Source: Deinococcales bacterium (GTDB lineage Bacteria; Deinococcota; Deinococci; Deinococcales; JAAFIG01). Taken from it: a stretch of 64,000 bases of DNA. Shown one piece after another: positions 1 to 64,000 of the stretch (position 1 is the first letter of the stretch; each line of letters opens with the position of its first letter). Made by a program: the position numbers and the translations under genes. The DNA lies in assembly GCA_025352125.1 (NCBI GenBank), contig JANXTZ010000034.1, positions 86,383-150,382 of the forward strand, given 5' to 3'. The notes beneath the pieces are model-generated. The model did not search any database. It had not been told where the DNA came from and was given only the letters and a program-made list of their open reading frames with translations.

Positions 1-985
1 CGACCCAAAATTTTGGTAAATTTGAGTTTCGACCAAAGCCCAGAAAAATATTCCCTGTGCCAGCCTGACTCGAGCAGATGGTGCAACTCGCGCTGTTGTT
101 GCTTGCGCTCATGGCGGCAGAGTCGGTTGCCTTGGCTTCTATCGAGGGAGCGGTCACACCGCCATTGGCGCTCAGTTTGCCCCTAAAATTTCCGTTGCCT
201 TGGTCGTCCACCAAGAATTCGGAGTTGTTATCTCCAGGTCCCAGCGCATAAATCAGGGTATGCCCAACAGTATTTGTCTTGATTCGTAAGCCCGACCCTG
301 TGTCGGATTCAAAATACCCGCCGTAATTGCCACCGTTGCCATACACACCGATACCACTGCCGCCCGTGGCGCTTCCCCAGACACCAGAGCCATTTGGGTT
401 AATACCGTACACACCGGCTGCGAGCGCACCGTCCGCATGACCTTCAACGCCACTGCCGGATGAACTGTCGCTCTGACCGAACACGCCTGCCTTACCGAGT
501 TTGGTCTTGCCGACCACACCGTAAGCATTGCCATTCAAGGCGGCGTTGTAGCCAAAAACACCGATTCCATTTGATGATCCCGCCTGTCCGTAAACGCCCG
601 TACCGCTTCCCGTCTCGAGGCGTGACACGCCGTACACGCCGTAGCCACCGCTCGAGACGGTATCGCCCTGTACGCCCACAGCCGCATTTGTCGGGTCGTT
701 CGATATGCCCCAGATTGCCGTGCCGACATTCTTGGTCGAAACCTTGAAGAGCGCATCTCCTGCCGTTGGGTTTGTACCCTCAAGTGCGCTGGGCAAGCTC
801 AGACCGCTGGTCGGAAGGGCGTCAATGGCGGCTTTCAAGCTCGAGAAATTGTCATTCACGTCGCTCGCTTTAATTGGTGTGCCTGCGCTGAAGGTGTTGG
901 GAATGTTGACCACTGCCAATGCCGAAAGGCTGGCGGCAACCGTGAACGCACCGACGAAAAACCATTTCATACCGTTCGTTTTCAT
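1..985 (-). CDS. Partial secreted repeat protein with GVYG / GVxG glycine-rich repeats (runs off the window edge)
   Basis: Manual translation from ATG at 985 complement with upstream AGGAGAAG: MKTNGMKWFFVGAFTVAASLSALAVVNIPNTFSAGTPIKASDVNDNFSSLKAAID...GGYGVYGVSRLETGSGTGVYGQAGSSNGIGVFGYNAALNGNAYGVVG...; open to base 1, so absent from the ORF track; N-terminal signal-like segment. Confidence 0.8.
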   Translation of the reverse strand, partial: MKTNGMKWFFVGAFTVAASLSALAVVNIPNTFSAGTPIKASDVNDNFSSLKAAIDALPTSGLSLPSALEGTNPTAGDALFKVSTKNVGTAIWGISNDPTNAAVGVQGDTVSSGGYGVYGVSRLETGSGTGVYGQAGSSNGIGVFGYNAALNGNAYGVVGKTKLGKAGVFGQSDSSSGSGVEGHADGALAAGVYGINPNGSGVWGSATGGSGIGVYGNGGNYGGYFESDTGSGLRIKTNTVGHTLIYALGPGDNNSEFLVDDQGNGNFRGKLSANGGVTAPSIEAKATDSAAMSASNNSASCTICSSQAGTGNIFLGFGRNSNLPKFWV

Positions 986-1023
986 GATCTTCTCCTCAAG
1001 TCTCGAATTCGGATTGCCTCGGG

Positions 1024-1677
1024 TTACTGCCATGTGGCTTCGTTCCAATTGCTCGTATCCCACACGCCAGGTTGTAAGCTGCCAACGTTCACGGTCACAT
1101 CGAGTGTTTTGCTGGTCGAACCACTTGCATTGCTGGCTTTTAAAATAAAACTGCTGGTTTTGCTGACGTTAACCTTCTTGCTGCCTTTAGCGAGCGGTGT
1201 GACCCCAACACCATCAAGCTCGAGGCTGGTCGCACCCGTCACATTCCACTCGAGCGTCACATCGCCAGGGGCGTTCAAACTTGATGGCGTGACAGTGAAG
1301 CTGGTAATGCTCAGACCAGGTGGTGGCGGGGCGGCTTGCACGGTGAGTTGAAGGGTCTTGGAAATACTCGAGTCACCCGTTGCCACCGCCTTGATTTGAA
1401 CCCCTGTGTTGATGGTCACGGTTGGGGCTGTGTACGTGACCGTGTTGCCAGTACCGTTCGAGATGCTGCCGCCACCAGAAAGAATGCTCCAGTTGACGTT
1501 TCCATCGAACGAGCCAGTCCCACTGACTGTCGCCGTCAAACTCGAGGTGCCAGCCGAGGCAACGGTGCTCGGGGTGGCGCTGGCTTCAATCCCAGTCACT
1601 TTTGATGGACAGGCGACCAGCGTTGCAGCCAACAATGGTGCGAAAATCAAGCTTTTCCATAAAACAAATCTGTTCAT
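1024..1677 (-). CDS. Lipoprotein with Ig-like domains
   Basis: MNRFVLWKSLIFAPLLAATLVACPSKV lipobox (LVAC); Ser/Thr-rich Ig-like body. Internal ATG at 1677 preferred over the ORF start. Confidence 0.75.
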   Translation of the reverse strand: MNRFVLWKSLIFAPLLAATLVACPSKVTGIEASATPSTVASAGTSSLTATVSGTGSFDGNVNWSILSGGGSISNGTGNTVTYTAPTVTINTGVQIKAVATGDSSISKTLQLTVQAAPPPPGLSITSFTVTPSSLNAPGDVTLEWNVTGATSLELDGVGVTPLAKGSKKVNVSKTSSFILKASNASGSTSKTLDVTVNVGSLQPGVWDTSNWNEATWQ

Positions 1678-1685
1678 ACGACCTC

Positions 1686-1952
1686 CTAAACTCGAGCTTC
1701 TGATGCCCTGCTCGGTTGCTCGAGCGTCGCAAATTCCAATCCACACGTCGCGCAGTAACGCGCATACGGGTTGGCAATGCCGCTGTTGCACAGTGGGCAA
1801 AACTCGAGCAACCACGTGCCGTCGTTGATGCAGTAGCGTTCGCTCGAGCTAGCAGGTACTGCCCGAAAGCAACTTGGACACAGGCGGTAACGCAGTGTTG
1901 CCGCGTGTCGCCGCCGTTCCCAGAAATCCCCCGAATCTTCCACAAGATTCAC
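1686..1952 (-). CDS. Small zinc-ribbon protein (two double-CxxC knuckles)
   Basis: LCPSCFRA...YCINDGTWLLEFCPLCNSGIANPYARYCATCGLEF. Confidence 0.6.
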   Translation of the reverse strand: MNLVEDSGDFWERRRHAATLRYRLCPSCFRAVPASSSERYCINDGTWLLEFCPLCNSGIANPYARYCATCGLEFATLEQPSRASEARV

Positions 1953-2008
1953 GCCTCCTTTGTCCAGACCTTAAAGCAGGCTCGGTCAGATGGAAGTCGG
2001 AAATTTGA

Positions 2009-2074
2009 GCACTTGCGCCGATTGGGGTCAGAAAACCTTGCCGACGAATTGGCAGCACTTCACCAATCTCGAGG
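2009..2074 (-). pseudogene. Remnant of the C-terminal end of a BTAD/TPR regulator (paralog of 3230..6370)
   Basis: 59/66 nt identical by hand alignment to 3240..3305; translates LEIGEVLPIRRQGFLTPIGASAQ versus LEIGEMLPDRWQDFLTPIGTSAR. Confidence 0.7.
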
Positions 2075-2121
2075 GTAAATTTCTCGAGGTGCGGTTTTTA
2101 AAATCAGAATCTAGACCAAAG

Positions 2122-3141
2122 TCAGATGCTGATCGTCTCGAGAATGCAGAACGGCGATCTGGTGTGCGTGATCTGCGGTGTGCCGAATCCACAAGCCGTG
2201 AAGAGTTGCGTGAATTCGGACAAGGTACGTTCGCGCCCGTGCAAATTGACCATCATGTTGATGTCTGCCAGGTAAATCATCGGATTGGTCTGCCCTGCTT
2301 CTGGCTCGAGCAGTCGTTCAATTACCAGCAGCCGTTTATCAAAGCCCATTGCGGCGCGGGTGTTCGCCAGAATCTTGAGGCAATGCTCGTCATCCCAGTC
2401 GTGCAAAATTTGGGACATGGTGTACACATCACCGCCGACAGGAATGCTTTCAAAGAAACTTCCAGCCTGCACCTGCAAGCGTCCCGCAAAATCTTTGAGC
2501 GCTTGGTGGGCAGCCTCGACCACATTTTCTTGATCGAACAGCAAGCCTCGGGTTTGCGGGTTGACTTCAAGAATCGTGGACAGCAGCGCACCGTTACCGC
2601 CGCCGATGTCAACCACAAGACCGACTTTTGAAAAGTCATACGCCGCAACCACCGCCGCGTGGCGATCATCGGGGCTGTTCTGCATGAACAGATCAAACAA
2701 TTCAGCCTCTTCTGGATTTGTTTTTAAGTACTCAAATTTTGAGGTTCCAAACACCGCATCAAACGCTGACCCTCCAGTCCGAACGGCGTGCTCGAGGTTT
2801 GCCCACGATGCCCATTGGTGAGGCGATGTCCAGTACATTGCCGCGTGATAGAGGCTTGGTTTGACATCTTTGCGCAGGGTTTCCGAACGAGCCGTTTGGC
2901 TGAGATTCCCATCATCATCCAGGGTAAAAATACCAAACGCCGCCAATGCGCGACACAAACGAAGCAGCATTGAAGGCTTTGCGTTCGCCTCAAGCGCGAG
3001 GTTTGATATGGATTGCGAGCCATCGGCAACCCGATCTGCCAACTCGAGCGCTACGGCAACTTGGATCATTTTGGAGACCTGATAGGCTCTGGCGAGGAAA
3101 GCCATGTCTGCGAAACTGTCGTTGTTGGTTGAAGTGAACAT
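2122..3141 (-). CDS. SAM-dependent O-methyltransferase (COMT/hydroxyneurosporene-type)
   Basis: Winged-helix N-terminus followed by VVDIGGGNGALLSTIL and SQILHDWDDEHCLKIL motifs. Confidence 0.9.
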   Translation of the reverse strand: MFTSTNNDSFADMAFLARAYQVSKMIQVAVALELADRVADGSQSISNLALEANAKPSMLLRLCRALAAFGIFTLDDDGNLSQTARSETLRKDVKPSLYHAAMYWTSPHQWASWANLEHAVRTGGSAFDAVFGTSKFEYLKTNPEEAELFDLFMQNSPDDRHAAVVAAYDFSKVGLVVDIGGGNGALLSTILEVNPQTRGLLFDQENVVEAAHQALKDFAGRLQVQAGSFFESIPVGGDVYTMSQILHDWDDEHCLKILANTRAAMGFDKRLLVIERLLEPEAGQTNPMIYLADINMMVNLHGRERTLSEFTQLFTACGFGTPQITHTRSPFCILETISI

Positions 3142-3229
3142 TCAAACCTCTTTTCAACGCACAAAAATTTGCTGCTTCACGGCGCAGCTCCGGTGGCAAA
3201 TTCAGGCTATTGGAAGTTCAATCAATATT

Positions 3230-6200
3230 TTAACATCTGGCGCTTGTGCCGATTGGGGTCAGAAAATCTTGCCAACGATCTGGCAGCATTTCACCAATCT
3301 CGAGGAAACGTGTTCGGGCGGCATCGTAAAATCTCGAGAGGCTGCGGTGATTCTGCTGGGAGCGCAAACCCAGCACCGTTAAACGCAGCGCCTCCAGATC
3401 GTAGGGGTCAGCCTCGCAGAGCAACCGCCCGACCCGAATCACTTCCACGGGATCAGTCTCGAGCAACGCCTCGGCTCGGGTTCGGAGTGCCAGATAAAGA
3501 CTTTCGCGCACGGTGTCCGAAGTCTCGAGCGTCAAACCTTCCAAGTAAATGCCGCGCCAAAGTTTGGTGTTGCCAGTCTCGAGGAAGCTTTCAACGTCCG
3601 TTTTCAAATTTCCAAGCGCATAACCATTCGTGGTGGTGGTCAGGGTGCTTTCAGCGAGGCTCGAGCGGATTTGGTAAATCACATCACGAAGACCCGCGTT
3701 GGCTTGAATTTCGTCGCTGTCTGGATACAGTTTATCAATCAACTCGAGTTTGGAGACTTCACTGCGTCCTGAGATTCGCGCCTCGAGCAGCAATGCCAGC
3801 AGCTCTTGGCGTTTGCGACCACGGACGGGCGTGGTCTGAGCTTCAAGTGTGGCTTGCATTGAACCAAGAACCTCGAGATATAGCATGGATTCAGCGTTTG
3901 AGGTGCTGGGCGTTTGATTAGAATTGGCACTGAGTTCTGGGAAGTAGCGAAGGGCAATGTTGACACCGTTCATCAGACCGCGTTCCTCGAACCAGGCAAC
4001 AAGTGATTTTGCGGCGTCAATATTTCTGGTGATACAAGCGATTTCAAGGCTCGCCTTTCGTATCTCGAGAGGAAGCCCCATCCTGATGGCCTGTTGTTCG
4101 GCATCATTAAAGGCTTCAAGTGCTGCATCTGATTGCCGCAGTGCAAAAAGAGCCGTACCTCGAGCCATTTGCGCCCCGTATATTGCCTCGGGTTGTTGAA
4201 TGTTGAGCGCGATACCCAGTTCTTCTTGCGCCAACTCGAGACCCTTTCTTGCATCGCCAGCGAAAATTTCGGCTGCTGCCATGTAGGATAAAGCTTCAGC
4301 GATACGACTGGGTGCGCCGATGGTTCTGGCGTAACGAAGTGCCGCCTGTGCATGTTTCAGAGACAGAATTGCACTTTGGGGCAGTCCCCACTGCCGATAA
4401 AGACCACTCAAACTTCCCTCGCACTGGATGAGAAAATCATCCATCGCACCCTGTTTTAATTGTTTTAAACTGGTTTGCAGCAATTCTTCGGCTTGTTCAT
4501 ACTCGCCCAACTCAATCAACTGTCCTCCAACCAAAGACTGGTTTCGGGCAGCGCCTTGCCCATCTCCAAGTTCGCTGTAAAGTTGAACAGCCTCCTGATA
4601 TTCAGCCATCATCTCGCGGTAACGACCCAAGCAACGAAGGGCAGAGGCATGATTGGTCAACGCCCCCGCAATTTGTTGTAAAGTACCGATCTGCTTTAGG
4701 ATTTGGACGGCTTGACCAAAAAAAACCTCAGCCTCGGCGAAATTGCCCTGAAAAGCACGAAGAATCGCCAGTACGTTCAAAAGACTCGAGCGATCATTGG
4801 GACTCACCTGCCCATTTTTTAGAGCCTTAGAAGCGATATTGTACGCTTCCTCATTGCAATTGTTCTGCGCCAAAGCGAAAGCAATATCGCCAGCCGCATC
4901 TGGGCTGAGCCGTGAATGCAATTCTGGGTGTGCCTTCCAGAGTTCAAGAATGCCAGCAAAATCGCGCATCATGGTTTTTAATCGAAGCAGTCGAAAGAGC
5001 CAGACATCACCACTCCGCTGTTCGGCAGGTAAACGTTCCAGCGTGCGTTCAACCTCCGAAGCTTGCCGCCCAATGGCAAAGAGTTTAGCCAGCAAATCAA
5101 TGGCTTGAATATTGTCAGGCAGGAGATCAGCCGCGATTGTGGCCAACTCGAGGCTCTTGACCAGATTGACTTGGCGTAACACTCGAGCCGCCTCAAGTGC
5201 CAGTCTGCCCTTTTGTGCCCCACTGGCGTATTCAACTGATTTGGCTTTCAAAAGGGCAGCTTGAATTTGACCTCCTGCATCGCTGGCAGCTTGCGATGCC
5301 CTCTCAAACCAACCGAGCGCTTCATCATTCTCGAGTCCCGCGTCTTTGACAAATTGTGCTGCAACTCGAGGGTCATCTTTTAAAACCTCGAGCGCCCGCC
5401 TTGCAAACCCTTGACGCTGATTGCGTGGCATTTGGGCAAGCACCACTTCCCGAAACAACGGATGCACAAACTCGGCATCTGAAATCACGCCCCGAAGCTC
5501 GAGTTCTTGTTTGACCACAATCAAACTCTCGAGTGTCAAACCCGCAACCTCAGCCCACAACTGTTCACTCGCTTCAAGTCCGAGCATGGCTTTTGCGCCA
5601 ATCGCATTCTCGAGCGCTGACGTGTTGGCGGTTTCATGCAACACCTGTTCAATCAAAGCCTCAACTGTGACGGGCATGGTGTCGCCTGTCGGTGTCCGAA
5701 AACGCCACCGTTGCCCGTCATTCCAGAGTGAACCCTGGCGCGCCAGAAGCCGAAAAAACTCGAGGGTGAAAAGCGGATTTCCGGCGGCACGTTCAAACAA
5801 CCATGCCAATGCTTCAGAGGGTAATTTCGCGCCGACTTCAGCCTCGAGCAATACATCAGATTCTTCACGGTTAAGCGGCGCAAGTTTGATCGTTTCAAAA
5901 CTTTCGGGTGGTTGAGCGCGACTGGTGACCATCAAACCCACACCTCGAGTCCGACCAACGGCAATGGTAAGTTGCTTGAAGAACTCAAACCGCTCTGGGC
6001 TGGCTTCGTGCAAATCTTGGACATGTAAAACAATTGGTGCATTCGCCGCCAGAAGCGCAACCAGCGCTTGATTCAGCATTCCAGTCTCGAGCGTCTCGCC
6101 TTTGCCAATGCGTTCCAGCGTTCTCTCGAGCCACAAGGTTGGTTTCTTCGGGCGCGGCAATTGCAAAAGAATTTTCTCTAAAGCTTGGGTGGCGTGAACA

Positions 6201-6370
6201 GTTCGGGTCTGGCAAGGTGCACCGCGCAACAAAGCCAGTACAGTATGGGTTTTACCAATCCCAGGTTCGCCCCAGATGCCAAACGACAATCCTGGACGTT
6301 TCATGCAAAGTCCAGTTAAGCGTCTCGAGATGTGCTGGAGTTCGTTGTTCCCATGTGTTGTCTTGACCAT
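3230..6370 (-). CDS. AAA ATPase / TPR / BTAD-type transcriptional regulator
   Basis: Walker A GEPGIGKTHT, TPR-rich centre, C-terminal BTAD-like region (ELIDKLYPDSDE...DPYDLEALRLTVLGL). Likely start MVKTTHGNNELQ at 6370. Confidence 0.85.
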   Translation of the reverse strand: MVKTTHGNNELQHISRRLTGLCMKRPGLSFGIWGEPGIGKTHTVLALLRGAPCQTRTVHATQALEKILLQLPRPKKPTLWLERTLERIGKGETLETGMLNQALVALLAANAPIVLHVQDLHEASPERFEFFKQLTIAVGRTRGVGLMVTSRAQPPESFETIKLAPLNREESDVLLEAEVGAKLPSEALAWLFERAAGNPLFTLEFFRLLARQGSLWNDGQRWRFRTPTGDTMPVTVEALIEQVLHETANTSALENAIGAKAMLGLEASEQLWAEVAGLTLESLIVVKQELELRGVISDAEFVHPLFREVVLAQMPRNQRQGFARRALEVLKDDPRVAAQFVKDAGLENDEALGWFERASQAASDAGGQIQAALLKAKSVEYASGAQKGRLALEAARVLRQVNLVKSLELATIAADLLPDNIQAIDLLAKLFAIGRQASEVERTLERLPAEQRSGDVWLFRLLRLKTMMRDFAGILELWKAHPELHSRLSPDAAGDIAFALAQNNCNEEAYNIASKALKNGQVSPNDRSSLLNVLAILRAFQGNFAEAEVFFGQAVQILKQIGTLQQIAGALTNHASALRCLGRYREMMAEYQEAVQLYSELGDGQGAARNQSLVGGQLIELGEYEQAEELLQTSLKQLKQGAMDDFLIQCEGSLSGLYRQWGLPQSAILSLKHAQAALRYARTIGAPSRIAEALSYMAAAEIFAGDARKGLELAQEELGIALNIQQPEAIYGAQMARGTALFALRQSDAALEAFNDAEQQAIRMGLPLEIRKASLEIACITRNIDAAKSLVAWFEERGLMNGVNIALRYFPELSANSNQTPSTSNAESMLYLEVLGSMQATLEAQTTPVRGRKRQELLALLLEARISGRSEVSKLELIDKLYPDSDEIQANAGLRDVIYQIRSSLAESTLTTTTNGYALGNLKTDVESFLETGNTKLWRGIYLEGLTLETSDTVRESLYLALRTRAEALLETDPVEVIRVGRLLCEADPYDLEALRLTVLGLRSQQNHRSLSRFYDAARTRFLEIGEMLPDRWQDFLTPIGTSARC

Positions 6371-6435
6371 AAAACGCACCTTCTTGGTTTCAAGACGCAC
6401 CTCATGGGCGAAACCGCTCACGGGCATGGTCGCTT
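6361..6435. repeat. Dispersed repeat module (u1-u2-v1-v2) shared with 45594..45670
   Basis: TCTTGACCATAAAACGCACCTTCTTG...CAAGA-GCACCT...CGGGCATGGTCGCT present at both sites. Confidence 0.75.
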
Positions 6436-6642
6436 CCCAAGTCCAAAACCTGACCTCGAGTTTAGCATGGTGGTGTTTGACGGGGTTGTTTGTACAAAGC
6501 AAATGACATGTCCTGTACTGCTTTTTTTGGCAGTGTTAAAGTAGCGCTCTAAATGCTTGCTGTCCGTCAAATTACCCTTGACCCAGGACCGCACAACATT
6601 AAAATCTCGAGCTTAACTCATGTTTTAGCGCCAAGATAGCGC

Positions 6643-7338
6643 ATGACACTCGAGGGCAAAGTTTTTATCATCACTGGCGCTGGCGGGGCAATCTCGAGCG
6701 CCATCAACGCGGCGTTTCATGCTGCGGGGGCGCAGTTGGCATTGGCAGACCGTCTTGGCAACGCCGAACGCGCCCGAGATCAGTTGGGCGCTGGCTTGGC
6801 GGTGGGTGTTGACCTAACCTCGCTCGAGGGGGTACAAGCGATGGTTGCGGCAACCCTGGCGCATTACGGACGAATTGACGGACTGATTCACACGGTTGGC
6901 GGTTTCAGCACAGGCAAAATTCTCGAGTTTAAACCCGATGATTTCACGCGCATGTTCGATGTCAACGTCAAGACGCTGGTGTTTGCGGTGAGTGCCGTTC
7001 TGCCGGAGGTTTTAAAACAAGACGGTTTTATTGGCGGAATTTCAGCCGCGCAGGTGGCTCGGGGTGCTGGGGCTGGAGCGGCGCTGTACACGGCAGCCAA
7101 AGGCGCGGTCGCGCTGTACTTAAAATCGCTCGATGCGGAACTGAAAGGCTCGAGCGCCAAAGCTGGTATGATTTACCCGATGGGCGCGGTGGACACGCCC
7201 GCCAATCGCCGCGACATGCCAGACGCAAACCCAAACACCTGGATTGATCCTGCCGAAATCGCGGCGGCTTTTGTCTACATGGCAAGTCGCTCGTCTCGAG
7301 GTCGGGTGCTTGAGATGCAAGTGTTTGGTGCGAGATGA
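6643..7338 (+). CDS. SDR-family oxidoreductase
   Basis: VFIITGAGGAISSAI Rossmann motif; YTAAKGAV (YxxxK). Confidence 0.9.
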   Translation: MTLEGKVFIITGAGGAISSAINAAFHAAGAQLALADRLGNAERARDQLGAGLAVGVDLTSLEGVQAMVAATLAHYGRIDGLIHTVGGFSTGKILEFKPDDFTRMFDVNVKTLVFAVSAVLPEVLKQDGFIGGISAAQVARGAGAGAALYTAAKGAVALYLKSLDAELKGSSAKAGMIYPMGAVDTPANRRDMPDANPNTWIDPAEIAAAFVYMASRSSRGRVLEMQVFGAR

Positions 7339-7341
7339 ATT

Positions 7342-10300
7342 TCAACTTAACTTGAGACTTGTGACCGAAAACGGTGTGAAATTCAGCTCAAATCCTGTCG
7401 CGCTCGGGCTTGCAAGCCGATCCTCGAGAAAGTTGATGTTCAAAACTTTTTTGATGCCCAGTTCAGTCTCGAGTCTTGCCGTTCCTCGCCCACCAATCGC
7501 CTCGTAAAATCGCAGCACGATCTCGTCGCTGTCCTCGGCTTTTTTCAGGCTCGAGAGGCGCAAACCAGTGCCCTGAATGTTGATAAAACCCATGCTCGAG
7601 TTCCAGTTGCCACTTGAAGCTGGCACGGTACAAGCTTGCAACGGCGCGTTCAAATCGTGCGCCTCGAGAATCGTATTGCCGCGCCAATCGCCTTGGTGCG
7701 GGTAGATGGAATACGTGAATTGATGTGTCCCCTCCTCGGCGAGTGGGTCTGGAAAAACGGGCGAGCGCAGCAGGGTCAAGCCCATGACGTTGTTGTGCGT
7801 GCTGTGACCGTACTTGCCGTCGTTCAGCAGGCTCACGCCGTAGCCTGCCTCGGACAAATCCGCCCAACGGTGCGCGTTGACCTCAAACCGTGCCGCATCC
7901 CAGGACGTGTTGCGGTGCGTTGGGCGGGCAATCGCGCCAAAAGCCGTCTCGTACCAAGCATCAAATGATCGAATCTCGAGCGGGAAAAGTGCGCGAAGCA
8001 AGGTGCGCCTTCCCTGCCAACGAATGTGCGTTTCGATATCCAGCCGTTTTGAACCTGAACGCAGGCGATAGCGTTGTTCAATCACCGCATTTTCAAAACG
8101 CCGTTCAACCAGAATACAAGCCTCGAGCGTGCCGTTCAGTTCGAGTGTGGGTTTGCTGGTTGCCAGCAATTCGATGCCGTCCTGCGCGTACTTAGCGTCG
8201 ATTTCCCAGGCGTCCCATTCTCGCGGAATGTCGGTGTAAGCCCAGATTTGATTGCCGCGCCCCGCCAGGATTTCTCGAGCGGCGGTTTTATCAAACACCG
8301 ATTGCAGCGTGCCATCGCTGGCAATCTTGACGCGCAAAAATTCGTTCTCGAGCGTGGTGGCGCTGGCTTTGAGTTTGGATTTAACAGCTTGAGGTTTTCC
8401 TGCCATCACCGCCAATGCCAGATAACCCATGCTCGGAACACTCAAACTTGAGTCACTGACCAAAATTTGATTCTCGAGTTCTTGATAGGCAACCTCGAGT
8501 CCGTCGGATGTTTGAAGGTGAAATTCTTTTTGGGTTGGTCTGGGCATGGTCAAACGCAATGGGCGCTCAGAAAGACTCAAATTCCAAACCACAACTTTTG
8601 CCAGCGCCTTGGCTTGCTCGAGTTGGACGTTTTGACTCAAGAACTTCAGGGCTTGATCGCGCAAGGTGTTGACGTGTTCTAAACTTGCCCCAAGTTCGGT
8701 GTGCGCCGCATCGTAAACCGCACGCACGCTCGAGCCTGGGAGAACATCATGAAACTGGTGACGCAGGAGGCTCGTCCAAGCCCCGTAGAAATCAGTTTGG
8801 GGGTACGGAAGCCCAAGCAACTTCCAAGCCAGCGTGCAGGCGCTCTCAGCCTCCACCAGCGTATGCTCGAGCCGCCGATGAAACCACTTGGTCTTGGCTT
8901 GGGTGGTGTACGTGCCACGGTGAAGCTCGAGGTATTGCTCACCAACCCAGACAGGCAAGGTAAGTCCAGCCTCAAGCTCTTTTTCGACACGTTTGTAGAG
9001 TTCTTGCACCCGTCCAGTCTCGAGTTTGGGCAGACCAGGAAAATCTTTCAGGCGTTCAAAGCGCTCGAGCATCTCTTCGGTTGGACCGCCGCCACCATCG
9101 CCCCAACCGAAACTGAGCAGGGACGTGTCAAACTGGCGTTTGCCTTTAAAGTTTTTCCAGGTTCCCAGCAGATCAAGCGCCGCAATGTTGCCGTTGTAGC
9201 CCTCGCCAGGATTGAAGAAACTGTGGGCAATGACCTTTGATCCGTCGATGCCTTCCCAGTGGTACAAGTCATGCGGAAACGGATTGGTTTCGTTCCAATT
9301 CAGTTTGGTCGTGAAAAACGAATCGATTCCGCCCTGGCGCAAGATTTGCGGCAGGTTGGCAGTGTAACCGAACGTGTCTGGCAACCAGCAGACCTTGATG
9401 GTCTGATTGAACTTTGAGCGAAAATAACGCTGACCATAGAGCAGTTGGCGCACCCACGATTCGCCCGAAAGCAAATTTCCGTCGGGTTCGACCCACATGC
9501 CGCCCACCAAGTCCCAGCGTCCCTCGAGCACCCTGGCTTGAACGCGCTTGAAGAGTTCGGGATCGTCCTGTTCGACAAAGGCGTAGGCTTGAGCGCTGGA
9601 TTGATTGAAGTGAAAATTCGGGTAACGATCCATGAGCGACAGCATCGTGCCAAAGGTTCGCCGCAGCTTTCGTCTGGTTTCTTCAAACGTCCAGAGCCAC
9701 GCCAGATCGATGTGCGCATGACCCGACACAAAAAGTTGTCCTTCAGGCGGATAACGCCGTTTGATTGCATTGATTGCCGCCGCAAACGCCTTGCGCCTTG
9801 CAGGAATGGATTTGCGGAAAGCGTCAGGCAACTCGAGGGGTGCGGCATCAAAATGCCACTCGTCCCAGATCGAGGCGATGGTGCTCGCCGCTCGGGGTTC
9901 CTGAACGATTCGCGCCAGATAATTTTCTGAGGGTGAACGCGGCAACCCGAGGTGCAAGAATGCTTTCTCGAGTGCATCGGCAATCAAACCCGCAATGTCG
10001 CTGCGCCCAATTTTGAGCAGGTTTTTTGCCGCGTCATGCGCCGCACTCAAGTCCTCAAGAAACCCGCGAAGCTCGAGGTCGGGCAGAATCAGTTTTGCCT
10101 CTTCGATGCGCGGTTCAAAATTGGGCGAACCGAACAAACCTTTGGGAACGGCTTGGATTTCAAAATGCAAAACCTCGCCTGCCCGTGCTTTCTCGAGAAC
10201 CCGATGCTCAGTGTGAAACGGATTCAAGCCGCCAACCAGCCGTCCGTTGACACTCAATTTTCCCTCACCACCAATTTTCAAACGCACATTGACTGGCTTG

Positions 10301-10524
10301 CCCGCCCAAGCTTTGGGCACTCGAATTTCAAACCCGAGAAAAACCGGAAAATCGCGCGAGTGCCAAGCATCGCCAACCTCGATGGTGCTGGTTTTTTTTG
10401 CGTTCTGAGCGCGAAATTGCCCAGCCGTCAACACGATTGAAGTCTGGTCTTTCCACGCCGCCAATTCGGCAAGACGATGCTCGAGCCGCCGCAATGTTTG
10501 CTCGAGATTCAAAGAACTTTCCAT
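7342..10524 (-). CDS. Alpha-mannosidase, GH38 family
   Basis: SGHAHIDLAWLWTFEETRRK, WVEPDGNLLSGESWVRQLLYGQRYF, CWLPDTFGYTANLPQI; likely ATG at 10524. Confidence 0.93.
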   Translation of the reverse strand: MESSLNLEQTLRRLEHRLAELAAWKDQTSIVLTAGQFRAQNAKKTSTIEVGDAWHSRDFPVFLGFEIRVPKAWAGKPVNVRLKIGGEGKLSVNGRLVGGLNPFHTEHRVLEKARAGEVLHFEIQAVPKGLFGSPNFEPRIEEAKLILPDLELRGFLEDLSAAHDAAKNLLKIGRSDIAGLIADALEKAFLHLGLPRSPSENYLARIVQEPRAASTIASIWDEWHFDAAPLELPDAFRKSIPARRKAFAAAINAIKRRYPPEGQLFVSGHAHIDLAWLWTFEETRRKLRRTFGTMLSLMDRYPNFHFNQSSAQAYAFVEQDDPELFKRVQARVLEGRWDLVGGMWVEPDGNLLSGESWVRQLLYGQRYFRSKFNQTIKVCWLPDTFGYTANLPQILRQGGIDSFFTTKLNWNETNPFPHDLYHWEGIDGSKVIAHSFFNPGEGYNGNIAALDLLGTWKNFKGKRQFDTSLLSFGWGDGGGGPTEEMLERFERLKDFPGLPKLETGRVQELYKRVEKELEAGLTLPVWVGEQYLELHRGTYTTQAKTKWFHRRLEHTLVEAESACTLAWKLLGLPYPQTDFYGAWTSLLRHQFHDVLPGSSVRAVYDAAHTELGASLEHVNTLRDQALKFLSQNVQLEQAKALAKVVVWNLSLSERPLRLTMPRPTQKEFHLQTSDGLEVAYQELENQILVSDSSLSVPSMGYLALAVMAGKPQAVKSKLKASATTLENEFLRVKIASDGTLQSVFDKTAAREILAGRGNQIWAYTDIPREWDAWEIDAKYAQDGIELLATSKPTLELNGTLEACILVERRFENAVIEQRYRLRSGSKRLDIETHIRWQGRRTLLRALFPLEIRSFDAWYETAFGAIARPTHRNTSWDAARFEVNAHRWADLSEAGYGVSLLNDGKYGHSTHNNVMGLTLLRSPVFPDPLAEEGTHQFTYSIYPHQGDWRGNTILEAHDLNAPLQACTVPASSGNWNSSMGFINIQGTGLRLSSLKKAEDSDEIVLRFYEAIGGRGTARLETELGIKKVLNINFLEDRLASPSATGFELNFTPFSVTSLKLS

Positions 10525-10632
10525 TGATGCCCCCTTGAAGTGATGTATTAAATCATGTTCAAGGCAGCGCCGTTGCTTTATCGGATTGGCTCGAAGTCCT
10601 GAACATGCCCTCAAAGCGCGTATACTCTTGTC

Positions 10633-10893
10633 ATGACCTACACTGAAGTTCGGCGTGTACACCCCAACACTTGGTTGTTGCTCGAAGCGTTTAAGGCACA
10701 CAGCCAAAATGAGTACCGCATTCTCGAGGATTTGGCGGTACTAAACGTTTTTGAAACCTCGCTTGATGCTTTGAAAGCCTACCGAGAATTGCATCAGGCG
10801 AACCCGACCCGAGAATTGTATGTGGCGCACAGCAGCAAACCAGAATTAATCGTGAAAGAACGGGTTTGGCTTGGTATTCGGAGTGCCGCGTGA
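10633..10893 (+). CDS. Small conserved-looking protein upstream of a retropepsin-like protease
   Basis: 86 aa ORF; stop overlaps the next gene's GTG start (GTGA at 10890..10893). Confidence 0.65.
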   Translation: MTYTEVRRVHPNTWLLLEAFKAHSQNEYRILEDLAVLNVFETSLDALKAYRELHQANPTRELYVAHSSKPELIVKERVWLGIRSAA

Positions 10894-11267
10894 AGTTAAG
10901 GCTCGAGCAAGGTTTGTTGCTTACAACAGTGGTCATTGAAAACAACCAACAAGAATTAATTCTTGATTTTGTTCTGGTTGATACTGGGTCGGCTGGAACA
11001 ATTTTTCAAACCGAGCAATTGCAACGCATTGGAATCACATATAACCTTGAGGACGAAATGCACCGCATTCGAGGAGTTGGTGGGACAGAATTTGTCTTTT
11101 CAAAACAACTTAAACAAGTTCGGGTTGGAGAATTGTCGGTGACGAATTTTCAGATCGAAGTTGGCTGGATGGACTATGGCTTTGAACCGCAAGGTATACT
11201 GGGTTTGGATTTTTTGTGTGCAACAAACGCCGTTATTGATTTGGGGACACTCGAGCTTCGGGTTTAA
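10890..11267 (+). CDS. Retropepsin-like aspartic protease (clan AA)
   Basis: FVLVDTGSAGTIF catalytic loop and QGILGLDFL; GTG start VKLRLEQGLLLTTVV. Confidence 0.8.
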   Translation: MKLRLEQGLLLTTVVIENNQQELILDFVLVDTGSAGTIFQTEQLQRIGITYNLEDEMHRIRGVGGTEFVFSKQLKQVRVGELSVTNFQIEVGWMDYGFEPQGILGLDFLCATNAVIDLGTLELRV

Positions 11268-11295
11268 AACTTGAATTTCATTTTGGATTTAAAAA

Positions 11296-11990
11296 CTATT
11301 TTTCAACACTGATGATCGCGCCCGAAAGCGGCAAGCCTGAGACTGTCGCACCCGAGCCAGCTTTTTGAATGCCGATGGCGGTCAAACTCAGCTTGTACGT
11401 TCGTCTCTCGGGCGCAGGCGTATCTCCTGGGCAAGCAACCAGTGTGACCGTCAATCCTAGTGCCAGCAAACCCAAACCGAATTTGCGTCGCCTCGAGAAG
11501 CCAATGCCAACCAGCATGAGTGCGCCACCCAAAGAAGTTCCACGCGGTTCGTTGCGGCTGGTGACAATCAACGCCACGCCTTTTAATCGTGTCACCATTT
11601 TTGCCAGCGCGATAATCCACTCGAGCTGCTCGAAGCTGGCTTCGTGAACATCCTCAAAGTACAACACAAATGGCGCAATTCCTGAAAGCACCGCACCAAA
11701 AGTGCTGGTGGTGCGGTGCTTAAAGCTTCGCCCAACTCTAGTTTCTCGAGAATTCTTGTCGTCCAGATTGGTAGCGTTTTGGGTTTTGGCAAGGCTCGAG
11801 CCAGATTGAAAAGTGAAGTGGTGGCGTGCAGGCTGATATTTTTGTATTGCGAGTCCCGAAGAAGCTGCGTTGCGAAATGGGTTTTGCCGATTCCAGCCTC
11901 GCCCCACAAGCCAAGTGCCACGCCCGGACGTTTGATAATCAAGCCTTTGAGGCGTCTTGCAACTTGCTCGAGTGGGCGCATGTTGTTCAA
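11296..11990 (-). pseudogene. Frameshifted N-terminal fragment of an AAA regulator fused or abutting a small lipoprotein-like ORF
   Basis: 11592..11990 gives RRLKGLIIKRPGVALGLWGEAGIGKTHF; homology continues in another frame (11296..11907: FVLYFEDVHEASFEQLEWIIALAK...ALIVTSRNEP), then MLVGIGFSRRRKFGLGLLALGLTVTLVACPGD lipobox. Confidence 0.75.
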
Positions 11991-12009
11991 AGTCTAGCAG
12001 AGCCGAATT

Positions 12010-13251
12010 TTACAGCTCAACCGGCTTGGCTTGAAGCTTTGAAATCATGTACGCCAGCGCCAGCAAAATCAAATTCAAAATGGCAATCAAGACAAACAAC
12101 ATCATGGGCTGTACGCTAAAAATCGCTCCCGCAATTGCCGATGCCGGAATCGAAAACAGCATGGTCAAAACTTGCACCGCCGAGAATAAATCGGCGGTGC
12201 CGCTGCTTGGCAGGTGACTGAAAAGCACCGTGTCGCGGTAGGTTCTGGTTAAAAACGTTCCGCCCGCCAAAACGCTCACAACCAGCAACAAAATCACCAG
12301 GTTTCCGGCTGGAATCAAGACCATCAGCATTGCCCCGATCAAGCCGAGCGCACAGGTCAACACCAGGGTACGGTCGACCGGAATGCTCGAGAGTCGCCGT
12401 AAAACAAAACCGTACATGATGGCGGTCATGGCGGCGACAGACACCGGCACGAGCGACACGGCGAGCGCACCAAAACGCAGGGTTTGGCTGAAGTACAAGA
12501 TTTGAAACAGGTTCATTTGTTCGATAAAAAAAGTCAGGACGTAAAAACCGATCAGCCACAACAAACCTTTGGTGTTTTTTAAGGCATTTAAACTTTGCAG
12601 GTTTTTTAACAGGCTTTCCCAGGGGTGCAGACCCTGATGCTCACGCATGGCAAGCAGACCGTTTTGGGTCTCGTCTGTCAAGGCGTTGCGCAAAAAGAAC
12701 ATGACGGTCATGCTGATTGCGCCCAGAAAATAATAGACACGCAAGGTGGCTTCGACACCGTATTTGCCAATCAACAAGCCAACCACTGGGGTCATTAATC
12801 CGCACGCGGCACCGATCAAATTTAAAATGGCAAAAACCCTCGAGCGATCACTGGGTTCAACATCCTCGATCACCAGCAAGCTCCAGGAGACGCTGACAAT
12901 TCGGACGCTCGAGTTGAGAATGGCGGCGACGGCAAACGCCAGAAAACTCTGTGAGAACGTCCAGATCAGCATTGGCAGCGTCCATGAAATCAAATCCCAG
13001 ATCAAACTGGTGCGTTTGCGTCCCATGCGGTTGGTGATCGGGGCAGCCAGGGTTTGAAAGACAAAAGAGAACGCCAGCATGATCGATCCGATCCAACCCA
13101 CCTGGGCGCTACGGATTCCAATGCTGGTCATGTAAAGCGGGGCGTAATACATGATCACCACGCCAAAGACCGCCCAGAGCGGTTCGACCAGAATGGCATT
13201 GCGGGCATTTTTGGGCAGTCCTGCCAGTGAAAGTTCGGAACGTATTGTCAC
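12010..13251 (-). CDS. MFS transporter
   Basis: 12-TM-like hydrophobic protein; NRMGRKRTSLIWD loop. Confidence 0.85.
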   Translation of the reverse strand: MTIRSELSLAGLPKNARNAILVEPLWAVFGVVIMYYAPLYMTSIGIRSAQVGWIGSIMLAFSFVFQTLAAPITNRMGRKRTSLIWDLISWTLPMLIWTFSQSFLAFAVAAILNSSVRIVSVSWSLLVIEDVEPSDRSRVFAILNLIGAACGLMTPVVGLLIGKYGVEATLRVYYFLGAISMTVMFFLRNALTDETQNGLLAMREHQGLHPWESLLKNLQSLNALKNTKGLLWLIGFYVLTFFIEQMNLFQILYFSQTLRFGALAVSLVPVSVAAMTAIMYGFVLRRLSSIPVDRTLVLTCALGLIGAMLMVLIPAGNLVILLLVVSVLAGGTFLTRTYRDTVLFSHLPSSGTADLFSAVQVLTMLFSIPASAIAGAIFSVQPMMLFVLIAILNLILLALAYMISKLQAKPVEL

Positions 13252-13357
13252 AAATTGATTCTAAGCCGCCTTGGTTGACAAGATCGTTCTTGCACAAAAC
13301 GATCACCTGTTTGGTGAACGGCACGACTCGAGCTTGGGAAATGTTTACCCAGAGCAT

Positions 13358-14524
13358 TCAAGTGTTGTTGCGTTTTTCCCAACCCTCGGAAAACAAATTA
13401 AAATGCGTGTTCTGCTTGGGATGCGCCCGAATCACGTCCATGTCCAGCTCGAGTCCCAAACCTGGCGCGGTTGGCAGGTCAAAATAACCGTTCACGACTT
13501 CGGGCAAACCTTTCGCGGTCTGTTTGACCCAGGGGTCTGCAAAATCGTTGAAGTATTCTTGAATGCGGTGGTTGGTGGTACACGCCGCCAGGTGCAATGC
13601 CGCCGCCGTGCTGATCTGCCCGCCGACATTGTGCGGCGCAACTGTCACGTAATAACTTTCGGCTTGGGCGGCAAGTTTTTTCGCCTCCAGAATCCCGCCA
13701 ATGTGCGTGATGTCAAACTGAATCACATCGGCGGCTTGCAGCTCGAACAGTTCGCGGAATTCGTTGCGGGCGTGAATCCGTTCGCCCGTGGCAACCGTCA
13801 ATCCTTGCATTCCGTCGCTGGCTTTTTTTAAGGCTTTCAGGTTATCGAACGGCACAGGTTCTTCGACCCAACCCAAACCGAACGGTTCGCAGGCTCGAGC
13901 GATCTTGATGGCTTGGGCTGGGGAAAACCGTCCGTGCATCTCGAGCAAAATTTCCGCGTCCGCACCAATCGCAGCGCGCACCGCCTCGACCAGTGCCACC
14001 GATTTTAAAAATTCTTGGCGCTCGAGTTCAAAATAGCCTGGTCCAAATGGGTCGAGCTTGAGTGAACTGTACCCTTTTTCGATCACTTTTTTGGCGGCGG
14101 CATGGAACTCTTCGGGCGTGCGTTCGACGCGGTACCAGCCGTTGGCATAGGCTTTGATCTTGTCGCGCACCGCACCGCCCAAAAGCTTGTAAATCGGCTG
14201 CCCGAGCGCCTTGCCCACAATGTCCCAGCAGGCAATCTCGAGGCAGGCAATCCCGCTCATCATGATCTCGCCGGGGCGCGAAAAATCGTCGCGCCGCATT
14301 CGCAAGACCAACGCCTCAATCTCGAACGGGTCGCGCCCGACCAGATGCCGACTCGCCGCGTCGTTGATGTACGCCTCGAGCGTACTGGCATGGTTTGGAA
14401 TTCTCGACTCGCCCAAACCCGTCAGTCCCTCATCGGTGTGAACTTGCACAATGGTCAGGTTGCGCCACTCCGAGCCAACCGTGAAGACCTCAACCTTGCT
14501 GACTTTCATAGAGCTGACTTTCAT
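13358..14524 (-). CDS. Mandelate racemase / enolase superfamily dehydratase
   Basis: MKVSKVEVFTVGSEWRNLTIVQVHTDEGLTGLGES...; LGWVEEPVPFDN, QFDITHIGGILEAKK. Confidence 0.9.
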   Translation of the reverse strand: MKVSSMKVSKVEVFTVGSEWRNLTIVQVHTDEGLTGLGESRIPNHASTLEAYINDAASRHLVGRDPFEIEALVLRMRRDDFSRPGEIMMSGIACLEIACWDIVGKALGQPIYKLLGGAVRDKIKAYANGWYRVERTPEEFHAAAKKVIEKGYSSLKLDPFGPGYFELERQEFLKSVALVEAVRAAIGADAEILLEMHGRFSPAQAIKIARACEPFGLGWVEEPVPFDNLKALKKASDGMQGLTVATGERIHARNEFRELFELQAADVIQFDITHIGGILEAKKLAAQAESYYVTVAPHNVGGQISTAAALHLAACTTNHRIQEYFNDFADPWVKQTAKGLPEVVNGYFDLPTAPGLGLELDMDVIRAHPKQNTHFNLFSEGWEKRNNT

Positions 14525-14585
14525 TGTCACTCCTCTCGAGATGCCAGCAGTATCGCATGACTTCAGGCTCGAGAGGCGTGATTGT

Positions 14586-14852
14586 TCAGTCGCTTGCAAA
14601 GCTCGGGTTGCGGGTGGGAATGTATTGCCGCGCCCTGGCAGCCCTGCGAGCCTGAGACTCGAGGTGCATCAGGCGGTCAAACTCACGTTCTTCCGCCAGA
14701 ATATCCACCCATTCGGTCAGCGTTTTGACGCCCGCCTCGACCACCTCGACGGGGATGCGGAAGCTTGTCCCGAAAAGAAAACGTTTGGCGGCGCGTTTCA
14801 TGTAATTGATTTTCCTCATGACACTCCTGTTCGGCATCCTTTGCGGGTGCAA
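14586..14852 (-). CDS. Small protein of unknown function
   Basis: Intact ORF containing MRKINYMKRAAKRFLFGTSFRIP; no recognised family. Confidence 0.4.
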   Translation of the reverse strand: MHPQRMPNRSVMRKINYMKRAAKRFLFGTSFRIPVEVVEAGVKTLTEWVDILAEEREFDRLMHLESQARRAARARQYIPTRNPSFASD

Positions 14853-14903
14853 AGCAACATGCCTTTGATGGATTTGAAGCTTGTTTAGCTTAGGCGGGCG
14901 GTC

Positions 14904-15012
14904 TCAAAATGCCCTCAAAATCAATTCGCATCATTCAGCACAGCTTGTCTCGGGTTGATTTGAACCCTTGCCCAGAGATTTGAACCGTCGTTTTGAGACT
15001 GTTTTGAGACTG
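14904..15012. promoter_or_regulatory. Candidate SARP-type operator: heptamer direct repeats with 11-bp period
   Basis: TCAAAAT-gccc-TCAAAAT (14904..14921) and TTTTGAGACTG x2 in tandem (14991..15012), upstream of the BTAD regulator at 15118. Confidence 0.45.
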
Positions 15013-15117
15013 GGGGGTTAATTTAAGAATCCAAGGGGTGAAGGTTGATGTTTAAGCTCTATGACGCGAATTTCGAGACTCGAGCAGGAATTCTCTCACT
15101 TTGCTGTATTGTAAATT

Positions 15118-18100
15118 GTGACACGTTTGGAATTTCGCTGGCTGGGCAGACCACAAGTCTTACTCGAGGGGCAACCGCTCGAGCTTGGACGCAAACCTGT
15201 GGTCTTGCTGGCATTGCTTTCCGACCTGGGCACCAAAATTCCGACCCGAGACGGCTTGGCGCAAATGCTCTGGGCGGGGAAAAGCAACGCCCTGGGCAGC
15301 CTCTCGACGGCGCTGAATCAAATCCGCGATGTGCTGGGTTTCGATCCATTTTTAAGCGACGAGAAAACCCGCACCCTGCAAATCGGCAGCCAATTTTTGA
15401 GCGACTGGCAAGCACAACTCGAGCTTGGGCAATCCGAGAATCCACAAGCTTGGCTCGAGGTTTGGAACGCGTTGAGTCAGGAATTTCTGGGCTTTCCAGA
15501 ACCAGCCTGGGATTCCAAATTCGACCTCGGGTTTCAAAATTGGTTGGAAGCCAAACGCCAAGAATTGCAGCAACTCCGCCGCGATCTCGGTGTGCGCCTC
15601 GCGCTGCATCACCTGAACGCCCAAAACTGGCTGGCAGCCCTCCCCTTTCTCGAGAGTTCCAAACCCGAAATTGGCGACCCGCAAGAACAAATGCTCTTGT
15701 ACCAAATGCTGGTCTTGACCGCCACCGACCAGCCCGAACGCGCCAGAGCCGCCCACCGCGAACTGCTCGAGTGCCTACACGAACTCGGGGGTCGCCCGAA
15801 TTCTGATATTCAAGCGGCACTGGCAATGGCGAACGCCAATGAAATTGCCGCCGCTCGAGGCTTGCTGAATGAACTTTTTGCCAACCATCACCAGGAGAAA
15901 CCCGTGCCATTTCTGGGACGCGACAACACCTTTGAGCAACTGAATGCCGCGCTGCCCAACTCACTCGAGGGGCGGGTTTGGGGGGTGCGTCTGATCGGTG
16001 AACCAGGCGCGGGCAAAACCGAACTGGCGCGGCACTGGATCGCGCAACTCGACCCACAAAAACGTGCCTACCTTCACAGTGAGGGTTTCAGCGAACGCCA
16101 CACTCCAGCCTGGCGAACCTTCGACATGGTCGTGCGTCAACTCGTTCGCGCCAGACGCCACGATCTCGAGGCAATGCCGTCGGAGCTTCGCGCCGCGATA
16201 GCACGGTTTGTTCCCGACCTTCTGGACGTGACCGGCGACGCGCCCAGCGAAGACGAACGTCTGTTGTTGCTCGGCATTCGTTGGCTACTGAGTGACGAAA
16301 TCCGCCCAACGCTGCTTTTTCTCGACGACCTGCAATGGATTGACCCCGCCAGCTTCGGACTGGTGCTCGAGCTTTTACGCAAACCACCGCCACGCGGATT
16401 GTTGCTGATCGTCACCCAACGCGACACCGAAAACAACCCAGACCTCGAGCTTTCCAGACTGCCAGAATTACTGCAACGCGAACACGCTGGCATCAGCCTC
16501 GAGTTGCCACCCTTAAACGAACTTGCCATTCAAGAACTTGCCACACGCCTTGGACAATCCGACACGGACACCGGCTGGCTGAAACAACAATCGGGCGGCA
16601 ACCCGTTGTACCTGCTCGAGATGCTCGAGGCGGATTACGTCAAACCCGACGCGGCACAAATTCCGCCCAACGTTCAAGAATTGATTCAATACCGTTTGAA
16701 TACCGTCAACCAAAACATTTCCGCGCAACTCGTGCTCGAGGCGTGCGCGGTCTTGGGCGAAGGCTCGACATTGCTCGAGATCAAAACCGTGACCGAACTG
16801 GGTTACGAAGCGGTGGTTGAAGGACTGAGCATTTTACGCAACGCTCGAGTGTTGAGGCGCGGCGACACCAGCATTCACTTCAACCACGACCTGACCCTCG
16901 GCGTTGCCAAAACGCACCTGACGCCTGAACGCCAGCAAGTCCTCCAGCTTCGCGCCGCTCGAGCACGACACGACACCCCAGAACTTGCCGCCCAACATTA
17001 CTGGAACGCCCTGCAAGGTGGCACGATCACCCTCGAGCCTTCGCAAATGGCAGACATTATTGAAACCTTCGCCAAAGCGGGTACAAGCCAATCCCTGCGC
17101 GGCGACATGCTCGCAGGCACTCTTTGGTTCGACCGCGCCCTGGAACGCGCCACAACCCCCACCACCCGCATTCGCACTCTCACCCGCCGCGCTCGGGTTT
17201 TTGAACGCCTGATGCGCCTGGACGAAGCCAGCCAAGACCTAGACCGTGCCGACCTGCTGGTGAGTGGTTTAGACACCATCACCCGCGCCAGCCTGTTAAA
17301 CGCTCGAGCGAACCTGCTCGGAACATACTTTCGAGACGCGCAAGCCACCGCAGAACTGGCGAACCAAGCGCTGGCGTTGCTCGAGGGACAAGATTCAATC
17401 GAAGTGCTGGTTGAGCGCGGCAACACCCTGCACAATTTGGGACTTGCCAAATGGCTCGAGCAGGATTTACCAAACGCAGAACGGTACTTGCGGGAAGCGC
17501 TCGAGATTAGAAGGGCGTTGGGGGATTTGGAAAAGGTTGGGGATACGCTGCAGAACTTGGGATTGGTGTTGACAGATCAGGTTAAGCCTGAGGCTCGAGA
17601 AGTATTTGAAGAAACCTTAACTGTTCGAGAACGGTTGGGAGGATTGACGAACATAGCTGGTGCACATGCCAATCTGGGATTGCTCTCTTGGAAATTTGGT
17701 CAATTATCTGATGCTGAAAGGTATTTTGAAAAAGCATTGCAAATTGTACAGCCAATTGGTGAAGATGTCATTGCACATGCTGTTTACAATAATCTTGGAA
17801 TAGTTCGTTTCAATCAAGGAAAATTCCGCGAAGCTCGAGAGGCGTATCAATTGGCTTTAAAATCTCCACGAGTAGCACAAAGCAAGCCTGCGTTAGCAAT
17901 GTTTAGAAATAACTTAGTTGAGGTTGAAATTCGGCTTGGTCTATTGCAAGAAGCACAATCTAATATTGAAGTGGGTTTTGATCTTTTAGAGCAAGTCAAA
18001 AACGATCTATTATTGATTGATTTTCACCTGTTTCATGGTGATATTGCAGTATTACAACAAGATTTTACCAAGGCAAAACAAGCTTTCTCTTTTGCAAAAG

Positions 18101-18393
18101 ATGTTGCCCAAAACGCACATATTCTTGAACGTGAAGCGATTGCCTTGTCAAAAACAGCGCGTTTAGAAAGCAATCTCGAGCAAGCTCTCCAAGCTGTAAA
18201 AATCTCAAATACACCTATAACCCGAGCAGGGCTTCTTACTGTGAATAAAGCTTTCCTGGAAGCGCATATTGAAATTCGACAAACGAATGATCTTTTTGAA
18301 GAAGCAAGGCTCTTGCTTGATTTTGCCCATTTAACACATGACGAACATTGGCGTGTGCAAGCGACTCAACTTCTCGAACAATTAAAAATTTAA
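15118..18393 (+). CDS. BTAD (SARP-like) / AAA ATPase / TPR transcriptional regulator
   Basis: GTG start; VTRLEFRWLGRPQVLLEGQPLELGRKPVVLLALL N-terminal DNA-binding/BTAD part; GEPGAGKTELARHW; TPR C-terminus. Confidence 0.88.
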   Translation: MTRLEFRWLGRPQVLLEGQPLELGRKPVVLLALLSDLGTKIPTRDGLAQMLWAGKSNALGSLSTALNQIRDVLGFDPFLSDEKTRTLQIGSQFLSDWQAQLELGQSENPQAWLEVWNALSQEFLGFPEPAWDSKFDLGFQNWLEAKRQELQQLRRDLGVRLALHHLNAQNWLAALPFLESSKPEIGDPQEQMLLYQMLVLTATDQPERARAAHRELLECLHELGGRPNSDIQAALAMANANEIAAARGLLNELFANHHQEKPVPFLGRDNTFEQLNAALPNSLEGRVWGVRLIGEPGAGKTELARHWIAQLDPQKRAYLHSEGFSERHTPAWRTFDMVVRQLVRARRHDLEAMPSELRAAIARFVPDLLDVTGDAPSEDERLLLLGIRWLLSDEIRPTLLFLDDLQWIDPASFGLVLELLRKPPPRGLLLIVTQRDTENNPDLELSRLPELLQREHAGISLELPPLNELAIQELATRLGQSDTDTGWLKQQSGGNPLYLLEMLEADYVKPDAAQIPPNVQELIQYRLNTVNQNISAQLVLEACAVLGEGSTLLEIKTVTELGYEAVVEGLSILRNARVLRRGDTSIHFNHDLTLGVAKTHLTPERQQVLQLRAARARHDTPELAAQHYWNALQGGTITLEPSQMADIIETFAKAGTSQSLRGDMLAGTLWFDRALERATTPTTRIRTLTRRARVFERLMRLDEASQDLDRADLLVSGLDTITRASLLNARANLLGTYFRDAQATAELANQALALLEGQDSIEVLVERGNTLHNLGLAKWLEQDLPNAERYLREALEIRRALGDLEKVGDTLQNLGLVLTDQVKPEAREVFEETLTVRERLGGLTNIAGAHANLGLLSWKFGQLSDAERYFEKALQIVQPIGEDVIAHAVYNNLGIVRFNQGKFREAREAYQLALKSPRVAQSKPALAMFRNNLVEVEIRLGLLQEAQSNIEVGFDLLEQVKNDLLLIDFHLFHGDIAVLQQDFTKAKQAFSFAKDVAQNAHILEREAIALSKTARLESNLEQALQAVKISNTPITRAGLLTVNKAFLEAHIEIRQTNDLFEEARLLLDFAHLTHDEHWRVQATQLLEQLKI

Positions 18394-18427
18394 GTTTCGG
18401 TTTTAATCCGAAGAAAGTGGTGAAGGC

Positions 18428-19828
18428 ATGAAAACAGTGTTTCAGCGTTGGCTTATGGCTGGTTTGGTATTAAGTATCTCGAGTTTGGTTGCTGTGGTGA
18501 ACAGCCAGGCGCAAACAGATAAAAGACCGCGTTTGGTCTGGCAGCAGCTTGAATCGTTCAAAACTTTAACGCCAAACGTAGATTATTCTGCAAATGAAGT
18601 TCTGGCAATTTACAACATCGCAGGAAATGCAAAAAATGCCAAAAGTTTGTTTGACAATAAAAAACTGGCACAACTTACCAAAAAAGCCAATGTCACTTTG
18701 GTTAACAGCATTCCAATTCCTGCTCGAGCCAGCGATCCAAACAGCACGAATTCGCAGGTCTGCGGAAAAATACTGTTACGATTCCGATTGAATCAAGCGG
18801 GTAATGTTACAGACACTATTGCAGTTCTTGACCAGCTAGGTATTACCATTTTGGGTAATGATGCACCTTATGGAGTGGCGCCACATGGTTTTGGATTACC
18901 TGCTCAAACCGATAGTACAGATACCCTAAACATTTGGGCACTCGAGGTTGTCAAAGCACTAAAACAAAAATATCAAGGTAAAGGCGTATCAGTTGCAGTT
19001 TTGGATACGGGTGTAACAAGAATTCGTGCGTTAAAAATGATCTTGGGTGCAAATTTTGTTTACCCAGAATCACCATCACTTGCAACCAATGACGACTTCG
19101 CCCTTGTTCCTGAAGGTCACGGCACAGGTGTCGCTGGAATCATTGGTGGCTCGAGCGCAAATGGTTTACCCGTTGGCGTCGCCCCAAACTCGAGCATTTC
19201 TCCTGTTAAAGTTTGCCGTGCCGATGGGCATTGCACCGATGCAAGTGTGGTCATGGGCGTGTGTTTTGCCGTATCGAAATCGGTGCAAGCAAAAGTGCTC
19301 AATGTCAGCTTAGGAAGTTTTATCAACTCGCCCATTTTGGAAGGCGCAATTCGTGATGCCAACCTCGAGAAAGCGCTGGTGGTGGCTTCGGCTGGCAACA
19401 CTCGAGAATTTGACCCAAGTGATTACCGGTTTAATTTGCCCGTTTTTCCAGCCGCTTTTTCCAACGACCCCAGCGTCAATTTGGTGAATTTAATGTCCAT
19501 TGGCGCGATTGATCCAAACATGAATTATGCCGATTTTGCCACAGGACATAAAAGCGTTGATATGGTCGCCCCAGGCGTGGACGTTCGCACCTACTCGAGA
19601 ACCGAAAGCGCTTATGTGAACTCGAGCGGCGGGACTTCTTACGCTGCGCCGTATGTTTCGGGTACGGCAGCCTTGATGTTCAGTAAAAACCCGAGCTTAT
19701 CACCTACTCAAGTTAAGAAAATCTTGAAGGGTACCGCCAACCCCTCAGGATGCAATCAAGTTGTAGCCGAAGATTCTTGCGGAGCGGGTTTATTGAATGT
19801 CGCTTCCGCCTTGATCGCAACACCTTAA
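18428..19828 (+). CDS. Secreted subtilisin-like serine protease (S8)
   Basis: VAVLDTGVT, EGHGTGVAGII, SGGTSYAAPYVSGTAALM triad motifs; signal peptide. Confidence 0.93.
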   Translation: MKTVFQRWLMAGLVLSISSLVAVVNSQAQTDKRPRLVWQQLESFKTLTPNVDYSANEVLAIYNIAGNAKNAKSLFDNKKLAQLTKKANVTLVNSIPIPARASDPNSTNSQVCGKILLRFRLNQAGNVTDTIAVLDQLGITILGNDAPYGVAPHGFGLPAQTDSTDTLNIWALEVVKALKQKYQGKGVSVAVLDTGVTRIRALKMILGANFVYPESPSLATNDDFALVPEGHGTGVAGIIGGSSANGLPVGVAPNSSISPVKVCRADGHCTDASVVMGVCFAVSKSVQAKVLNVSLGSFINSPILEGAIRDANLEKALVVASAGNTREFDPSDYRFNLPVFPAAFSNDPSVNLVNLMSIGAIDPNMNYADFATGHKSVDMVAPGVDVRTYSRTESAYVNSSGGTSYAAPYVSGTAALMFSKNPSLSPTQVKKILKGTANPSGCNQVVAEDSCGAGLLNVASALIATP

Positions 19829-19957
19829 ATCCTCCAAATTACTCGAGATTCCTCTGAACACTTCATGACCAATCTCGAGTAGCTTCAATCAAAGTCTTTT
19901 CACATCTTCATGCAATAGTTCAGCATTTCAACCACGCTTTCATTCCAGAGGTGAACC

Positions 19958-22072
19958 ATGAACCCAAATGACAGCCAGTCGATCCTCGAGCTGATCCAGT
20001 CCAGTCAACCCGAGCGTGACCGCGTCCGAACTTTAATTGGGCAAAAACGTTGGCGCGATGCCGAACCCGACAAGGTACGGTCTGCGGCGTACCTGGAAAA
20101 ACGCACCCAGGGTGTCGCACCGCCTGGGGCAGAGGCGATTGTCGGTGACACGGTTGATTTGCAACCGATTCGGTTTTTGCCGATGGGTGCCAACGTGCGT
20201 CGGGCGGTGGCGTATGTCGAGGTCAACACGCCTAACGAATCCAAATTGGGCAGCGGTTTTTTGGTCAGCCCAAACTTGTTTTTGACCAATTGTCATGTCA
20301 TTGGCGACATCAATGAGGCTCGAGGGGCGCAGATTACCTTTGATCGGGAATTGGGCAATGATGGCACGGCATTGCCAACAACCACGTTTTTGCTCGAGCC
20401 TGAAAAGTTCGCGGTGTTTTCGCTGCCAGATCAATTGGATTACGCGCTGGTGGCGGTGGGACGTTTGAATTCTGGCGTTGTGCCGCTTTCAGAGTTTGGT
20501 TTTTGCGCCTTGTCGGATCGTCCCGACAAGCACGTGATCGGCATGAACGTCAACATCGTTCAGCATCCGAAAGGTTGGCTGAAAATGATTGCACTGCGCA
20601 ACAACAATTTGGTGTATCGCACAGACCGCACACTGCTGTACGAGACTGACACCGAGGAGGGTTCTTCGGGTTCGCCGGTGTTTAACGACGATTGGGAGTT
20701 GGTGGCGTTGCACCACTGGGCGCAACCGTTTCTCGAGCATCAGGACGACAAGGGTCAGCAAATTCCGGTGACCATCAATGTCAACGAGGGGGTGCGAATC
20801 AGTGCGATTTACAAGGATTTGCAATCCAGACTGGCGGGTTTGCCTGCCAATCAGCAAGCATTGTTGCGCGAGGTACTCGAGGCGGCGGGTGCCGCCAGGG
20901 TCACTTCGATTGCGGGTGAAACCAAAAAACTTTCACCACCGAAAATTTCAAAACCTGAAGCTTTTCAGGTTCCAGATTCACAGGGGGTTCCCATGGCAGA
21001 CTCGAGCGAATTCAAGATGACGATTCCTTTGGAAATCACGGTACGACTTGGTGGCAGTGCGGTGTCGTTGCCTACAAACCCCTCGAGCGTGGCTGCAAGC
21101 CTTGAAGCGCCAGCCAAAACCTTGACTCGAGGGGCGGAAGTTTTAAAAGTTGACCAGGATTATTCAAACCGCAGGGGTTATAGCCCAAATTTTATTGACG
21201 GCTTTCCCGTGCCGCTGCCTGTGGTCACAGACGTCTCGCAGATTGCGCCGTTGCGGGTGCAAGAAGCCGACTTCGAGGCGGGCGAATTAAAATACGAGCA
21301 TTTCAGTTTGAAGCTGAACAAGTCCAAACGCATCGCACTGTTTACCGCCACCAACATTGACGGTGAAACCTATTTGTCGGTGGATCGCAAAACGGGGCAA
21401 GTCTCAAACGCGGAGGGTGAAACGTGGTTTAAGGATGTCCGCATCAGTGGCAGTTATTTCTTGGATCAAACCTTTTATTCGGCATGGTCAACCTATTTTG
21501 ACCGTGGGCATTTGACGCGGCGCTCTGACCCAACCTGGGGCGACAACCAGACCGCCGCTCGAGCCAACGCGGACACCTTTCATTTCACCAATTGCTCGCC
21601 GCAACATTTTCGGTTTAACCAAACCACCAAATACTGGCAGGGCGTCGAACAGTACGTGCTCGAGCAGGGCGTGCTGAAAACCAGCAATCCCAACAAGCAT
21701 CTGTGCGTCTTTCAGGGACCGATTTTTGATGACACCATCGACCTCTGGGCGGACGATGTGCAAATTCCGTCGTCGTTCTGGAAGATCGTGGTCTGGAAGG
21801 GCGAGAGTGTACTCAAGGCGGTCGGCATGGTGGTCGATCAATTGGCGCTCTTGTCCGAGGAACGAAAATCGCTCGGCACGCCGCAACCAAGCTCGAGCGT
21901 CAATGTCTCGCATTGGCGCGTGGCAATATCACAAATTGAGAAACGCACGGGTTTGGATTTTGGCAAATTGGTTCGCAAGGCGGACACCATCGCCAGCACC
22001 GATCAACCCGTGGTGGGCGAGGAGGCATTGACGTTGATTCCGATTCAAGCCTTAAGCGACATTGTGCTTTAG
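19958..22072 (+). CDS. Trypsin-like serine protease fused to a DNA/RNA non-specific endonuclease (NUC)
   Basis: GSGFLVSPNLFLTNCHVI...EEGSSGSPVFND (protease) plus FDRGHLTRRSDPTWG...FHFTNCSPQHFRFNQ (DRGH nuclease). Confidence 0.88.
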   Translation: MNPNDSQSILELIQSSQPERDRVRTLIGQKRWRDAEPDKVRSAAYLEKRTQGVAPPGAEAIVGDTVDLQPIRFLPMGANVRRAVAYVEVNTPNESKLGSGFLVSPNLFLTNCHVIGDINEARGAQITFDRELGNDGTALPTTTFLLEPEKFAVFSLPDQLDYALVAVGRLNSGVVPLSEFGFCALSDRPDKHVIGMNVNIVQHPKGWLKMIALRNNNLVYRTDRTLLYETDTEEGSSGSPVFNDDWELVALHHWAQPFLEHQDDKGQQIPVTINVNEGVRISAIYKDLQSRLAGLPANQQALLREVLEAAGAARVTSIAGETKKLSPPKISKPEAFQVPDSQGVPMADSSEFKMTIPLEITVRLGGSAVSLPTNPSSVAASLEAPAKTLTRGAEVLKVDQDYSNRRGYSPNFIDGFPVPLPVVTDVSQIAPLRVQEADFEAGELKYEHFSLKLNKSKRIALFTATNIDGETYLSVDRKTGQVSNAEGETWFKDVRISGSYFLDQTFYSAWSTYFDRGHLTRRSDPTWGDNQTAARANADTFHFTNCSPQHFRFNQTTKYWQGVEQYVLEQGVLKTSNPNKHLCVFQGPIFDDTIDLWADDVQIPSSFWKIVVWKGESVLKAVGMVVDQLALLSEERKSLGTPQPSSSVNVSHWRVAISQIEKRTGLDFGKLVRKADTIASTDQPVVGEEALTLIPIQALSDIVL

Positions 22073-22098
22073 GCTTGTGGTTGTACCTCGAGACACTG

Positions 22099-22161
22099 TT
22101 AAAATCCTTGGGAGGGTAAACAATTCAATAAACGAATTATTTTGACTTCCAAGGATTTTAA
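22099..22161. terminator. Possible bidirectional terminator between convergent genes
   Basis: Inverted repeat TTAAAATCCTTGG (22099..22111) / CCAAGGATTTTAA (22149..22161), with nested AATTC/GAATT. Confidence 0.4.
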
Positions 22162-22173
22162 ACGACCCGGGTT

Positions 22174-22440
22174 TTAAAGATACGCCGACGAATCATTCCA
22201 CGGTGAAACCGCCAGCGCCGACAAGACACTCCACTGCTTTTGATCACACTCGAGTTGCGCCAAGCCTTTCATGTGCAGGGCATTGACCGCATCGCGACTT
22301 GCAAGTTCCAAGAAGTCACGAAGCTCGAGAATCATGTCCTGATGAATCTCGGGGTCGCTGACCCGAACTTTGTCGAGTGTGCCTGGAACCCAACGGCATT
22401 GCACTGGATGGGCGGCTGACAGGGCGATGTTTTGGTTCAT
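22174..22440 (-). CDS. Small hypothetical protein
   Basis: 88 aa ORF MNQNIALSAAHPVQCRWVPGTLDKVRV...; preceded by AAAGGAG. Confidence 0.55.
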   Translation of the reverse strand: MNQNIALSAAHPVQCRWVPGTLDKVRVSDPEIHQDMILELRDFLELASRDAVNALHMKGLAQLECDQKQWSVLSALAVSPWNDSSAYL

Positions 22441-22668
22441 GGTCTGCTCCTTTCATCACAATTAAGGGCTTGAAGGGCTGACAACTTGAGCGCTATGGGG
22501 TTTTAATTGTGTAAACAGAAGTATTGCTCACCCAGCCGCAGATTCTGTAGTCAGAGTCACAATCGAACAGCGAAAACCCTCAGAATTTTCAATATGTGTC
22601 AAGCCAGGTCGCCGGCTCGAATTCTCGGGTTTCAACACCAACAAAGCTTTTCCTGCCAGAATACAGCC

Positions 22669-23679
22669 ATGCAATACCGACCTTTTGGACGCACCGGCGC
22701 TTTCGTCTCCCCACTGGCTTTGGGAACCGACAATTTTCTCAATCCAACCCTGGAAACCGAGAGCGCCGCCATGCTCGAGCGGGCGCTGGATGCCGGCATC
22801 AATTTGATTGACACCAGCAACTCTTACCGAGCTGGCGAGTCGGAGCGCATCATTGGTCAGACGCTCGAACGTTCAAAACGCCGCGATCAGGCGTTCATTG
22901 CGACCAAAGTGCATTATCCGACTGGCACGGGCGCGAATGACCGTGGCAACAGCCGACAGCATGTTTTAAAGGCTTGCGAGGACAGTTTAAAGCGCCTTCG
23001 CACCGATCACATCGACTTGTACCAATTGCACCGCATGGATTTTAGCCTGCCGCTCGAGGAAACCCTGTCTGCCCTGACGGACCTGGTGCGGCGCGGCATG
23101 GTGCGTTACATCGGTTGCAGCACCGCGCCCGCCTGGAAGATTCTCGAGGGGATTTTGACTTCAAAAGCGAAAGGGTTCGTGCGTTTTGCGAGTGAACAAC
23201 CGCCGTACAATTTGCTTGATCGTCGCATCGAGAACGAACTTGTGCCGTTGGCGCAAAGCTATGACTTGGCATTGCTACCGTGGTCACCAATGGCGATGGG
23301 AATGCTGGCGGGGCGCTACGAAAATGAGAACACGCGCCCAGAGGATTCTCGAGCCGCGCAACGTGGCGGCATTTATGCAGATCGTGTCACGCCCGACGCC
23401 GTGCGGGTGGCGAACCAATTTGTAAAACTCGCCAGGGATTCTGGGTATGACCCCGCCCATCTCGCGTTACTTTGGGTCAAAGACCAACCAGGCATCACCG
23501 CGCCAATCATTGGACCCAAAAATGTGGTGCAACTCGAGCATCTGCTACCCGTCCTCGAGATGAATTTGCCCGAGGAAATTCGTGCGGCTTGCGATAAAAT
23601 CGTACCGCCAGGCAGCGCCGCCGCAAACTTTTTCAACTCGAGTGGCTGGATGAAAATGCAGCTCGAGTTTGGAACTTGA
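22669..23679 (+). CDS. Aldo/keto reductase
   Basis: [20 protein letters not shown]...[17 protein letters not shown]...DLYQLHRMD. Confidence 0.93.
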
Positions 23680-23731
23680 AAGTTAGAACTCTGATTCTGT
23701 AGCGATCAAATACTTGCAACACCCGAGCCAC

Positions 23732-23758
23732 AAAAAAGCGAATCCATTCTGGATTCGC
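23732..23758 (-). terminator. Rho-independent terminator of lpdA
   Basis: GCGAATCC-attct-GGATTCGC hairpin followed by a T-run on the minus strand. Confidence 0.75.
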
Positions 23759-23776
23759 CAATTGAATTGCTATTGG

Positions 23777-25183
23777 TTACTTGTTAATCATATGAATGCT
23801 GTGCTTGTGCGTCGCCTCCGCCACCTCGCCCATCAATTCGGCAAGCGTTGGGTGCGGGTGAATCGTCAAGGCAATGTCGGTGACTGTGGCTGCCATCTCG
23901 AGCGCCAGACACGCCTCGCCAATGATGTCGCTGGCATTTGGTCCAACAATATGTACCGCCAGCACCAAATCGGTTTCGGCATCAGCAATCATTTTGATCG
24001 TGCCTTCGGTTGAACCCAGCGTCAGGGCGCGACCCAGTGCCGCAAGCGGGAATTTACCTATTTTGAGGTTGAAACCTTTCGCCTCCAGTTCGGTTTGCGT
24101 CGGTCCAACCCAGGCAATCTCTGGGCTGGTGTAGACCACGCCAGGCACTGCCACGGCATCGTTGACAGACCTGGTGCCAGCGCAGCGTTCGGCTGCCACC
24201 AAGCCGTCCTTCATGGCTTTGTGCGCCAACCAGATACCATGGACCACATCACCAATCGCGTAAATCCCTGGAACGTTCGTCTCGAGCGTCTGCGGGTTGA
24301 CATCCACCTCGCCGCGCTCGGTCAACTTGACCCCAATTTCCTCGAGTCCCAAACCTTTGCCTTTGGCGTGACGACCCACGGCGCTGATCACGCGGTCAAA
24401 AATTTCAACACGTTTTTCTCTGGTTTCCAGATTCTCGAGTTCGACATGCAAGCCATCGTTTTTCTTTTCAAAACCGTTTGCGCCCGTCCGAACCGATATT
24501 TTGATGCCCTGCTTTTTGTAGCTTTTGGCGGCAATGCCAACAATTTCGGCATCCGCACCAGCGATAATGCTGGGCAGGGGTTCAATCACGGTCACGTCGC
24601 TGCCCAGGCGGTTGTAAATCGTGGCAAATTCCACGCCGATCACGCCGCCACCAATGCACAAGACCCTGGCAGGCACAGTTTCGGGAATCACCAGACCGCT
24701 GGTGCTGTCCACAATGTCGTAGCCGTCCACAGGAAAGGTTTTCAGGTGGTTTATCCCGCCGCCCGTCGCCACAATGCAGTTTGCAAACTCGAGCGTCGTG
24801 TCGCCGTCTTTGGTTTTGACGGTTGCCGAGTTCTTGCCCGTCAGTTTCGCCTCACCCTCGAACATGGTGACATTATTGCCTTTCAGCAAACTCGAGACGC
24901 CGCCCGTCAGTTTTTTGACGATGCCCTCACGGTATTTGTTGACGGCTTTCAAATCCAGGTTCATCTCGAGGATGTTGAGACCAAAATCTTTGCCGTGTTT
25001 GGCGTTGTAAATCTCTTGCCCAACGTGCAGCAAAGCCTTGGTCGGAATGCAGCCGACGTTCAAACACACGCCGCCCCAGAATTCTTTTTCGGCAATTGCC
25101 ACCTTCAAACCCAGTTGCGCCGCCCGAATTGCCGCGTGATAACCGCCAGGTCCCGCACCGATCACAAACACGTCGTATTTCAT
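23777..25183 (-). CDS. lpdA: Dihydrolipoyl dehydrogenase
   Basis: [52 protein letters not shown]. Confidence 0.95.
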
Positions 25184-25236
25184 GAAGCCTCCAAAAGTGA
25201 CAGCCCGTCTCGAGCTGGTTGATGTTCAAAACCAGT

Positions 25237-26202
25237 CTACCGCTCGAGGTGTTGTGATGTTTGTATCAGGGGAATCTCGAGCTTCAAAGCCCGAATATGC
25301 TCTGGATTGGTGCGGCAACAGCCGCCAATCAGCTTTGCCCCAGCCTCAAACCAAACTCGAGCGTCGGTAGCGAAACTTTGACAGGTTTCCTCGCCGCTCC
25401 AGCGTTTGAGGGTCGCGTTGTAGGTTTCACCAGAGTTTGGGTAGACCACCAGCGGTTTTTGAGTCAAACCTCGAGCAGACCGAAGCAAATCGGGAATGAA
25501 TTGCGGCGCGGTACAATTGATGCCCACCGCAATCACTTGCCCGAAATTCTCGAGCGCCTGCACACATTCGGCAAAAGTTTCGCCGTTGTTGACATGAACG
25601 CCGTCCTTGGCGCTAAAACTGATCCAGGCATTCGTGCCAGGGAATTCCTCGAGTAATCTCGCCATTGCGGTTGCCTCGAGCAAGCTGGGAATGGTTTCGC
25701 ACGCCAAAATGTCTGCGCCAGAAGCCGCCAAGACCGCCATTCGTGGGCGGTGGAACGCCATCAACTGAGATTCCGTCAGACCGTAATCTCCACGGTATTC
25801 CGAACCGTCCGCCAGAAACGCGCCGTAAGGACCAACGGACGCTGCGACGAACGGTTTAACCCGCCCAGCACGGTTTTCAGGCACACGCCAGAACGCATCT
25901 CGAGCCTCGAGTGCAAGTTTCACGGAAAGCCGCATCAAGTCTGCGGCTTGACCTGCATTCAGACCACGCCGTGCAAAACCTTCAAAGGTCGCCTGATAAC
26001 TTGCGCTGATCGCACAATCTGCACCCGCCGCAAAATAATCGGCATGAACTTGCCGAATCAACCCTGGCGTCTCGAGCAAGATTCGCGCCGACCAGAGCGG
26101 GTCGTTCAGGTCACAACCGCGCCGCTCGAGTTCGGTGGCGAGCGCCCCGTCCAGAATGACGACGTTTTGAGACTCGAGGATGCTGCCGATGGGGTTGGGC
26201 AT
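25237..26202 (-). CDS. mmuM: Homocysteine S-methyltransferase
   Basis: VILDGALATELERRGCDLNDPLWSARILLETPGLIRQVHADYFAAGADCAISASYQATFEGF; VVYPNSGETYN; LIGGCCRTNPEHI. Confidence 0.92.
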   Translation of the reverse strand: MPNPIGSILESQNVVILDGALATELERRGCDLNDPLWSARILLETPGLIRQVHADYFAAGADCAISASYQATFEGFARRGLNAGQAADLMRLSVKLALEARDAFWRVPENRAGRVKPFVAASVGPYGAFLADGSEYRGDYGLTESQLMAFHRPRMAVLAASGADILACETIPSLLEATAMARLLEEFPGTNAWISFSAKDGVHVNNGETFAECVQALENFGQVIAVGINCTAPQFIPDLLRSARGLTQKPLVVYPNSGETYNATLKRWSGEETCQSFATDARVWFEAGAKLIGGCCRTNPEHIRALKLEIPLIQTSQHLER

Positions 26203-26240
26203 GAAACACGATACCAGGCTTTGAAATTCAGACTTGAGCC

Positions 26241-27146
26241 TCAAACCAGAATCAACTCTGGCGCATCACCGTCAGGCATTGGCAAACCGAGCGCTCGAGC
26301 CGCCCAAGGGAGGGCTGTGCCAAGTTGTTGGCGTTGAACAATACGAACTTTTGGCGCGGCAGCCGGTGCGGGCAAGCCAACGCTCGAGGCAAAAAAACCA
26401 GACACGCTGGCAGCCCACGGTGCGGCGTTGGGCAACAACGTTTCAGGTTTTGGACCACCCTCGGCTTGAAGGCTCGGCAACCAGAATGCGAGATCAATTT
26501 CGCCATTTCCCACCCGAACCCAATTCCAATCCACCAACACCGCTCGAGCCTCAGGGAAAAAGCCAATGTTGTCCGAACGCACGTCAAGATGAACAAAATC
26601 TGTTCCAGTCAATTCAATCTTTGTTTCTGCCTCGAGCAATGCTGACAGGGCTTGATCCAACCAATCTTTTGAACAAAACCCAGCGCCAAGAAAAGAATCT
26701 GGGTCATGCGCCACATCCTTCCAACCGTTCAAATGATCCCTGGTTTCAGGCGTCTCGAGCACCCCAATATTTGCCGGAGGTTTGGTGCGGTGAATCACCT
26801 TGAGCGCTGACAAAACCGCATCAATTCGGGCTGTTGTCCACGGTGGGACGCAAAAAGCAGACCCCAAATCCTCGAGCATCAAAAGCGGAGACTCCCCGTC
26901 ATCATTCCAACCCAAAAATTCTGGCATGAACACCTGCGAGGACAGGCTCGAGTACACGTGATGCTCGGTGCGCAAAAACCGCGCCAAGTCAGGGCTGGTG
27001 GCGACTTTGACAAACGCCGTCGTGCCGTCCTCAAAAAAAGCCCGAAGCCGCAATGCCAATGAATACCCGCCGCCATTTACAGGCTCGAGCCGAAGCACAC
27101 GTTTCTGGCTTACTTCACCGATTCGAGATTCGAGGCTGTTGGTCAT
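26241..27146 (-). CDS. Aminoglycoside phosphotransferase (APH)-family kinase
   Basis: FVHLDVRSDNIGFFPEARAVLVDWNWVRVGN. Confidence 0.85.
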   Translation of the reverse strand: MTNSLESRIGEVSQKRVLRLEPVNGGGYSLALRLRAFFEDGTTAFVKVATSPDLARFLRTEHHVYSSLSSQVFMPEFLGWNDDGESPLLMLEDLGSAFCVPPWTTARIDAVLSALKVIHRTKPPANIGVLETPETRDHLNGWKDVAHDPDSFLGAGFCSKDWLDQALSALLEAETKIELTGTDFVHLDVRSDNIGFFPEARAVLVDWNWVRVGNGEIDLAFWLPSLQAEGGPKPETLLPNAAPWAASVSGFFASSVGLPAPAAAPKVRIVQRQQLGTALPWAARALGLPMPDGDAPELILV

Positions 27147-27365
27147 AAAACACAATACCAACCTTTGAAAATCCAGTTCAATCAAAATCCAGGGTTGCTC
27201 GAGTCTGAATTGGCTGTTTTGGAGGTACTTCGAGCAAATTTCCTTGAGGTTTGAGTGCTTCACAAGGCATTTTCAACATTTGAAATCGACAGACACGCGC
27301 CTTTTTGCGGTTCAAGAACCCTTGACGAGCCTGAAAGTGCGTGATACCATCTCGTTCGCTTTTGT

Positions 27366-27442
27366 GGGTGGTTAGCTCAGTTGGTTAGAGCATCCCGCTG
27401 ATAACGTGAAGGTCCCCGGTTCGAGTCCGGGACCACCCACCA
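27366..27442 (+). tRNA. tRNA-Ile (GAT), CCA encoded
   Basis: GGGTGGT/ACCACCC acceptor, anticodon loop CTGATAAC, GGTTCGAGTCC T-arm, 3' CCA. Confidence 0.95.
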
Positions 27443-27446
27443 CGAC

Positions 27447-27473
27447 AACCGCACCGTTCTGGTGCGGTTTTTG
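27447..27473 (+). terminator. Terminator after tRNA-Ile
   Basis: AACCGCACC-gttct-GGTGCGGTTTTTG. Confidence 0.8.
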
Positions 27474-27475
27474 TT

Positions 27476-28399
27476 TTAAAAGTGCTTCTCCAGTTCGGTT
27501 TTGAGGTCGGCATACACGCTCGAGAGAAACCGTAAGGGTTGCGCCACCGTGGTGATGGTCTGCGCATGGTCGAGGTTTTCGTACTCGAGGTATTTGACGG
27601 GTTCATGAGCGTCTTGCAATTTTTTCACAAAACTTCTGGCTTGAACCACGGGCAGAATCTGATCTTGCGCCCCGTGAACAATCAAAAATGCGGGTTCATC
27701 ACCGTCAATAAACCGAATCGGTTGCGTCTGGGGGTAGGTGCTTGGGTTGCCAAACACGTCGCGTAGGTCATCTGACAAGAAGCCGCTGTGCTCTTGTCGG
27801 CTGGCGTCGTAAAAGTCGTAACCGCCAGACAAACACAACGCCAATTTGATGTCGCTCGGTTTTAAACCCACCCGCTCGAGATAACGTTTGTCCGTGGCAA
27901 GCATGGCGGTGAGGTACGCGCCCGCCGAATGACCCGCAACCACCAAGTTTTTGGGATTTACTCCAAAACGCCTTGAGTAATCCACCGCCCAACGCACGAC
28001 CAGCGCCGCATCCTCGAGATACGTTGGAAAGGTGAAATCTGGGTTTAAACGGTAGTCGTAAATCACGGTCACAAAGCCGAGGCTGGCGAACGCCTCGCCC
28101 GCAAAACCATACTCGTCTTTGTTGCCATCTCTAAAACCGCCGCCGTAACCAAAAACCAAGATTCCCCTGGCAGGTTTTTTGGGAACGTACACGTCCAGCA
28201 CTTGCCGCAAAAAACTTCCGTAACGGAAATTCTCGAGTTTGGTGACGTTTTGCAGGTCTGTGGCGTGTGATAGCACCGAAAGCCAATTTCCAGCTTCAGA
28301 TTTGGATTGATTGAGTGGCGCACAGGCACCCAGAAATACCAGCAACAACGAAATCCAGTACATGAATGGCATTTTGAGGGTCTTTGATGATGACATCAA
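27476..28399 (-). CDS. Alpha/beta hydrolase (esterase), probable lipoprotein
   Basis: MPFMYWISLLLVFLGACAPL lipobox; FGYGGGFRDGN, VVAGHSAGAYL. Confidence 0.85.
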   Translation of the reverse strand: MMSSSKTLKMPFMYWISLLLVFLGACAPLNQSKSEAGNWLSVLSHATDLQNVTKLENFRYGSFLRQVLDVYVPKKPARGILVFGYGGGFRDGNKDEYGFAGEAFASLGFVTVIYDYRLNPDFTFPTYLEDAALVVRWAVDYSRRFGVNPKNLVVAGHSAGAYLTAMLATDKRYLERVGLKPSDIKLALCLSGGYDFYDASRQEHSGFLSDDLRDVFGNPSTYPQTQPIRFIDGDEPAFLIVHGAQDQILPVVQARSFVKKLQDAHEPVKYLEYENLDHAQTITTVAQPLRFLSSVYADLKTELEKHF

Positions 28400-28404
28400 A
28401 CGGT

Positions 28405-29286
28405 TCAGGTGAAATCAGGAATCTCGAGCAACAACGCCTCGAGTTTTTTGGTGGTGTCGGCGCTCACGTCCAAGAGTGGCGCTCGAGGGTATCCCGCGTG
28501 CAGCCCCAAAAGACGCATGACGGCTTTTAAACCTGGCACGCCGCAATCGCGGGTGACGGCGTAAGACATTTCGTTGCTGCGCCGTTGAATCTCGAGCGCT
28601 GCCGTTAAATTTCCAGCGTTGAAGGCTTTTAAGAGTGCAGCGAAGGCTTTGGGAATCACGTTGGCGGCGGCGAGAATCGCGCCCTGAGCGCCAACCGAAA
28701 GCGCTGGCAACAACGTTGGCGCGTTGCCAGTCAAGGTGTTAAAGCTGGCGGGAACCAAGCGTAAGATTTCGGTTAAGTTCATGATGTCGCCGCTCGAGTC
28801 TTTGATACCCTGCACGTTCGGGTGCGCCGCAATTTTGCCCATCCAGGCTGGTGAGTGCGCAATGCCTGTGACTTGTGGAATGTTGTAGACGTAAACGGGC
28901 AGGCTCGAGGCGTCTGCCACAGCTTTAAAGTGCGTCTCGAGCGTGCTCGGGGTCATCGAGCCTTTGTTGTAAAACGGCGCAATGACCAGCGCGGCGTCGC
29001 CTCCGACCTGTGCGGCAACCCGAGCACGTTCGATGGTCATGCGGGTACTTTCTGCCCCAGCGCCAACGATCATGGGTTTGCCTCTCGGAATGGCTTCACG
29101 TGCCGCCTCGAGCACCCTCAAGCGCTCAGATTCCTCGAGGTACGGCACCTCGCCGTTCGAGCCAAGGATCAAAAAACCGTCCACGTGAGGCTCGAGTTGC
29201 GCAATCAGTTTTTGCAGGCTGTCCGTGTCCAGATCACCGTTTGCTTTGAAAGGCGTTGGCACGGGCGGAATAATTCCTTTGAACAT
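28405..29286 (-). CDS. Dihydrodipicolinate synthase family aldolase
   Basis: GIIPPVPTPFKANGDLDTDSL...GSNGEVPYLEESER...VYVYNIPQVTGI. Confidence 0.92.
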   Translation of the reverse strand: MFKGIIPPVPTPFKANGDLDTDSLQKLIAQLEPHVDGFLILGSNGEVPYLEESERLRVLEAAREAIPRGKPMIVGAGAESTRMTIERARVAAQVGGDAALVIAPFYNKGSMTPSTLETHFKAVADASSLPVYVYNIPQVTGIAHSPAWMGKIAAHPNVQGIKDSSGDIMNLTEILRLVPASFNTLTGNAPTLLPALSVGAQGAILAAANVIPKAFAALLKAFNAGNLTAALEIQRRSNEMSYAVTRDCGVPGLKAVMRLLGLHAGYPRAPLLDVSADTTKKLEALLLEIPDFT

Positions 29287-29333
29287 GTTTTGAGTCTACC
29301 AAGTTTGAGCTGTCCATCGGCTAGACTACGACC

Positions 29334-30296
29334 ATGCTCAATCGCCGCAATTTTATGGCTCAGGTCGGCATCCTCGCCTCTGGCAGCGTGTTAGGCTCGA
29401 ATTTCAACCTTTCCGAACCTGCTCTTGCCAAGGATTTAAAGTCTGAACCTCGAGCACCCGATTTTCGGATTGCGCACCTGACCGACATGCACGTGATGCC
29501 AGACGGGGCAATGTCGGTGAACGCCCAGGCTGGGTTTATTCAGGCGCTCGAGCACGCCCAAAATCTCAACCGCAAACCCGATCTGATCTTGCAGGGCGGT
29601 GATGCGATCATGGACGCATTGCGCACAAACAAGGGCGATGTCAAAGCCCAATGGGAGGCGTTTCAGCAGGCACTCGCCAAGCATTTACACACCCCGATTC
29701 GTCACGCCATTGGCAATCACGATTGCTGGACTGGACCTGGCAGCAAAGACGACCCGTTGCACGGCAAAGCCTGGGCGTTGCAGGAGTACAAACTGAAGAC
29801 ACCATACTATTCGTTTGACGCGGGCAACTGGCATTTCGTCGTGCTTGACTCGACCAACCTGGCAACCCAAGACTCACACGGTTACACGGCAAAATTTGAT
29901 GAAGCACAGTTCAAATGGCTCGAGCATGACCTGATAACCACACCAGCAGCCCGTCCGGTACTGGTCATGTCGCACATTCCGATTCTGGCGGTTGCGCCGT
30001 ACATGGACGGCGACAACGAAACCACGGGCAATTGGGTTGTCCCAGGCGCTTGGATGCACATTGACGCAAGGCGCTTGAAAACCCTTTTCGCGGCGCATCC
30101 CAACGTGCGCTTGTGCCTCAGTGGACATATTCATTTGCAAGACAGCGCGGTTTACAACGGCGTGACTTACGCCTGCAACGGCGCAGTCTGCGGCAATTGG
30201 TGGCGCGGCAATTATCAGGAAACCAAACCAGGTTATGCAGTCGTGGACTTGTACAATGACGGAACCTTCAACCTCGAGTATGTGCAATATGCGTAG
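29334..30296 (+). CDS. Exported metallophosphoesterase
   Basis: MLNRRNFMAQVGILASGS Tat-like leader; AHLTDMHV, GNHDCW, CLSGHIH. Confidence 0.9.
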   Translation: MLNRRNFMAQVGILASGSVLGSNFNLSEPALAKDLKSEPRAPDFRIAHLTDMHVMPDGAMSVNAQAGFIQALEHAQNLNRKPDLILQGGDAIMDALRTNKGDVKAQWEAFQQALAKHLHTPIRHAIGNHDCWTGPGSKDDPLHGKAWALQEYKLKTPYYSFDAGNWHFVVLDSTNLATQDSHGYTAKFDEAQFKWLEHDLITTPAARPVLVMSHIPILAVAPYMDGDNETTGNWVVPGAWMHIDARRLKTLFAAHPNVRLCLSGHIHLQDSAVYNGVTYACNGAVCGNWWRGNYQETKPGYAVVDLYNDGTFNLEYVQYA

Positions 30297-30369
30297 CAAT
30301 GAGACGCGTCCATTGACTGCAACCTCAATCCAGAAACTCGAGCCTCTCCTCGGAAAACGAACTTTACCT

Positions 30370-30545
30370 CGCCTGAAGCCCTCATCCGGCGCTACGCGCC
30401 ACCTTCTCCCCAAGGGGAGAAGGAAATTCAAAAACATCAAGCCACACGTGTAGAAAACGTAAGCTCCCTTCTCCTGATGTTGGGAGAAGCGCCCAAGCCC
30501 GAAGGTGCTGCTTTAAGGGCAAGAAGGGTCGGGGATGAGGGTAGA
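30370..30545. repeat. REP-like dispersed repeat, copy 1
   Basis: CGCCTGAAGCCCTCATCCGGCGCTACGCGCCACCTTCTCCCC...GCCACACGTGTA...CTCCCTTCTCC...GGGGATGAGG; shared with 62003..62147. Confidence 0.85.
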
Positions 30546-30558
30546 CAGCACAACCGTT

Positions 30559-31632
30559 TTACCTTTTATTCGGTACGCTCGCTTCGGCAAAGGTCGCCAT
30601 CTCGGTCAACGCTCTGGCTGCCGCCTCGAGCACAGGCATGGCTAAGAGCGCCCCCGTGCCTTCGCCCAACCGCAAGCCGTAATCAAACAGAGGCTCGAGT
30701 TTTAAATGCGTCAGTTGAATGCGGTGTCCTGGTTCTTGTGAAACATGCGATGCGCTCAAATATTCTTGCACCGTGCTCGAGATTCCACACGCCACCAACG
30801 CGGCAGCCCCAGCGATAAAACCGTCCACAATCACAGGGATTTTGGCGCTCGCGCCTTGCAGCATCACGCCGACCATCGCGGCAATCTCGAGTCCACCCAT
30901 GACCTCGAGTGCCGCCAGGGCGTCGTCTGGTTCGAGTCCTGCCTCTCTGGCATTGTCAAGCACCAGTTCGATGATAGAAATTTTCCTCGAGAATGTCACC
31001 ACGTCAATGCCTGTGCCGCGCCCCGTGACTTCAATCACGTCTTTGCCCGTCAACCACGCGGTCAATGCCGCGCTGGGCGTGGTGTTTCCAATGCCCATGT
31101 CTCCCGCCGCCAGCAAATTTGCGCCCGCTTCAATTGCAATTCTCGCAGCGTTCGTCCCTGCCAGAATCGCTTGTGCCGTCTCGAGCCTGGTCATGGCGGG
31201 TTCTCTGGCAATGTTGCCCGTGCCGCGTCTGACTTTGGCTTGAATCAAATCGTTGTGGTCTGCCAGGTCAGCGTTCACACCAACATCGAGCACCAAAACC
31301 TTGGCATTCACGGCTCGAGCGATGGCACTGACCGCCGCGCCACCAGCCAGGAAATTTTGCACCATTGCGGGTGTGACCTCGCTGGGGTAGGCGCTGATGC
31401 CCTCTTTCGTGACGCCGTGATCGCCAGCGCAGACGATCACGGCTTTGCCAGCAATCGTAGGTTTTTCTGTGCCGTAAATGCCTGCCAGCCAAACGCTTAA
31501 ATCCTCGAGCCTGCCCAGTGAACCAGGCGGTTTGGTCAGTTGCGCTTGCCGTATTTTCGCCCTGTCTCGAGCGCTTTGATCTGTCGGTGTGATGCCCTCA
31601 ACAAGCTGCTGAAGTTGCTCGAGTTCGTTCAT
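30559..31632 (-). CDS. cobT: Nicotinate-nucleotide-dimethylbenzimidazole phosphoribosyltransferase
   Basis: KPPGSLGRLEDLSVWLAGI; VCAGDHGVTKEGISAYPSEVT; GDMGIGNTTPSAAL. Confidence 0.95.
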   Translation of the reverse strand: MNELEQLQQLVEGITPTDQSARDRAKIRQAQLTKPPGSLGRLEDLSVWLAGIYGTEKPTIAGKAVIVCAGDHGVTKEGISAYPSEVTPAMVQNFLAGGAAVSAIARAVNAKVLVLDVGVNADLADHNDLIQAKVRRGTGNIAREPAMTRLETAQAILAGTNAARIAIEAGANLLAAGDMGIGNTTPSAALTAWLTGKDVIEVTGRGTGIDVVTFSRKISIIELVLDNAREAGLEPDDALAALEVMGGLEIAAMVGVMLQGASAKIPVIVDGFIAGAAALVACGISSTVQEYLSASHVSQEPGHRIQLTHLKLEPLFDYGLRLGEGTGALLAMPVLEAAARALTEMATFAEASVPNKR

Positions 31633-31672
31633 AAAAGAAGCTTACCAGTCGCTTGTCGGGATACAATGGGGC

Positions 31673-32308
31673 GTGAACAACGACCTGCCCCTGCGTTTGA
31701 CTTTTGTGCGCCACGCCGTGACCGACTGGAATCTCGAGGGACGCTGGCAGGGTTGGAGCGATGTGCCGTTGGGTGAGGCTGGGCGCGTTCAAGCCAAATC
31801 CCTAAAAACCAAATTGAGTGGTGTCAATTACGATCTCGTGTTCAGTTCTGACCTTTCCCGCGCCATCGAAACCGCGACCCTGGCAGGATTTGAACCCTCC
31901 CTCGAGCCTCGATTGCGTGAAATCCATTTTGGTGAAATCGAAGGCAAAACCAACCAAGAGGTTCAAGCACATCCTGGTTTCAGAACATGGCTTGCCGATC
32001 CGATGCACACCAAAATTGAGGGCGGTGAATCGTATTTTGATCTTCAAACCCGAGCATTTGAGTGGCTCGAGGGTCTGCCCGAATCGGGTGAGGTTCTGGC
32101 TTTCACGCACGGCGGTGTGGTTCACACACTCGTTCCAAAATTGCTCGAGACGACCACCTTTGCAGGTCCTCGTTGGTGGCGTTTTCAAGTGCTTCACGCC
32201 TCCGTCACCAAACTCGAGCGTTGGGAAATGCCGAACGGTCAGTTTGCCTGGACGTTGACGGGTTTGAATGACACCACGCACCTCGAGACTGTCTTTGCCG
32301 AAAAATAA
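31673..32308 (+). CDS. Histidine phosphatase (possible CobC)
   Basis: LRLTFVRHAVTDWNLEGRWQGWSDVPL; genomic context cobT/cobU/cobS. Confidence 0.88.
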   Translation: MNNDLPLRLTFVRHAVTDWNLEGRWQGWSDVPLGEAGRVQAKSLKTKLSGVNYDLVFSSDLSRAIETATLAGFEPSLEPRLREIHFGEIEGKTNQEVQAHPGFRTWLADPMHTKIEGGESYFDLQTRAFEWLEGLPESGEVLAFTHGGVVHTLVPKLLETTTFAGPRWWRFQVLHASVTKLERWEMPNGQFAWTLTGLNDTTHLETVFAEK

Positions 32309-32378
32309 TCTAAATTTTAAATAATTCAATTTACAAATAATTTTAAGAACCAGAACGTCGATTTCTCGAAAAAGCACC

Positions 32379-32430
32379 AAAACCCCCTTCTCCCGCAGGC
32401 GGGAGAAGGGTTGGGGATGAGGGTGGAAAG
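32379..32430. repeat. REP-like dispersed repeat, short copy 2
   Basis: CCCCCTTCTCCCGCAGGCGGGAGAAGGGTTGGGGATGAGGGTGG. Confidence 0.8.
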
Positions 32431-32466
32431 GTCAAATGTTTTTTCTTAACATCCTCGAGCTTCCAA

Positions 32467-32976
32467 TCATTTCAGCCGCAATGACAATCCCGCCACCAGC
32501 AAATACGCTTCACTCGAGGCAGCCGCAACCATTTGGTTTGTCCGTCCAAGTACATCTCGAAAAAGCCGCCCGAGTGGATATTCTGGTACAATTCCAGAGC
32601 CGACTTCGTTGCTGACCACAATCAATTTTAGATCTCGAGTATGGGCAATCTCGATCATGGTTTGAATTCGTTCGAGAATTTCGGGTTCGGAACGATTCTC
32701 GAGCATCAAATTTGAAACCAGCAAACTGAGACAGTCCAGAATCACGACTCGAGTTTGAGTGTGCTCGAGCGCGGTCTTGACATCAATCGGGGCTTCAATG
32801 GTCGTCCATTCTCGGGGTCGCTCGAGTTGATGTTTGTGAATACGTTCGGTCATTTCGGTGTCACTTGCTTGTGCGGTGGCAATGAAAGTTACAGGTTCAA
32901 GCGTGGCTCGAGCGAGATTGAGCGCGAACGTACTTTTGCCTGAGCGTGCGCCGCCCGTAATGAAGACAAGACTCAT
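32467..32976 (-). CDS. cobU: Adenosylcobinamide kinase / adenosylcobinamide-phosphate guanylyltransferase
   Basis: MSLVFITGGARSGKSTFALNLA; VVSNEVGSGIVPEYPLGRLFRDVLGRTNQMVAA. Confidence 0.94.
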   Translation of the reverse strand: MSLVFITGGARSGKSTFALNLARATLEPVTFIATAQASDTEMTERIHKHQLERPREWTTIEAPIDVKTALEHTQTRVVILDCLSLLVSNLMLENRSEPEILERIQTMIEIAHTRDLKLIVVSNEVGSGIVPEYPLGRLFRDVLGRTNQMVAAASSEAYLLVAGLSLRLK

Positions 32977-33677
32977 ACAAACGCCGAAATCAAGATGGTG
33001 GTTTCGCAAAGTTCGACCACGCTGCCGTACACGTCTCCGCCGATGCCGCCGCCAAGTTTTCGGGCGGCAAAACCCGAGACGACCAGTGCCGTGATAATCG
33101 CAACGGTTGCGCCTTTCGGGTTGAGCAAAATTGCGGGAACGGCAATCAGCAGTCCGACTTGCCAGTTGCCCTCTCTGGCACGTGCACCAAGGCTTTCGGC
33201 TCGAGCGGCGGGGAAGAGGTTCATTGGGATTAAGAGCGCGGCTCGAGCCAGGACGGGTGTGGTGATGATGGCGAGCAGGTTGGGTTGAGCACTCAAAGCA
33301 CTCCATTTGGTTAAAAGTTGCATCACACCTGCAGCAAGCCCAAAAGCGCCAATGTGAACATCCGAAAGTATCTTCAAGCGCTCCAAGGGGGTCTTGGTGG
33401 CGAGCACGGCATCTGAAGCGTCAACAAGTCCATCGAAGTGCAACATGCCCGTTAAAGCCAGCCACAGCGCGAGCTGGAGGGCAGCGGCAATGCCAGTCGG
33501 CAGGCTCGAGGTGAGCCAGACAGTCAAAGCCAGCAGCAGACCGAGCGTCCAACCCACAGCAGGATAGTAACCACTGGCGTTGGCAAACTCGCCGTCTTTG
33601 ATCTCGCCAACGTGCGGGAAAGGCAGCGTGGTCAAGAACGTGTGTGCCAGGTGCAAACCGCGCCAGATTGAATTCAC
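32973..33677 (-). CDS. cobS: Adenosylcobinamide-GDP ribazoletransferase
   Basis: TFLTTLPFPHVGEI...HFDGLVDASDAVLATKTPLERLKILSDVHIGAFG; 4-bp overlap with cobU. Confidence 0.92.
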   Translation of the reverse strand: MNSIWRGLHLAHTFLTTLPFPHVGEIKDGEFANASGYYPAVGWTLGLLLALTVWLTSSLPTGIAAALQLALWLALTGMLHFDGLVDASDAVLATKTPLERLKILSDVHIGAFGLAAGVMQLLTKWSALSAQPNLLAIITTPVLARAALLIPMNLFPAARAESLGARAREGNWQVGLLIAVPAILLNPKGATVAIITALVVSGFAARKLGGGIGGDVYGSVVELCETTILISAFV

Positions 33678-33696
33678 AAAACCTTAGCAAGCATTT

Positions 33697-35421
33697 CTAA
33701 GCCCGCATTCTGCTGCGGCGTTCGGCTTCCATGGCGCGTTGCAGGTCGCCGCATTGTTTTGCCAGAATCAATTGTTGTTCGGGGAGCGCTTTGGGAATCT
33801 GTGATTTCAATGCCGACAACTCTTGACGCAAGGTGTCCTCGCGTTGCCGCGACGAAATTTGCACCACCGCAAAATCTTCCTCACCTATCTCGAGCGCCTG
33901 ATCTGGCGCGGTGAACACGCCCTCAAACAACATGCTGGCTTCGGGGCGACCCATGAAATGCTCGAGGATCTGCTGGCTGCTGGTGGCGGTGCGGGCAACC
34001 TCGATCAGTTCGGCAACCAGGGGGTTTTCAAACATGGCTTCGCCGTCGAGTTTGGCGGTCAAACCAGGGTTTTGCACCAAGAGTTTTGCCAGTTTGATCT
34101 CGTCGCCACCGCTCGAGCGTGAAAGCCCAGACATTTGCATTCGGTCAATGTTCTGACCCTTTGGACGGTTGGCATTTAAAAACTGGTCAAGCATTTTCGG
34201 CTCGAGTTGCAAGCGGTCTTCGACCAAACGCCGAAGCTCGAGCGCCACAGGGTCAAAGACTTCTCGCGGACGAAGTGCAGGTAAAAGCGCTTGAAGCACC
34301 CCGCGTTTGCCGTCCAGGGTGTTGGCATCAAATTTCTCGAGGGCGGCGTTCAAGCGAAATTCCACCTCAGTCACGCCGCTGTTCAACGCAAGCTCGAGGT
34401 CAGCCTTTCCGCCAGCCAGCAGAATATCGGCGGCGTCCTTGCCGCCTGGTGCGATCACGGCGCTGACCAGGAACATCCGTCCAATTTCTTGATCGAGTCC
34501 CGCCAAGGTGGCGCGTTGTCCCGCCGCATCGTTGTCAAACAGCAACTCGAGTTTGCGCACGCCCTGGCGCACCAGCAAATGGGCGTGGTCAGGAGTCAGT
34601 GCTGTACCCAGGCTGGCGACCGCGCCCGTCAAGCCGTGCTGGTGCATGGCAATCACGTCCATGTAACCTTCAACGACCACCGCATTGCCCGTTTCTTGAA
34701 TGTGTTTGCGGGCTAACTCGAGACCGTAAAGTGTGTCGTGTTTTTTGAAGACTTCGGTTTCGGGCGAGTTTAAATATTTGGGTTTGGAATCGTCCAAAAC
34801 CCGCCCACCAAAAGCCACAATGCGCCCGAGATAATCTTTAATCGGAAACATCACGCGCCCTCGAAAACGGTCATAAATCCGTCCCGTGTCCTGGGCTTCT
34901 GCCAGCAATCCAGTCTCGAGCAACTCGTGCTCACCCAAGCCTCGGGCTTTGGCGTACTTCAAAAGGTTGTCAAACCCTGCGGGCGCGTAACCCAAGCCAA
35001 ACATTTCGATGCTGGCGTCGGTCACCCCGCGCCGTTGCAGGTAAGCCAGCGCCTCGGAGTTGGGCAGTTGAGACTTAAAATACTGTGCCGCGAAGGCGTT
35101 GACTTCAAACAAATCGCGTTTGCGTTTGTCCTGCACGCCAGATGTTGGCTCGAGTGCAACGCCTGCCTTGGATGCCAGTTTTTCGAGCGCTTCGCGGAAG
35201 GTGATGCCCTCGACCAGTTGCACAAATTTGAAGACATCGCCACCCGTTTTGGTCGAAAAGCAGTAAAACAGTTGCTTGGCGGTATCAACGTAAAAACTTG
35301 GCGTTTTTTCTTTGCTGAACGGCGAAAGTCCCTTAAACTTATTTGCCCCAGATGGTTTTAACGCCACGTATTCCGCGACCACTTCGCGGATGTCAAGTCG
35401 TTGGCGTATCTCTTCTTTCAT
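33697..35421 (-). CDS. dnaG: DNA primase
   Basis: KGLSPFSKEKTPSFYVDTAKQLFYCFSTKTGGDVFKFV; VVEGYMDVIAMHQHG. Confidence 0.95.
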   Translation of the reverse strand: MKEEIRQRLDIREVVAEYVALKPSGANKFKGLSPFSKEKTPSFYVDTAKQLFYCFSTKTGGDVFKFVQLVEGITFREALEKLASKAGVALEPTSGVQDKRKRDLFEVNAFAAQYFKSQLPNSEALAYLQRRGVTDASIEMFGLGYAPAGFDNLLKYAKARGLGEHELLETGLLAEAQDTGRIYDRFRGRVMFPIKDYLGRIVAFGGRVLDDSKPKYLNSPETEVFKKHDTLYGLELARKHIQETGNAVVVEGYMDVIAMHQHGLTGAVASLGTALTPDHAHLLVRQGVRKLELLFDNDAAGQRATLAGLDQEIGRMFLVSAVIAPGGKDAADILLAGGKADLELALNSGVTEVEFRLNAALEKFDANTLDGKRGVLQALLPALRPREVFDPVALELRRLVEDRLQLEPKMLDQFLNANRPKGQNIDRMQMSGLSRSSGGDEIKLAKLLVQNPGLTAKLDGEAMFENPLVAELIEVARTATSSQQILEHFMGRPEASMLFEGVFTAPDQALEIGEEDFAVVQISSRQREDTLRQELSALKSQIPKALPEQQLILAKQCGDLQRAMEAERRSRMRA

Positions 35422-35635
35422 CGGGACAACCTCGTTTTACAGCAAATTGGCGCAGCAAAAGCCACTGTCACTTCGGCTCAAGATCAGGCTCAAGAAAAGT
35501 CATTCTATCCTTTTTCAAATTTGAACGCATGAAGACTGCAAAGTCTAAACTTTGAACTAAATTGCTGCAAAAATGCTGTCCTAGAGCGGTTTTGTTTTTT
35601 GTCTCGTGTGACTGACGTATGAATTTAGAATAAAG

Positions 35636-35664
35636 AGATGGAGCGCCAAAACTACGCTCCATCT
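35636..35664 (-). terminator. Putative terminator hairpin downstream of 35686..36507
   Basis: AGATGGAGCG (35636..35645) / CGCTCCATCT (35655..35664). Confidence 0.5.
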
Positions 35665-35685
35665 TCGCAACTTTTTGGGCTTTGG

Positions 35686-36507
35686 TTAACGGCTCGAGGC
35701 GTCCCAGACCCCGCGTTTGACGGCAGTTTCCTCGAGTTGTCGCATCACTTCGTTGCCGTCGCGCCAATGGAGCGCGTTCAGATCGGCGATGGATTTCTTT
35801 AAAATTTTAGAACTCGCCTCGAGCAATCGATTCTCGAGCGATTCGTCACGCAGGTTAAAAAGCTTGCTGCCAATTGCCATCAAACGTCGCACTTTGGATT
35901 CTGAAAACAAGTCCTCGTCGGTGATGGCGCTGTGGTCGTATTCCTCTAACCCGTCGTCAATGTCCAGGTCTGCACTCGCGCTGACTCGGGTTGCGGGTGG
36001 TGCAGGGGGTTCAGGCTCGAGGTTTTGTGGTTTGCGTTTGTTGGTGGGCGCACCAAGTTGTGATGCTGTTCCCATTGTGGCTCGAGCGGCGGCGGGCAAG
36101 CTCGAGATTGTACTTTGCGCATTTTTGGGTGTTGTCTGCGGGGTGTCAACCACACGAGGCTCGAGGTTGGCTTCCAGTTCGTCAAATTCTGTGGTGAATT
36201 GTGTGCCAAAACCGAGCATTCCAAGGGCGCGTCCAACCGCTCCGGTCGAGGCTTTTTCAATAAAATCTGGAAAGTGCGTTTTGTCTTCTCGTTTGTACGC
36301 CCGAGCGGACTTCACGACTGCACCCAGCTTGTCATGAATACTGACGATCCCAAGACATACCGCATAGGTATCCTCGAGTTTGACGATTTCGGTATGAATC
36401 GTAAAATTTTCTTCTTTCTCGTTCAGCCACAACAGCCTTGCCGCCACAGGTAAGTATTCCTTGCTTCCGAGTTTGATCAAATAGTCTCGAGGGTCAAATG
36501 CTGGCAT
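35686..36507 (-). CDS. Putative Rad52/ERF-like single-strand annealing family protein
   Basis: FIEKASTGAVGRALGMLGFGTQF resembles the conserved EKAxTxAxGRAL-GFG motif of phage SSAP-like proteins; family call is inference. Confidence 0.45.
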   Translation of the reverse strand: MPAFDPRDYLIKLGSKEYLPVAARLLWLNEKEENFTIHTEIVKLEDTYAVCLGIVSIHDKLGAVVKSARAYKREDKTHFPDFIEKASTGAVGRALGMLGFGTQFTTEFDELEANLEPRVVDTPQTTPKNAQSTISSLPAAARATMGTASQLGAPTNKRKPQNLEPEPPAPPATRVSASADLDIDDGLEEYDHSAITDEDLFSESKVRRLMAIGSKLFNLRDESLENRLLEASSKILKKSIADLNALHWRDGNEVMRQLEETAVKRGVWDASSR

Positions 36508-36640
36508 ATTTTTCCTCCTGGTCGAATCCTGGCGTGGCTTGGCGGCTTTTTGTTGTGGTGTTTGGGTGGTCGTCTTGATGGTCTGATTGCCTGGTTCGTG
36601 ATTTCATCTTGGCATTTCCTATTCTGTTACAGACAGAATA

Positions 36641-37492
36641 TTATACCTCATACCCAATCATTTGCAAAATTCTGTTGAGGTCTTCGGGGCTGTGATAATA
36701 CAACTCCAGCTTGCCTTTGTTGTCCCCCACGATGCGGACTTTGGTTCCAGAATATCTGGACAATTCCAACTCCAGTTGTCGATGAATTCTTGGCTTGGCA
36801 GCCATTGCCGCTGCACTGGCGCCATTGCCCACAATGCTTTCGGAATTGCGTTTCAGGGCTTCAGTCTGCCGGACATTCAAATCGTTGCTCAGAACTTGCT
36901 CGAGCGCCCAGTCACGGTTCTCCTCCTGAATCCCCAGTATGGCTCGAGCGTGACCCGCCGAAATCGTGCCCTCTTGAAGCGCCTGTTGGGCGTTCTGGCT
37001 CAGGCTTAACAAACGTAAAGAGTTTGTCACCGTACTGCGTGCCTTTCCAACTGCCTGTGCAGCCTCATCCTGCGTGATGCCAAACTCGAGCAGGTTTTTA
37101 TAACCCCGAGCCTCTTCAAGCGGATTCAAGTCCTCGCGTTGAAGATTTTCGATCAATGCAATTTCGAGGGTTTCTTGATCCGAAAATTCTTTGACAATAA
37201 CAGGCACTTCTTCAAGTCCAGCCATCTGAGCCGCGCGAAAACGACGTTCGCCGGCAATGATTTCGTATTTTTTACCCTTGGTGCGTACCAGTAAGGGTTG
37301 TAATACACCTTTGTTTTTGATACTTGAAGCCAGTTCCTCGAGTGCCGCCTCATCAAAATTGGTGCGTGGTTGTTCTTTGTTGGCAATCAATTCGCTGATT
37401 GAAACGTTGTTGGTCTGGTTGCTGGTCGCTTTGGGCAAAAGCGCGTCCAAGCCGCGTCCCAGTGCCCCTGGTTTCTTAGAGTTTTTGAGCAC
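36641..37492 (-). CDS. parB: Chromosome partitioning protein ParB
   Basis: [64 protein letters not shown]. Confidence 0.95.
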
Positions 37493-38225
37493 GTTGCATC
37501 ACCTCTTCTGCCAAGCGTCGGTATGCTCCTGCGCCGTTTGACATCGGCGCGTATTGATTGATGGTTTTTCCGTAGCTCGGTGCCTCTGAAAGTTTGACAT
37601 TTCTGGGAATGACCGACCAAAAGACCTGCTCACCAAAGTGTCGCCGCACGTTCTCCTCCACTTGTTGTGCCAGATTGGTACGACCGTCAAACATGGTAAT
37701 GACAATCCCAAGTGTTTTGAGTTTTTTGTTCAGTGCATCTTTGACCCGGTCAATTGTCTCGAGCAAGCCTGCAACGCCCTCCAAAGCGTAATACTCTGCC
37801 TGTAATGGCACGATTAAGCCGTCTGATGCCACCAAAGCATTTACGGTGAGCGCCCCGAGCGATGGTGGCGCATCAATCAAAACAAGGTCAAAACCTTTTA
37901 AATCCACCAAAACTTCTTTTAATCGATTTGGATGTTCGTTCAACTCCACGCTTGCACCCGCCAAATCCGAACTCGAGGTCAACAAAAAGAGATTTTTTTG
38001 TTCGGTCGGCACAATCGTCGCCTCAATTTGTGCGTCGCCACTCAGGACTTCGTAAATTCCCGCTTCAGATTCTCGGATTCCCAAGCCGCTCGAGGCATTT
38101 CCTTGGGGATCGAGATCAATCACCAAAACTTTTCGCTTGCCCATTGCCAGGTATGCCGCCAGGTTGATGGTGGATGTTGTTTTTCCAACGCCACCTTTTT
38201 GATTGACAATGCTGAGTATTTTCAC
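37476..38225 (-). CDS. parA: Chromosome partitioning ATPase ParA/Soj
   Basis: [27 protein letters not shown]. Confidence 0.96.
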
Positions 38226-38782
38226 TCTTGACCTCCATAAACGATCACAATGGTTGCGTTTTCATCCAATTTTTCGGTTTTGAATGACAAAATATGGGTC
38301 ATCTTTTGAATTTCTGCAATTTCTTGCTCGAGTTTTTCGCCCTTGTTGCTCATGATAACCCAAGTTGGCGTCAGTGCGTTTTTGCACAATTTGTACAGGT
38401 GTGCCAGGGTTCCAACCGATTGTGCGGTGACCGCATTAAATTTGGGGGATTTGATTTGTTTGACATCGCCATGAAATACCTGGGCATTTCTGATGCCAGC
38501 AGTACTCACCACACGTTCGAGAAACGCAGCCCGTTTTTGTCGAATTTCGCAGAGCATCACGGTGATGTCTGGTCGCAGAATCGCCAGTGGAATTCCTGGC
38601 AACCCAACCCCCGAACCAATATCGAGCACATTTGCCGCTTCTGGCATCAATTCGGCGTACTTTTTGCTGTTTTCAATGGCTATATGAAATTTTTCGAGCA
38701 TTCTGGGCGAACTGAGGTCCAGGGTTTGCGAGTATTGCTGTACCAATTCAGCGTATTTCTCGAGCTGTTGTTGTTGATTCAC
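38222..38782 (-). CDS. rsmG: 16S rRNA (guanine527-N7)-methyltransferase
   Basis: [40 protein letters not shown]; probable GTG start at 38782 ([13 protein letters not shown]). Confidence 0.92.
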
Positions 38783-39138
38783 CGTGTTTGCTCCTCGAGT
38801 TCTGGTGGCAATGGGGGCAGCTTTGCCTGGTGTTTTTTCCACCAAGCGACAAATTGTAAGCGTTTTTTGCAGTGGGGGAGATGTTCATAAAAGAGTTCTA
38901 CCGCCTTCCATAGGGCTGGTCCCCTTAGCATCAATACATAATATTTTCGATCACTGTGGTTGTAGGGACCGTAGATGACTCCACCCACAACTTTTACGAG
39001 TCGCTCGAGTGGTTCTGGGTTCTCTTCGTGAAGTCTGAATTGAAATGATGGCTGTTGGCGGTCTGCGGTAAATGAACCCTCTGCAACGGTGAGTCCAATT
39101 AGGTATCCAAGATCGAACTCTTGAGTTGGCATATCCAT
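38779..39138 (-). CDS. Free-standing LAGLIDADG-family homing endonuclease-like protein
   Basis: LGYLIGLTVAEGSFTADRQQPSFQFRLHEENPEPLERLVKVVGGVIYGPYNHSDRKYYVLMLRG. Confidence 0.75.
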   Translation of the reverse strand: MDMPTQEFDLGYLIGLTVAEGSFTADRQQPSFQFRLHEENPEPLERLVKVVGGVIYGPYNHSDRKYYVLMLRGPALWKAVELFYEHLPHCKKRLQFVAWWKKHQAKLPPLPPELEEQTR

Positions 39139-39168
39139 GTTTACCAGATAAACAGTTTCACGTGCAAC
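39139..39168. promoter_or_regulatory. parS-like site 1 within a composite repeat
   Basis: GTTTACCAGATAAAC-a-GTTTCACGTGCAAC. Confidence 0.75.
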
Positions 39169-39183
39169 CTGTCTTTAATATAT

Positions 39184-39213
39184 GTTTACCAGGTAAACGG
39201 TTTCACGTGAAAC
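39184..39213. promoter_or_regulatory. parS site 2 within a composite repeat
   Basis: GTTTACCAGGTAAAC-g-GTTTCACGTGAAAC; second half matches the core of parS consensus TGTTTCACGTGAAACA. Confidence 0.88.
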
Positions 39214-39370
39214 ACAAGTTGCCTGATTTACCATAACAGTTAATTTATGCGTGCTGGACGACTTAACTATCATGTATTACGGTTGTTTCACAGTGCCTTG
39301 GGATTAAGACTGCAAGTTCATGATTGAAGGTTTAAGATGGGTGCTCGAGTCAATCGGGGAGGCAGTGATT

Positions 39371-40708
39371 GTGAGTCAGTTGGATATTTGGGAAAACATA
39401 AAAGATTACGTGAAGCGAAACATCACCGATGTCGAATATCACACCTGGTTTATGCGGGTAAAACCCATCGGTGTCGAGAGCGGCACGTACATGATCGGCG
39501 TGCCCAATTCGTTTGCCGCCGATTGGCTCAAGCAGCATTACCTTGGATTGCTCGAGGAGGCTTTAAGGCATTTGGGGGCAGCAACGCCCAAAATCGGCTT
39601 CAGGGTGTTGCCCAGCACCCAAGAGGCGGTGCTCGAGCCAGAACCAAAAACCAAACTCACACCAACCCCCGCCGACAACGGTCGAGCCAAGCTGAACATC
39701 AAATACACTTTTGAAAAGTTTGTGATTGGACCCAACAACAATTTTGCCCATGCCGCAGCCCTTGCGGTCGCCGAACAACCTGGCAAAGCCTACAATCCAT
39801 TGTTTTTATACGGTGGGGTGGGTTTGGGTAAAACACACTTGATGCACGCTGTCGGACATTCGGTCGCCGAACGCTTTCCAAATTTACGCATCGAATACAT
39901 CTCGACTGAAACCTTCACCAATGACCTGATCAACTCGATTCGTGAAGACAAGATGACCAGTTTCAAAGACCGATACCGCAATGTTGACCTTTTGATGGTC
40001 GATGATATTCAATTTATTGCCGGCAAAGAACGCACCCAAGAAGAGTTCTTTCACACCTTCAACGCACTTTACGAGGCTGGCAAACAAATCATTCTCTCGA
40101 GCGACCGACCACCGCGCGATATTTTGACCCTCGAGGCGAGGTTGCGCTCGAGGTTTGAATGGGGTTTGATCACCGATATTCAAAGCCCCGAACTCGAGAC
40201 ACGAATTGCCATTTTGCGCATGAATGCCGAATACCGCCGCGTCCAGGTCAGCGATGAGGTGCTCGAGTTTATTGCCAAACAAGTCACCAGCAACATTCGA
40301 GAACTCGAAGGTGCCCTGATGCGGGTGATTGCTTACGCCAGCCTGAACGGTTTGGAGGGTGAAAACATTACGCGTGCGATGGCAGCCAAAGCCTTGTCCA
40401 ATGTCTTCACCAGCACCGAACCGAGCACCTACGAGATGGCAGATATCTTGGCGTTTGTGGCAGCCCACTACAATGTTTCGGTCGATCTTTTAAAAACCCA
40501 AGGTCGCGCCAAAGAGGTCGTGATTCCGCGCCAGGTTGCCATGTTTTTGATCCGCGAACTGACCTCGCACAGCCTGCCTGAAATTGGGGCTTTCTTCGCT
40601 CGAGATCACTCGACCATTCTGTATGCGATTCAAAAAGTGACCGAACAGGTCGAACAAGACGCTGATCTCTCGAGCAATATTCGAGAAATTCGCAATCGCC
40701 TGGCTTAG
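39371..40708 (+). CDS. dnaA: Chromosomal replication initiator DnaA
   Basis: [23 protein letters not shown]; domain [15 protein letters not shown]; probable GTG start [17 protein letters not shown] (ORF extends to 39320). Confidence 0.96.
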
Positions 40709-40879
40709 ACGGGTCGGGTAAAATATTTATATTTATCTTCTTCTCAGCACTGATTCTGGAGGCTGAGATCAGCACTGATTTTGAAGACTGAAACAATGCA
40801 ACCATCTGCATCTCGAAATCAGACGTACTCGCAGTTTTCAGCGATAATCCGAAACTGTCAGCTCAGGGTCAGATCGCCC

Positions 40880-41135
40880 TAAAAAAAGTTGTGGATAACC
40901 CTGTGGATAACCCTGTGGATAAGCTGTGGACAAGTTGTGGATAACCTGTTGATAACCCAATATTCAAAACACCCTGTGGATAACTCGGACTTTATCCACA
41001 AGTTATCCACAGGCAATTTGGAGTTATCCACAACTTTATAAACAGGCAAAATTGATTCTGTGGCAGCTTGGTTCTGACTTATCCACACTATCCACAGCCC
41101 CTACTACTACTGCTACTAAATCTATTAAACTAAGA
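40880..41135. other. oriC: DnaA-box cluster, GC spacer and DnaA-trio-like element
   Basis: TGTGGATAA at 40890, 40902, 40914, 40936, 40975; TTATCCACA at 40992, 41003, 41024, 41079; variants at 40925, 40947, 41088; followed by GCCC-CTACTACTACTGCTACTAAATCTATTAAACTAAG. Confidence 0.93.
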
Positions 41136-41242
41136 AAAGCTTTAAGACCGCATCTCGAGACATGAGATCATCGAGCTTCAAACAAAAAACATCAAGATTG
41201 AAAAGGCAAGCAACCCAAACAAAACATTCGGAGGATCAGATC

Positions 41243-42328
41243 ATGCAAGTTCAAATTCCAAAAAAACAACTTAGTGATGCTTTGTCAAGCCTGGAACGGG
41301 TTGTGCCGAGCCGCAGCTCGAATGCCGCATTGACCCAACTCAAAGTCTCGAGCACCGAGCGCGGATTGGCGCTCTCGGGCACAAACCTCGAGATTGATCT
41401 TGAAATTCTGGTCGAAGCCCAGATCAATGACGGGTCAGATTTTGTTGTGCCAGCGCATTTGTTTGCTCAGATCACCAAAGCCCTGCCAGGTGAGTTGGTC
41501 GAGTTGCATTTGACCGGTTCGGAGTTGACCGTGGCGTCGGGTGGAGCCACGTTCAAGCTTCAAACTGGAGAACTTGGTGCCTATCCAGAACTGAGTTTTC
41601 CAACCCACAGCGACTTGACATTGGACGCCAAAGAATTCGCTCGGAGCATCTCGAGCGTGCGCTATGCGGCTGCCGCCGAAGAATTCCGCGCCATTTTCCG
41701 AGGGGTGCAAATGGAACTCTCGCCGCAACGTTCGCGTTTGGTGGCAACGGACGGTTTTAGGTTGGCATACCGCGACTTCCCAGCCTCGAGCACCCTCGAA
41801 GCCCGCAAGTTGGTGATTCCGGCACGAAACGCCGATGAACTGATTCGGGTTTTGAAAGATGGCGAGGTCAAACTGACCATCAGCAACGGAACCTTGTCGG
41901 TCTCGAGCGACCGTGTTCGCTTGAACGCCAAACTGATGGACGGCGAATTGCCAGATTACGAACGGGTGATTCCCAGCAGCTCAAATGTCACCATTCAACT
42001 CGATTCGGCTGCCCTGCGCGAGAGCGTCTCGCGGGTGGCGGTGGTTGCCGACAAGCTTTCCAACAACAAAGTCGAATTTATTGCCGCCAGTGGAAAACTG
42101 CAACTGGTCGCCGAAAGCGATTACGGACGCGCCCAAGATGTGCTCGAGGTGCAACAATCTGGCACCGAACCCGCCATTACGGTCGGTTTCCGGGCAAAGC
42201 AACTGATCGAAGCCCTCGGACCGATTGAGGGTGAGGTGACGATTGGCTTGGGCATGAACTCACCGGCGGTGTTTAGAGCCAGCAACGATCCTGGCTACCT
42301 GGCAATCGTCAACCCCTTGCGCGTTTGA
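41243..42328 (+). CDS. dnaN: DNA polymerase III beta sliding clamp
   Basis: MQVQIPKKQLSDALSSLERVVPSRSSNAALTQLKV...; preceded by GGAGG. Confidence 0.95.
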   Translation: MQVQIPKKQLSDALSSLERVVPSRSSNAALTQLKVSSTERGLALSGTNLEIDLEILVEAQINDGSDFVVPAHLFAQITKALPGELVELHLTGSELTVASGGATFKLQTGELGAYPELSFPTHSDLTLDAKEFARSISSVRYAAAAEEFRAIFRGVQMELSPQRSRLVATDGFRLAYRDFPASSTLEARKLVIPARNADELIRVLKDGEVKLTISNGTLSVSSDRVRLNAKLMDGELPDYERVIPSSSNVTIQLDSAALRESVSRVAVVADKLSNNKVEFIAASGKLQLVAESDYGRAQDVLEVQQSGTEPAITVGFRAKQLIEALGPIEGEVTIGLGMNSPAVFRASNDPGYLAIVNPLRV

Positions 42329-42429
42329 AGGCAGCTTAACGGGGCTGGTGCTTCAAAAAGCCCGCCTTACCCAACAATGAATCTCGAGGCAGCTTAAAAG
42401 ACCGTACAAGCCAAAATCCTTAAATCCAG

Positions 42430-42470
42430 TTATCCACAGAATTTTGAAGACCCTGTGGATATGTGGATAA
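42430..42470. promoter_or_regulatory. Secondary DnaA-box cluster
   Basis: TTATCCACA (42430..42438), TGTGGATAT (42454..42462), TGTGGATAA (42462..42470). Confidence 0.75.
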
Positions 42471-42627
42471 CTTTTCATGAAACCTGTGATGCACGCAAAA
42501 AAAGAATTGATAACTTGTGGATTAAAGTACGAAACTTTAATCCCGCATCACACCAATCAATTCAGGATATGCTTTGAGAAGCACCAAATGACCAAAAAAG
42601 CCAGCAAAAAACCAGCCAGGAGGAAAC

Positions 42628-44097
42628 GTGAAACTCGAACATTTTCAACACACTGCCATTTCGAGCATCAACCGTTGGCGGGAACCAACGACATACCTAT
42701 CAAAAAATCAATGGTTAAACGCCATTGAATCGCAAGCCATGATCCTCGCCAACATGGCAAAAGTCCAAAGTGCAAGCCAGCTTTCGAGCCTGTGCCAAGC
42801 CATCTCGAGCCTCGCCAGTGCGACCCTCGTGAGCGGTTATGGACTTAACGTGAACGATCTCGAGCCAAGCCTGCAAGCCCTGGAACAAGCCCTAGATCAT
42901 GAAAAGCTTCAAACATTAACAAATGGCATCAATGCACTTGAAGAAGAAGCGGCACTGTTCGTCTCGACCAACAAACCGATCTTCAACGACCAAGTAAATC
43001 CTGGCTGGAAACGTATTTTAACTGTTGATGATTCTGGACTGGTGCGCAGCGCCCTAAAACGCATTTTTGCCGACACCAGTGCCAACATTGAAGAAGCCAA
43101 AAACGGCACGCAAGCCATCGAGCGCATTTCTGAGATCAGCAAGTTTGACTTGATTCTACTCGACCTCGAGATGCCCGACCTCAACGGAATTCAAGTCCTC
43201 GAGCAGATACGCCGCGCCAGTCAAGACGTGGTTGTGGTCATGCTGACCAGCTCTGAGGACATCAAAAAAGCCATCACCACCATCCGCGAAGGGGCAGACG
43301 GTTACTTTCAAAAGCAAGACCTGCCGCTCGAGGGTGACAAGAGCCAATTTTTTGAGGCACTCGAGCAAGCCAGAAATTACCGCGCCGGTATCATTGCCAG
43401 ACGACAACTCGAGCAACTGAAAACCGATTTTTACTCGATGATCACCCACGACATTCGCAATCCCGCCAACGTGGTCGAACTGGCAATCGACGAATTGCTC
43501 GAGGACCAGAATACGTTTGACACCAACCAACAAAAAATGCTGGTCTTGGCTTCCGACGCCGCCAAAAAAATGATTTCCCTGGTCACCGATTATCTCGATT
43601 ACGCCAAAATAGACGCTGGACATTTGAAAATTGAAACCAAACAAACAGACCTGTGCAAACTGATTCAATCCTCGAGCGACCAAGCCAGCGTGATCGCAAC
43701 CGAAAAACACCAAACATTAACGCTCGAGTTGCCGACAACGCTAAATGCTTTTGTGGACGAATCCAAACTCAAACAGGTGGTCGATAACCTGATCTCGAAC
43801 GCCATAAAATACACACCCGAACGCGGCAGTATCGAGCTTAAACTCGAGCAAAAAAGCGATTTTGTGCGTTTTAGCGTCAAAGATACTGGGCATGGCATCT
43901 CGAGCGAGCATTTAAAATTGCTGTTTGAAAAATTTGCCAGGTTGCCAGGCGAAACCCACCGCAGCAAAGGCACAGGCTTGGGGTTGGTGATTGTCAAAGC
44001 CATTGTTGAGGGACACGGCGGCAAGGTCTGGGCAGAATCAAAAGGCGTCGGTGAGGGTTCGACGTTTCAATTTGAAATTCCGATCAAGACCGCTTGA
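42628..44097 (+). CDS. Response-regulator receiver / histidine kinase hybrid
   Basis: ILTVDDSGLVRSALK...LILLDLEMPDLNG receiver; MITHDIRNPANV H-box; NLISNAIKYTPE, GTGLGLVIVKAIVEGHGG. Confidence 0.93.
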   Translation: MKLEHFQHTAISSINRWREPTTYLSKNQWLNAIESQAMILANMAKVQSASQLSSLCQAISSLASATLVSGYGLNVNDLEPSLQALEQALDHEKLQTLTNGINALEEEAALFVSTNKPIFNDQVNPGWKRILTVDDSGLVRSALKRIFADTSANIEEAKNGTQAIERISEISKFDLILLDLEMPDLNGIQVLEQIRRASQDVVVVMLTSSEDIKKAITTIREGADGYFQKQDLPLEGDKSQFFEALEQARNYRAGIIARRQLEQLKTDFYSMITHDIRNPANVVELAIDELLEDQNTFDTNQQKMLVLASDAAKKMISLVTDYLDYAKIDAGHLKIETKQTDLCKLIQSSSDQASVIATEKHQTLTLELPTTLNAFVDESKLKQVVDNLISNAIKYTPERGSIELKLEQKSDFVRFSVKDTGHGISSEHLKLLFEKFARLPGETHRSKGTGLGLVIVKAIVEGHGGKVWAESKGVGEGSTFQFEIPIKTA

Positions 44098-44103
44098 CTC
44101 GAG

Positions 44104-45513
44104 TCACAACTTGTCCACACCCCGGCTGTGGATAATCTGTTGATAACCTTCGGCGGTGCTGGTGCGTTGCCGCGTCAGTTTTGGATCACCGTCCAGATCG
44201 ACAAAATAAAGCCCAAAATCGTTGCTGGGCGCAAATTTTAAACCCCACTCGCGGTTGCTGGTGATGCTCCAACAGATGTAACCAATCACCCGCACACCGG
44301 CGCTGACCGCCTTTTGAACCTCGAGCACGTGCCGCCGAATGTACTCGGCAGGCTCGAGCCGCCCATTTCTGACCGAACCATTTTCGATGATAAAAATGTC
44401 TTGATCGGGAAACATTTTTGAGAGTTTCCCGAGTGTCCTCGACAAAATTGCTGGATTGACCGGCGCACGGTCAAAACGCCCAGTCCCAGCCTCGAGCAAA
44501 TCCACGATTTTCCAGGGTTGCCAATCGCTGACCCCCCAATAATGATCCAAACCGACAAAATCGTGTTGACCGACGCATTCTTTTGGACACAGAAACTCAG
44601 GCAGTTTGCCAGCCATGCCCAGATGCCACCAATTGCTGTTGGCACCCGTCAAGACCAAACGCAAAATGGTGATGAAACCCCGCCAACCGCGAAGCCGCCT
44701 TTTTTTTGGTGTCCCTTTGGGATAACGCACCGGAGTGGGCGTGATCAACTTTTGAATTTGTTTCAAATGATCGAGATCACGCGTATGGGTCACACGCCAA
44801 TCGAGCAACCACTGAACGTAAGACGGCAAGCCAGTCAACAACGGATTGGCACTGACTCGAGCACTTTGGTTGACCTTTTGCAATTCGGCACGCGCCAACG
44901 TGTGGGCACGAAATAAATTTGGCAACAACCGTCCGATCAATGCCACCTGACGCCCGATGCTGTCGTCGGTTCCCAAACCTGGCGGCAGTGAAGTCTCTGA
45001 GGCATTCCAAGGCTTGAAGTAACCTTGCAGCATGACATTGGGTTCGTTAAAACTCAGCCAAAACGTGCACTCCGAACCCAAGCGTTGTGCCACCGCCCGA
45101 GCGTAAACCGCAAACGTTTCAGGAAAATTGGGCGCGACCAAACCTCCTCGAGCCTCGACGTGAAGCGGATAAACCCAGTGACAGAGTGTGATGAGCGGCT
45201 GCATCCCAGATGATCTGATGGCGGCAATCACGCTGCGGTAATGCTCGAACGCGGTTTCATCGTAATGACCAAATCTGGGTTCGACCCGCGCCCAAGCAAT
45301 CGAAAACCGAAAGACCTTGCACCCGAGACTGGCGGCAAGCTTGATGTCTTCCTCAAAACGGTTCCAAAAGTCAGTCCCGCGACCCCTGGCGGTGCGCTTG
45401 GTTTTTGTTTCCCAAACATCCCAGTTGTCGGGCGTTTTGGGATCAAACGCCTCGCCTTGATGGTCTGAAGTGGCAACGCCAAACAAAAACGAATCAGGTA
45501 ACGGGTTTGGCAC
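44104..45513 (-). CDS. Glycoside hydrolase family 1 (beta-glucosidase-like)
   Basis: FLFGVATSDHQGEAF; FRFSIAWARVEP; FWLSFNEPNV; IFIIENGSV. Confidence 0.92.
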   Translation of the reverse strand: MPNPLPDSFLFGVATSDHQGEAFDPKTPDNWDVWETKTKRTARGRGTDFWNRFEEDIKLAASLGCKVFRFSIAWARVEPRFGHYDETAFEHYRSVIAAIRSSGMQPLITLCHWVYPLHVEARGGLVAPNFPETFAVYARAVAQRLGSECTFWLSFNEPNVMLQGYFKPWNASETSLPPGLGTDDSIGRQVALIGRLLPNLFRAHTLARAELQKVNQSARVSANPLLTGLPSYVQWLLDWRVTHTRDLDHLKQIQKLITPTPVRYPKGTPKKRRLRGWRGFITILRLVLTGANSNWWHLGMAGKLPEFLCPKECVGQHDFVGLDHYWGVSDWQPWKIVDLLEAGTGRFDRAPVNPAILSRTLGKLSKMFPDQDIFIIENGSVRNGRLEPAEYIRRHVLEVQKAVSAGVRVIGYICWSITSNREWGLKFAPSNDFGLYFVDLDGDPKLTRQRTSTAEGYQQIIHSRGVDKL

Positions 45514-45593
45514 GGTGAGGGCATTCTAACAACAATCGGCAAGGGTTGCAGTTAATTGCAAAACAAAACTGAGCGGCAATCTCCAGCCACTCT

Positions 45594-45830
45594 CTCTTGA
45601 CCATAAAACGCACCTTCTTGATCCCAAGATGCACCTGACGGGCGGGATCGCTAACGGGCATGGTCGCTCATCCCCAACCCTTCTTGCCCCTGAAACAGCA
45701 CCTGTCTTGATGCCAAACATGCACCTGTCTTGACCACATACGTGCACCTGACGGGCGTGGTCGCTGACGGGCGGCATCGCTTCGGGCTTGGGTCGCTTCT
45801 CCCGTGTGCGAGAGAAGGGAGCTTTATTGG
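45594..45830. repeat. REP-like dispersed repeat, expanded copy with tandem u/v modules
   Basis: u units TCTTGAnnnnnAAnnnGCACCT and v units ACGGGCgnnnTCGCT repeated about 4 times each, flanked by REP sequences CTCATCCCCAACCCTTCTTGCCCCTGAAA and CGGGCTTGGGTCGCTTCTCCCG. Confidence 0.75.
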
Positions 45831-45848
45831 TTTCTCGAGAAATCAAAA

Positions 45849-46757
45849 TACCCTGATTGCCAGTTGATCGCCCATGAATAACTCTTCAGAATGTGTCTAC
45901 CCAACGCACTCAAAGGAGATCACTCATGGACGACCATTTTATCGTAACAGCTTTCGTCATTATCGACGACCTCATGACCAAATTCGACCACCACACACAT
46001 TGCCTGGCTCAAGTCAGTGATGCCGAAGTCCTCACTGTTGCTATCGTCGCCTCCAAATACTTTGGCAACAATCACCAGAGTGCCCTTGCTGCCATGAAAG
46101 CCGCTCGATACATCCCAAACAAACTCAAAACCAGTCGGTTCAATCGTCGAATTCATCAACTTCAATCTTGGCTCGAATTTGCCCTGGAAACCATTGGCGA
46201 ACTGTGCCGTCATAGTGAGGTCTACATCATTGACAGTATGCCCTTACCTGTGTGTCAACGTGTCCGAGCCATGCGTTGTAAAAAAGTCCGAGGCAAAGAG
46301 TTTTGCGGCTATTGCGCGGCGAAAAAGCAGAAATTCTTCGGTTGGCGTTTGCATTTGATCTGTGATGAAGCGGGAATGCCTGCCATGTTCACGATTTTAG
46401 CGGCTGGGTTTCACGATCTAACCCCAATTCATGAATTAACCTACGAATTACCAGAAGAAGCTTTGCTGTACGGTGATAAAGCTTTTAATGCCGCTGTGGA
46501 TGAGGCAAGTATTCTCGAGGAGGTCGGAGTGCTGGTTGTACCGATTCGGAGGAAGAACATGAAGCTTCAGAATTCGATTGGTGAAACGTTTGGTCTGGCA
46601 CGGTATCGTCGTCGGATTGAGACAGTAAATTCGCAGTTGGAATCAATGGGTATTCAACGTCTACGCGCTCGGACACGAGATGGATTTGAGATTAAGACGC
46701 ATGCTTCATTGTTCGCTTTGGCAGTCACAAACGGAATGTGAACTGGCAATCAGGGTA
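45849..46757. mobile_element. IS982-family insertion sequence, apparently intact
   Basis: Perfect 17-bp terminal inverted repeats TACCCTGATTGCCAGTT (45849..45865) / AACTGGCAATCAGGGTA (46741..46757) enclosing a transposase. Confidence 0.88.
45926..46741 (+). CDS. IS982-family transposase
   Basis: IDSMPLPVCQRVRAMRCKKVRGKEFCGYCAAKKQKFFGWRLHLICDEAGMP; MDDHFIV start at 45926 after AAAGGAG. Confidence 0.9.
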   Translation: MDDHFIVTAFVIIDDLMTKFDHHTHCLAQVSDAEVLTVAIVASKYFGNNHQSALAAMKAARYIPNKLKTSRFNRRIHQLQSWLEFALETIGELCRHSEVYIIDSMPLPVCQRVRAMRCKKVRGKEFCGYCAAKKQKFFGWRLHLICDEAGMPAMFTILAAGFHDLTPIHELTYELPEEALLYGDKAFNAAVDEASILEEVGVLVVPIRRKNMKLQNSIGETFGLARYRRRIETVNSQLESMGIQRLRARTRDGFEIKTHASLFALAVTNGM

Positions 46758-47148
46758 ACCTTGGATGGTTGACACGTAAAGACGAAACAGGAATAGAAGT
46801 CATTTCTGAAAAAACGTTTTTATTCTCTCATGACAAACTCGAGTTACTTGATGTGAGTTTTTTAGATGTGGTTTTGAGATTACTGCAACACGACCAAACG
46901 CTTTTTGATGGAACAGGACTGTCTTTCCAACCTGAAGATTCAGCCTTCACCGAGCAAAAATATGAATTCATTCCCAACCCAAACCGCCGCACACCCTGAT
47001 CTCGAACGCTACAGATTCTTCTAAAAACTGTGGATTTGAACGGCTAAGTGGTACTTGAGCAACATAAATGGGTCACGTTCAGGATCAAAGAAAATTTAGA
47101 ACACGCCGCAACAAAACAAAAAAGCGCCGATCATCGTGCTGCGTTCTT

Positions 47149-48375
47149 TCAGGTCTGTGCCTCAAGACGAACCGTCAATGACTCGAGGTCTCTGGGGTAA
47201 GCGCAGAGGTTCTGACAGCCTGTGTTCGTCACCAATACGGTATCCGAATGCCGAAAACCGGCAAAACCTGGCACGTACAGTCCAGGCTCAAGCGAGAAGA
47301 TCATGCCGGGTTCGATGGGTGTGTGGTCGTCAAGGTCGAGGAATGGATGCTCGTGCCCCTCGAGTCCGAACGCATGTCCGGTGTGATGGCGCATCAGCGC
47401 ACCCAGACCCAATTCTTTGACAATAAAGCCCGAGATTTCGGCTTCGACCTCGCTGCACAGTCGCCCTGGTCGGAGCGCCTCAAAAGCCTTGTCCTGTGCG
47501 GCGAGCATCGCGGCAAAATAGCGTTTGAATTCATCTGTTGGTTCGCCGACAATCATGGTGCGCTCGAGTTCGGATTCGTAACCACCGACCACACCGTAAG
47601 CTCCAGTCACCAGCACATCGCCCGCCCGAACGCCGCCACCCTCGTGTAAGCCGTGTGGAAGGGCGGTGTTCACCCCCCGAATGAACATCGCGTTTGCGGG
47701 CTTGCCCTCGCGTGACTTTGGCACGTAGCGGCTTCCGAGTGCGGAAAGCATGTCCTGTGTGGCTTGCAGGCTGGCAGCTTGCGAAACCTCGAGTTCGTTT
47801 GCGCCCGTAAAGATCGAGTCTTGCATCAGGCGGTGCGCGTGATCGCCCCAGCGTGCAGCCTCTTGGATCAGGGCAATTTCGGCGGGGGATTTGACCATTC
47901 GCAAGTCGTCAATCAACTCGAGCCGTTCGGGGACGGCTCGACCCAACAGGGCGCTCAGGCGCGGACCTCGGTAGCCCCATCGGTGCTCGTAACCGTCCAG
48001 ATCGGCAGCCAGACGCAGAGTGTCCAAGTTTTGTGCTTTGAGCAACTCGAGCAGCGCCGTCAGTGGATGACGCCCAGAACCACCCCCAGGGTACTCGGGA
48101 TAGACCATGACGTGTTTGATCTGCGGGGACTGTTTTTGCAGGTGCTCGGTCTCGAGCTTTGGGATCAACATGCACGGTTCTGTCTCGCGGGGCACCACCA
48201 GGGCGATTGGGCGTTCGGTGGCAGCAAAGAAAAAGCCAGTCAGGTAAGCAATCCGCGTCGGACCAAAGACGACCAGGGCATCCAAGCCCTCACGCTCGAG
48301 ACTGGCTTGCAACTTCCGAATGCGGTTGGCATGTTCGTGTGGGTTGATTTCCAGACGTTCAAAATGTTCTGTCAT
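47149..48375 (-). CDS. M24 family Xaa-Pro aminopeptidase
   Basis: IRKLQASLEREGLDALVVFGPTRIAYLTGF; GHAFGLEGHEHPFLDLDDHTPIEPGMIFSLEPGLYVPGFAGFR. Confidence 0.92.
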   Translation of the reverse strand: MTEHFERLEINPHEHANRIRKLQASLEREGLDALVVFGPTRIAYLTGFFFAATERPIALVVPRETEPCMLIPKLETEHLQKQSPQIKHVMVYPEYPGGGSGRHPLTALLELLKAQNLDTLRLAADLDGYEHRWGYRGPRLSALLGRAVPERLELIDDLRMVKSPAEIALIQEAARWGDHAHRLMQDSIFTGANELEVSQAASLQATQDMLSALGSRYVPKSREGKPANAMFIRGVNTALPHGLHEGGGVRAGDVLVTGAYGVVGGYESELERTMIVGEPTDEFKRYFAAMLAAQDKAFEALRPGRLCSEVEAEISGFIVKELGLGALMRHHTGHAFGLEGHEHPFLDLDDHTPIEPGMIFSLEPGLYVPGFAGFRHSDTVLVTNTGCQNLCAYPRDLESLTVRLEAQT

Positions 48376-48453
48376 GAATTGCCTCCGGTATTCTTGTGCT
48401 GAAAAGGTGCAGTATTGTTTGCGTTTCGGTTTTGCCTACCCTGATCTCGAGCC

Positions 48454-49206
48454 TTAAAACAACGCCATTTGCGGCTCTGGTTTCTTCTCCTCTGGCAGCG
48501 CGTTCAACTCGCAAAACTCGAGTCCCAATTTCTCGAGCACGACCCTGGCTGGGTTTGAAATGCTGGGCGCTGCCAGAATGCCGCGCACCTCGCCAGGAAC
48601 TTGTTCGCGCACGGCGTTGACGTAGCGCTCGAGTTGATGCACGGCTTCCTGGGTGGCTTTGGCGCGTTTGACCTCAACGATCACGTAACGCCCGAGGTTG
48701 TCCATCGCGTACAAGTCAATGCCGCCCACGCCGACCAGCAGTTCTCGCTCGAGGACACGCAAGCCTGGTTCTATCGTGTCTGGGTTTTGTGCCAGCGCCT
48801 CGTGCATTTGGGCTTCTGAGCCGTGCAGTTGGAACATTTTTTCGTCCCGAAGCTCGAGGCTAAACGCCATAGAAACTTTTCTGAACGTGACTTGCACCAG
48901 TTCGTTGGGTTTGAAACGTTCGGCAAGCAGCATCAGACGGTCATCCTCGTCTCGAGCCACGCGCACGTCATCGGTACGGGGTTGCCAGTTGATGGGTTTG
49001 ACCCCCTTTGCGCCGTGAACTTGAATGCTGCCGTCCGCTTTAACCATCACGACGTAATCGCCCGCTTCGGTCAGGCTGGCGGCGCGTCCGACGTAAACGA
49101 CTTCGCACGTGCCTGCAATTTGCACAAATTTTTTCTTGCCAAGGTGCGCTTGCAAGAACACTTCAAGCTCTCTGGTGCTGGGTTGCTCGAGAATTTGCGG
49201 GTTCAC
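48454..49206 (-). CDS. nucS: Endonuclease NucS / EndoMS (DUF91)
   Basis: GVGGIDLYAMDNLGRYVIVEVKRAKATQEAVHQLERYVNAVREQ; C-terminal QMALF. Confidence 0.9.
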   Translation of the reverse strand: MNPQILEQPSTRELEVFLQAHLGKKKFVQIAGTCEVVYVGRAASLTEAGDYVVMVKADGSIQVHGAKGVKPINWQPRTDDVRVARDEDDRLMLLAERFKPNELVQVTFRKVSMAFSLELRDEKMFQLHGSEAQMHEALAQNPDTIEPGLRVLERELLVGVGGIDLYAMDNLGRYVIVEVKRAKATQEAVHQLERYVNAVREQVPGEVRGILAAPSISNPARVVLEKLGLEFCELNALPEEKKPEPQMALF

Positions 49207-49271
49207 GCCAGCAGTTTAACGGTTATATTGGGTGGCATCATGCGCTCGCACAAATGCTATCGGAATGCGTT

Positions 49272-49760
49272 ATGACTCGAGCCATTATTGTGACAGGCGT
49301 TTCGGGTTCTGGAAAAACCACCTTTGGCACAGCGCTGGCGCAAAAATTAAATTGGATTTTTGCCGATGCTGACGATTACCACCCGTCAAGCAACGTCCAA
49401 AAAATGGCTCGAGGTGAAGCGTTGACCGATGCTGACCGTGAACCTTGGTTACAGCGACTTCATACCTTGATCGAACAACATCTTCTCGAGCAACGCCCTT
49501 TGGTGCTGGCATGTTCGGCGCTCAAAGCCAGTTACCGCGAAACCCTGACTGCGAATCTCGAGGATGTGCACGTGGTTTTTCTGAGTGGCAACCGTGAGTT
49601 GATCGCCCAGCGCATGAACACCCGCGAGCATTTCATGCCAGCAAGTTTGCTCGAGTCGCAACTGAATACGCTCGAGCCGCCACAAGATGCGTTGATGCTG
49701 GATATTGGTCAACCGATTGAGTTTATGGTACGCGATGTGATGGCTCAATTAAAGCTTTAA
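49272..49760 (+). CDS. Gluconokinase
   Basis: MTRAIIVTGVSGSGKTTFGTALAQKLNWIFADADDYHPSSNVQKMARGEALTDADREPWL. Confidence 0.93.
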   Translation: MTRAIIVTGVSGSGKTTFGTALAQKLNWIFADADDYHPSSNVQKMARGEALTDADREPWLQRLHTLIEQHLLEQRPLVLACSALKASYRETLTANLEDVHVVFLSGNRELIAQRMNTREHFMPASLLESQLNTLEPPQDALMLDIGQPIEFMVRDVMAQLKL

Positions 49761-49797
49761 AGGTTGTTGATATGGCAAGCATCAAAAGTATTTCTTT

Positions 49798-49815
49798 TGT
49801 GACCACCGTGTGACC
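49798..49815. promoter_or_regulatory. Candidate SARP-type direct repeat upstream of BTAD regulator
   Basis: TGTGACC-accg-TGTGACC, 11-bp period. Confidence 0.4.
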
Positions 49816-49878
49816 AAGAAATTGCTAACCTGAAGTACGAGGTCATCAGGGGAAGGATACCTTGTAGTCAGGTTAAAC

Positions 49879-52800
49879 ATGACCTTGGTTCTGAATCATC
49901 ACAAATCGAATAGGATGGTCTTTATGCCAAGCGGCAGGGCAAATGATGACCTCCGAAGCGTCATCCCGAGAAAGTTGCGGTTTGAGTTGGAGCGCCCAAG
50001 GTTATTGGCGCAACTCGAGGCTACGAGCGATACGCAACTGATCGCTTTGATTGCGCCGTCTGGTTACGGCAAAACCACTTTGCTGGCGCAGTTTGCCAGA
50101 ACCGATGTACGCAAAGCAATCTGGCTCGAGCTAAGCGAAGACCACACCGACCCCGTGGTGTTGGCACATGCTTTGGTGGGCGCGTTGCGGATAACGCAGC
50201 CAAAATTGTCACTCGAGCATTGGTCGCAAGGCAGCCAAACCGCTTCGGCGGACATGTTGGCGCAGGTATTGGCGCGTGACCTCAACCGCAGCGATCAGAA
50301 CCTGGGTTTTTTCTTGGATGGGGTGCATCTGCTTGGGGTCGATGCAAGCCGTTGGCTCGAGGGTTTGCTGGGTTTGTTAAACGAAGGACATCGGTTTTTG
50401 ATTGCGGGTTACGACGCCGAGCACTTGCCACTCGCCAAGTTGGTGGCGCAGGGACAAGCACTGTTGTGGAGCACCCAAGATTTGGCGTTCACGATCAAAG
50501 AAACCAGAACGTACTTGCTCGAGCGCAACGTCGCCGACGATCCAGATGTGGTGCAATCTGCGCTCGAGGGCTGGGCGGCGGGGTTGGCGCTGGTGGCTTC
50601 GGGAATGTCGTTGCAGGTCAATCCGAGCGATTTGATGCTCGAGGCGCTGAAACGTCTGCCCCAAGCGGTGCAGGTTGCCTTGCCCGAAGCTGGCGTCTGT
50701 GAAATCTGGAACGAAGAGGCGGCGGCGCAACTTGGTTGCCGATTGCCTGCGGGTTGGTTGAACGTGGTGCGACAAACCGGTTTGCCGCTGACTCCGCTTG
50801 GGCATCAAACCTACAGACCGCTTCAGGTGATGCTCGAGGTGCTGCAAACCCAACTCAAACGCAACGTAGATCGTCATGCCGAATTGTCGTTGAAGGCTGG
50901 ACTCCAAGCCCAGGCGGTGGGCGACCCCATGCGGGCGCTAAAACATTACCGCAATGCTGGGTTAAACAGTCAGGCTTTGGATTTGGCGCTGGGCGTCGCG
51001 CCAATGTTGTTTGACCGCGCCGAGTTTCGGTTGCTCAGGCAGTTGCTCGAGTCGTTTGAAGCAGATCAGCTTCCAGCCAAATTGCAAGGTTTTTTGGGCA
51101 TTGCCCTGATCGAAACGGGCAAGGGAACGCACGGTGAGGTTTTGCTGCGTAAACTCCGTTCTGAGGGTCAAGCCGATACCCAGGTGCTGTACTGGCTGGG
51201 CAGGTTGGCGTATCACGAGGGGCAACTCGAGCGAACGCTTAAGCTGGCTGAAGACGGTTTGGCATTGCAAAACCCTGACGCCAATGTTTCTGGGTTGTTG
51301 CGGCTCAAAGCCCATGCCTTAATGGGTTTGAACCGTCAGCCCCAGGCGCTCGAGGTGATGCGAGAAGCCGTCGGCTGGGCAGAAAACCATGACAACTTGA
51401 GCGAACTGGGCAACAACCTCAGCAGTTTAAAATTGATTCAGTACCGTCTGGGGCAATGGTTTGATTGCGAAAAGTCGATCCTGCGGGCGATGGAGGTTTA
51501 CGAGGCGCTCGGCACACCTGTTCGGACGTTGCCACTCTTGATTGACCTGGCAAGTTTGCGTTACCTGCAAAACCGCGCTTCTGAGGCTTTCGCGCTGATC
51601 GAACAAGGTTTGGCACTGGCAACGCGCGAACAGAGCCGCTTGCTGCCGTATTTTCTCGAGCTTCGGGGCGATGTGTACTTCTGGCAACAAGAATTTGAAC
51701 TGGCAATTGCAGCGTATCAAAATACCATTTCAAGTGCTTTGGAGCTGGGCGATCAGGTTTTGGCGCAGATCATCGAACTCAAGCAAAGCGAAGCCCTCCG
51801 GCGGGCAAACCAAAACGCAAAAGCCTCAAACATCCTCGAGCGTCTGAGCCAGGAAGCCCAGTCGAACGCCGACCTTCGGGGTGTTTACGCATTTTATCAG
51901 GGCATTGCCAGTTTCTCGAGCAACGCTCTTGATGCGGCAAAGGAATATTTGAGCGAAGCGCTGGAGAAATCTGAAGAACACACCCACAGACCTCGCGCTC
52001 GAGCCTACCTGGCAGAAATTGCGCGGCAACAAAACACGCTCGAGTTTGAACAGGTGACAGCGTTGATCGCCAGCCTCGACGCCATGCCGCACGACAAAGT
52101 GTTGATGGTCGATGCCGAACCATTGAATGAATTGTTCGCAAATTGCATCGAACGCGGTTGGTTTTCCGAGCGGTTTGGTCGTTTTGTGGACCATGCGTCA
52201 ACTCAAGAGACGCCTGCAACCATCTCAGAAACGATCAAACCAGTCTTTGAACTCGAGATTCTGACCTTGGGCAAACTCCAAGTCAGTTTGAACGGCACAG
52301 CGATTCGGATTCCGTTTGCCAAAGCGGGCGAGTTGCTGATTTTTGTGGCGCTGCACGGCGCTTCAAGCCGCGAGGAAATCATGAACGCACTTTGGGATGG
52401 TTCAGATGAAAACCGTCATCACGAGTATTTTCGGGTCGCCGCGAGGCGTTTACGCGCCGCCCTGAGTGAGCACCCAGACGTGGGATTCAACGCGTTTCCA
52501 TTCGAGAACAAACGCTATTCGCTCGCGCCGCAACTCAGCCCAAAACTTGATTTTGGTCTGGCACAACACGCCCTCGAGTCGGGCGGCATAGAGCGATTAC
52601 ACGCCGCACTCGAGGTCTACAATGGCGAATTTTTGCCTGGAGTCAACACCGAATGGGTTGCCGCCCTTCGCACCCGTATCCTCGAGCAAACCGTTGCCGC
52701 CGCCGCGACCCTGGGCGAGCAACTCGAGCAGACCGAACCGCGCGAGGCGCTGAAAATATACCGCCGCGCCATCGAACTCGAGCCGCTGTCTGAAGTCAGT

Positions 52801-52959
52801 CATCTGGGTTTGATCCGTGTACATTTGGCGCTCGGTGGCGTGGCGGCGGCAAACCAAGCCTACGGCGCGTATGCCCGGATGCTGTCTGAAGAGTTTGGCT
52901 TGCAACCCAGCGATTCGTTGCGGCAAAGTCTGGAAAGGTTGGGGTTGCGCATGGTTTGA
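49879..52959 (+). CDS. MalT-like ATPase / TPR regulator with C-terminal BTAD domain
   Basis: LIALIAPSGYGKTTLLAQFARTDVRKAIWLELSEDHTDPVVLAHAL; C-terminal LEILTLGKLQVSLNGTAIRIPFAKAGELLIFVAL plus BTAD. Confidence 0.88.
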   Translation: MTLVLNHHKSNRMVFMPSGRANDDLRSVIPRKLRFELERPRLLAQLEATSDTQLIALIAPSGYGKTTLLAQFARTDVRKAIWLELSEDHTDPVVLAHALVGALRITQPKLSLEHWSQGSQTASADMLAQVLARDLNRSDQNLGFFLDGVHLLGVDASRWLEGLLGLLNEGHRFLIAGYDAEHLPLAKLVAQGQALLWSTQDLAFTIKETRTYLLERNVADDPDVVQSALEGWAAGLALVASGMSLQVNPSDLMLEALKRLPQAVQVALPEAGVCEIWNEEAAAQLGCRLPAGWLNVVRQTGLPLTPLGHQTYRPLQVMLEVLQTQLKRNVDRHAELSLKAGLQAQAVGDPMRALKHYRNAGLNSQALDLALGVAPMLFDRAEFRLLRQLLESFEADQLPAKLQGFLGIALIETGKGTHGEVLLRKLRSEGQADTQVLYWLGRLAYHEGQLERTLKLAEDGLALQNPDANVSGLLRLKAHALMGLNRQPQALEVMREAVGWAENHDNLSELGNNLSSLKLIQYRLGQWFDCEKSILRAMEVYEALGTPVRTLPLLIDLASLRYLQNRASEAFALIEQGLALATREQSRLLPYFLELRGDVYFWQQEFELAIAAYQNTISSALELGDQVLAQIIELKQSEALRRANQNAKASNILERLSQEAQSNADLRGVYAFYQGIASFSSNALDAAKEYLSEALEKSEEHTHRPRARAYLAEIARQQNTLEFEQVTALIASLDAMPHDKVLMVDAEPLNELFANCIERGWFSERFGRFVDHASTQETPATISETIKPVFELEILTLGKLQVSLNGTAIRIPFAKAGELLIFVALHGASSREEIMNALWDGSDENRHHEYFRVAARRLRAALSEHPDVGFNAFPFENKRYSLAPQLSPKLDFGLAQHALESGGIERLHAALEVYNGEFLPGVNTEWVAALRTRILEQTVAAAATLGEQLEQTEPREALKIYRRAIELEPLSEVSHLGLIRVHLALGGVAAANQAYGAYARMLSEEFGLQPSDSLRQSLERLGLRMV

Positions 52960-53043
52960 ACGTTTCCCAGTTTTTTCCCACCCCAAATTGTAAGCTTTTG
53001 GCATCAAGGCATAAGGCAATCTCGAGTCACTTAGGAGAAAATT

Positions 53044-53232
53044 ATGAAGATGTTGATACGCTGGATTTCAATGATCGCAACGATACTTGCCATTTCATCG
53101 CTGGGTGCAGTATTTGCCGCACCAAGAAGCACGATTGTCAGTCCCACAACGCCATTTGTTCAACTGCCGCCACCTCCACCGCCAATTCCAAGTTCCCACT
53201 GCCGAACCTCTGCACCCTGCACTCAACCATAA
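53044..53232 (+). CDS. Small secreted proline-rich peptide with two Cys
   Basis: MKMLIRWISMIATILAISSLGAVFAAPRSTIVSPTTPFVQLPPPPPPIPSSHCRTSAPCTQP; upstream AGGAG; followed by a terminator. Confidence 0.6.
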   Translation: MKMLIRWISMIATILAISSLGAVFAAPRSTIVSPTTPFVQLPPPPPPIPSSHCRTSAPCTQP

Positions 53233-53258
53233 AACCAAAAACCTAACCTTAAGCACCC

Positions 53259-53287
53259 AACTGCCAAGACCCTTGGCAGTTTTTTTG
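53259..53287 (+). terminator. Rho-independent terminator
   Basis: AACTGCCAAG-acc-CTTGGCAGTTTTTTT. Confidence 0.9.
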
Positions 53288-53496
53288 TCCCTCGAGTCTT
53301 CCCCAGCACGTTTGCACGTTTCAGGCGGGCTGCCAAATGGTTTCCCAGCCTTTTCCCTGCCCAATCCCAGCCACCATTGCATCATGACCCGAGCTTAAGC
53401 AAAGCAGTGCAGTCCGAACAAAAATTTGAGCGACAGGTTTGGTGATGATTCGGGTTTGACGTCCAACACATCCTCGAGCCGAAAAAGGAGTAGGTC

Positions 53497-55281
53497 ATGA
53501 ATTTAAGAAATTGGATCATCGGCAGTTTTGGGCTTGGCATCGCCCTGTCTTTCGCGGCGTGCTCGCAAACGCCCGTCACACCCGAAATCCCCTCGCAGGT
53601 ACAATCCATTACGGTCGGCAAGCAAGTTTTTCGTTACGAGATCGAAAACGGTCTTGCCATGTACCAGGGCGATATTGTCCTTGGCACAAGCGAACAACTC
53701 GAGAACCTCAAACGAAACCAGCGCAGCGTTTTCCACGATCAAGACTGCAACTGGTTGTACTGCTCGGACAACGATTACCGTTGGAAAAATGGTGAAATCC
53801 CGTTCCTGATTGACTCGAGTGTCACCAGCTTGGGCAACACCCACATTCAGGAGGCTATTGCTGAGTGGACTGCCAGAACCCGAATTCGTTTTGTCCCGCG
53901 AACCACCCAGGGCGATTATGTGGTCTTCAAAAAAGGCAGTTCGGCGGGCGCGTGTTCCTCGCAGGTGGGTCGTCAGGGAGGGTCGCAAGACATCAATTTA
54001 ACGCCCAGCGGCGATTGCTCTCGAGGGGCGCTGGTTCACGAGATTGGTCACGCGGTCGGTTTATGGCACGAGCAAAGCCGTTCTGACCGAAACACACACA
54101 TCAAGATTCTCTCCCAAAACATTGAATCTGGTCGAGAGCACAACTTTGACACACAAGTCGATGATGGTCTGGACATTGGAGGCTACGATTACGCCTCGAT
54201 CATGCACTACGGCGCGAATGACTTTAGCAAAAATGGTCTACCAACCATTGAAACCATTCCGGCGGGAATTCCCATCGGTCAACGCAGCGGTCTGAGCGCG
54301 GGCGACATCGCATCAGTCCAATGGTTGTATTCACAAAACATGGTCATCTCTGACGGCGCGGCAGGCAACTGGCGCAGCTTTGGAAATTCGCCAATCAAAA
54401 CCAGCGACATGGCGATAGGTGATTTCAACGGCGACGGACGCAGCGATTTGTTTTATGCCGATTCGGTCAACTGCGTTTGGTACGTTTCCTATACGCAACT
54501 CAGCAGCCCTGTGCTTCAACCAATTCCTCCGGTAGCCGCTCAAACCAAGTCTCAAGTCAACCCACAAGCCAATTTTAAACTTCCCCTTTTCGGCACAAGT
54601 TCCTTTGGACCCTGGACGGTTCTCAGTGCGGGCAAATGCGAGAGCCTCGGCAGCCTGCGGTTCGGCGATTTCGACGGTGACCGCAAGACCGATGTCTTTG
54701 TCACCAGTGGCGGACACTGGTACACCTCCAAGGGCGGCGTGGATTGGTGGGTGCTGATCAACGACTCGAGCTATCCATTGTCCCAATTAGCCTTTGGTGA
54801 TTTCAATGGCGACCACAAAACCGACATATTCTATGGCAACGGCAGTGGTTGGTTCATCACATACAGCGGTTTGGGAAATTGGCAACTCGCTGGATACTCA
54901 ACCCTAAAAGTACCCGATTTGGCGTTTGGTGACTTCAACGGTGATGGCAAAACCGATCTCTTTTACAGCAATGGAAGTATATGGCAAACCACGTTAAGCC
55001 AAGGCACTTGGCTTGGTCCGTGGACGCAGATCAACACCTCGAGTTTCAAGTCTTCGGAAGTGAAAATTGGTGATTTGAACGCCGACCGCATCGCCGATGT
55101 CTACCGTTCCGACGGCGACGGCTGGAAGGTTTCTTACGGTGGAACGGGGCTTTGGCAGGCATTGCCGAGTCAATTGAAGGTCGCGCCGTACACCAAGATC
55201 ACAGGCTTTTTCTTTGGCGATTTTGACGGCAATGGCGTCTCGGACGTGTTCGGCACGTTGGCATGGAAAGGTTCTTACTGA
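53497..55281 (+). CDS. Lipoprotein astacin-like (M12A) metalloprotease with FG-GAP/VCBS-type repeats
   Basis: LSFAACSQTP lipobox; HEIGHAVGLWHEQSRSDR; YDYASIMHYGAN; six DFNGDGxxDLFY-like repeats. Confidence 0.92.
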   Translation: MNLRNWIIGSFGLGIALSFAACSQTPVTPEIPSQVQSITVGKQVFRYEIENGLAMYQGDIVLGTSEQLENLKRNQRSVFHDQDCNWLYCSDNDYRWKNGEIPFLIDSSVTSLGNTHIQEAIAEWTARTRIRFVPRTTQGDYVVFKKGSSAGACSSQVGRQGGSQDINLTPSGDCSRGALVHEIGHAVGLWHEQSRSDRNTHIKILSQNIESGREHNFDTQVDDGLDIGGYDYASIMHYGANDFSKNGLPTIETIPAGIPIGQRSGLSAGDIASVQWLYSQNMVISDGAAGNWRSFGNSPIKTSDMAIGDFNGDGRSDLFYADSVNCVWYVSYTQLSSPVLQPIPPVAAQTKSQVNPQANFKLPLFGTSSFGPWTVLSAGKCESLGSLRFGDFDGDRKTDVFVTSGGHWYTSKGGVDWWVLINDSSYPLSQLAFGDFNGDHKTDIFYGNGSGWFITYSGLGNWQLAGYSTLKVPDLAFGDFNGDGKTDLFYSNGSIWQTTLSQGTWLGPWTQINTSSFKSSEVKIGDLNADRIADVYRSDGDGWKVSYGGTGLWQALPSQLKVAPYTKITGFFFGDFDGNGVSDVFGTLAWKGSY

Positions 55282-55489
55282 TTGCCAAGGCGTGGTTTGT
55301 GAAGGTTTCTCGAGTCCAAACCGTTCAACACTCAGGCTCAAAGCGGACTTTGGTGATCGGCAAGACCCTCACAGCCTAAGTCCATCTTGAACACGCCAAG
55401 AGCCAAAGGAGGTGATCGCCAGACCATAAATCCTCGAGCCAGGTTCGATATTCGGCAATTCGCAGCTTGAACCCATGCAAGGGGTGAAT

Positions 55490-55645
55490 ATGAAAAGCCT
55501 GACCAAAAGAATTTTGATTGTTCTGCTGACCATCACATGCTGTATGCAGGTTGACGCCTTTGCAAAGCCAAAAGCCTGTGGTGATATTTGTCCACCCAAA
55601 CCAGACCCCTGTGAAGGACTCACGCATCACTTTGCTTGCCCATAG
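55490..55645 (+). CDS. Small secreted Cys-rich peptide (51 aa, not in ORF track)
   Basis: Manual translation MKSLTKRILIVLLTITCCMQVDAFAKPKACGDICPPKPDPCEGLTHHFACP*; signal-peptide-like N-terminus, AAGGGG upstream. Confidence 0.6.
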   Translation: MKSLTKRILIVLLTITCCMQVDAFAKPKACGDICPPKPDPCEGLTHHFACP

Positions 55646-55724
55646 GTCAATCCGATTGAAGCCAAATTCAAGGTTGCAATCTCTTCACAGCGTCAAGTGC
55701 GTCCCCGCCCACTGAAATCATTTC

Positions 55725-55758
55725 CTCGAGCGACCCTGAAATTCCGAGGTCGCTCGAG
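55725..55758 (+). promoter_or_regulatory. Strong hairpin just upstream of the sdpC-like RBS
   Basis: Perfect 11-bp arms CTCGAGCGACC / GGTCGCTCGAG with a 12-nt loop. Confidence 0.65.
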
Positions 55759-55772
55759 AGAGGAGCACCACC

Positions 55773-56435
55773 ATGAAATCAATCTTTCAACCTGTCGTTT
55801 TTGTTCTCGGACTTGCGTTTGCCATGACCTCTTGCGGCTCAAACCCTGTAACTGAGGGCTTAACGCCCGAAACAAGCCAAGCCGCGCTCCTGAAAGACCC
55901 CAACCTGGACGGGAAAGCCATTTTTCGGGGGATCGCCTTTGGTGAACAAACCCTTGGTCAGTTGCTGCCCGAAGTTTGGCGCGGCGGTCTGAGTATTCAC
56001 GATCTCGCCCAGACCAAAGCCGACCGCGACTCGAGCCTCGAGACTGCCAATGCCTTCGTGTTGAAGATCGAGCGTTTTGACCCAAGGTTTTTCTCTATGC
56101 TCTCCAAATCCATGCGAAGCGGGAATCCATTACTGGTCGAGGCGGCACTCGGGCAAGTCAGCAAGACACTCGAGCAGATGTTCCCACCGGAAGTTGACCC
56201 GTTACCCAAAGGCAATGTCGCTTTGAGCTTATTCATTTACAAGAACAAATTTATTTACAAGAATAAAGCTGTTGCGACAGACAGGTATGTCAAGCCTTAT
56301 AAATACATCAGTGTTGTTAACACTGCCCTGAATCAAGAGGACAGTCCATTAAGCCAACTCTTGAACGATAACAAATTGATGTCTTTGCAGCAAGAAACCC
56401 TGATCGCCAACCTGACAAAACGACTGGCAATTTAA
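55773..56435 (+). CDS. SdpC-family (sporulation-delaying-protein-like) toxin precursor, lipoprotein
   Basis: AMTSCGS lipobox; LDGKAIFRGIAFGEQTLGQLLPEVWRGG resembles the conserved SdpC N-terminal region; directly followed by SdpA- and SdpB-like genes. Confidence 0.72.
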   Translation: MKSIFQPVVFVLGLAFAMTSCGSNPVTEGLTPETSQAALLKDPNLDGKAIFRGIAFGEQTLGQLLPEVWRGGLSIHDLAQTKADRDSSLETANAFVLKIERFDPRFFSMLSKSMRSGNPLLVEAALGQVSKTLEQMFPPEVDPLPKGNVALSLFIYKNKFIYKNKAVATDRYVKPYKYISVVNTALNQEDSPLSQLLNDNKLMSLQQETLIANLTKRLAI

Positions 56436-56512
56436 GTAGCGGTCAATTCTTCTCGAGCCGAAAGGGGATTGTGCAAAAGCACAGTCCCTTTGGAAAGGTT
56501 GACGTGAGAGCA

Positions 56513-57088
56513 ATGTTGATCAAATTTGGAAGACTCAATTTACAATCTTCCACCAACCTGGGTGTACTGGCACTGGTTCATCTGGGCTTGCTTGCCACCA
56601 TTGCCATCACCGCAGCCGTCGCGGCAATGCCCTTCAACACCCTCAATCTGACAGACGATGCGCGAAACACGGTCATGAGCTTGATGCCCGAAGGTTGGGG
56701 ATTTTTTACCAAAAGCCCACGCGACCCAGAAATGCAGGTGGCTGTTTTACAGGGTGGCAGGTTGATTAAGCTCAACATCGTCTCGAGTTTCCAAGCCAAG
56801 TACGCTTTTGGTTTTGACCGCCTGTCCAGAGCGCAAGGTTTCGAGATTGACGGTTTGCTGAGTCAATTGAAAACCTCGAGTTTGTGGCACGGTTGCCAGC
56901 AAGAGGTTTCGGTTTGCGCTCAGAATTTGACTGTGCAAAAACAGATTGTCAATGCGGTGCAGTTGCCAACATTGTGTGGCGACTTGGTGCTGTTTGAACG
57001 CCGCCCAATCCCCTGGGCGTACCGCGAGAGCAAACCAGTCATGCCCTCAAGATTGACCCGGGTGGAGGTCGTATGCTCTCACGATTAG
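56513..57088 (+). CDS. SdpA-family antimicrobial peptide system protein
   Basis: SLMPEGWGFFTKSPRDPEMQVAVLQGGRLIK...FGFDRLSRAQGFEIDGLLSQL; N-terminal TM. Confidence 0.8.
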   Translation: MLIKFGRLNLQSSTNLGVLALVHLGLLATIAITAAVAAMPFNTLNLTDDARNTVMSLMPEGWGFFTKSPRDPEMQVAVLQGGRLIKLNIVSSFQAKYAFGFDRLSRAQGFEIDGLLSQLKTSSLWHGCQQEVSVCAQNLTVQKQIVNAVQLPTLCGDLVLFERRPIPWAYRESKPVMPSRLTRVEVVCSHD

Positions 57089-58392
57089 GCAAGCAGATTC
57101 TCAGTAAACCCCAGAGCCAAATTTGGACGGTGCTGCTTGGCGTGGCACGCAGCCTGCTGGCGCTCGCCACAGGTTTGACCTTGTTGTTCACCGACACCCA
57201 AACACTGTTCTCGGGCAACCCGAACTTGATGGACAAAAGCCTGTGCTCTGGAATTGATGCCGCAAATTTATTTTGTCTTGTGCCAAGCAGCCAATTGCAT
57301 CTGGCACACCTTTTTGCGTTGCTTGGGCTGGCACTGGTCGCCTCGGGCTGGCGACCACGCTGGACTGGAATACTGCACTGGTGGATCGCCTGGAGTTACC
57401 ACCAAGCAGGTACGTTCGTTGATGGCGGCGATCAGGTCAACATGATCCTGACCCTGCTGCTTGTTCCCGTGACCCTGACCGACCCTCGAGCCTGGCACTG
57501 GCAACGCGCTGCCAGCCAAAAGCATGACCTCGAGCGTCCCATTGCCAAACTCATCGCCCTTGGTTGGTTGTCGTTCATTCGCTTGCAGGTGGGGGTGATT
57601 TACTTTCATGCCGCCACCGCAAAATTTGGCGTTCCGGAATGGCTGAACGGCACAGCCGTGTATTACTGGTTCGGCAGTTCCACCCTGGGAATGCCAGATT
57701 GGTTGCATCCCATTCTCGATCCAATGCTCAACTCTGCCGCCTGGGTGCTCGCCATCACCTGGGGAACGATGCTGCTCGAGATTGGGCTGGTGCTGGGCTT
57801 GCTTGCCGACACAGGTTACCGCCGCAACTTGTTGAAACTGGGCTTGGTCTTTCACGCGGGCATTGCGGTGGTGTTCAGCCTCAGCAGTTTCATGCTTGCG
57901 ATGGACGCCGCACTGTTGCTCTATTTGGGCGATCCAAACTGGAAATTCAGGCTGCCGAATTGGTGGCGTCAAAGTATTCTTACCCCAACCTTTGAACCCT
58001 CGAACCAACGCGCCGTCTTTATTTTTGATGGACGCTGCGGCTTTTGCACCCGCGTCGCCCACAGCCTCGAGCGCCTGGACCAGCACAACCGTTTGCACAC
58101 AAGGGCATGGCAAGAACCCGATATCCTCGAGCGTTACGGGTTAAGCCAGCAAGAGGTCAAAGATGCAGCTTGGTTGCTGCTCGGAAACCGTCGGTTGCGC
58201 GGTGCCGCCGCGATCAACGCCGCACTTGCGCTGAGCACGGGGATTGGGCTGGCGTGGTGGTTTTACTCGCTGCCAGGAATACGCCAACTTCAGGACGGCG
58301 TGTACGGCTGGGTTGCAAATCACCGTCACTGTTTAAAAGGTGTCACGCCGCGCTGCAAAGAACCGATGGTGGAATGCAATGCCGCAGATTGA
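57073..58392 (+). CDS. SdpB/HTTM-like membrane protein fused to a C-terminal DCC (DUF393) thiol-disulfide oxidoreductase-like domain
   Basis: Multi-TM HTTM-like region (SFIRLQVGVIYFHAATAKFGVPEWLNGTAVYYWF) then VFIFDGRCGFCTRVAHSLERLDQHNRLHTRAWQ; overlaps SdpA-like gene by 16 bp. Confidence 0.82.
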   Translation: MLSRLGKQILSKPQSQIWTVLLGVARSLLALATGLTLLFTDTQTLFSGNPNLMDKSLCSGIDAANLFCLVPSSQLHLAHLFALLGLALVASGWRPRWTGILHWWIAWSYHQAGTFVDGGDQVNMILTLLLVPVTLTDPRAWHWQRAASQKHDLERPIAKLIALGWLSFIRLQVGVIYFHAATAKFGVPEWLNGTAVYYWFGSSTLGMPDWLHPILDPMLNSAAWVLAITWGTMLLEIGLVLGLLADTGYRRNLLKLGLVFHAGIAVVFSLSSFMLAMDAALLLYLGDPNWKFRLPNWWRQSILTPTFEPSNQRAVFIFDGRCGFCTRVAHSLERLDQHNRLHTRAWQEPDILERYGLSQQEVKDAAWLLLGNRRLRGAAAINAALALSTGIGLAWWFYSLPGIRQLQDGVYGWVANHRHCLKGVTPRCKEPMVECNAAD

Positions 58393-58469
58393 AACGCTGC
58401 GCTCGAGATCATGAGTGAAATGAATGTGAGAAGTCTTTTCAGCGCCCATCAATCGGTCATACTGTTCTG

Positions 58470-59291
58470 GTGAAACCCTCCTTGCTTGCCGTGTTCGCCC
58501 ACCCTGACGATGAAGCCTTCTCGAGTGGCGGCACGCTGGCGCATTACGCCAAGCTGGGCGTGGACGTGACTTTAATCAGTTCGACCCGTGGTGAGGCTGG
58601 CAAAGTCACCGATCCGATCTTGGGCGAGGTCAAAGATGTTGGCGCACTGCGCGAACTCGAGTTGCAAAACGCCTGCAAAGAACTTGGCATCAACCCACCC
58701 ATTTTTTTGGGGTATCACGACTCTGGACGGCTCGAGCGACTGCGCAAAGACGATCCCCTGGCGAGCATCAACGCCGACCCGCTCGAGATCGAACAAAAAA
58801 TTCGGGAGGTGATTGCGAAAGTCAAACCGCAGGTGATGCTGACTTTCGACCCGCACGGCGGCTACGGTCATCCAGACCATCTGGTGATTCACAGCGCGAC
58901 GCTGGCGGCGTTTTTCTCGAGTGGCGATTTTGAGGCTGCGCCGCAACGCTTGTTTTACACGGCAATGCCGACCGAAATTGCCCGCATGATGTTTGCCTCG
59001 GGCGCCAGTCCAACTCCAGGACTCGACCCAGAATTGTACGGCGTCTCGAGGTCAACAATTGCGTTTGGTCACGACATTTCAGCGTATTTGGATCAGAAAA
59101 TGGCGGCGCTCAAAGCCCACGCCTCACAGGTGGGTCCGACCTCCCGCATGGGGCAGATGCCCGAGGAGCAACGCGTCAACATGCAAAAACGCATGGGTTT
59201 TGAAAATTTCAGTCTGGGTGGGACTCGCGGGGTTATCTCGAGTTACCCATTAAATGGGTTTTTTGATGGACTTGGCTTGGGCGTGATTTAA
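58470..59291 (+). CDS. PIG-L/LmbE-family deacetylase
   Basis: VFAHPDDEAFSSGGTLAHYAKLGVDVTLISSTRGEAG; GHPDHLVIH. Confidence 0.92.
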   Translation: MKPSLLAVFAHPDDEAFSSGGTLAHYAKLGVDVTLISSTRGEAGKVTDPILGEVKDVGALRELELQNACKELGINPPIFLGYHDSGRLERLRKDDPLASINADPLEIEQKIREVIAKVKPQVMLTFDPHGGYGHPDHLVIHSATLAAFFSSGDFEAAPQRLFYTAMPTEIARMMFASGASPTPGLDPELYGVSRSTIAFGHDISAYLDQKMAALKAHASQVGPTSRMGQMPEEQRVNMQKRMGFENFSLGGTRGVISSYPLNGFFDGLGLGVI

Positions 59292-59336
59292 GCCCTTTGG
59301 TTGCCCCCAAAGTGCCTGACGGGTTAGGGTGAATGC

Positions 59337-59747
59337 GTGAATTATGCCGCGTTGCTTGCCGTGCTGGTGGTGCTGGGACTCTTGTTCCCAGTGCTGGTGC
59401 GTGTGGCGAACGCGAACGGCATCCCTCAAGCCTCGAGCATCTTGGGTGCGGCTTTTGGCGCGGTGGCGGTGGTGGCTTGGTTTGTGATTCGTGAACGCGT
59501 CAAACGTTACCGCGAAACCCAGGAAAAAATTGAAACCATCAAAGCCAACGTTGTGCTTTTACCGAACGATTTCTCGAGTTACCTGCTGGAAAACGAGTTC
59601 TTGGGCGATTTGCTCGTGCGGGCAAACCGTCGCCGTGAAGCCATCGAAGTTTTCGAGCGTTTTGTGCTGATCGAGAAAAAACGCGGGCAGAACACCGAAA
59701 AACTCGAGCGCATTGTGTCACGTTTGAAAGAGGATATTCTCGAGTAA
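59337..59747 (+). CDS. Membrane-anchored hypothetical protein
   Basis: Two TM-like segments then coiled/TPR-like tail; GTG start. Confidence 0.65.
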   Translation: MNYAALLAVLVVLGLLFPVLVRVANANGIPQASSILGAAFGAVAVVAWFVIRERVKRYRETQEKIETIKANVVLLPNDFSSYLLENEFLGDLLVRANRRREAIEVFERFVLIEKKRGQNTEKLERIVSRLKEDILE

Positions 59748-59781
59748 ACTAACCAGGTAAATAAACCCAGAGGAGAACCAC

Positions 59782-59988
59782 ATGCGGGCGTACCGAGGTC
59801 TGGTCAAAGATGGTGTGATTGTGCTCGAGGCTGGAACCAAACTGCCCGACGGTACGGTGGTGACTGTGACCGTCGGTGAGGGCGAGATTTTACGGGCAAC
59901 CTTGCGCAACGTCTTCAAAACGCCCGAACGTCGCATCAAGATTCGGCTGCGTCCAACAACAACTTTGGGTCGGACTGGCTCGAGTTAA
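59782..59988 (+). CDS. Small AF2212/DUF104-like antitoxin-type protein
   Basis: MRAYRGLVKDGVIVLEAGTKLPDGTVVTVTVGE; AGAGGAG RBS. Confidence 0.5.
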   Translation: MRAYRGLVKDGVIVLEAGTKLPDGTVVTVTVGEGEILRATLRNVFKTPERRIKIRLRPTTTLGRTGSS

Positions 59989-59998
59989 ACCAGCAGCG

Positions 59999-60517
59999 TT
60001 AGACCGGCAAGGGTGGTCCGAGCAGTTGCATTCCGTGGGCGTTCCAGAGTTCTGGGGTTTGCGGCGGCATCGCGTTGGCTTTGTTGACTTCCCTAAAAAA
60101 AGCTTCCATCTGACCTGCGGGTGAAAACGTAATCAGCATTCTGCCGATCTTGTCGCCAACGTGCGCCCAGACGTGCGGCACTTGGCGCGGCGCGACCACC
60201 GAATCACCTGGTTTTAACTCGAAACGCTGGTCTCCAACCTCGAGCACAAATTCACCCGCCAGGCAGTAAAACCATTCGTCCTGGTCGTGGTGCAAATGCC
60301 TGGGCGGTCCACCTTTGGCGTGAAAGGTATTCTCGAGAATCAATATACCGTCCAGGTCTTGTGGCGTGACTTTAAATTGAATGACACTGATGCCGAGTCC
60401 TCGGGTTTCACCAAATCGGTCTTGTCCCGCCGCGACTTGCACTACAGACACATAAACCTCCAGTATTACTGCCTTGCCACCACCAAGAATGATAGAACCG
60501 CGACCAGAATACCCCAA
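59999..60517 (-). CDS. Cupin-domain protein
   Basis: GGPPRHLHHDQDEWFYCLAGEFVLEVGDQRFELKPGDSVVAPRQVPHVW; the true start may be downstream of the ORF start. Confidence 0.85.
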   Translation of the reverse strand: MGYSGRGSIILGGGKAVILEVYVSVVQVAAGQDRFGETRGLGISVIQFKVTPQDLDGILILENTFHAKGGPPRHLHHDQDEWFYCLAGEFVLEVGDQRFELKPGDSVVAPRQVPHVWAHVGDKIGRMLITFSPAGQMEAFFREVNKANAMPPQTPELWNAHGMQLLGPPLPV

Positions 60518-60927
60518 AGCATTCCAACAAAAACCTCGAAGTACGTGTGACCCAAAAGTTCTTTCAAGGGTTTGGGCGTGAAGCCTTCTCGCACCACGGC
60601 GCGAAGTTCTTCGACCAGATCGTTGATCAGTTCGGCTTGCATTCCACTGGCGCGACGAATGCCGGTGGCGTCATACATCACGATCATGCCAAAAATTGTG
60701 GCTATCGCAAAATAAGGGCTGTCCCAACCGTATTTGATGCCGCAACCCACCGACAACGCCACCACGCTGGCGGTGTGCGAGCTGGGCATCCCGCCAGTCT
60801 CGAGAAACCGAGCTGGTTGCCAGGAGCGCTCAAAAATCAACACCAGAAAAACTTTTAAAATTTGAGCGCCCGTCGAGGCGATCAGTGCCGTCCAGAGCAG
60901 TTGATTTTGGAATAATTGTTCAAACAC
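60466..60927 (-). CDS. Divergent PAP2-family protein (DUF212)
   Basis: TGGMPSSHTASVVALSVGCGIKYGWDSPYFAIATIFGMIVMYDATGIRRASG. Confidence 0.9.
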   Translation of the reverse strand: MFEQLFQNQLLWTALIASTGAQILKVFLVLIFERSWQPARFLETGGMPSSHTASVVALSVGCGIKYGWDSPYFAIATIFGMIVMYDATGIRRASGMQAELINDLVEELRAVVREGFTPKPLKELLGHTYFEVFVGMLWGILVAVLSFLVVARQ

Positions 60928-60965
60928 GGGTTCTCCAAAAGGGTTTCACAAGCGCCCTTCGTATT

Positions 60966-61853
60966 CTACTCGGGTTGAAGCAGCTTTGCTCGAGTTGCGA
61001 GTTGCTGCTTGCAAGCCTGAACGGTGTTGTACAGCAAATGCGATACGGTCATTGGTCCAACGCCGCCCGGGACGGGCGTCAGGGCGCTGGCGACATTTAC
61101 CACGTCGGGGTGGCAATCGCCGACCAGTTTGGCTTCGCCATTTAAATCGGTAATGCGGTTGATACTGACATCGATCACCACCGCGCCAGATTTGACCATC
61201 TCGGGCGTGATGAAATTCACGCGACCCACGGCGGTCACGAGCACATCCGCCTCGAGCGTGACGGCTTTCATGTCAGCGGTCCTCGAGTGCGCAATGGTCA
61301 CGGTGGCGTTGCGCTCGAGCATCAGGGCGGCAAGGGGCTTGCCGACCAGTTGCGAACGGTTGACAATCACCACACGTTTGCCCGCCAGGTCAATGCCGTA
61401 AAAATCCAGCATCGAGATCACACCGGCAGGTGTACAAGGGCGCAAACCTGGTTCGCCCGCCCACAAGCGTCCAACGTTCACGACATGCAAACCGTCCACG
61501 TCTTTGGCTGGGTCAATTGCCTCGAGAATCCGTTTTTCATCGGGTTCTGAGCCTTTGGGAAATGGCAGTTGCACCAGAATGCCACTGACCGCATTGTCAA
61601 GATTGAGTTTTTTGATCAACTCGAGCATCTCGGCTTCCGAGGTCGTGGTGGGCAGTTCGATCAAGCTCGAGTTCAAACCGACTTTTTTGGCGCGGCGGGT
61701 TTTCATGCGGGTGTACGAAACGCTAGCGGGATCATCACCGATACGCACCACGACCAAGTTTGGTACGGCGCTCAACCCCTGCATTTCCTCTTTGGCACGG
61801 TTCAGTAAAGCTTCGGCAGCAGGATCGCCTGCAAGATTTAAGGCTGTTGACAT
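60966..61853 (-). CDS. folD: Methylenetetrahydrofolate dehydrogenase/cyclohydrolase
   Basis: GILVQLPFPKG; PCTPAGVISMLDFYGIDLAGKRVVIVNRSQLVGKPLAALM; PVPGGVGPMTVSHLLYNTV. Confidence 0.95.
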   Translation of the reverse strand: MSTALNLAGDPAAEALLNRAKEEMQGLSAVPNLVVVRIGDDPASVSYTRMKTRRAKKVGLNSSLIELPTTTSEAEMLELIKKLNLDNAVSGILVQLPFPKGSEPDEKRILEAIDPAKDVDGLHVVNVGRLWAGEPGLRPCTPAGVISMLDFYGIDLAGKRVVIVNRSQLVGKPLAALMLERNATVTIAHSRTADMKAVTLEADVLVTAVGRVNFITPEMVKSGAVVIDVSINRITDLNGEAKLVGDCHPDVVNVASALTPVPGGVGPMTVSHLLYNTVQACKQQLATRAKLLQPE

Positions 61854-61912
61854 CGGGTGACCTCCAAAAGCTCGAGACTCCCTCGAGCGACGCATGAGTC
61901 TACCTCAGAAGC

Positions 61913-61946
61913 AAAAAAGAGGAACGCAAGCTGACACGTTCCTCTT
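61913..61946 (-). terminator. Rho-independent terminator of the 63839-62148 operon
   Basis: AAGAGGAACG / CGTTCCTCTT hairpin followed by a T-run on the minus strand. Confidence 0.75.
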
Positions 61947-62002
61947 CAAATCTCGGGTGAATTCCAAAGACTCGATTCTTGTGCAAGAAAATGTTTTGTA
62001 AC

Positions 62003-62147
62003 TCGCCTGAAGCCCTCAGTCGGCGCTACGCGCCACCTTCTCCCGCCATGCGGGAAAAGGAAAAACCTCGAGCCACACGTGTAAAGAACCCAAACTCCCT
62101 TCTCCCACAAGCGGGAGAAGGGCTGGGGATGAGGATGGCGCGAACAA
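62003..62147. repeat. REP-like dispersed repeat, copy 3
   Basis: CTCGCCTGAAGCCCTCAGTCGGCGCTACGCGCCACCTTCTCCC...GCCACACGTGTA...CTCCCTTCTCCC...GGGGATGAGG. Confidence 0.85.
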
Positions 62148-63386
62148 TTATTTTTTGGGCGCGGCGGTCAGAATACTCAGGCACATCTCGTCGGTCGTGC
62201 CCTCCGCCCAGGTGATGTAACGCGGACTGGCTTGCACGCCGTTCAACACCGGTTGACCCGCCAGGCTGTTGTCATACGTGCACGAGAGCCGCAGCACATC
62301 GCCTGGCACAATCTCGAGCGGGGTTTTAAACCAGTAATTGCCCTGCCAGTGAAAATCCCATTTGGGAATGTGTAACAAGGTTTTGGCGCGTCCAGTGCCG
62401 GGGTTCAACTCGAGTTTGATGTCTTGTCCGCGCAGGTGCATGTGCGCCGCGACGGCATACAAGGTGCTGGCTTTTTTGACTTCGCGCTCACAGGAGGTTT
62501 TGATCTCGCTGGCATCACCCACCGATTTTGGGTAATCCTCAAGTTTCTTTTTGCAGACGTACAACAAGCCCAGCGGGATGAAGGCAACCCTCTGTCCGTA
62601 CTTTTGCACGTTTTCGTTTAAGACCGTTTGACGGTCGCATTGCGGGGTTTTCAGACCGTCGGGGCAAGGAATTTCGACTGGTGCGTAACCCAGTATGGTC
62701 TGGGTCGGCGTGAGGTTCGTGCCCTCGGGCGCGTAGGTCAATTCGGCGCTGGTTTGGTCTGGTTTGACACCTGTCGTCAAGTTGTAGTGCACCTGCATGA
62801 CAATCAATGAACCTTTGGTCAGCAGTGAGCCGACACCTTCGGGCATGGTTTGGCTGCTCGCACCTGGTGCCCACGCCGCCAACCAACTGTTGGCAGTGGT
62901 GCGAATATCACCCACGTCCGAGCCACCAAAACACGTCCAGCCCTTGCCGCCAGAAGCCTGATTTTTGGCTCGAGCTTCACTTGCGTTTTCGGGTCCGATC
63001 TTGAACAAGATGACGTGATGCACGATGCTGGTTTGGTCTGGTTTGACGTTGGTCGCGGTCACGAAGGTATCGCGGGTCAGTTTGGGGTCGAGCAAAAAGC
63101 AGTGGTAATCGTCGTTGTTGCCCGGGTCTGGGGTGTAGGCACTGTCTGGGGTCAGAATTGCGTCGGGTTTGGCAGCCTGGAGTTTACTCGAGGTTGGTGG
63201 ATTTAGACTCCAGGGGATGTCGGAAATATTCTGGTTGACGCGGTGCATGTGGTTGCTGCTGCCCAGGTCAAAATTGTGCAACCCTGCCTCGGGGGGCAGA
63301 CTGCCGAAGGTCGCAAAGCCCAGACTGAGCGCCCCAAATCCTGCCACCAGCATGACCGCCATCGCTCGAGTCGGAATTTTTTTCAT
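62148..63386 (-). CDS. Exported copper type II monooxygenase-like protein
   Basis: TSIVHHVILFKIG, MQVHYNL, AAHMHLRGQDIKLEL histidine motifs. Confidence 0.75.
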   Translation of the reverse strand: MKKIPTRAMAVMLVAGFGALSLGFATFGSLPPEAGLHNFDLGSSNHMHRVNQNISDIPWSLNPPTSSKLQAAKPDAILTPDSAYTPDPGNNDDYHCFLLDPKLTRDTFVTATNVKPDQTSIVHHVILFKIGPENASEARAKNQASGGKGWTCFGGSDVGDIRTTANSWLAAWAPGASSQTMPEGVGSLLTKGSLIVMQVHYNLTTGVKPDQTSAELTYAPEGTNLTPTQTILGYAPVEIPCPDGLKTPQCDRQTVLNENVQKYGQRVAFIPLGLLYVCKKKLEDYPKSVGDASEIKTSCEREVKKASTLYAVAAHMHLRGQDIKLELNPGTGRAKTLLHIPKWDFHWQGNYWFKTPLEIVPGDVLRLSCTYDNSLAGQPVLNGVQASPRYITWAEGTTDEMCLSILTAAPKK

Positions 63387-63395
63387 GATGTTCCT

Positions 63396-63839
63396 TTACT
63401 TTTTCGGGGCTGTGCCAAGCGGTGCGCCAGCTTTTGCCCAGTCTGCCAGAATTTGCTTGGATGCAACACCCAGGCGACGTTCGTTTAAAAACGGTTGCGA
63501 ATCTTTGCCTGGAGGGTACGGCGGCATGTAATCAGATTGGGTGACTTGCACAATGCGTTCCGCTCGGGCGACTGCCTCTTTTGGGTTGTCCAGCACAAAC
63601 GGCGCGATGCCGCCTTTGACATGACACGACACACAGTTTTTCTCAAAGATCGGTTGAACGTCTGTGTAATAGGTTGGAACGATCTTTTGTGCCAAAACCC
63701 GAGGGTACAAGAGCACGCCAAAGAGTGTCACGCTCAAAGCAAAAATCAGTAAGAGCTTGGTGGCAGTCAACAGGGTTTTGTTCAAATCGACCATGAATTC
63801 CAAGTTTAGCCTGTAAATGTCAGCAAGCGATGAACCCAC
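63396..63839 (-). CDS. Membrane-anchored cytochrome c-like protein
   Basis: Single CxxCH (KNCVSCHVKGG) after one TM helix. Confidence 0.8.
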   Translation of the reverse strand: MGSSLADIYRLNLEFMVDLNKTLLTATKLLLIFALSVTLFGVLLYPRVLAQKIVPTYYTDVQPIFEKNCVSCHVKGGIAPFVLDNPKEAVARAERIVQVTQSDYMPPYPPGKDSQPFLNERRLGVASKQILADWAKAGAPLGTAPKK

Positions 63840-63896
63840 GCCACAATCACGTCATTCAAACAGGGCAACCGCAAAGTCAGACTGATAACCTAATGA

Positions 63897-64000
63897 ATGC
63901 CAGACATCGACGCACTTGGACTCCTCAAACACTTCACCACCATTCCTGACCCTCGACAAGCTCGAGGCATACGCCACAACCTCGCAGACATTATTTGTAT
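63897..64000 (+). CDS. 5' end of an ISAs1-family transposase (truncated by window edge)
   Basis: MPDIDALGLLKHFTTIPDPRQARGIRHNLADIIC resembles the ISAs1 N-terminal domain (H-F--IPDPR---GIRH-L--I). Confidence 0.65.
   Translation, partial: MPDIDALGLLKHFTTIPDPRQARGIRHNLADIIC

What the first reader, a model, noticed from the sequence alone, without database searches (positions are those of the whole stretch)
55773..58392. Divergent SdpABC-like toxin/maturation locus with an SdpB-DCC fusion
Three consecutive same-strand genes look like SdpC (lipoprotein with LDGKAIFRGIAFGEQTLGQLLPEVWRGG), SdpA (MPEGWGFFTKSPRDP...RLSRAQGFEIDGLL) and SdpB (HTTM-like multi-TM). In Bacillus, SdpA and SdpB are required to mature the SdpC cannibalism toxin. 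Here the SdpB-like protein carries an extra C-terminal DCC thiol-disulfide oxidoreductase-like domain (FDGRCGFCTRV). The SdpC-like protein has no Cys beyond its lipobox, so its mature product or chemistry may differ. No SdpI/SdpR-type immunity pair is evident nearby.
Basis: partly seen in the sequence, partly recalled or inferred. Interest (0 to 1): 0.85.

Follow-up and report, generated by a model that had tools for sequence, protein, structure and literature searches.

The report
SdpABC peptide-toxin operon, redox-fused SdpB
A Deinococcota-related bacterium carries a genuine relative of the Bacillus "cannibalism" toxin operon in which the membrane enzyme that matures the toxin (SdpB, shown here to be a relative of the vitamin-K carboxylase of blood clotting) has been fused to a thioredoxin-like redox domain, and the toxin segment itself is polar instead of hydrophobic.

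Summary
55773-56435, 56513-57088 and 57073-58392 encode SdpC, SdpA and SdpB-DCC. SdpA, SdpB and DCC pass curated cut-offs. SdpC matches TIGR04032 at E=2.7e-14, below cut-off and only over its leader.

New here:
(1) SdpB is a homologue of human gamma-glutamyl carboxylase (GGCX). The profile search against the PDB gives E~5e-8 and only GGCX passes. All 14 significant Foldseek hits of the model are GGCX. The GGCX catalytic base Lys218 aligns with K184, kept in 66/67 SdpBs.
(2) Of about 100 SdpBs in SdpA/SdpC loci, only the window's is DCC-fused. Stand-alone DCC genes nevertheless lie within 2 kb of SdpB in about 10 other genera (0.1 expected). The fused DCC is sister to a stand-alone DCC of the same genome, so DCC was recruited independently.
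(3) DCC presence does not follow toxin or SdpA/SdpB cysteines, and the C-terminus is predicted cytoplasmic. A toxin-disulfide role is therefore unlikely.
(4) The predicted toxin core is cationic/polar; nearly all relatives have hydrophobic cores.
(5) No SdpI anywhere in the genome.

Verdict: new variant of a known system. Its identity is solid. Its toxicity and the role of DCC are inferred.

The parts
55773..56435 (+). sdpC-like toxin precursor, 220 aa: signal peptide with lipobox-like MTSC (Cys21), conserved leader (DGKAIFRGIAFG ... RSGNPLLVEAAL), divergent core, tail
   Evidence: TIGR04032 E=2.7e-14 over the leader only; aligns with annotated 'sporulation delaying protein family toxin' of Niallia, Streptomyces and Tsukamurella
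56211..56345 (+). predicted released core of SdpC (residues 147-191, GNVALSLFIYKNKFIYKNKAVATDRYVKPYKYISVVNTALNQEDS): polar and cationic, no Cys; holds an 18-bp tandem duplication 56232-56249/56250-56267 (FIYKNK x2)
   Evidence: best 19-aa hydropathy 0.51, against >1.5 in most relatives; GC 0.376 and GC3 0.49, against 0.544 and 0.61 in the leader. Boundaries are inferred, not measured
56513..57088 (+). sdpA, 191 aa (205 aa if the GTG at 56471 is used): one N-terminal transmembrane helix plus a soluble domain with PEGWGFFTKSPRD motif and four conserved Cys (128, 135, 155, 188)
   Evidence: PF17418 E=3e-29, TIGR04034 94 bits; AlphaFold pLDDT 86; Cys count
57073..58002 (+). SdpB part of the fusion (residues 1-310): 8 predicted TM helices, GGCX-like, Lys184 aligned with GGCX Lys218; Cys58/Cys68 in the TM1-TM2 loop
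   Evidence: TIGR04033 254 bits; model pLDDT about 95-98 in most of this part; GGCX homology
58003..58392 (+). DCC1-like (DUF393) thiol-disulfide oxidoreductase domain fused in frame (residues 311-439), FDGRCGFC with Cys322/Cys325, plus C-terminal Cys420/428/435
   Evidence: PF04134 61.5 bits; Cys positions

Best explanation
The locus is an SdpABC-type secreted peptide-toxin operon in the order C-A-B. SdpC is exported, probably as a lipoprotein-like precursor, and carries a conserved leader and a variable C-terminal core. SdpA (one TM helix with an extracytoplasmic domain) and SdpB (an 8-TM enzyme of the GGCX/HTTM superfamily) together convert SdpC into a released peptide; this step is known for Bacillus SDP and inferred here. 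SdpB kept the GGCX base lysine and parts of its quinone pocket, so it is most likely a catalyst using base, and perhaps quinone, chemistry on the peptide, and not a plain scaffold. The DCC domain, appended on the predicted cytoplasmic side, was recruited from the lineage's own DCC paralogue. It most likely acts as a dedicated thiol redox partner of SdpB, the job that neighbouring stand-alone DCC genes would do elsewhere. Shown by computation: gene identities, GGCX homology, recurrent DCC linkage, independent origin of the fusion, polar core. Inferred: toxicity, enzymatic use of K184, redox coupling.
For: Family models above cut-off for SdpA, SdpB and DCC, weaker for SdpC. Complete C-A-B or A-B-C order in most of 65 loci from eight or more phyla. 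SdpB profile against the PDB: only GGCX passes, E 4.5e-8. Foldseek: 14 of 14 hits at E<=0.001 are GGCX, probability 1.00, about 280-330 columns, 17-20% identity. K184 kept in 66/67, Y177, W190, H261, F273 and M277 in 67/67. The published GGCX structure names K218 as the base and W223, F286, F294, F299 and A214 as vitamin-K pocket residues (PMC12589487); in the window W190, F260, F268, F273 and A180 align there. Stand-alone DCC lies within 2 kb of SdpB in Niallia, Baia, Sporolactobacillus, Fictibacillus, Dokdonia, Nocardiopsis, Flavobacterium, Owenweeksia, Saprospiraceae and Aureispira, with 0.1 expected among 64 loci. The fused DCC groups with the own-genome DCC at C84 with support 1.0, apart from the Sdp-linked DCC clade of Bacillota. 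SdpA/SdpB are required for SDP production, and each SdpC homologue has its own C-terminal domain (PMC6818787).
Against: SdpC scores below its curated cut-off and its core lacks the hydrophobic segment that acts on membranes in SDP, so the product may not be a membrane toxin. No immunity gene was found. The DCC CxxC is predicted cytoplasmic, whereas the GGCX catalytic lysine is at the lumenal side, so direct electron transfer is not obvious. Most SdpBs work without a nearby DCC. The residue match to GGCX covers only its TM5-TM8 half by sequence. The GGCX Glu-site residues (N158/N159/H160) could not be aligned, and K217 is replaced by Ala183. The DCC part of the model was poorly predicted.
Confidence: 0.55

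Rival explanations
1. The DCC domain is a disulfide-forming or isomerising module for the toxin or for SdpA, as BdbA/BdbB are for sublancin.
For: DCC proteins carry a CxxC; SdpA has four and SdpB two conserved Cys that co-occur in 35 of 38 SdpB rows with the pair; Bacillus SDP itself has a disulfide (own knowledge).
Against: The mature part of this SdpC has no Cys. DCC-linked loci are split evenly between those with the SdpA/SdpB cysteines (window, L005, L023, L037, L042, L044) and those without (L031, L043, L046, L047, L058; L064 lacks the SdpB pair, its SdpA was not scored), and few DCC-linked SdpCs have two Cys. The even number of TM helices and positively charged N-terminus, 92-97 loop, 138-155 loop and post-TM8 segment place DCC in the cytoplasm.
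Confidence: 0.12
2. The fusion is a neutral accident or a moonlighting general DCC reductase with no role in peptide maturation.
For: Only this SdpB is fused. Its DCC is a close paralogue of a stand-alone gene in the same genome. HTTM-DCC fusions exist outside sdp loci (L071, L074).
Against: Stand-alone DCC genes near sdp loci are about 100 times more common than chance. The Thermaceae DUF5819/HTTM-DCC operons show the same architecture built separately. The CxxC and C-terminal Cys are intact.
Confidence: 0.25
3. The operon is intact but its product is not a killing peptide: the polar core is a signal, a surface peptide or a decayed toxin.
For: Core polar and cationic with an 18-bp tandem duplication; no SdpI in the genome.
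Against: Reading frames are intact and normal in codon use. Other intact loci with polar cores exist (L029 Nonomuraea, L051 Skermania, L013 Polyangiaceae, L032 Chitinophaga), which argues for a subclass and not decay. Cationic peptides can be antimicrobial.
Confidence: 0.3

Closest known systems
Bacillus subtilis sdpABC (SDP cannibalism toxin) and yitPOM (YIT toxin); NCBIfam TIGR04032/TIGR04033/TIGR04034
   Same: All three protein families, tight gene linkage, secreted precursor with conserved leader and variable C-terminus
   Different: SdpB fused to DCC; polar core; gene order C-A-B; lipobox-like signal; no SdpI in the genome
Niallia plasmid operon DUF393-sdpA-sdpB-sdpC (NZ_CP137637, L005)
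   Same: A DCC protein encoded with SdpABC, its gene overlapping sdpA
   Different: DCC is separate, of another DCC clade, and placed upstream; hydrophobic toxin core
[quoted passage not shown]
   Same: TM1-8 fold, base lysine and several naphthoquinone-pocket residues; acts on a secreted propeptide-bearing substrate
   Different: No propeptide-binding or lumenal domain, K217 absent, Glu-site match not shown; carboxylation not expected from this evidence
Thermaceae DUF5819 - HTTM-DCC - M23 operons (L134, L136)
   Same: HTTM-DCC fusion of nearly the same length (425-427 aa), preceded by a one-TM protein with a WGLFAPNP motif resembling SdpA (hhalign probability 66%) and, in L136, a small secreted peptide
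   Different: SdpB model only 61-65 bits (cut-off 178); no SdpA or SdpC family match
Linaridin HTTM proteins (such as CrdG, PMC9927463)
   Same: An HTTM protein assumed to take part in maturing a ribosomal peptide, mechanism unclear
   Different: Partner is an alpha/beta hydrolase; different precursor class

Membership tests
SdpABC peptide-toxin system | SdpA family protein | tested here: met
   PF17418 102 bits (cut-off 25); TIGR04034 94 bits (cut-off 53)
SdpABC peptide-toxin system | SdpB family protein | tested here: met
   TIGR04033 254 bits (cut-off 178)
SdpABC peptide-toxin system | SdpC family precursor with secretion signal and leader | tested here: inconclusive
   TIGR04032 E=2.7e-14 but 53 bits < 99 cut-off, leader only; precursors of other sdp loci (L029, L051, L032, L013) also score below cut-off
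SdpABC peptide-toxin system | Hydrophobic C-terminal domain that becomes the toxin | tested here: not met
   Best 19-aa hydropathy 0.51; core cationic. This lowers the claim that it is an SDP-like membrane toxin, not that it is an SdpABC locus
SdpABC peptide-toxin system | SdpA/SdpB-dependent processing of SdpC and growth inhibition | not testable with these tools
   needs expression and mass spectrometry
SdpABC peptide-toxin system | SdpI-type immunity (present in B. subtilis, not universal) | tested here: not met
   PF13630 absent from the whole genome; the YIT system uses another immunity protein, YitQ, specific to its toxin (PMC6818787)
DCC1-like thiol-disulfide oxidoreductase | N-terminal DxxCxxC motif and PF04134 match | tested here: met
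   61.5 bits (cut-off 27.8); FDGRCGFC
GGCX / HTTM superfamily | Fold of the GGCX membrane domain | tested here: met
   14 of 14 significant Foldseek hits are GGCX; PDB profile search E 4.5e-8
GGCX / HTTM superfamily | Catalytic base Lys218 | tested here: met
   K184 aligned, 66/67 conserved
GGCX / HTTM superfamily | Glu-binding site and propeptide-binding domain (true carboxylase) | tested here: inconclusive
   No lumenal domain in the fusion and K217 replaced; H160 region not aligned

The most novel reading that the evidence does not exclude
SdpB is a quinone-dependent GGCX-like enzyme that modifies or oxidatively processes the SdpC peptide, with DCC as its redox partner much as VKOR serves GGCX. 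The DCC fusion then reveals the missing electron donor of a whole bacterial peptide-toxin maturation class (SdpAB and DUF5819/HTTM).
Probability: 0.17. Interest if true: 0.9.

Novelty: new variant of a known kind. Interest (0 to 1): 0.62.

Why it matters
How SdpA and SdpB turn SdpC into the active peptide has, to my knowledge, no enzymatic explanation. The GGCX relation with a conserved base lysine gives a concrete catalytic hypothesis. The repeated, independent recruitment of DCC, in one case by fusion, points to a missing redox step. Both are testable by two point mutants and one mass spectrum. The polar-core SdpCs suggest that the same maturation machinery makes peptides unlike the known membrane-active SDP.

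Tried and rejected
The full SdpB alignment A1 was too diverse for a genome scan, so a three-sequence alignment was used. Adding stand-alone DCC rows to the structure alignment misaligned them to the SdpB N-terminus (A5); they were left out, so the DCC part of the model is poor. SdpA fold search against the PDB: no match at E<=0.001. DCC as a toxin-disulfide enzyme: not supported by Cys patterns. Recent transfer from Calidithermus: not supported, as the window's SdpB is a long separate branch without a well-supported sister. Foreign composition of the whole operon: rejected, as GC3 and CTCGAG density are near the flanking genes; only the core is AT-richer, partly because K/N/Y/I/F codons are AT-rich. 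The small Cys-rich ORF 55490-55645 as a conserved partner: no convincing homologue in 111 genomes of the phylum (best other hit E=0.0036 with internal stops).

Full report
Identity. The three ORFs are as described. Against curated models SdpA (PF17418 102 bits, TIGR04034 94 bits), SdpB (TIGR04033 254 bits) and DCC (PF04134 61.5 bits) exceed their cut-offs; SdpC matches TIGR04032 at E=2.7e-14, below cut-off and only over profile positions 7-95 of 172, the leader. The SdpA models ring only in Bacillus subtilis among the 14 control genomes. In the 111 genomes of the same phylum only this genome and two Calidithermus-type genomes have SdpA (named through L018/L019). The Calidithermus loci are SdpC-SdpA-SdpB without DCC.

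Relatives. A genome scan returned 65 loci from Bacillota, Actinomycetota, Bacteroidota, Myxococcota, Bdellovibrionota, Gemmatimonadota, Krumholzibacteriota and Deinococcota; nearly all true SdpBs sit with SdpA and SdpC. None of them is fused to DCC, nor were 14 Myxococcota SdpB loci or the SdpB hits in about 400 genomes each of Bacillota, Actinomycetota and Bacteroidota, where no match ran through both the SdpB and the DCC part of the query. Two Thermaceae genomes have 425-427-aa HTTM-DCC proteins (query 79-422 aligned, 27% identity) next to DUF5819 proteins and, in L136, a small secreted peptide: a parallel system, not SdpABC. The SdpA-DUF5819 comparison gives hhalign probability 66%, E=5.6e-5, over the shared W-x-x-F ... 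P and DRxxR region. In the SdpB tree the window is a long separate branch, not sister to Calidithermus.

DCC linkage. In the Niallia plasmid a DUF393 gene overlaps sdpA in DUF393-sdpA-sdpB-sdpC. Stand-alone DCC genes lie 0.4-2.0 kb from SdpB in eleven loci of ten genera, one of them (L047) on the opposite strand and one (L044) a weak match; chance predicts 0.1 for 64 loci, taking about 1.3 DCC genes per 5.2-Mb genome (45 in 36 genomes). The own genome has three DCC genes. The fused one groups with the stand-alone one at C84:2296-2724 with support 1.0, while the Sdp-linked DCCs of Bacillota and two Bacteroidota form another group. The recruitment here is therefore separate from those.

SdpB is GGCX-like. 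Profiles of 7 and of 54 SdpBs find only GGCX chains in the PDB below E=0.01 (E 8.7e-8 and 4.5e-8). The model of the window protein (SdpB part pLDDT mostly above 90) finds GGCX in all 14 hits at E<=0.001, probability 1.00. In the HMMER alignment SdpB K184 falls on GGCX K218, A183 on K217, W190 on W223, A180 on A214, F260 on F286, F268 on F294, F273 on F299 (numbering from PMC12589487). K184 is Lys in 66 of 67 (not Lys in L053, Arg); Y177, W190, H261, F273 and M277 are invariant. F260 and F268 are not conserved across SdpBs, so the pocket match is partial. The Glu-site region of GGCX was not aligned; SdpB has an invariant GG in a [DEN]GG[DE] motif at the start of TM4, whose equivalence to GGCX N159/H160 is only a guess from topology.

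Topology. Predicted helices 20-39, 72-91, 95-112, 118-135, 156-186, 222-243, 247-268 and 271-285 give eight crossings; Arg/Lys are concentrated in the N-terminus, the 92-97 and 138-155 loops, 244-250 and after 285, which places both ends and DCC in the cytoplasm (read directly from the sequence; inference). SdpA models as one TM helix and a soluble domain (pLDDT 86) with no PDB fold match. Four SdpA Cys and two SdpB Cys co-occur in 35 of the 38 loci with the SdpB pair, independently of DCC.

Toxin core. After the SGD/SGN motif nearly all relatives have a strongly hydrophobic stretch; the window's best 19-aa hydropathy is 0.51 and its core reads GNVALSLFIYKNKFIYKNKAVATDRYVKPYKYISVVNTALNQEDS, net positive and without Cys. 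Polar cores also occur in L029 Nonomuraea (FIYHNRSIFKATHMVVNKNKYW), L051, L013 and L032. In Bacillus, SdpC homologues share the leader and differ in their hydrophobic C-termini (PMC6818787), so a variable core fits the family but a polar one does not fit the described kind.

Interpretation. The locus is an SdpABC member by its maturation proteins and a variant by its fusion and product. The mechanism offered (GGCX-type base chemistry by SdpA/SdpB on the exported precursor, with DCC as a cytoplasmic-side thiol partner) rests on homology and recurrence. Toxicity, processing sites and redox coupling are not shown. No paper in the searched library was found to link SdpB with HTTM, GGCX or DCC; domain databases may already imply the HTTM link, which I could not check.

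Noticed in passing
L159 (G867:C30), L161 (G889:C163), L162 (G1131:C29), L165 (G1116:C258), L163 (G1027:C42): Actinomycetota DCC proteins close to the window's DCC domain have in-frame TGA codons at both Cys of the CxxC (FDGx*GF*TR; only the first in L163): candidate selenoproteins with a UxxU site. SelB passes the cut-off in 9 of 12 genomes flagged with internal TGA, and only borderline in 1 of 4 others. No paper found. SECIS elements and tRNA-Sec were not checked.
   Followed up: partly
L134 (609-3478) and L136 (246-3481), Thermaceae genomes G023 and G045: Operon of DUF5819 protein, HTTM-DCC fusion and M23 peptidase, in L136 preceded by a 100-aa secreted hydrophobic peptide: looks like an undescribed peptide-maturation system parallel to SdpABC.
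   Followed up: partly
window, whole length; also L098, L099: CTCGAG occurs 406 times in 64 kb (17 expected from base composition) and 49 times in 9 kb and 49 in 6 kb of other contigs: a highly iterated palindrome like HIP1 of cyanobacteria.
   Followed up: partly
L029 4920-5438, L051 4582-5253, L013 3477-4412, L032 2271-2867: SdpC-family precursors in intact sdp loci with polar cores; L029 resembles the window's core and its SdpB is the window's closest by identity (43%).
   Followed up: partly
L002 2851-3384; L015, L046, L055, L059, L060, L070: Small protein with two hydrophobic segments beside SdpB in Calidithermus, and a similar-looking family near SdpB in six Bacteroidota loci: candidate immunity genes.
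   Followed up: no
55490-55645: 51-aa ORF with signal peptide and Cys-rich tail (KACGDICPPKPDPCEGLTHHFACP) just upstream of sdpC; no convincing homologue in the phylum.
   Followed up: yes
53497-55281: Secreted astacin-family metalloprotease with lipobox and FG-GAP repeats next to the operon; LegP-like by NCBIfam (245 bits, cut-off 300).
   Followed up: no
49879-52959 and L098 88-1746: BTAD/TPR regulator upstream of the locus has a paralogue 0.55 kb before the stand-alone sister DCC gene on contig C84; possibly a duplicated neighbourhood.
   Followed up: no
L071 2924-5203, L074 3230-5263: Large HTTM-DCC fusion proteins in Polyangia without SdpA or SdpC.
   Followed up: no
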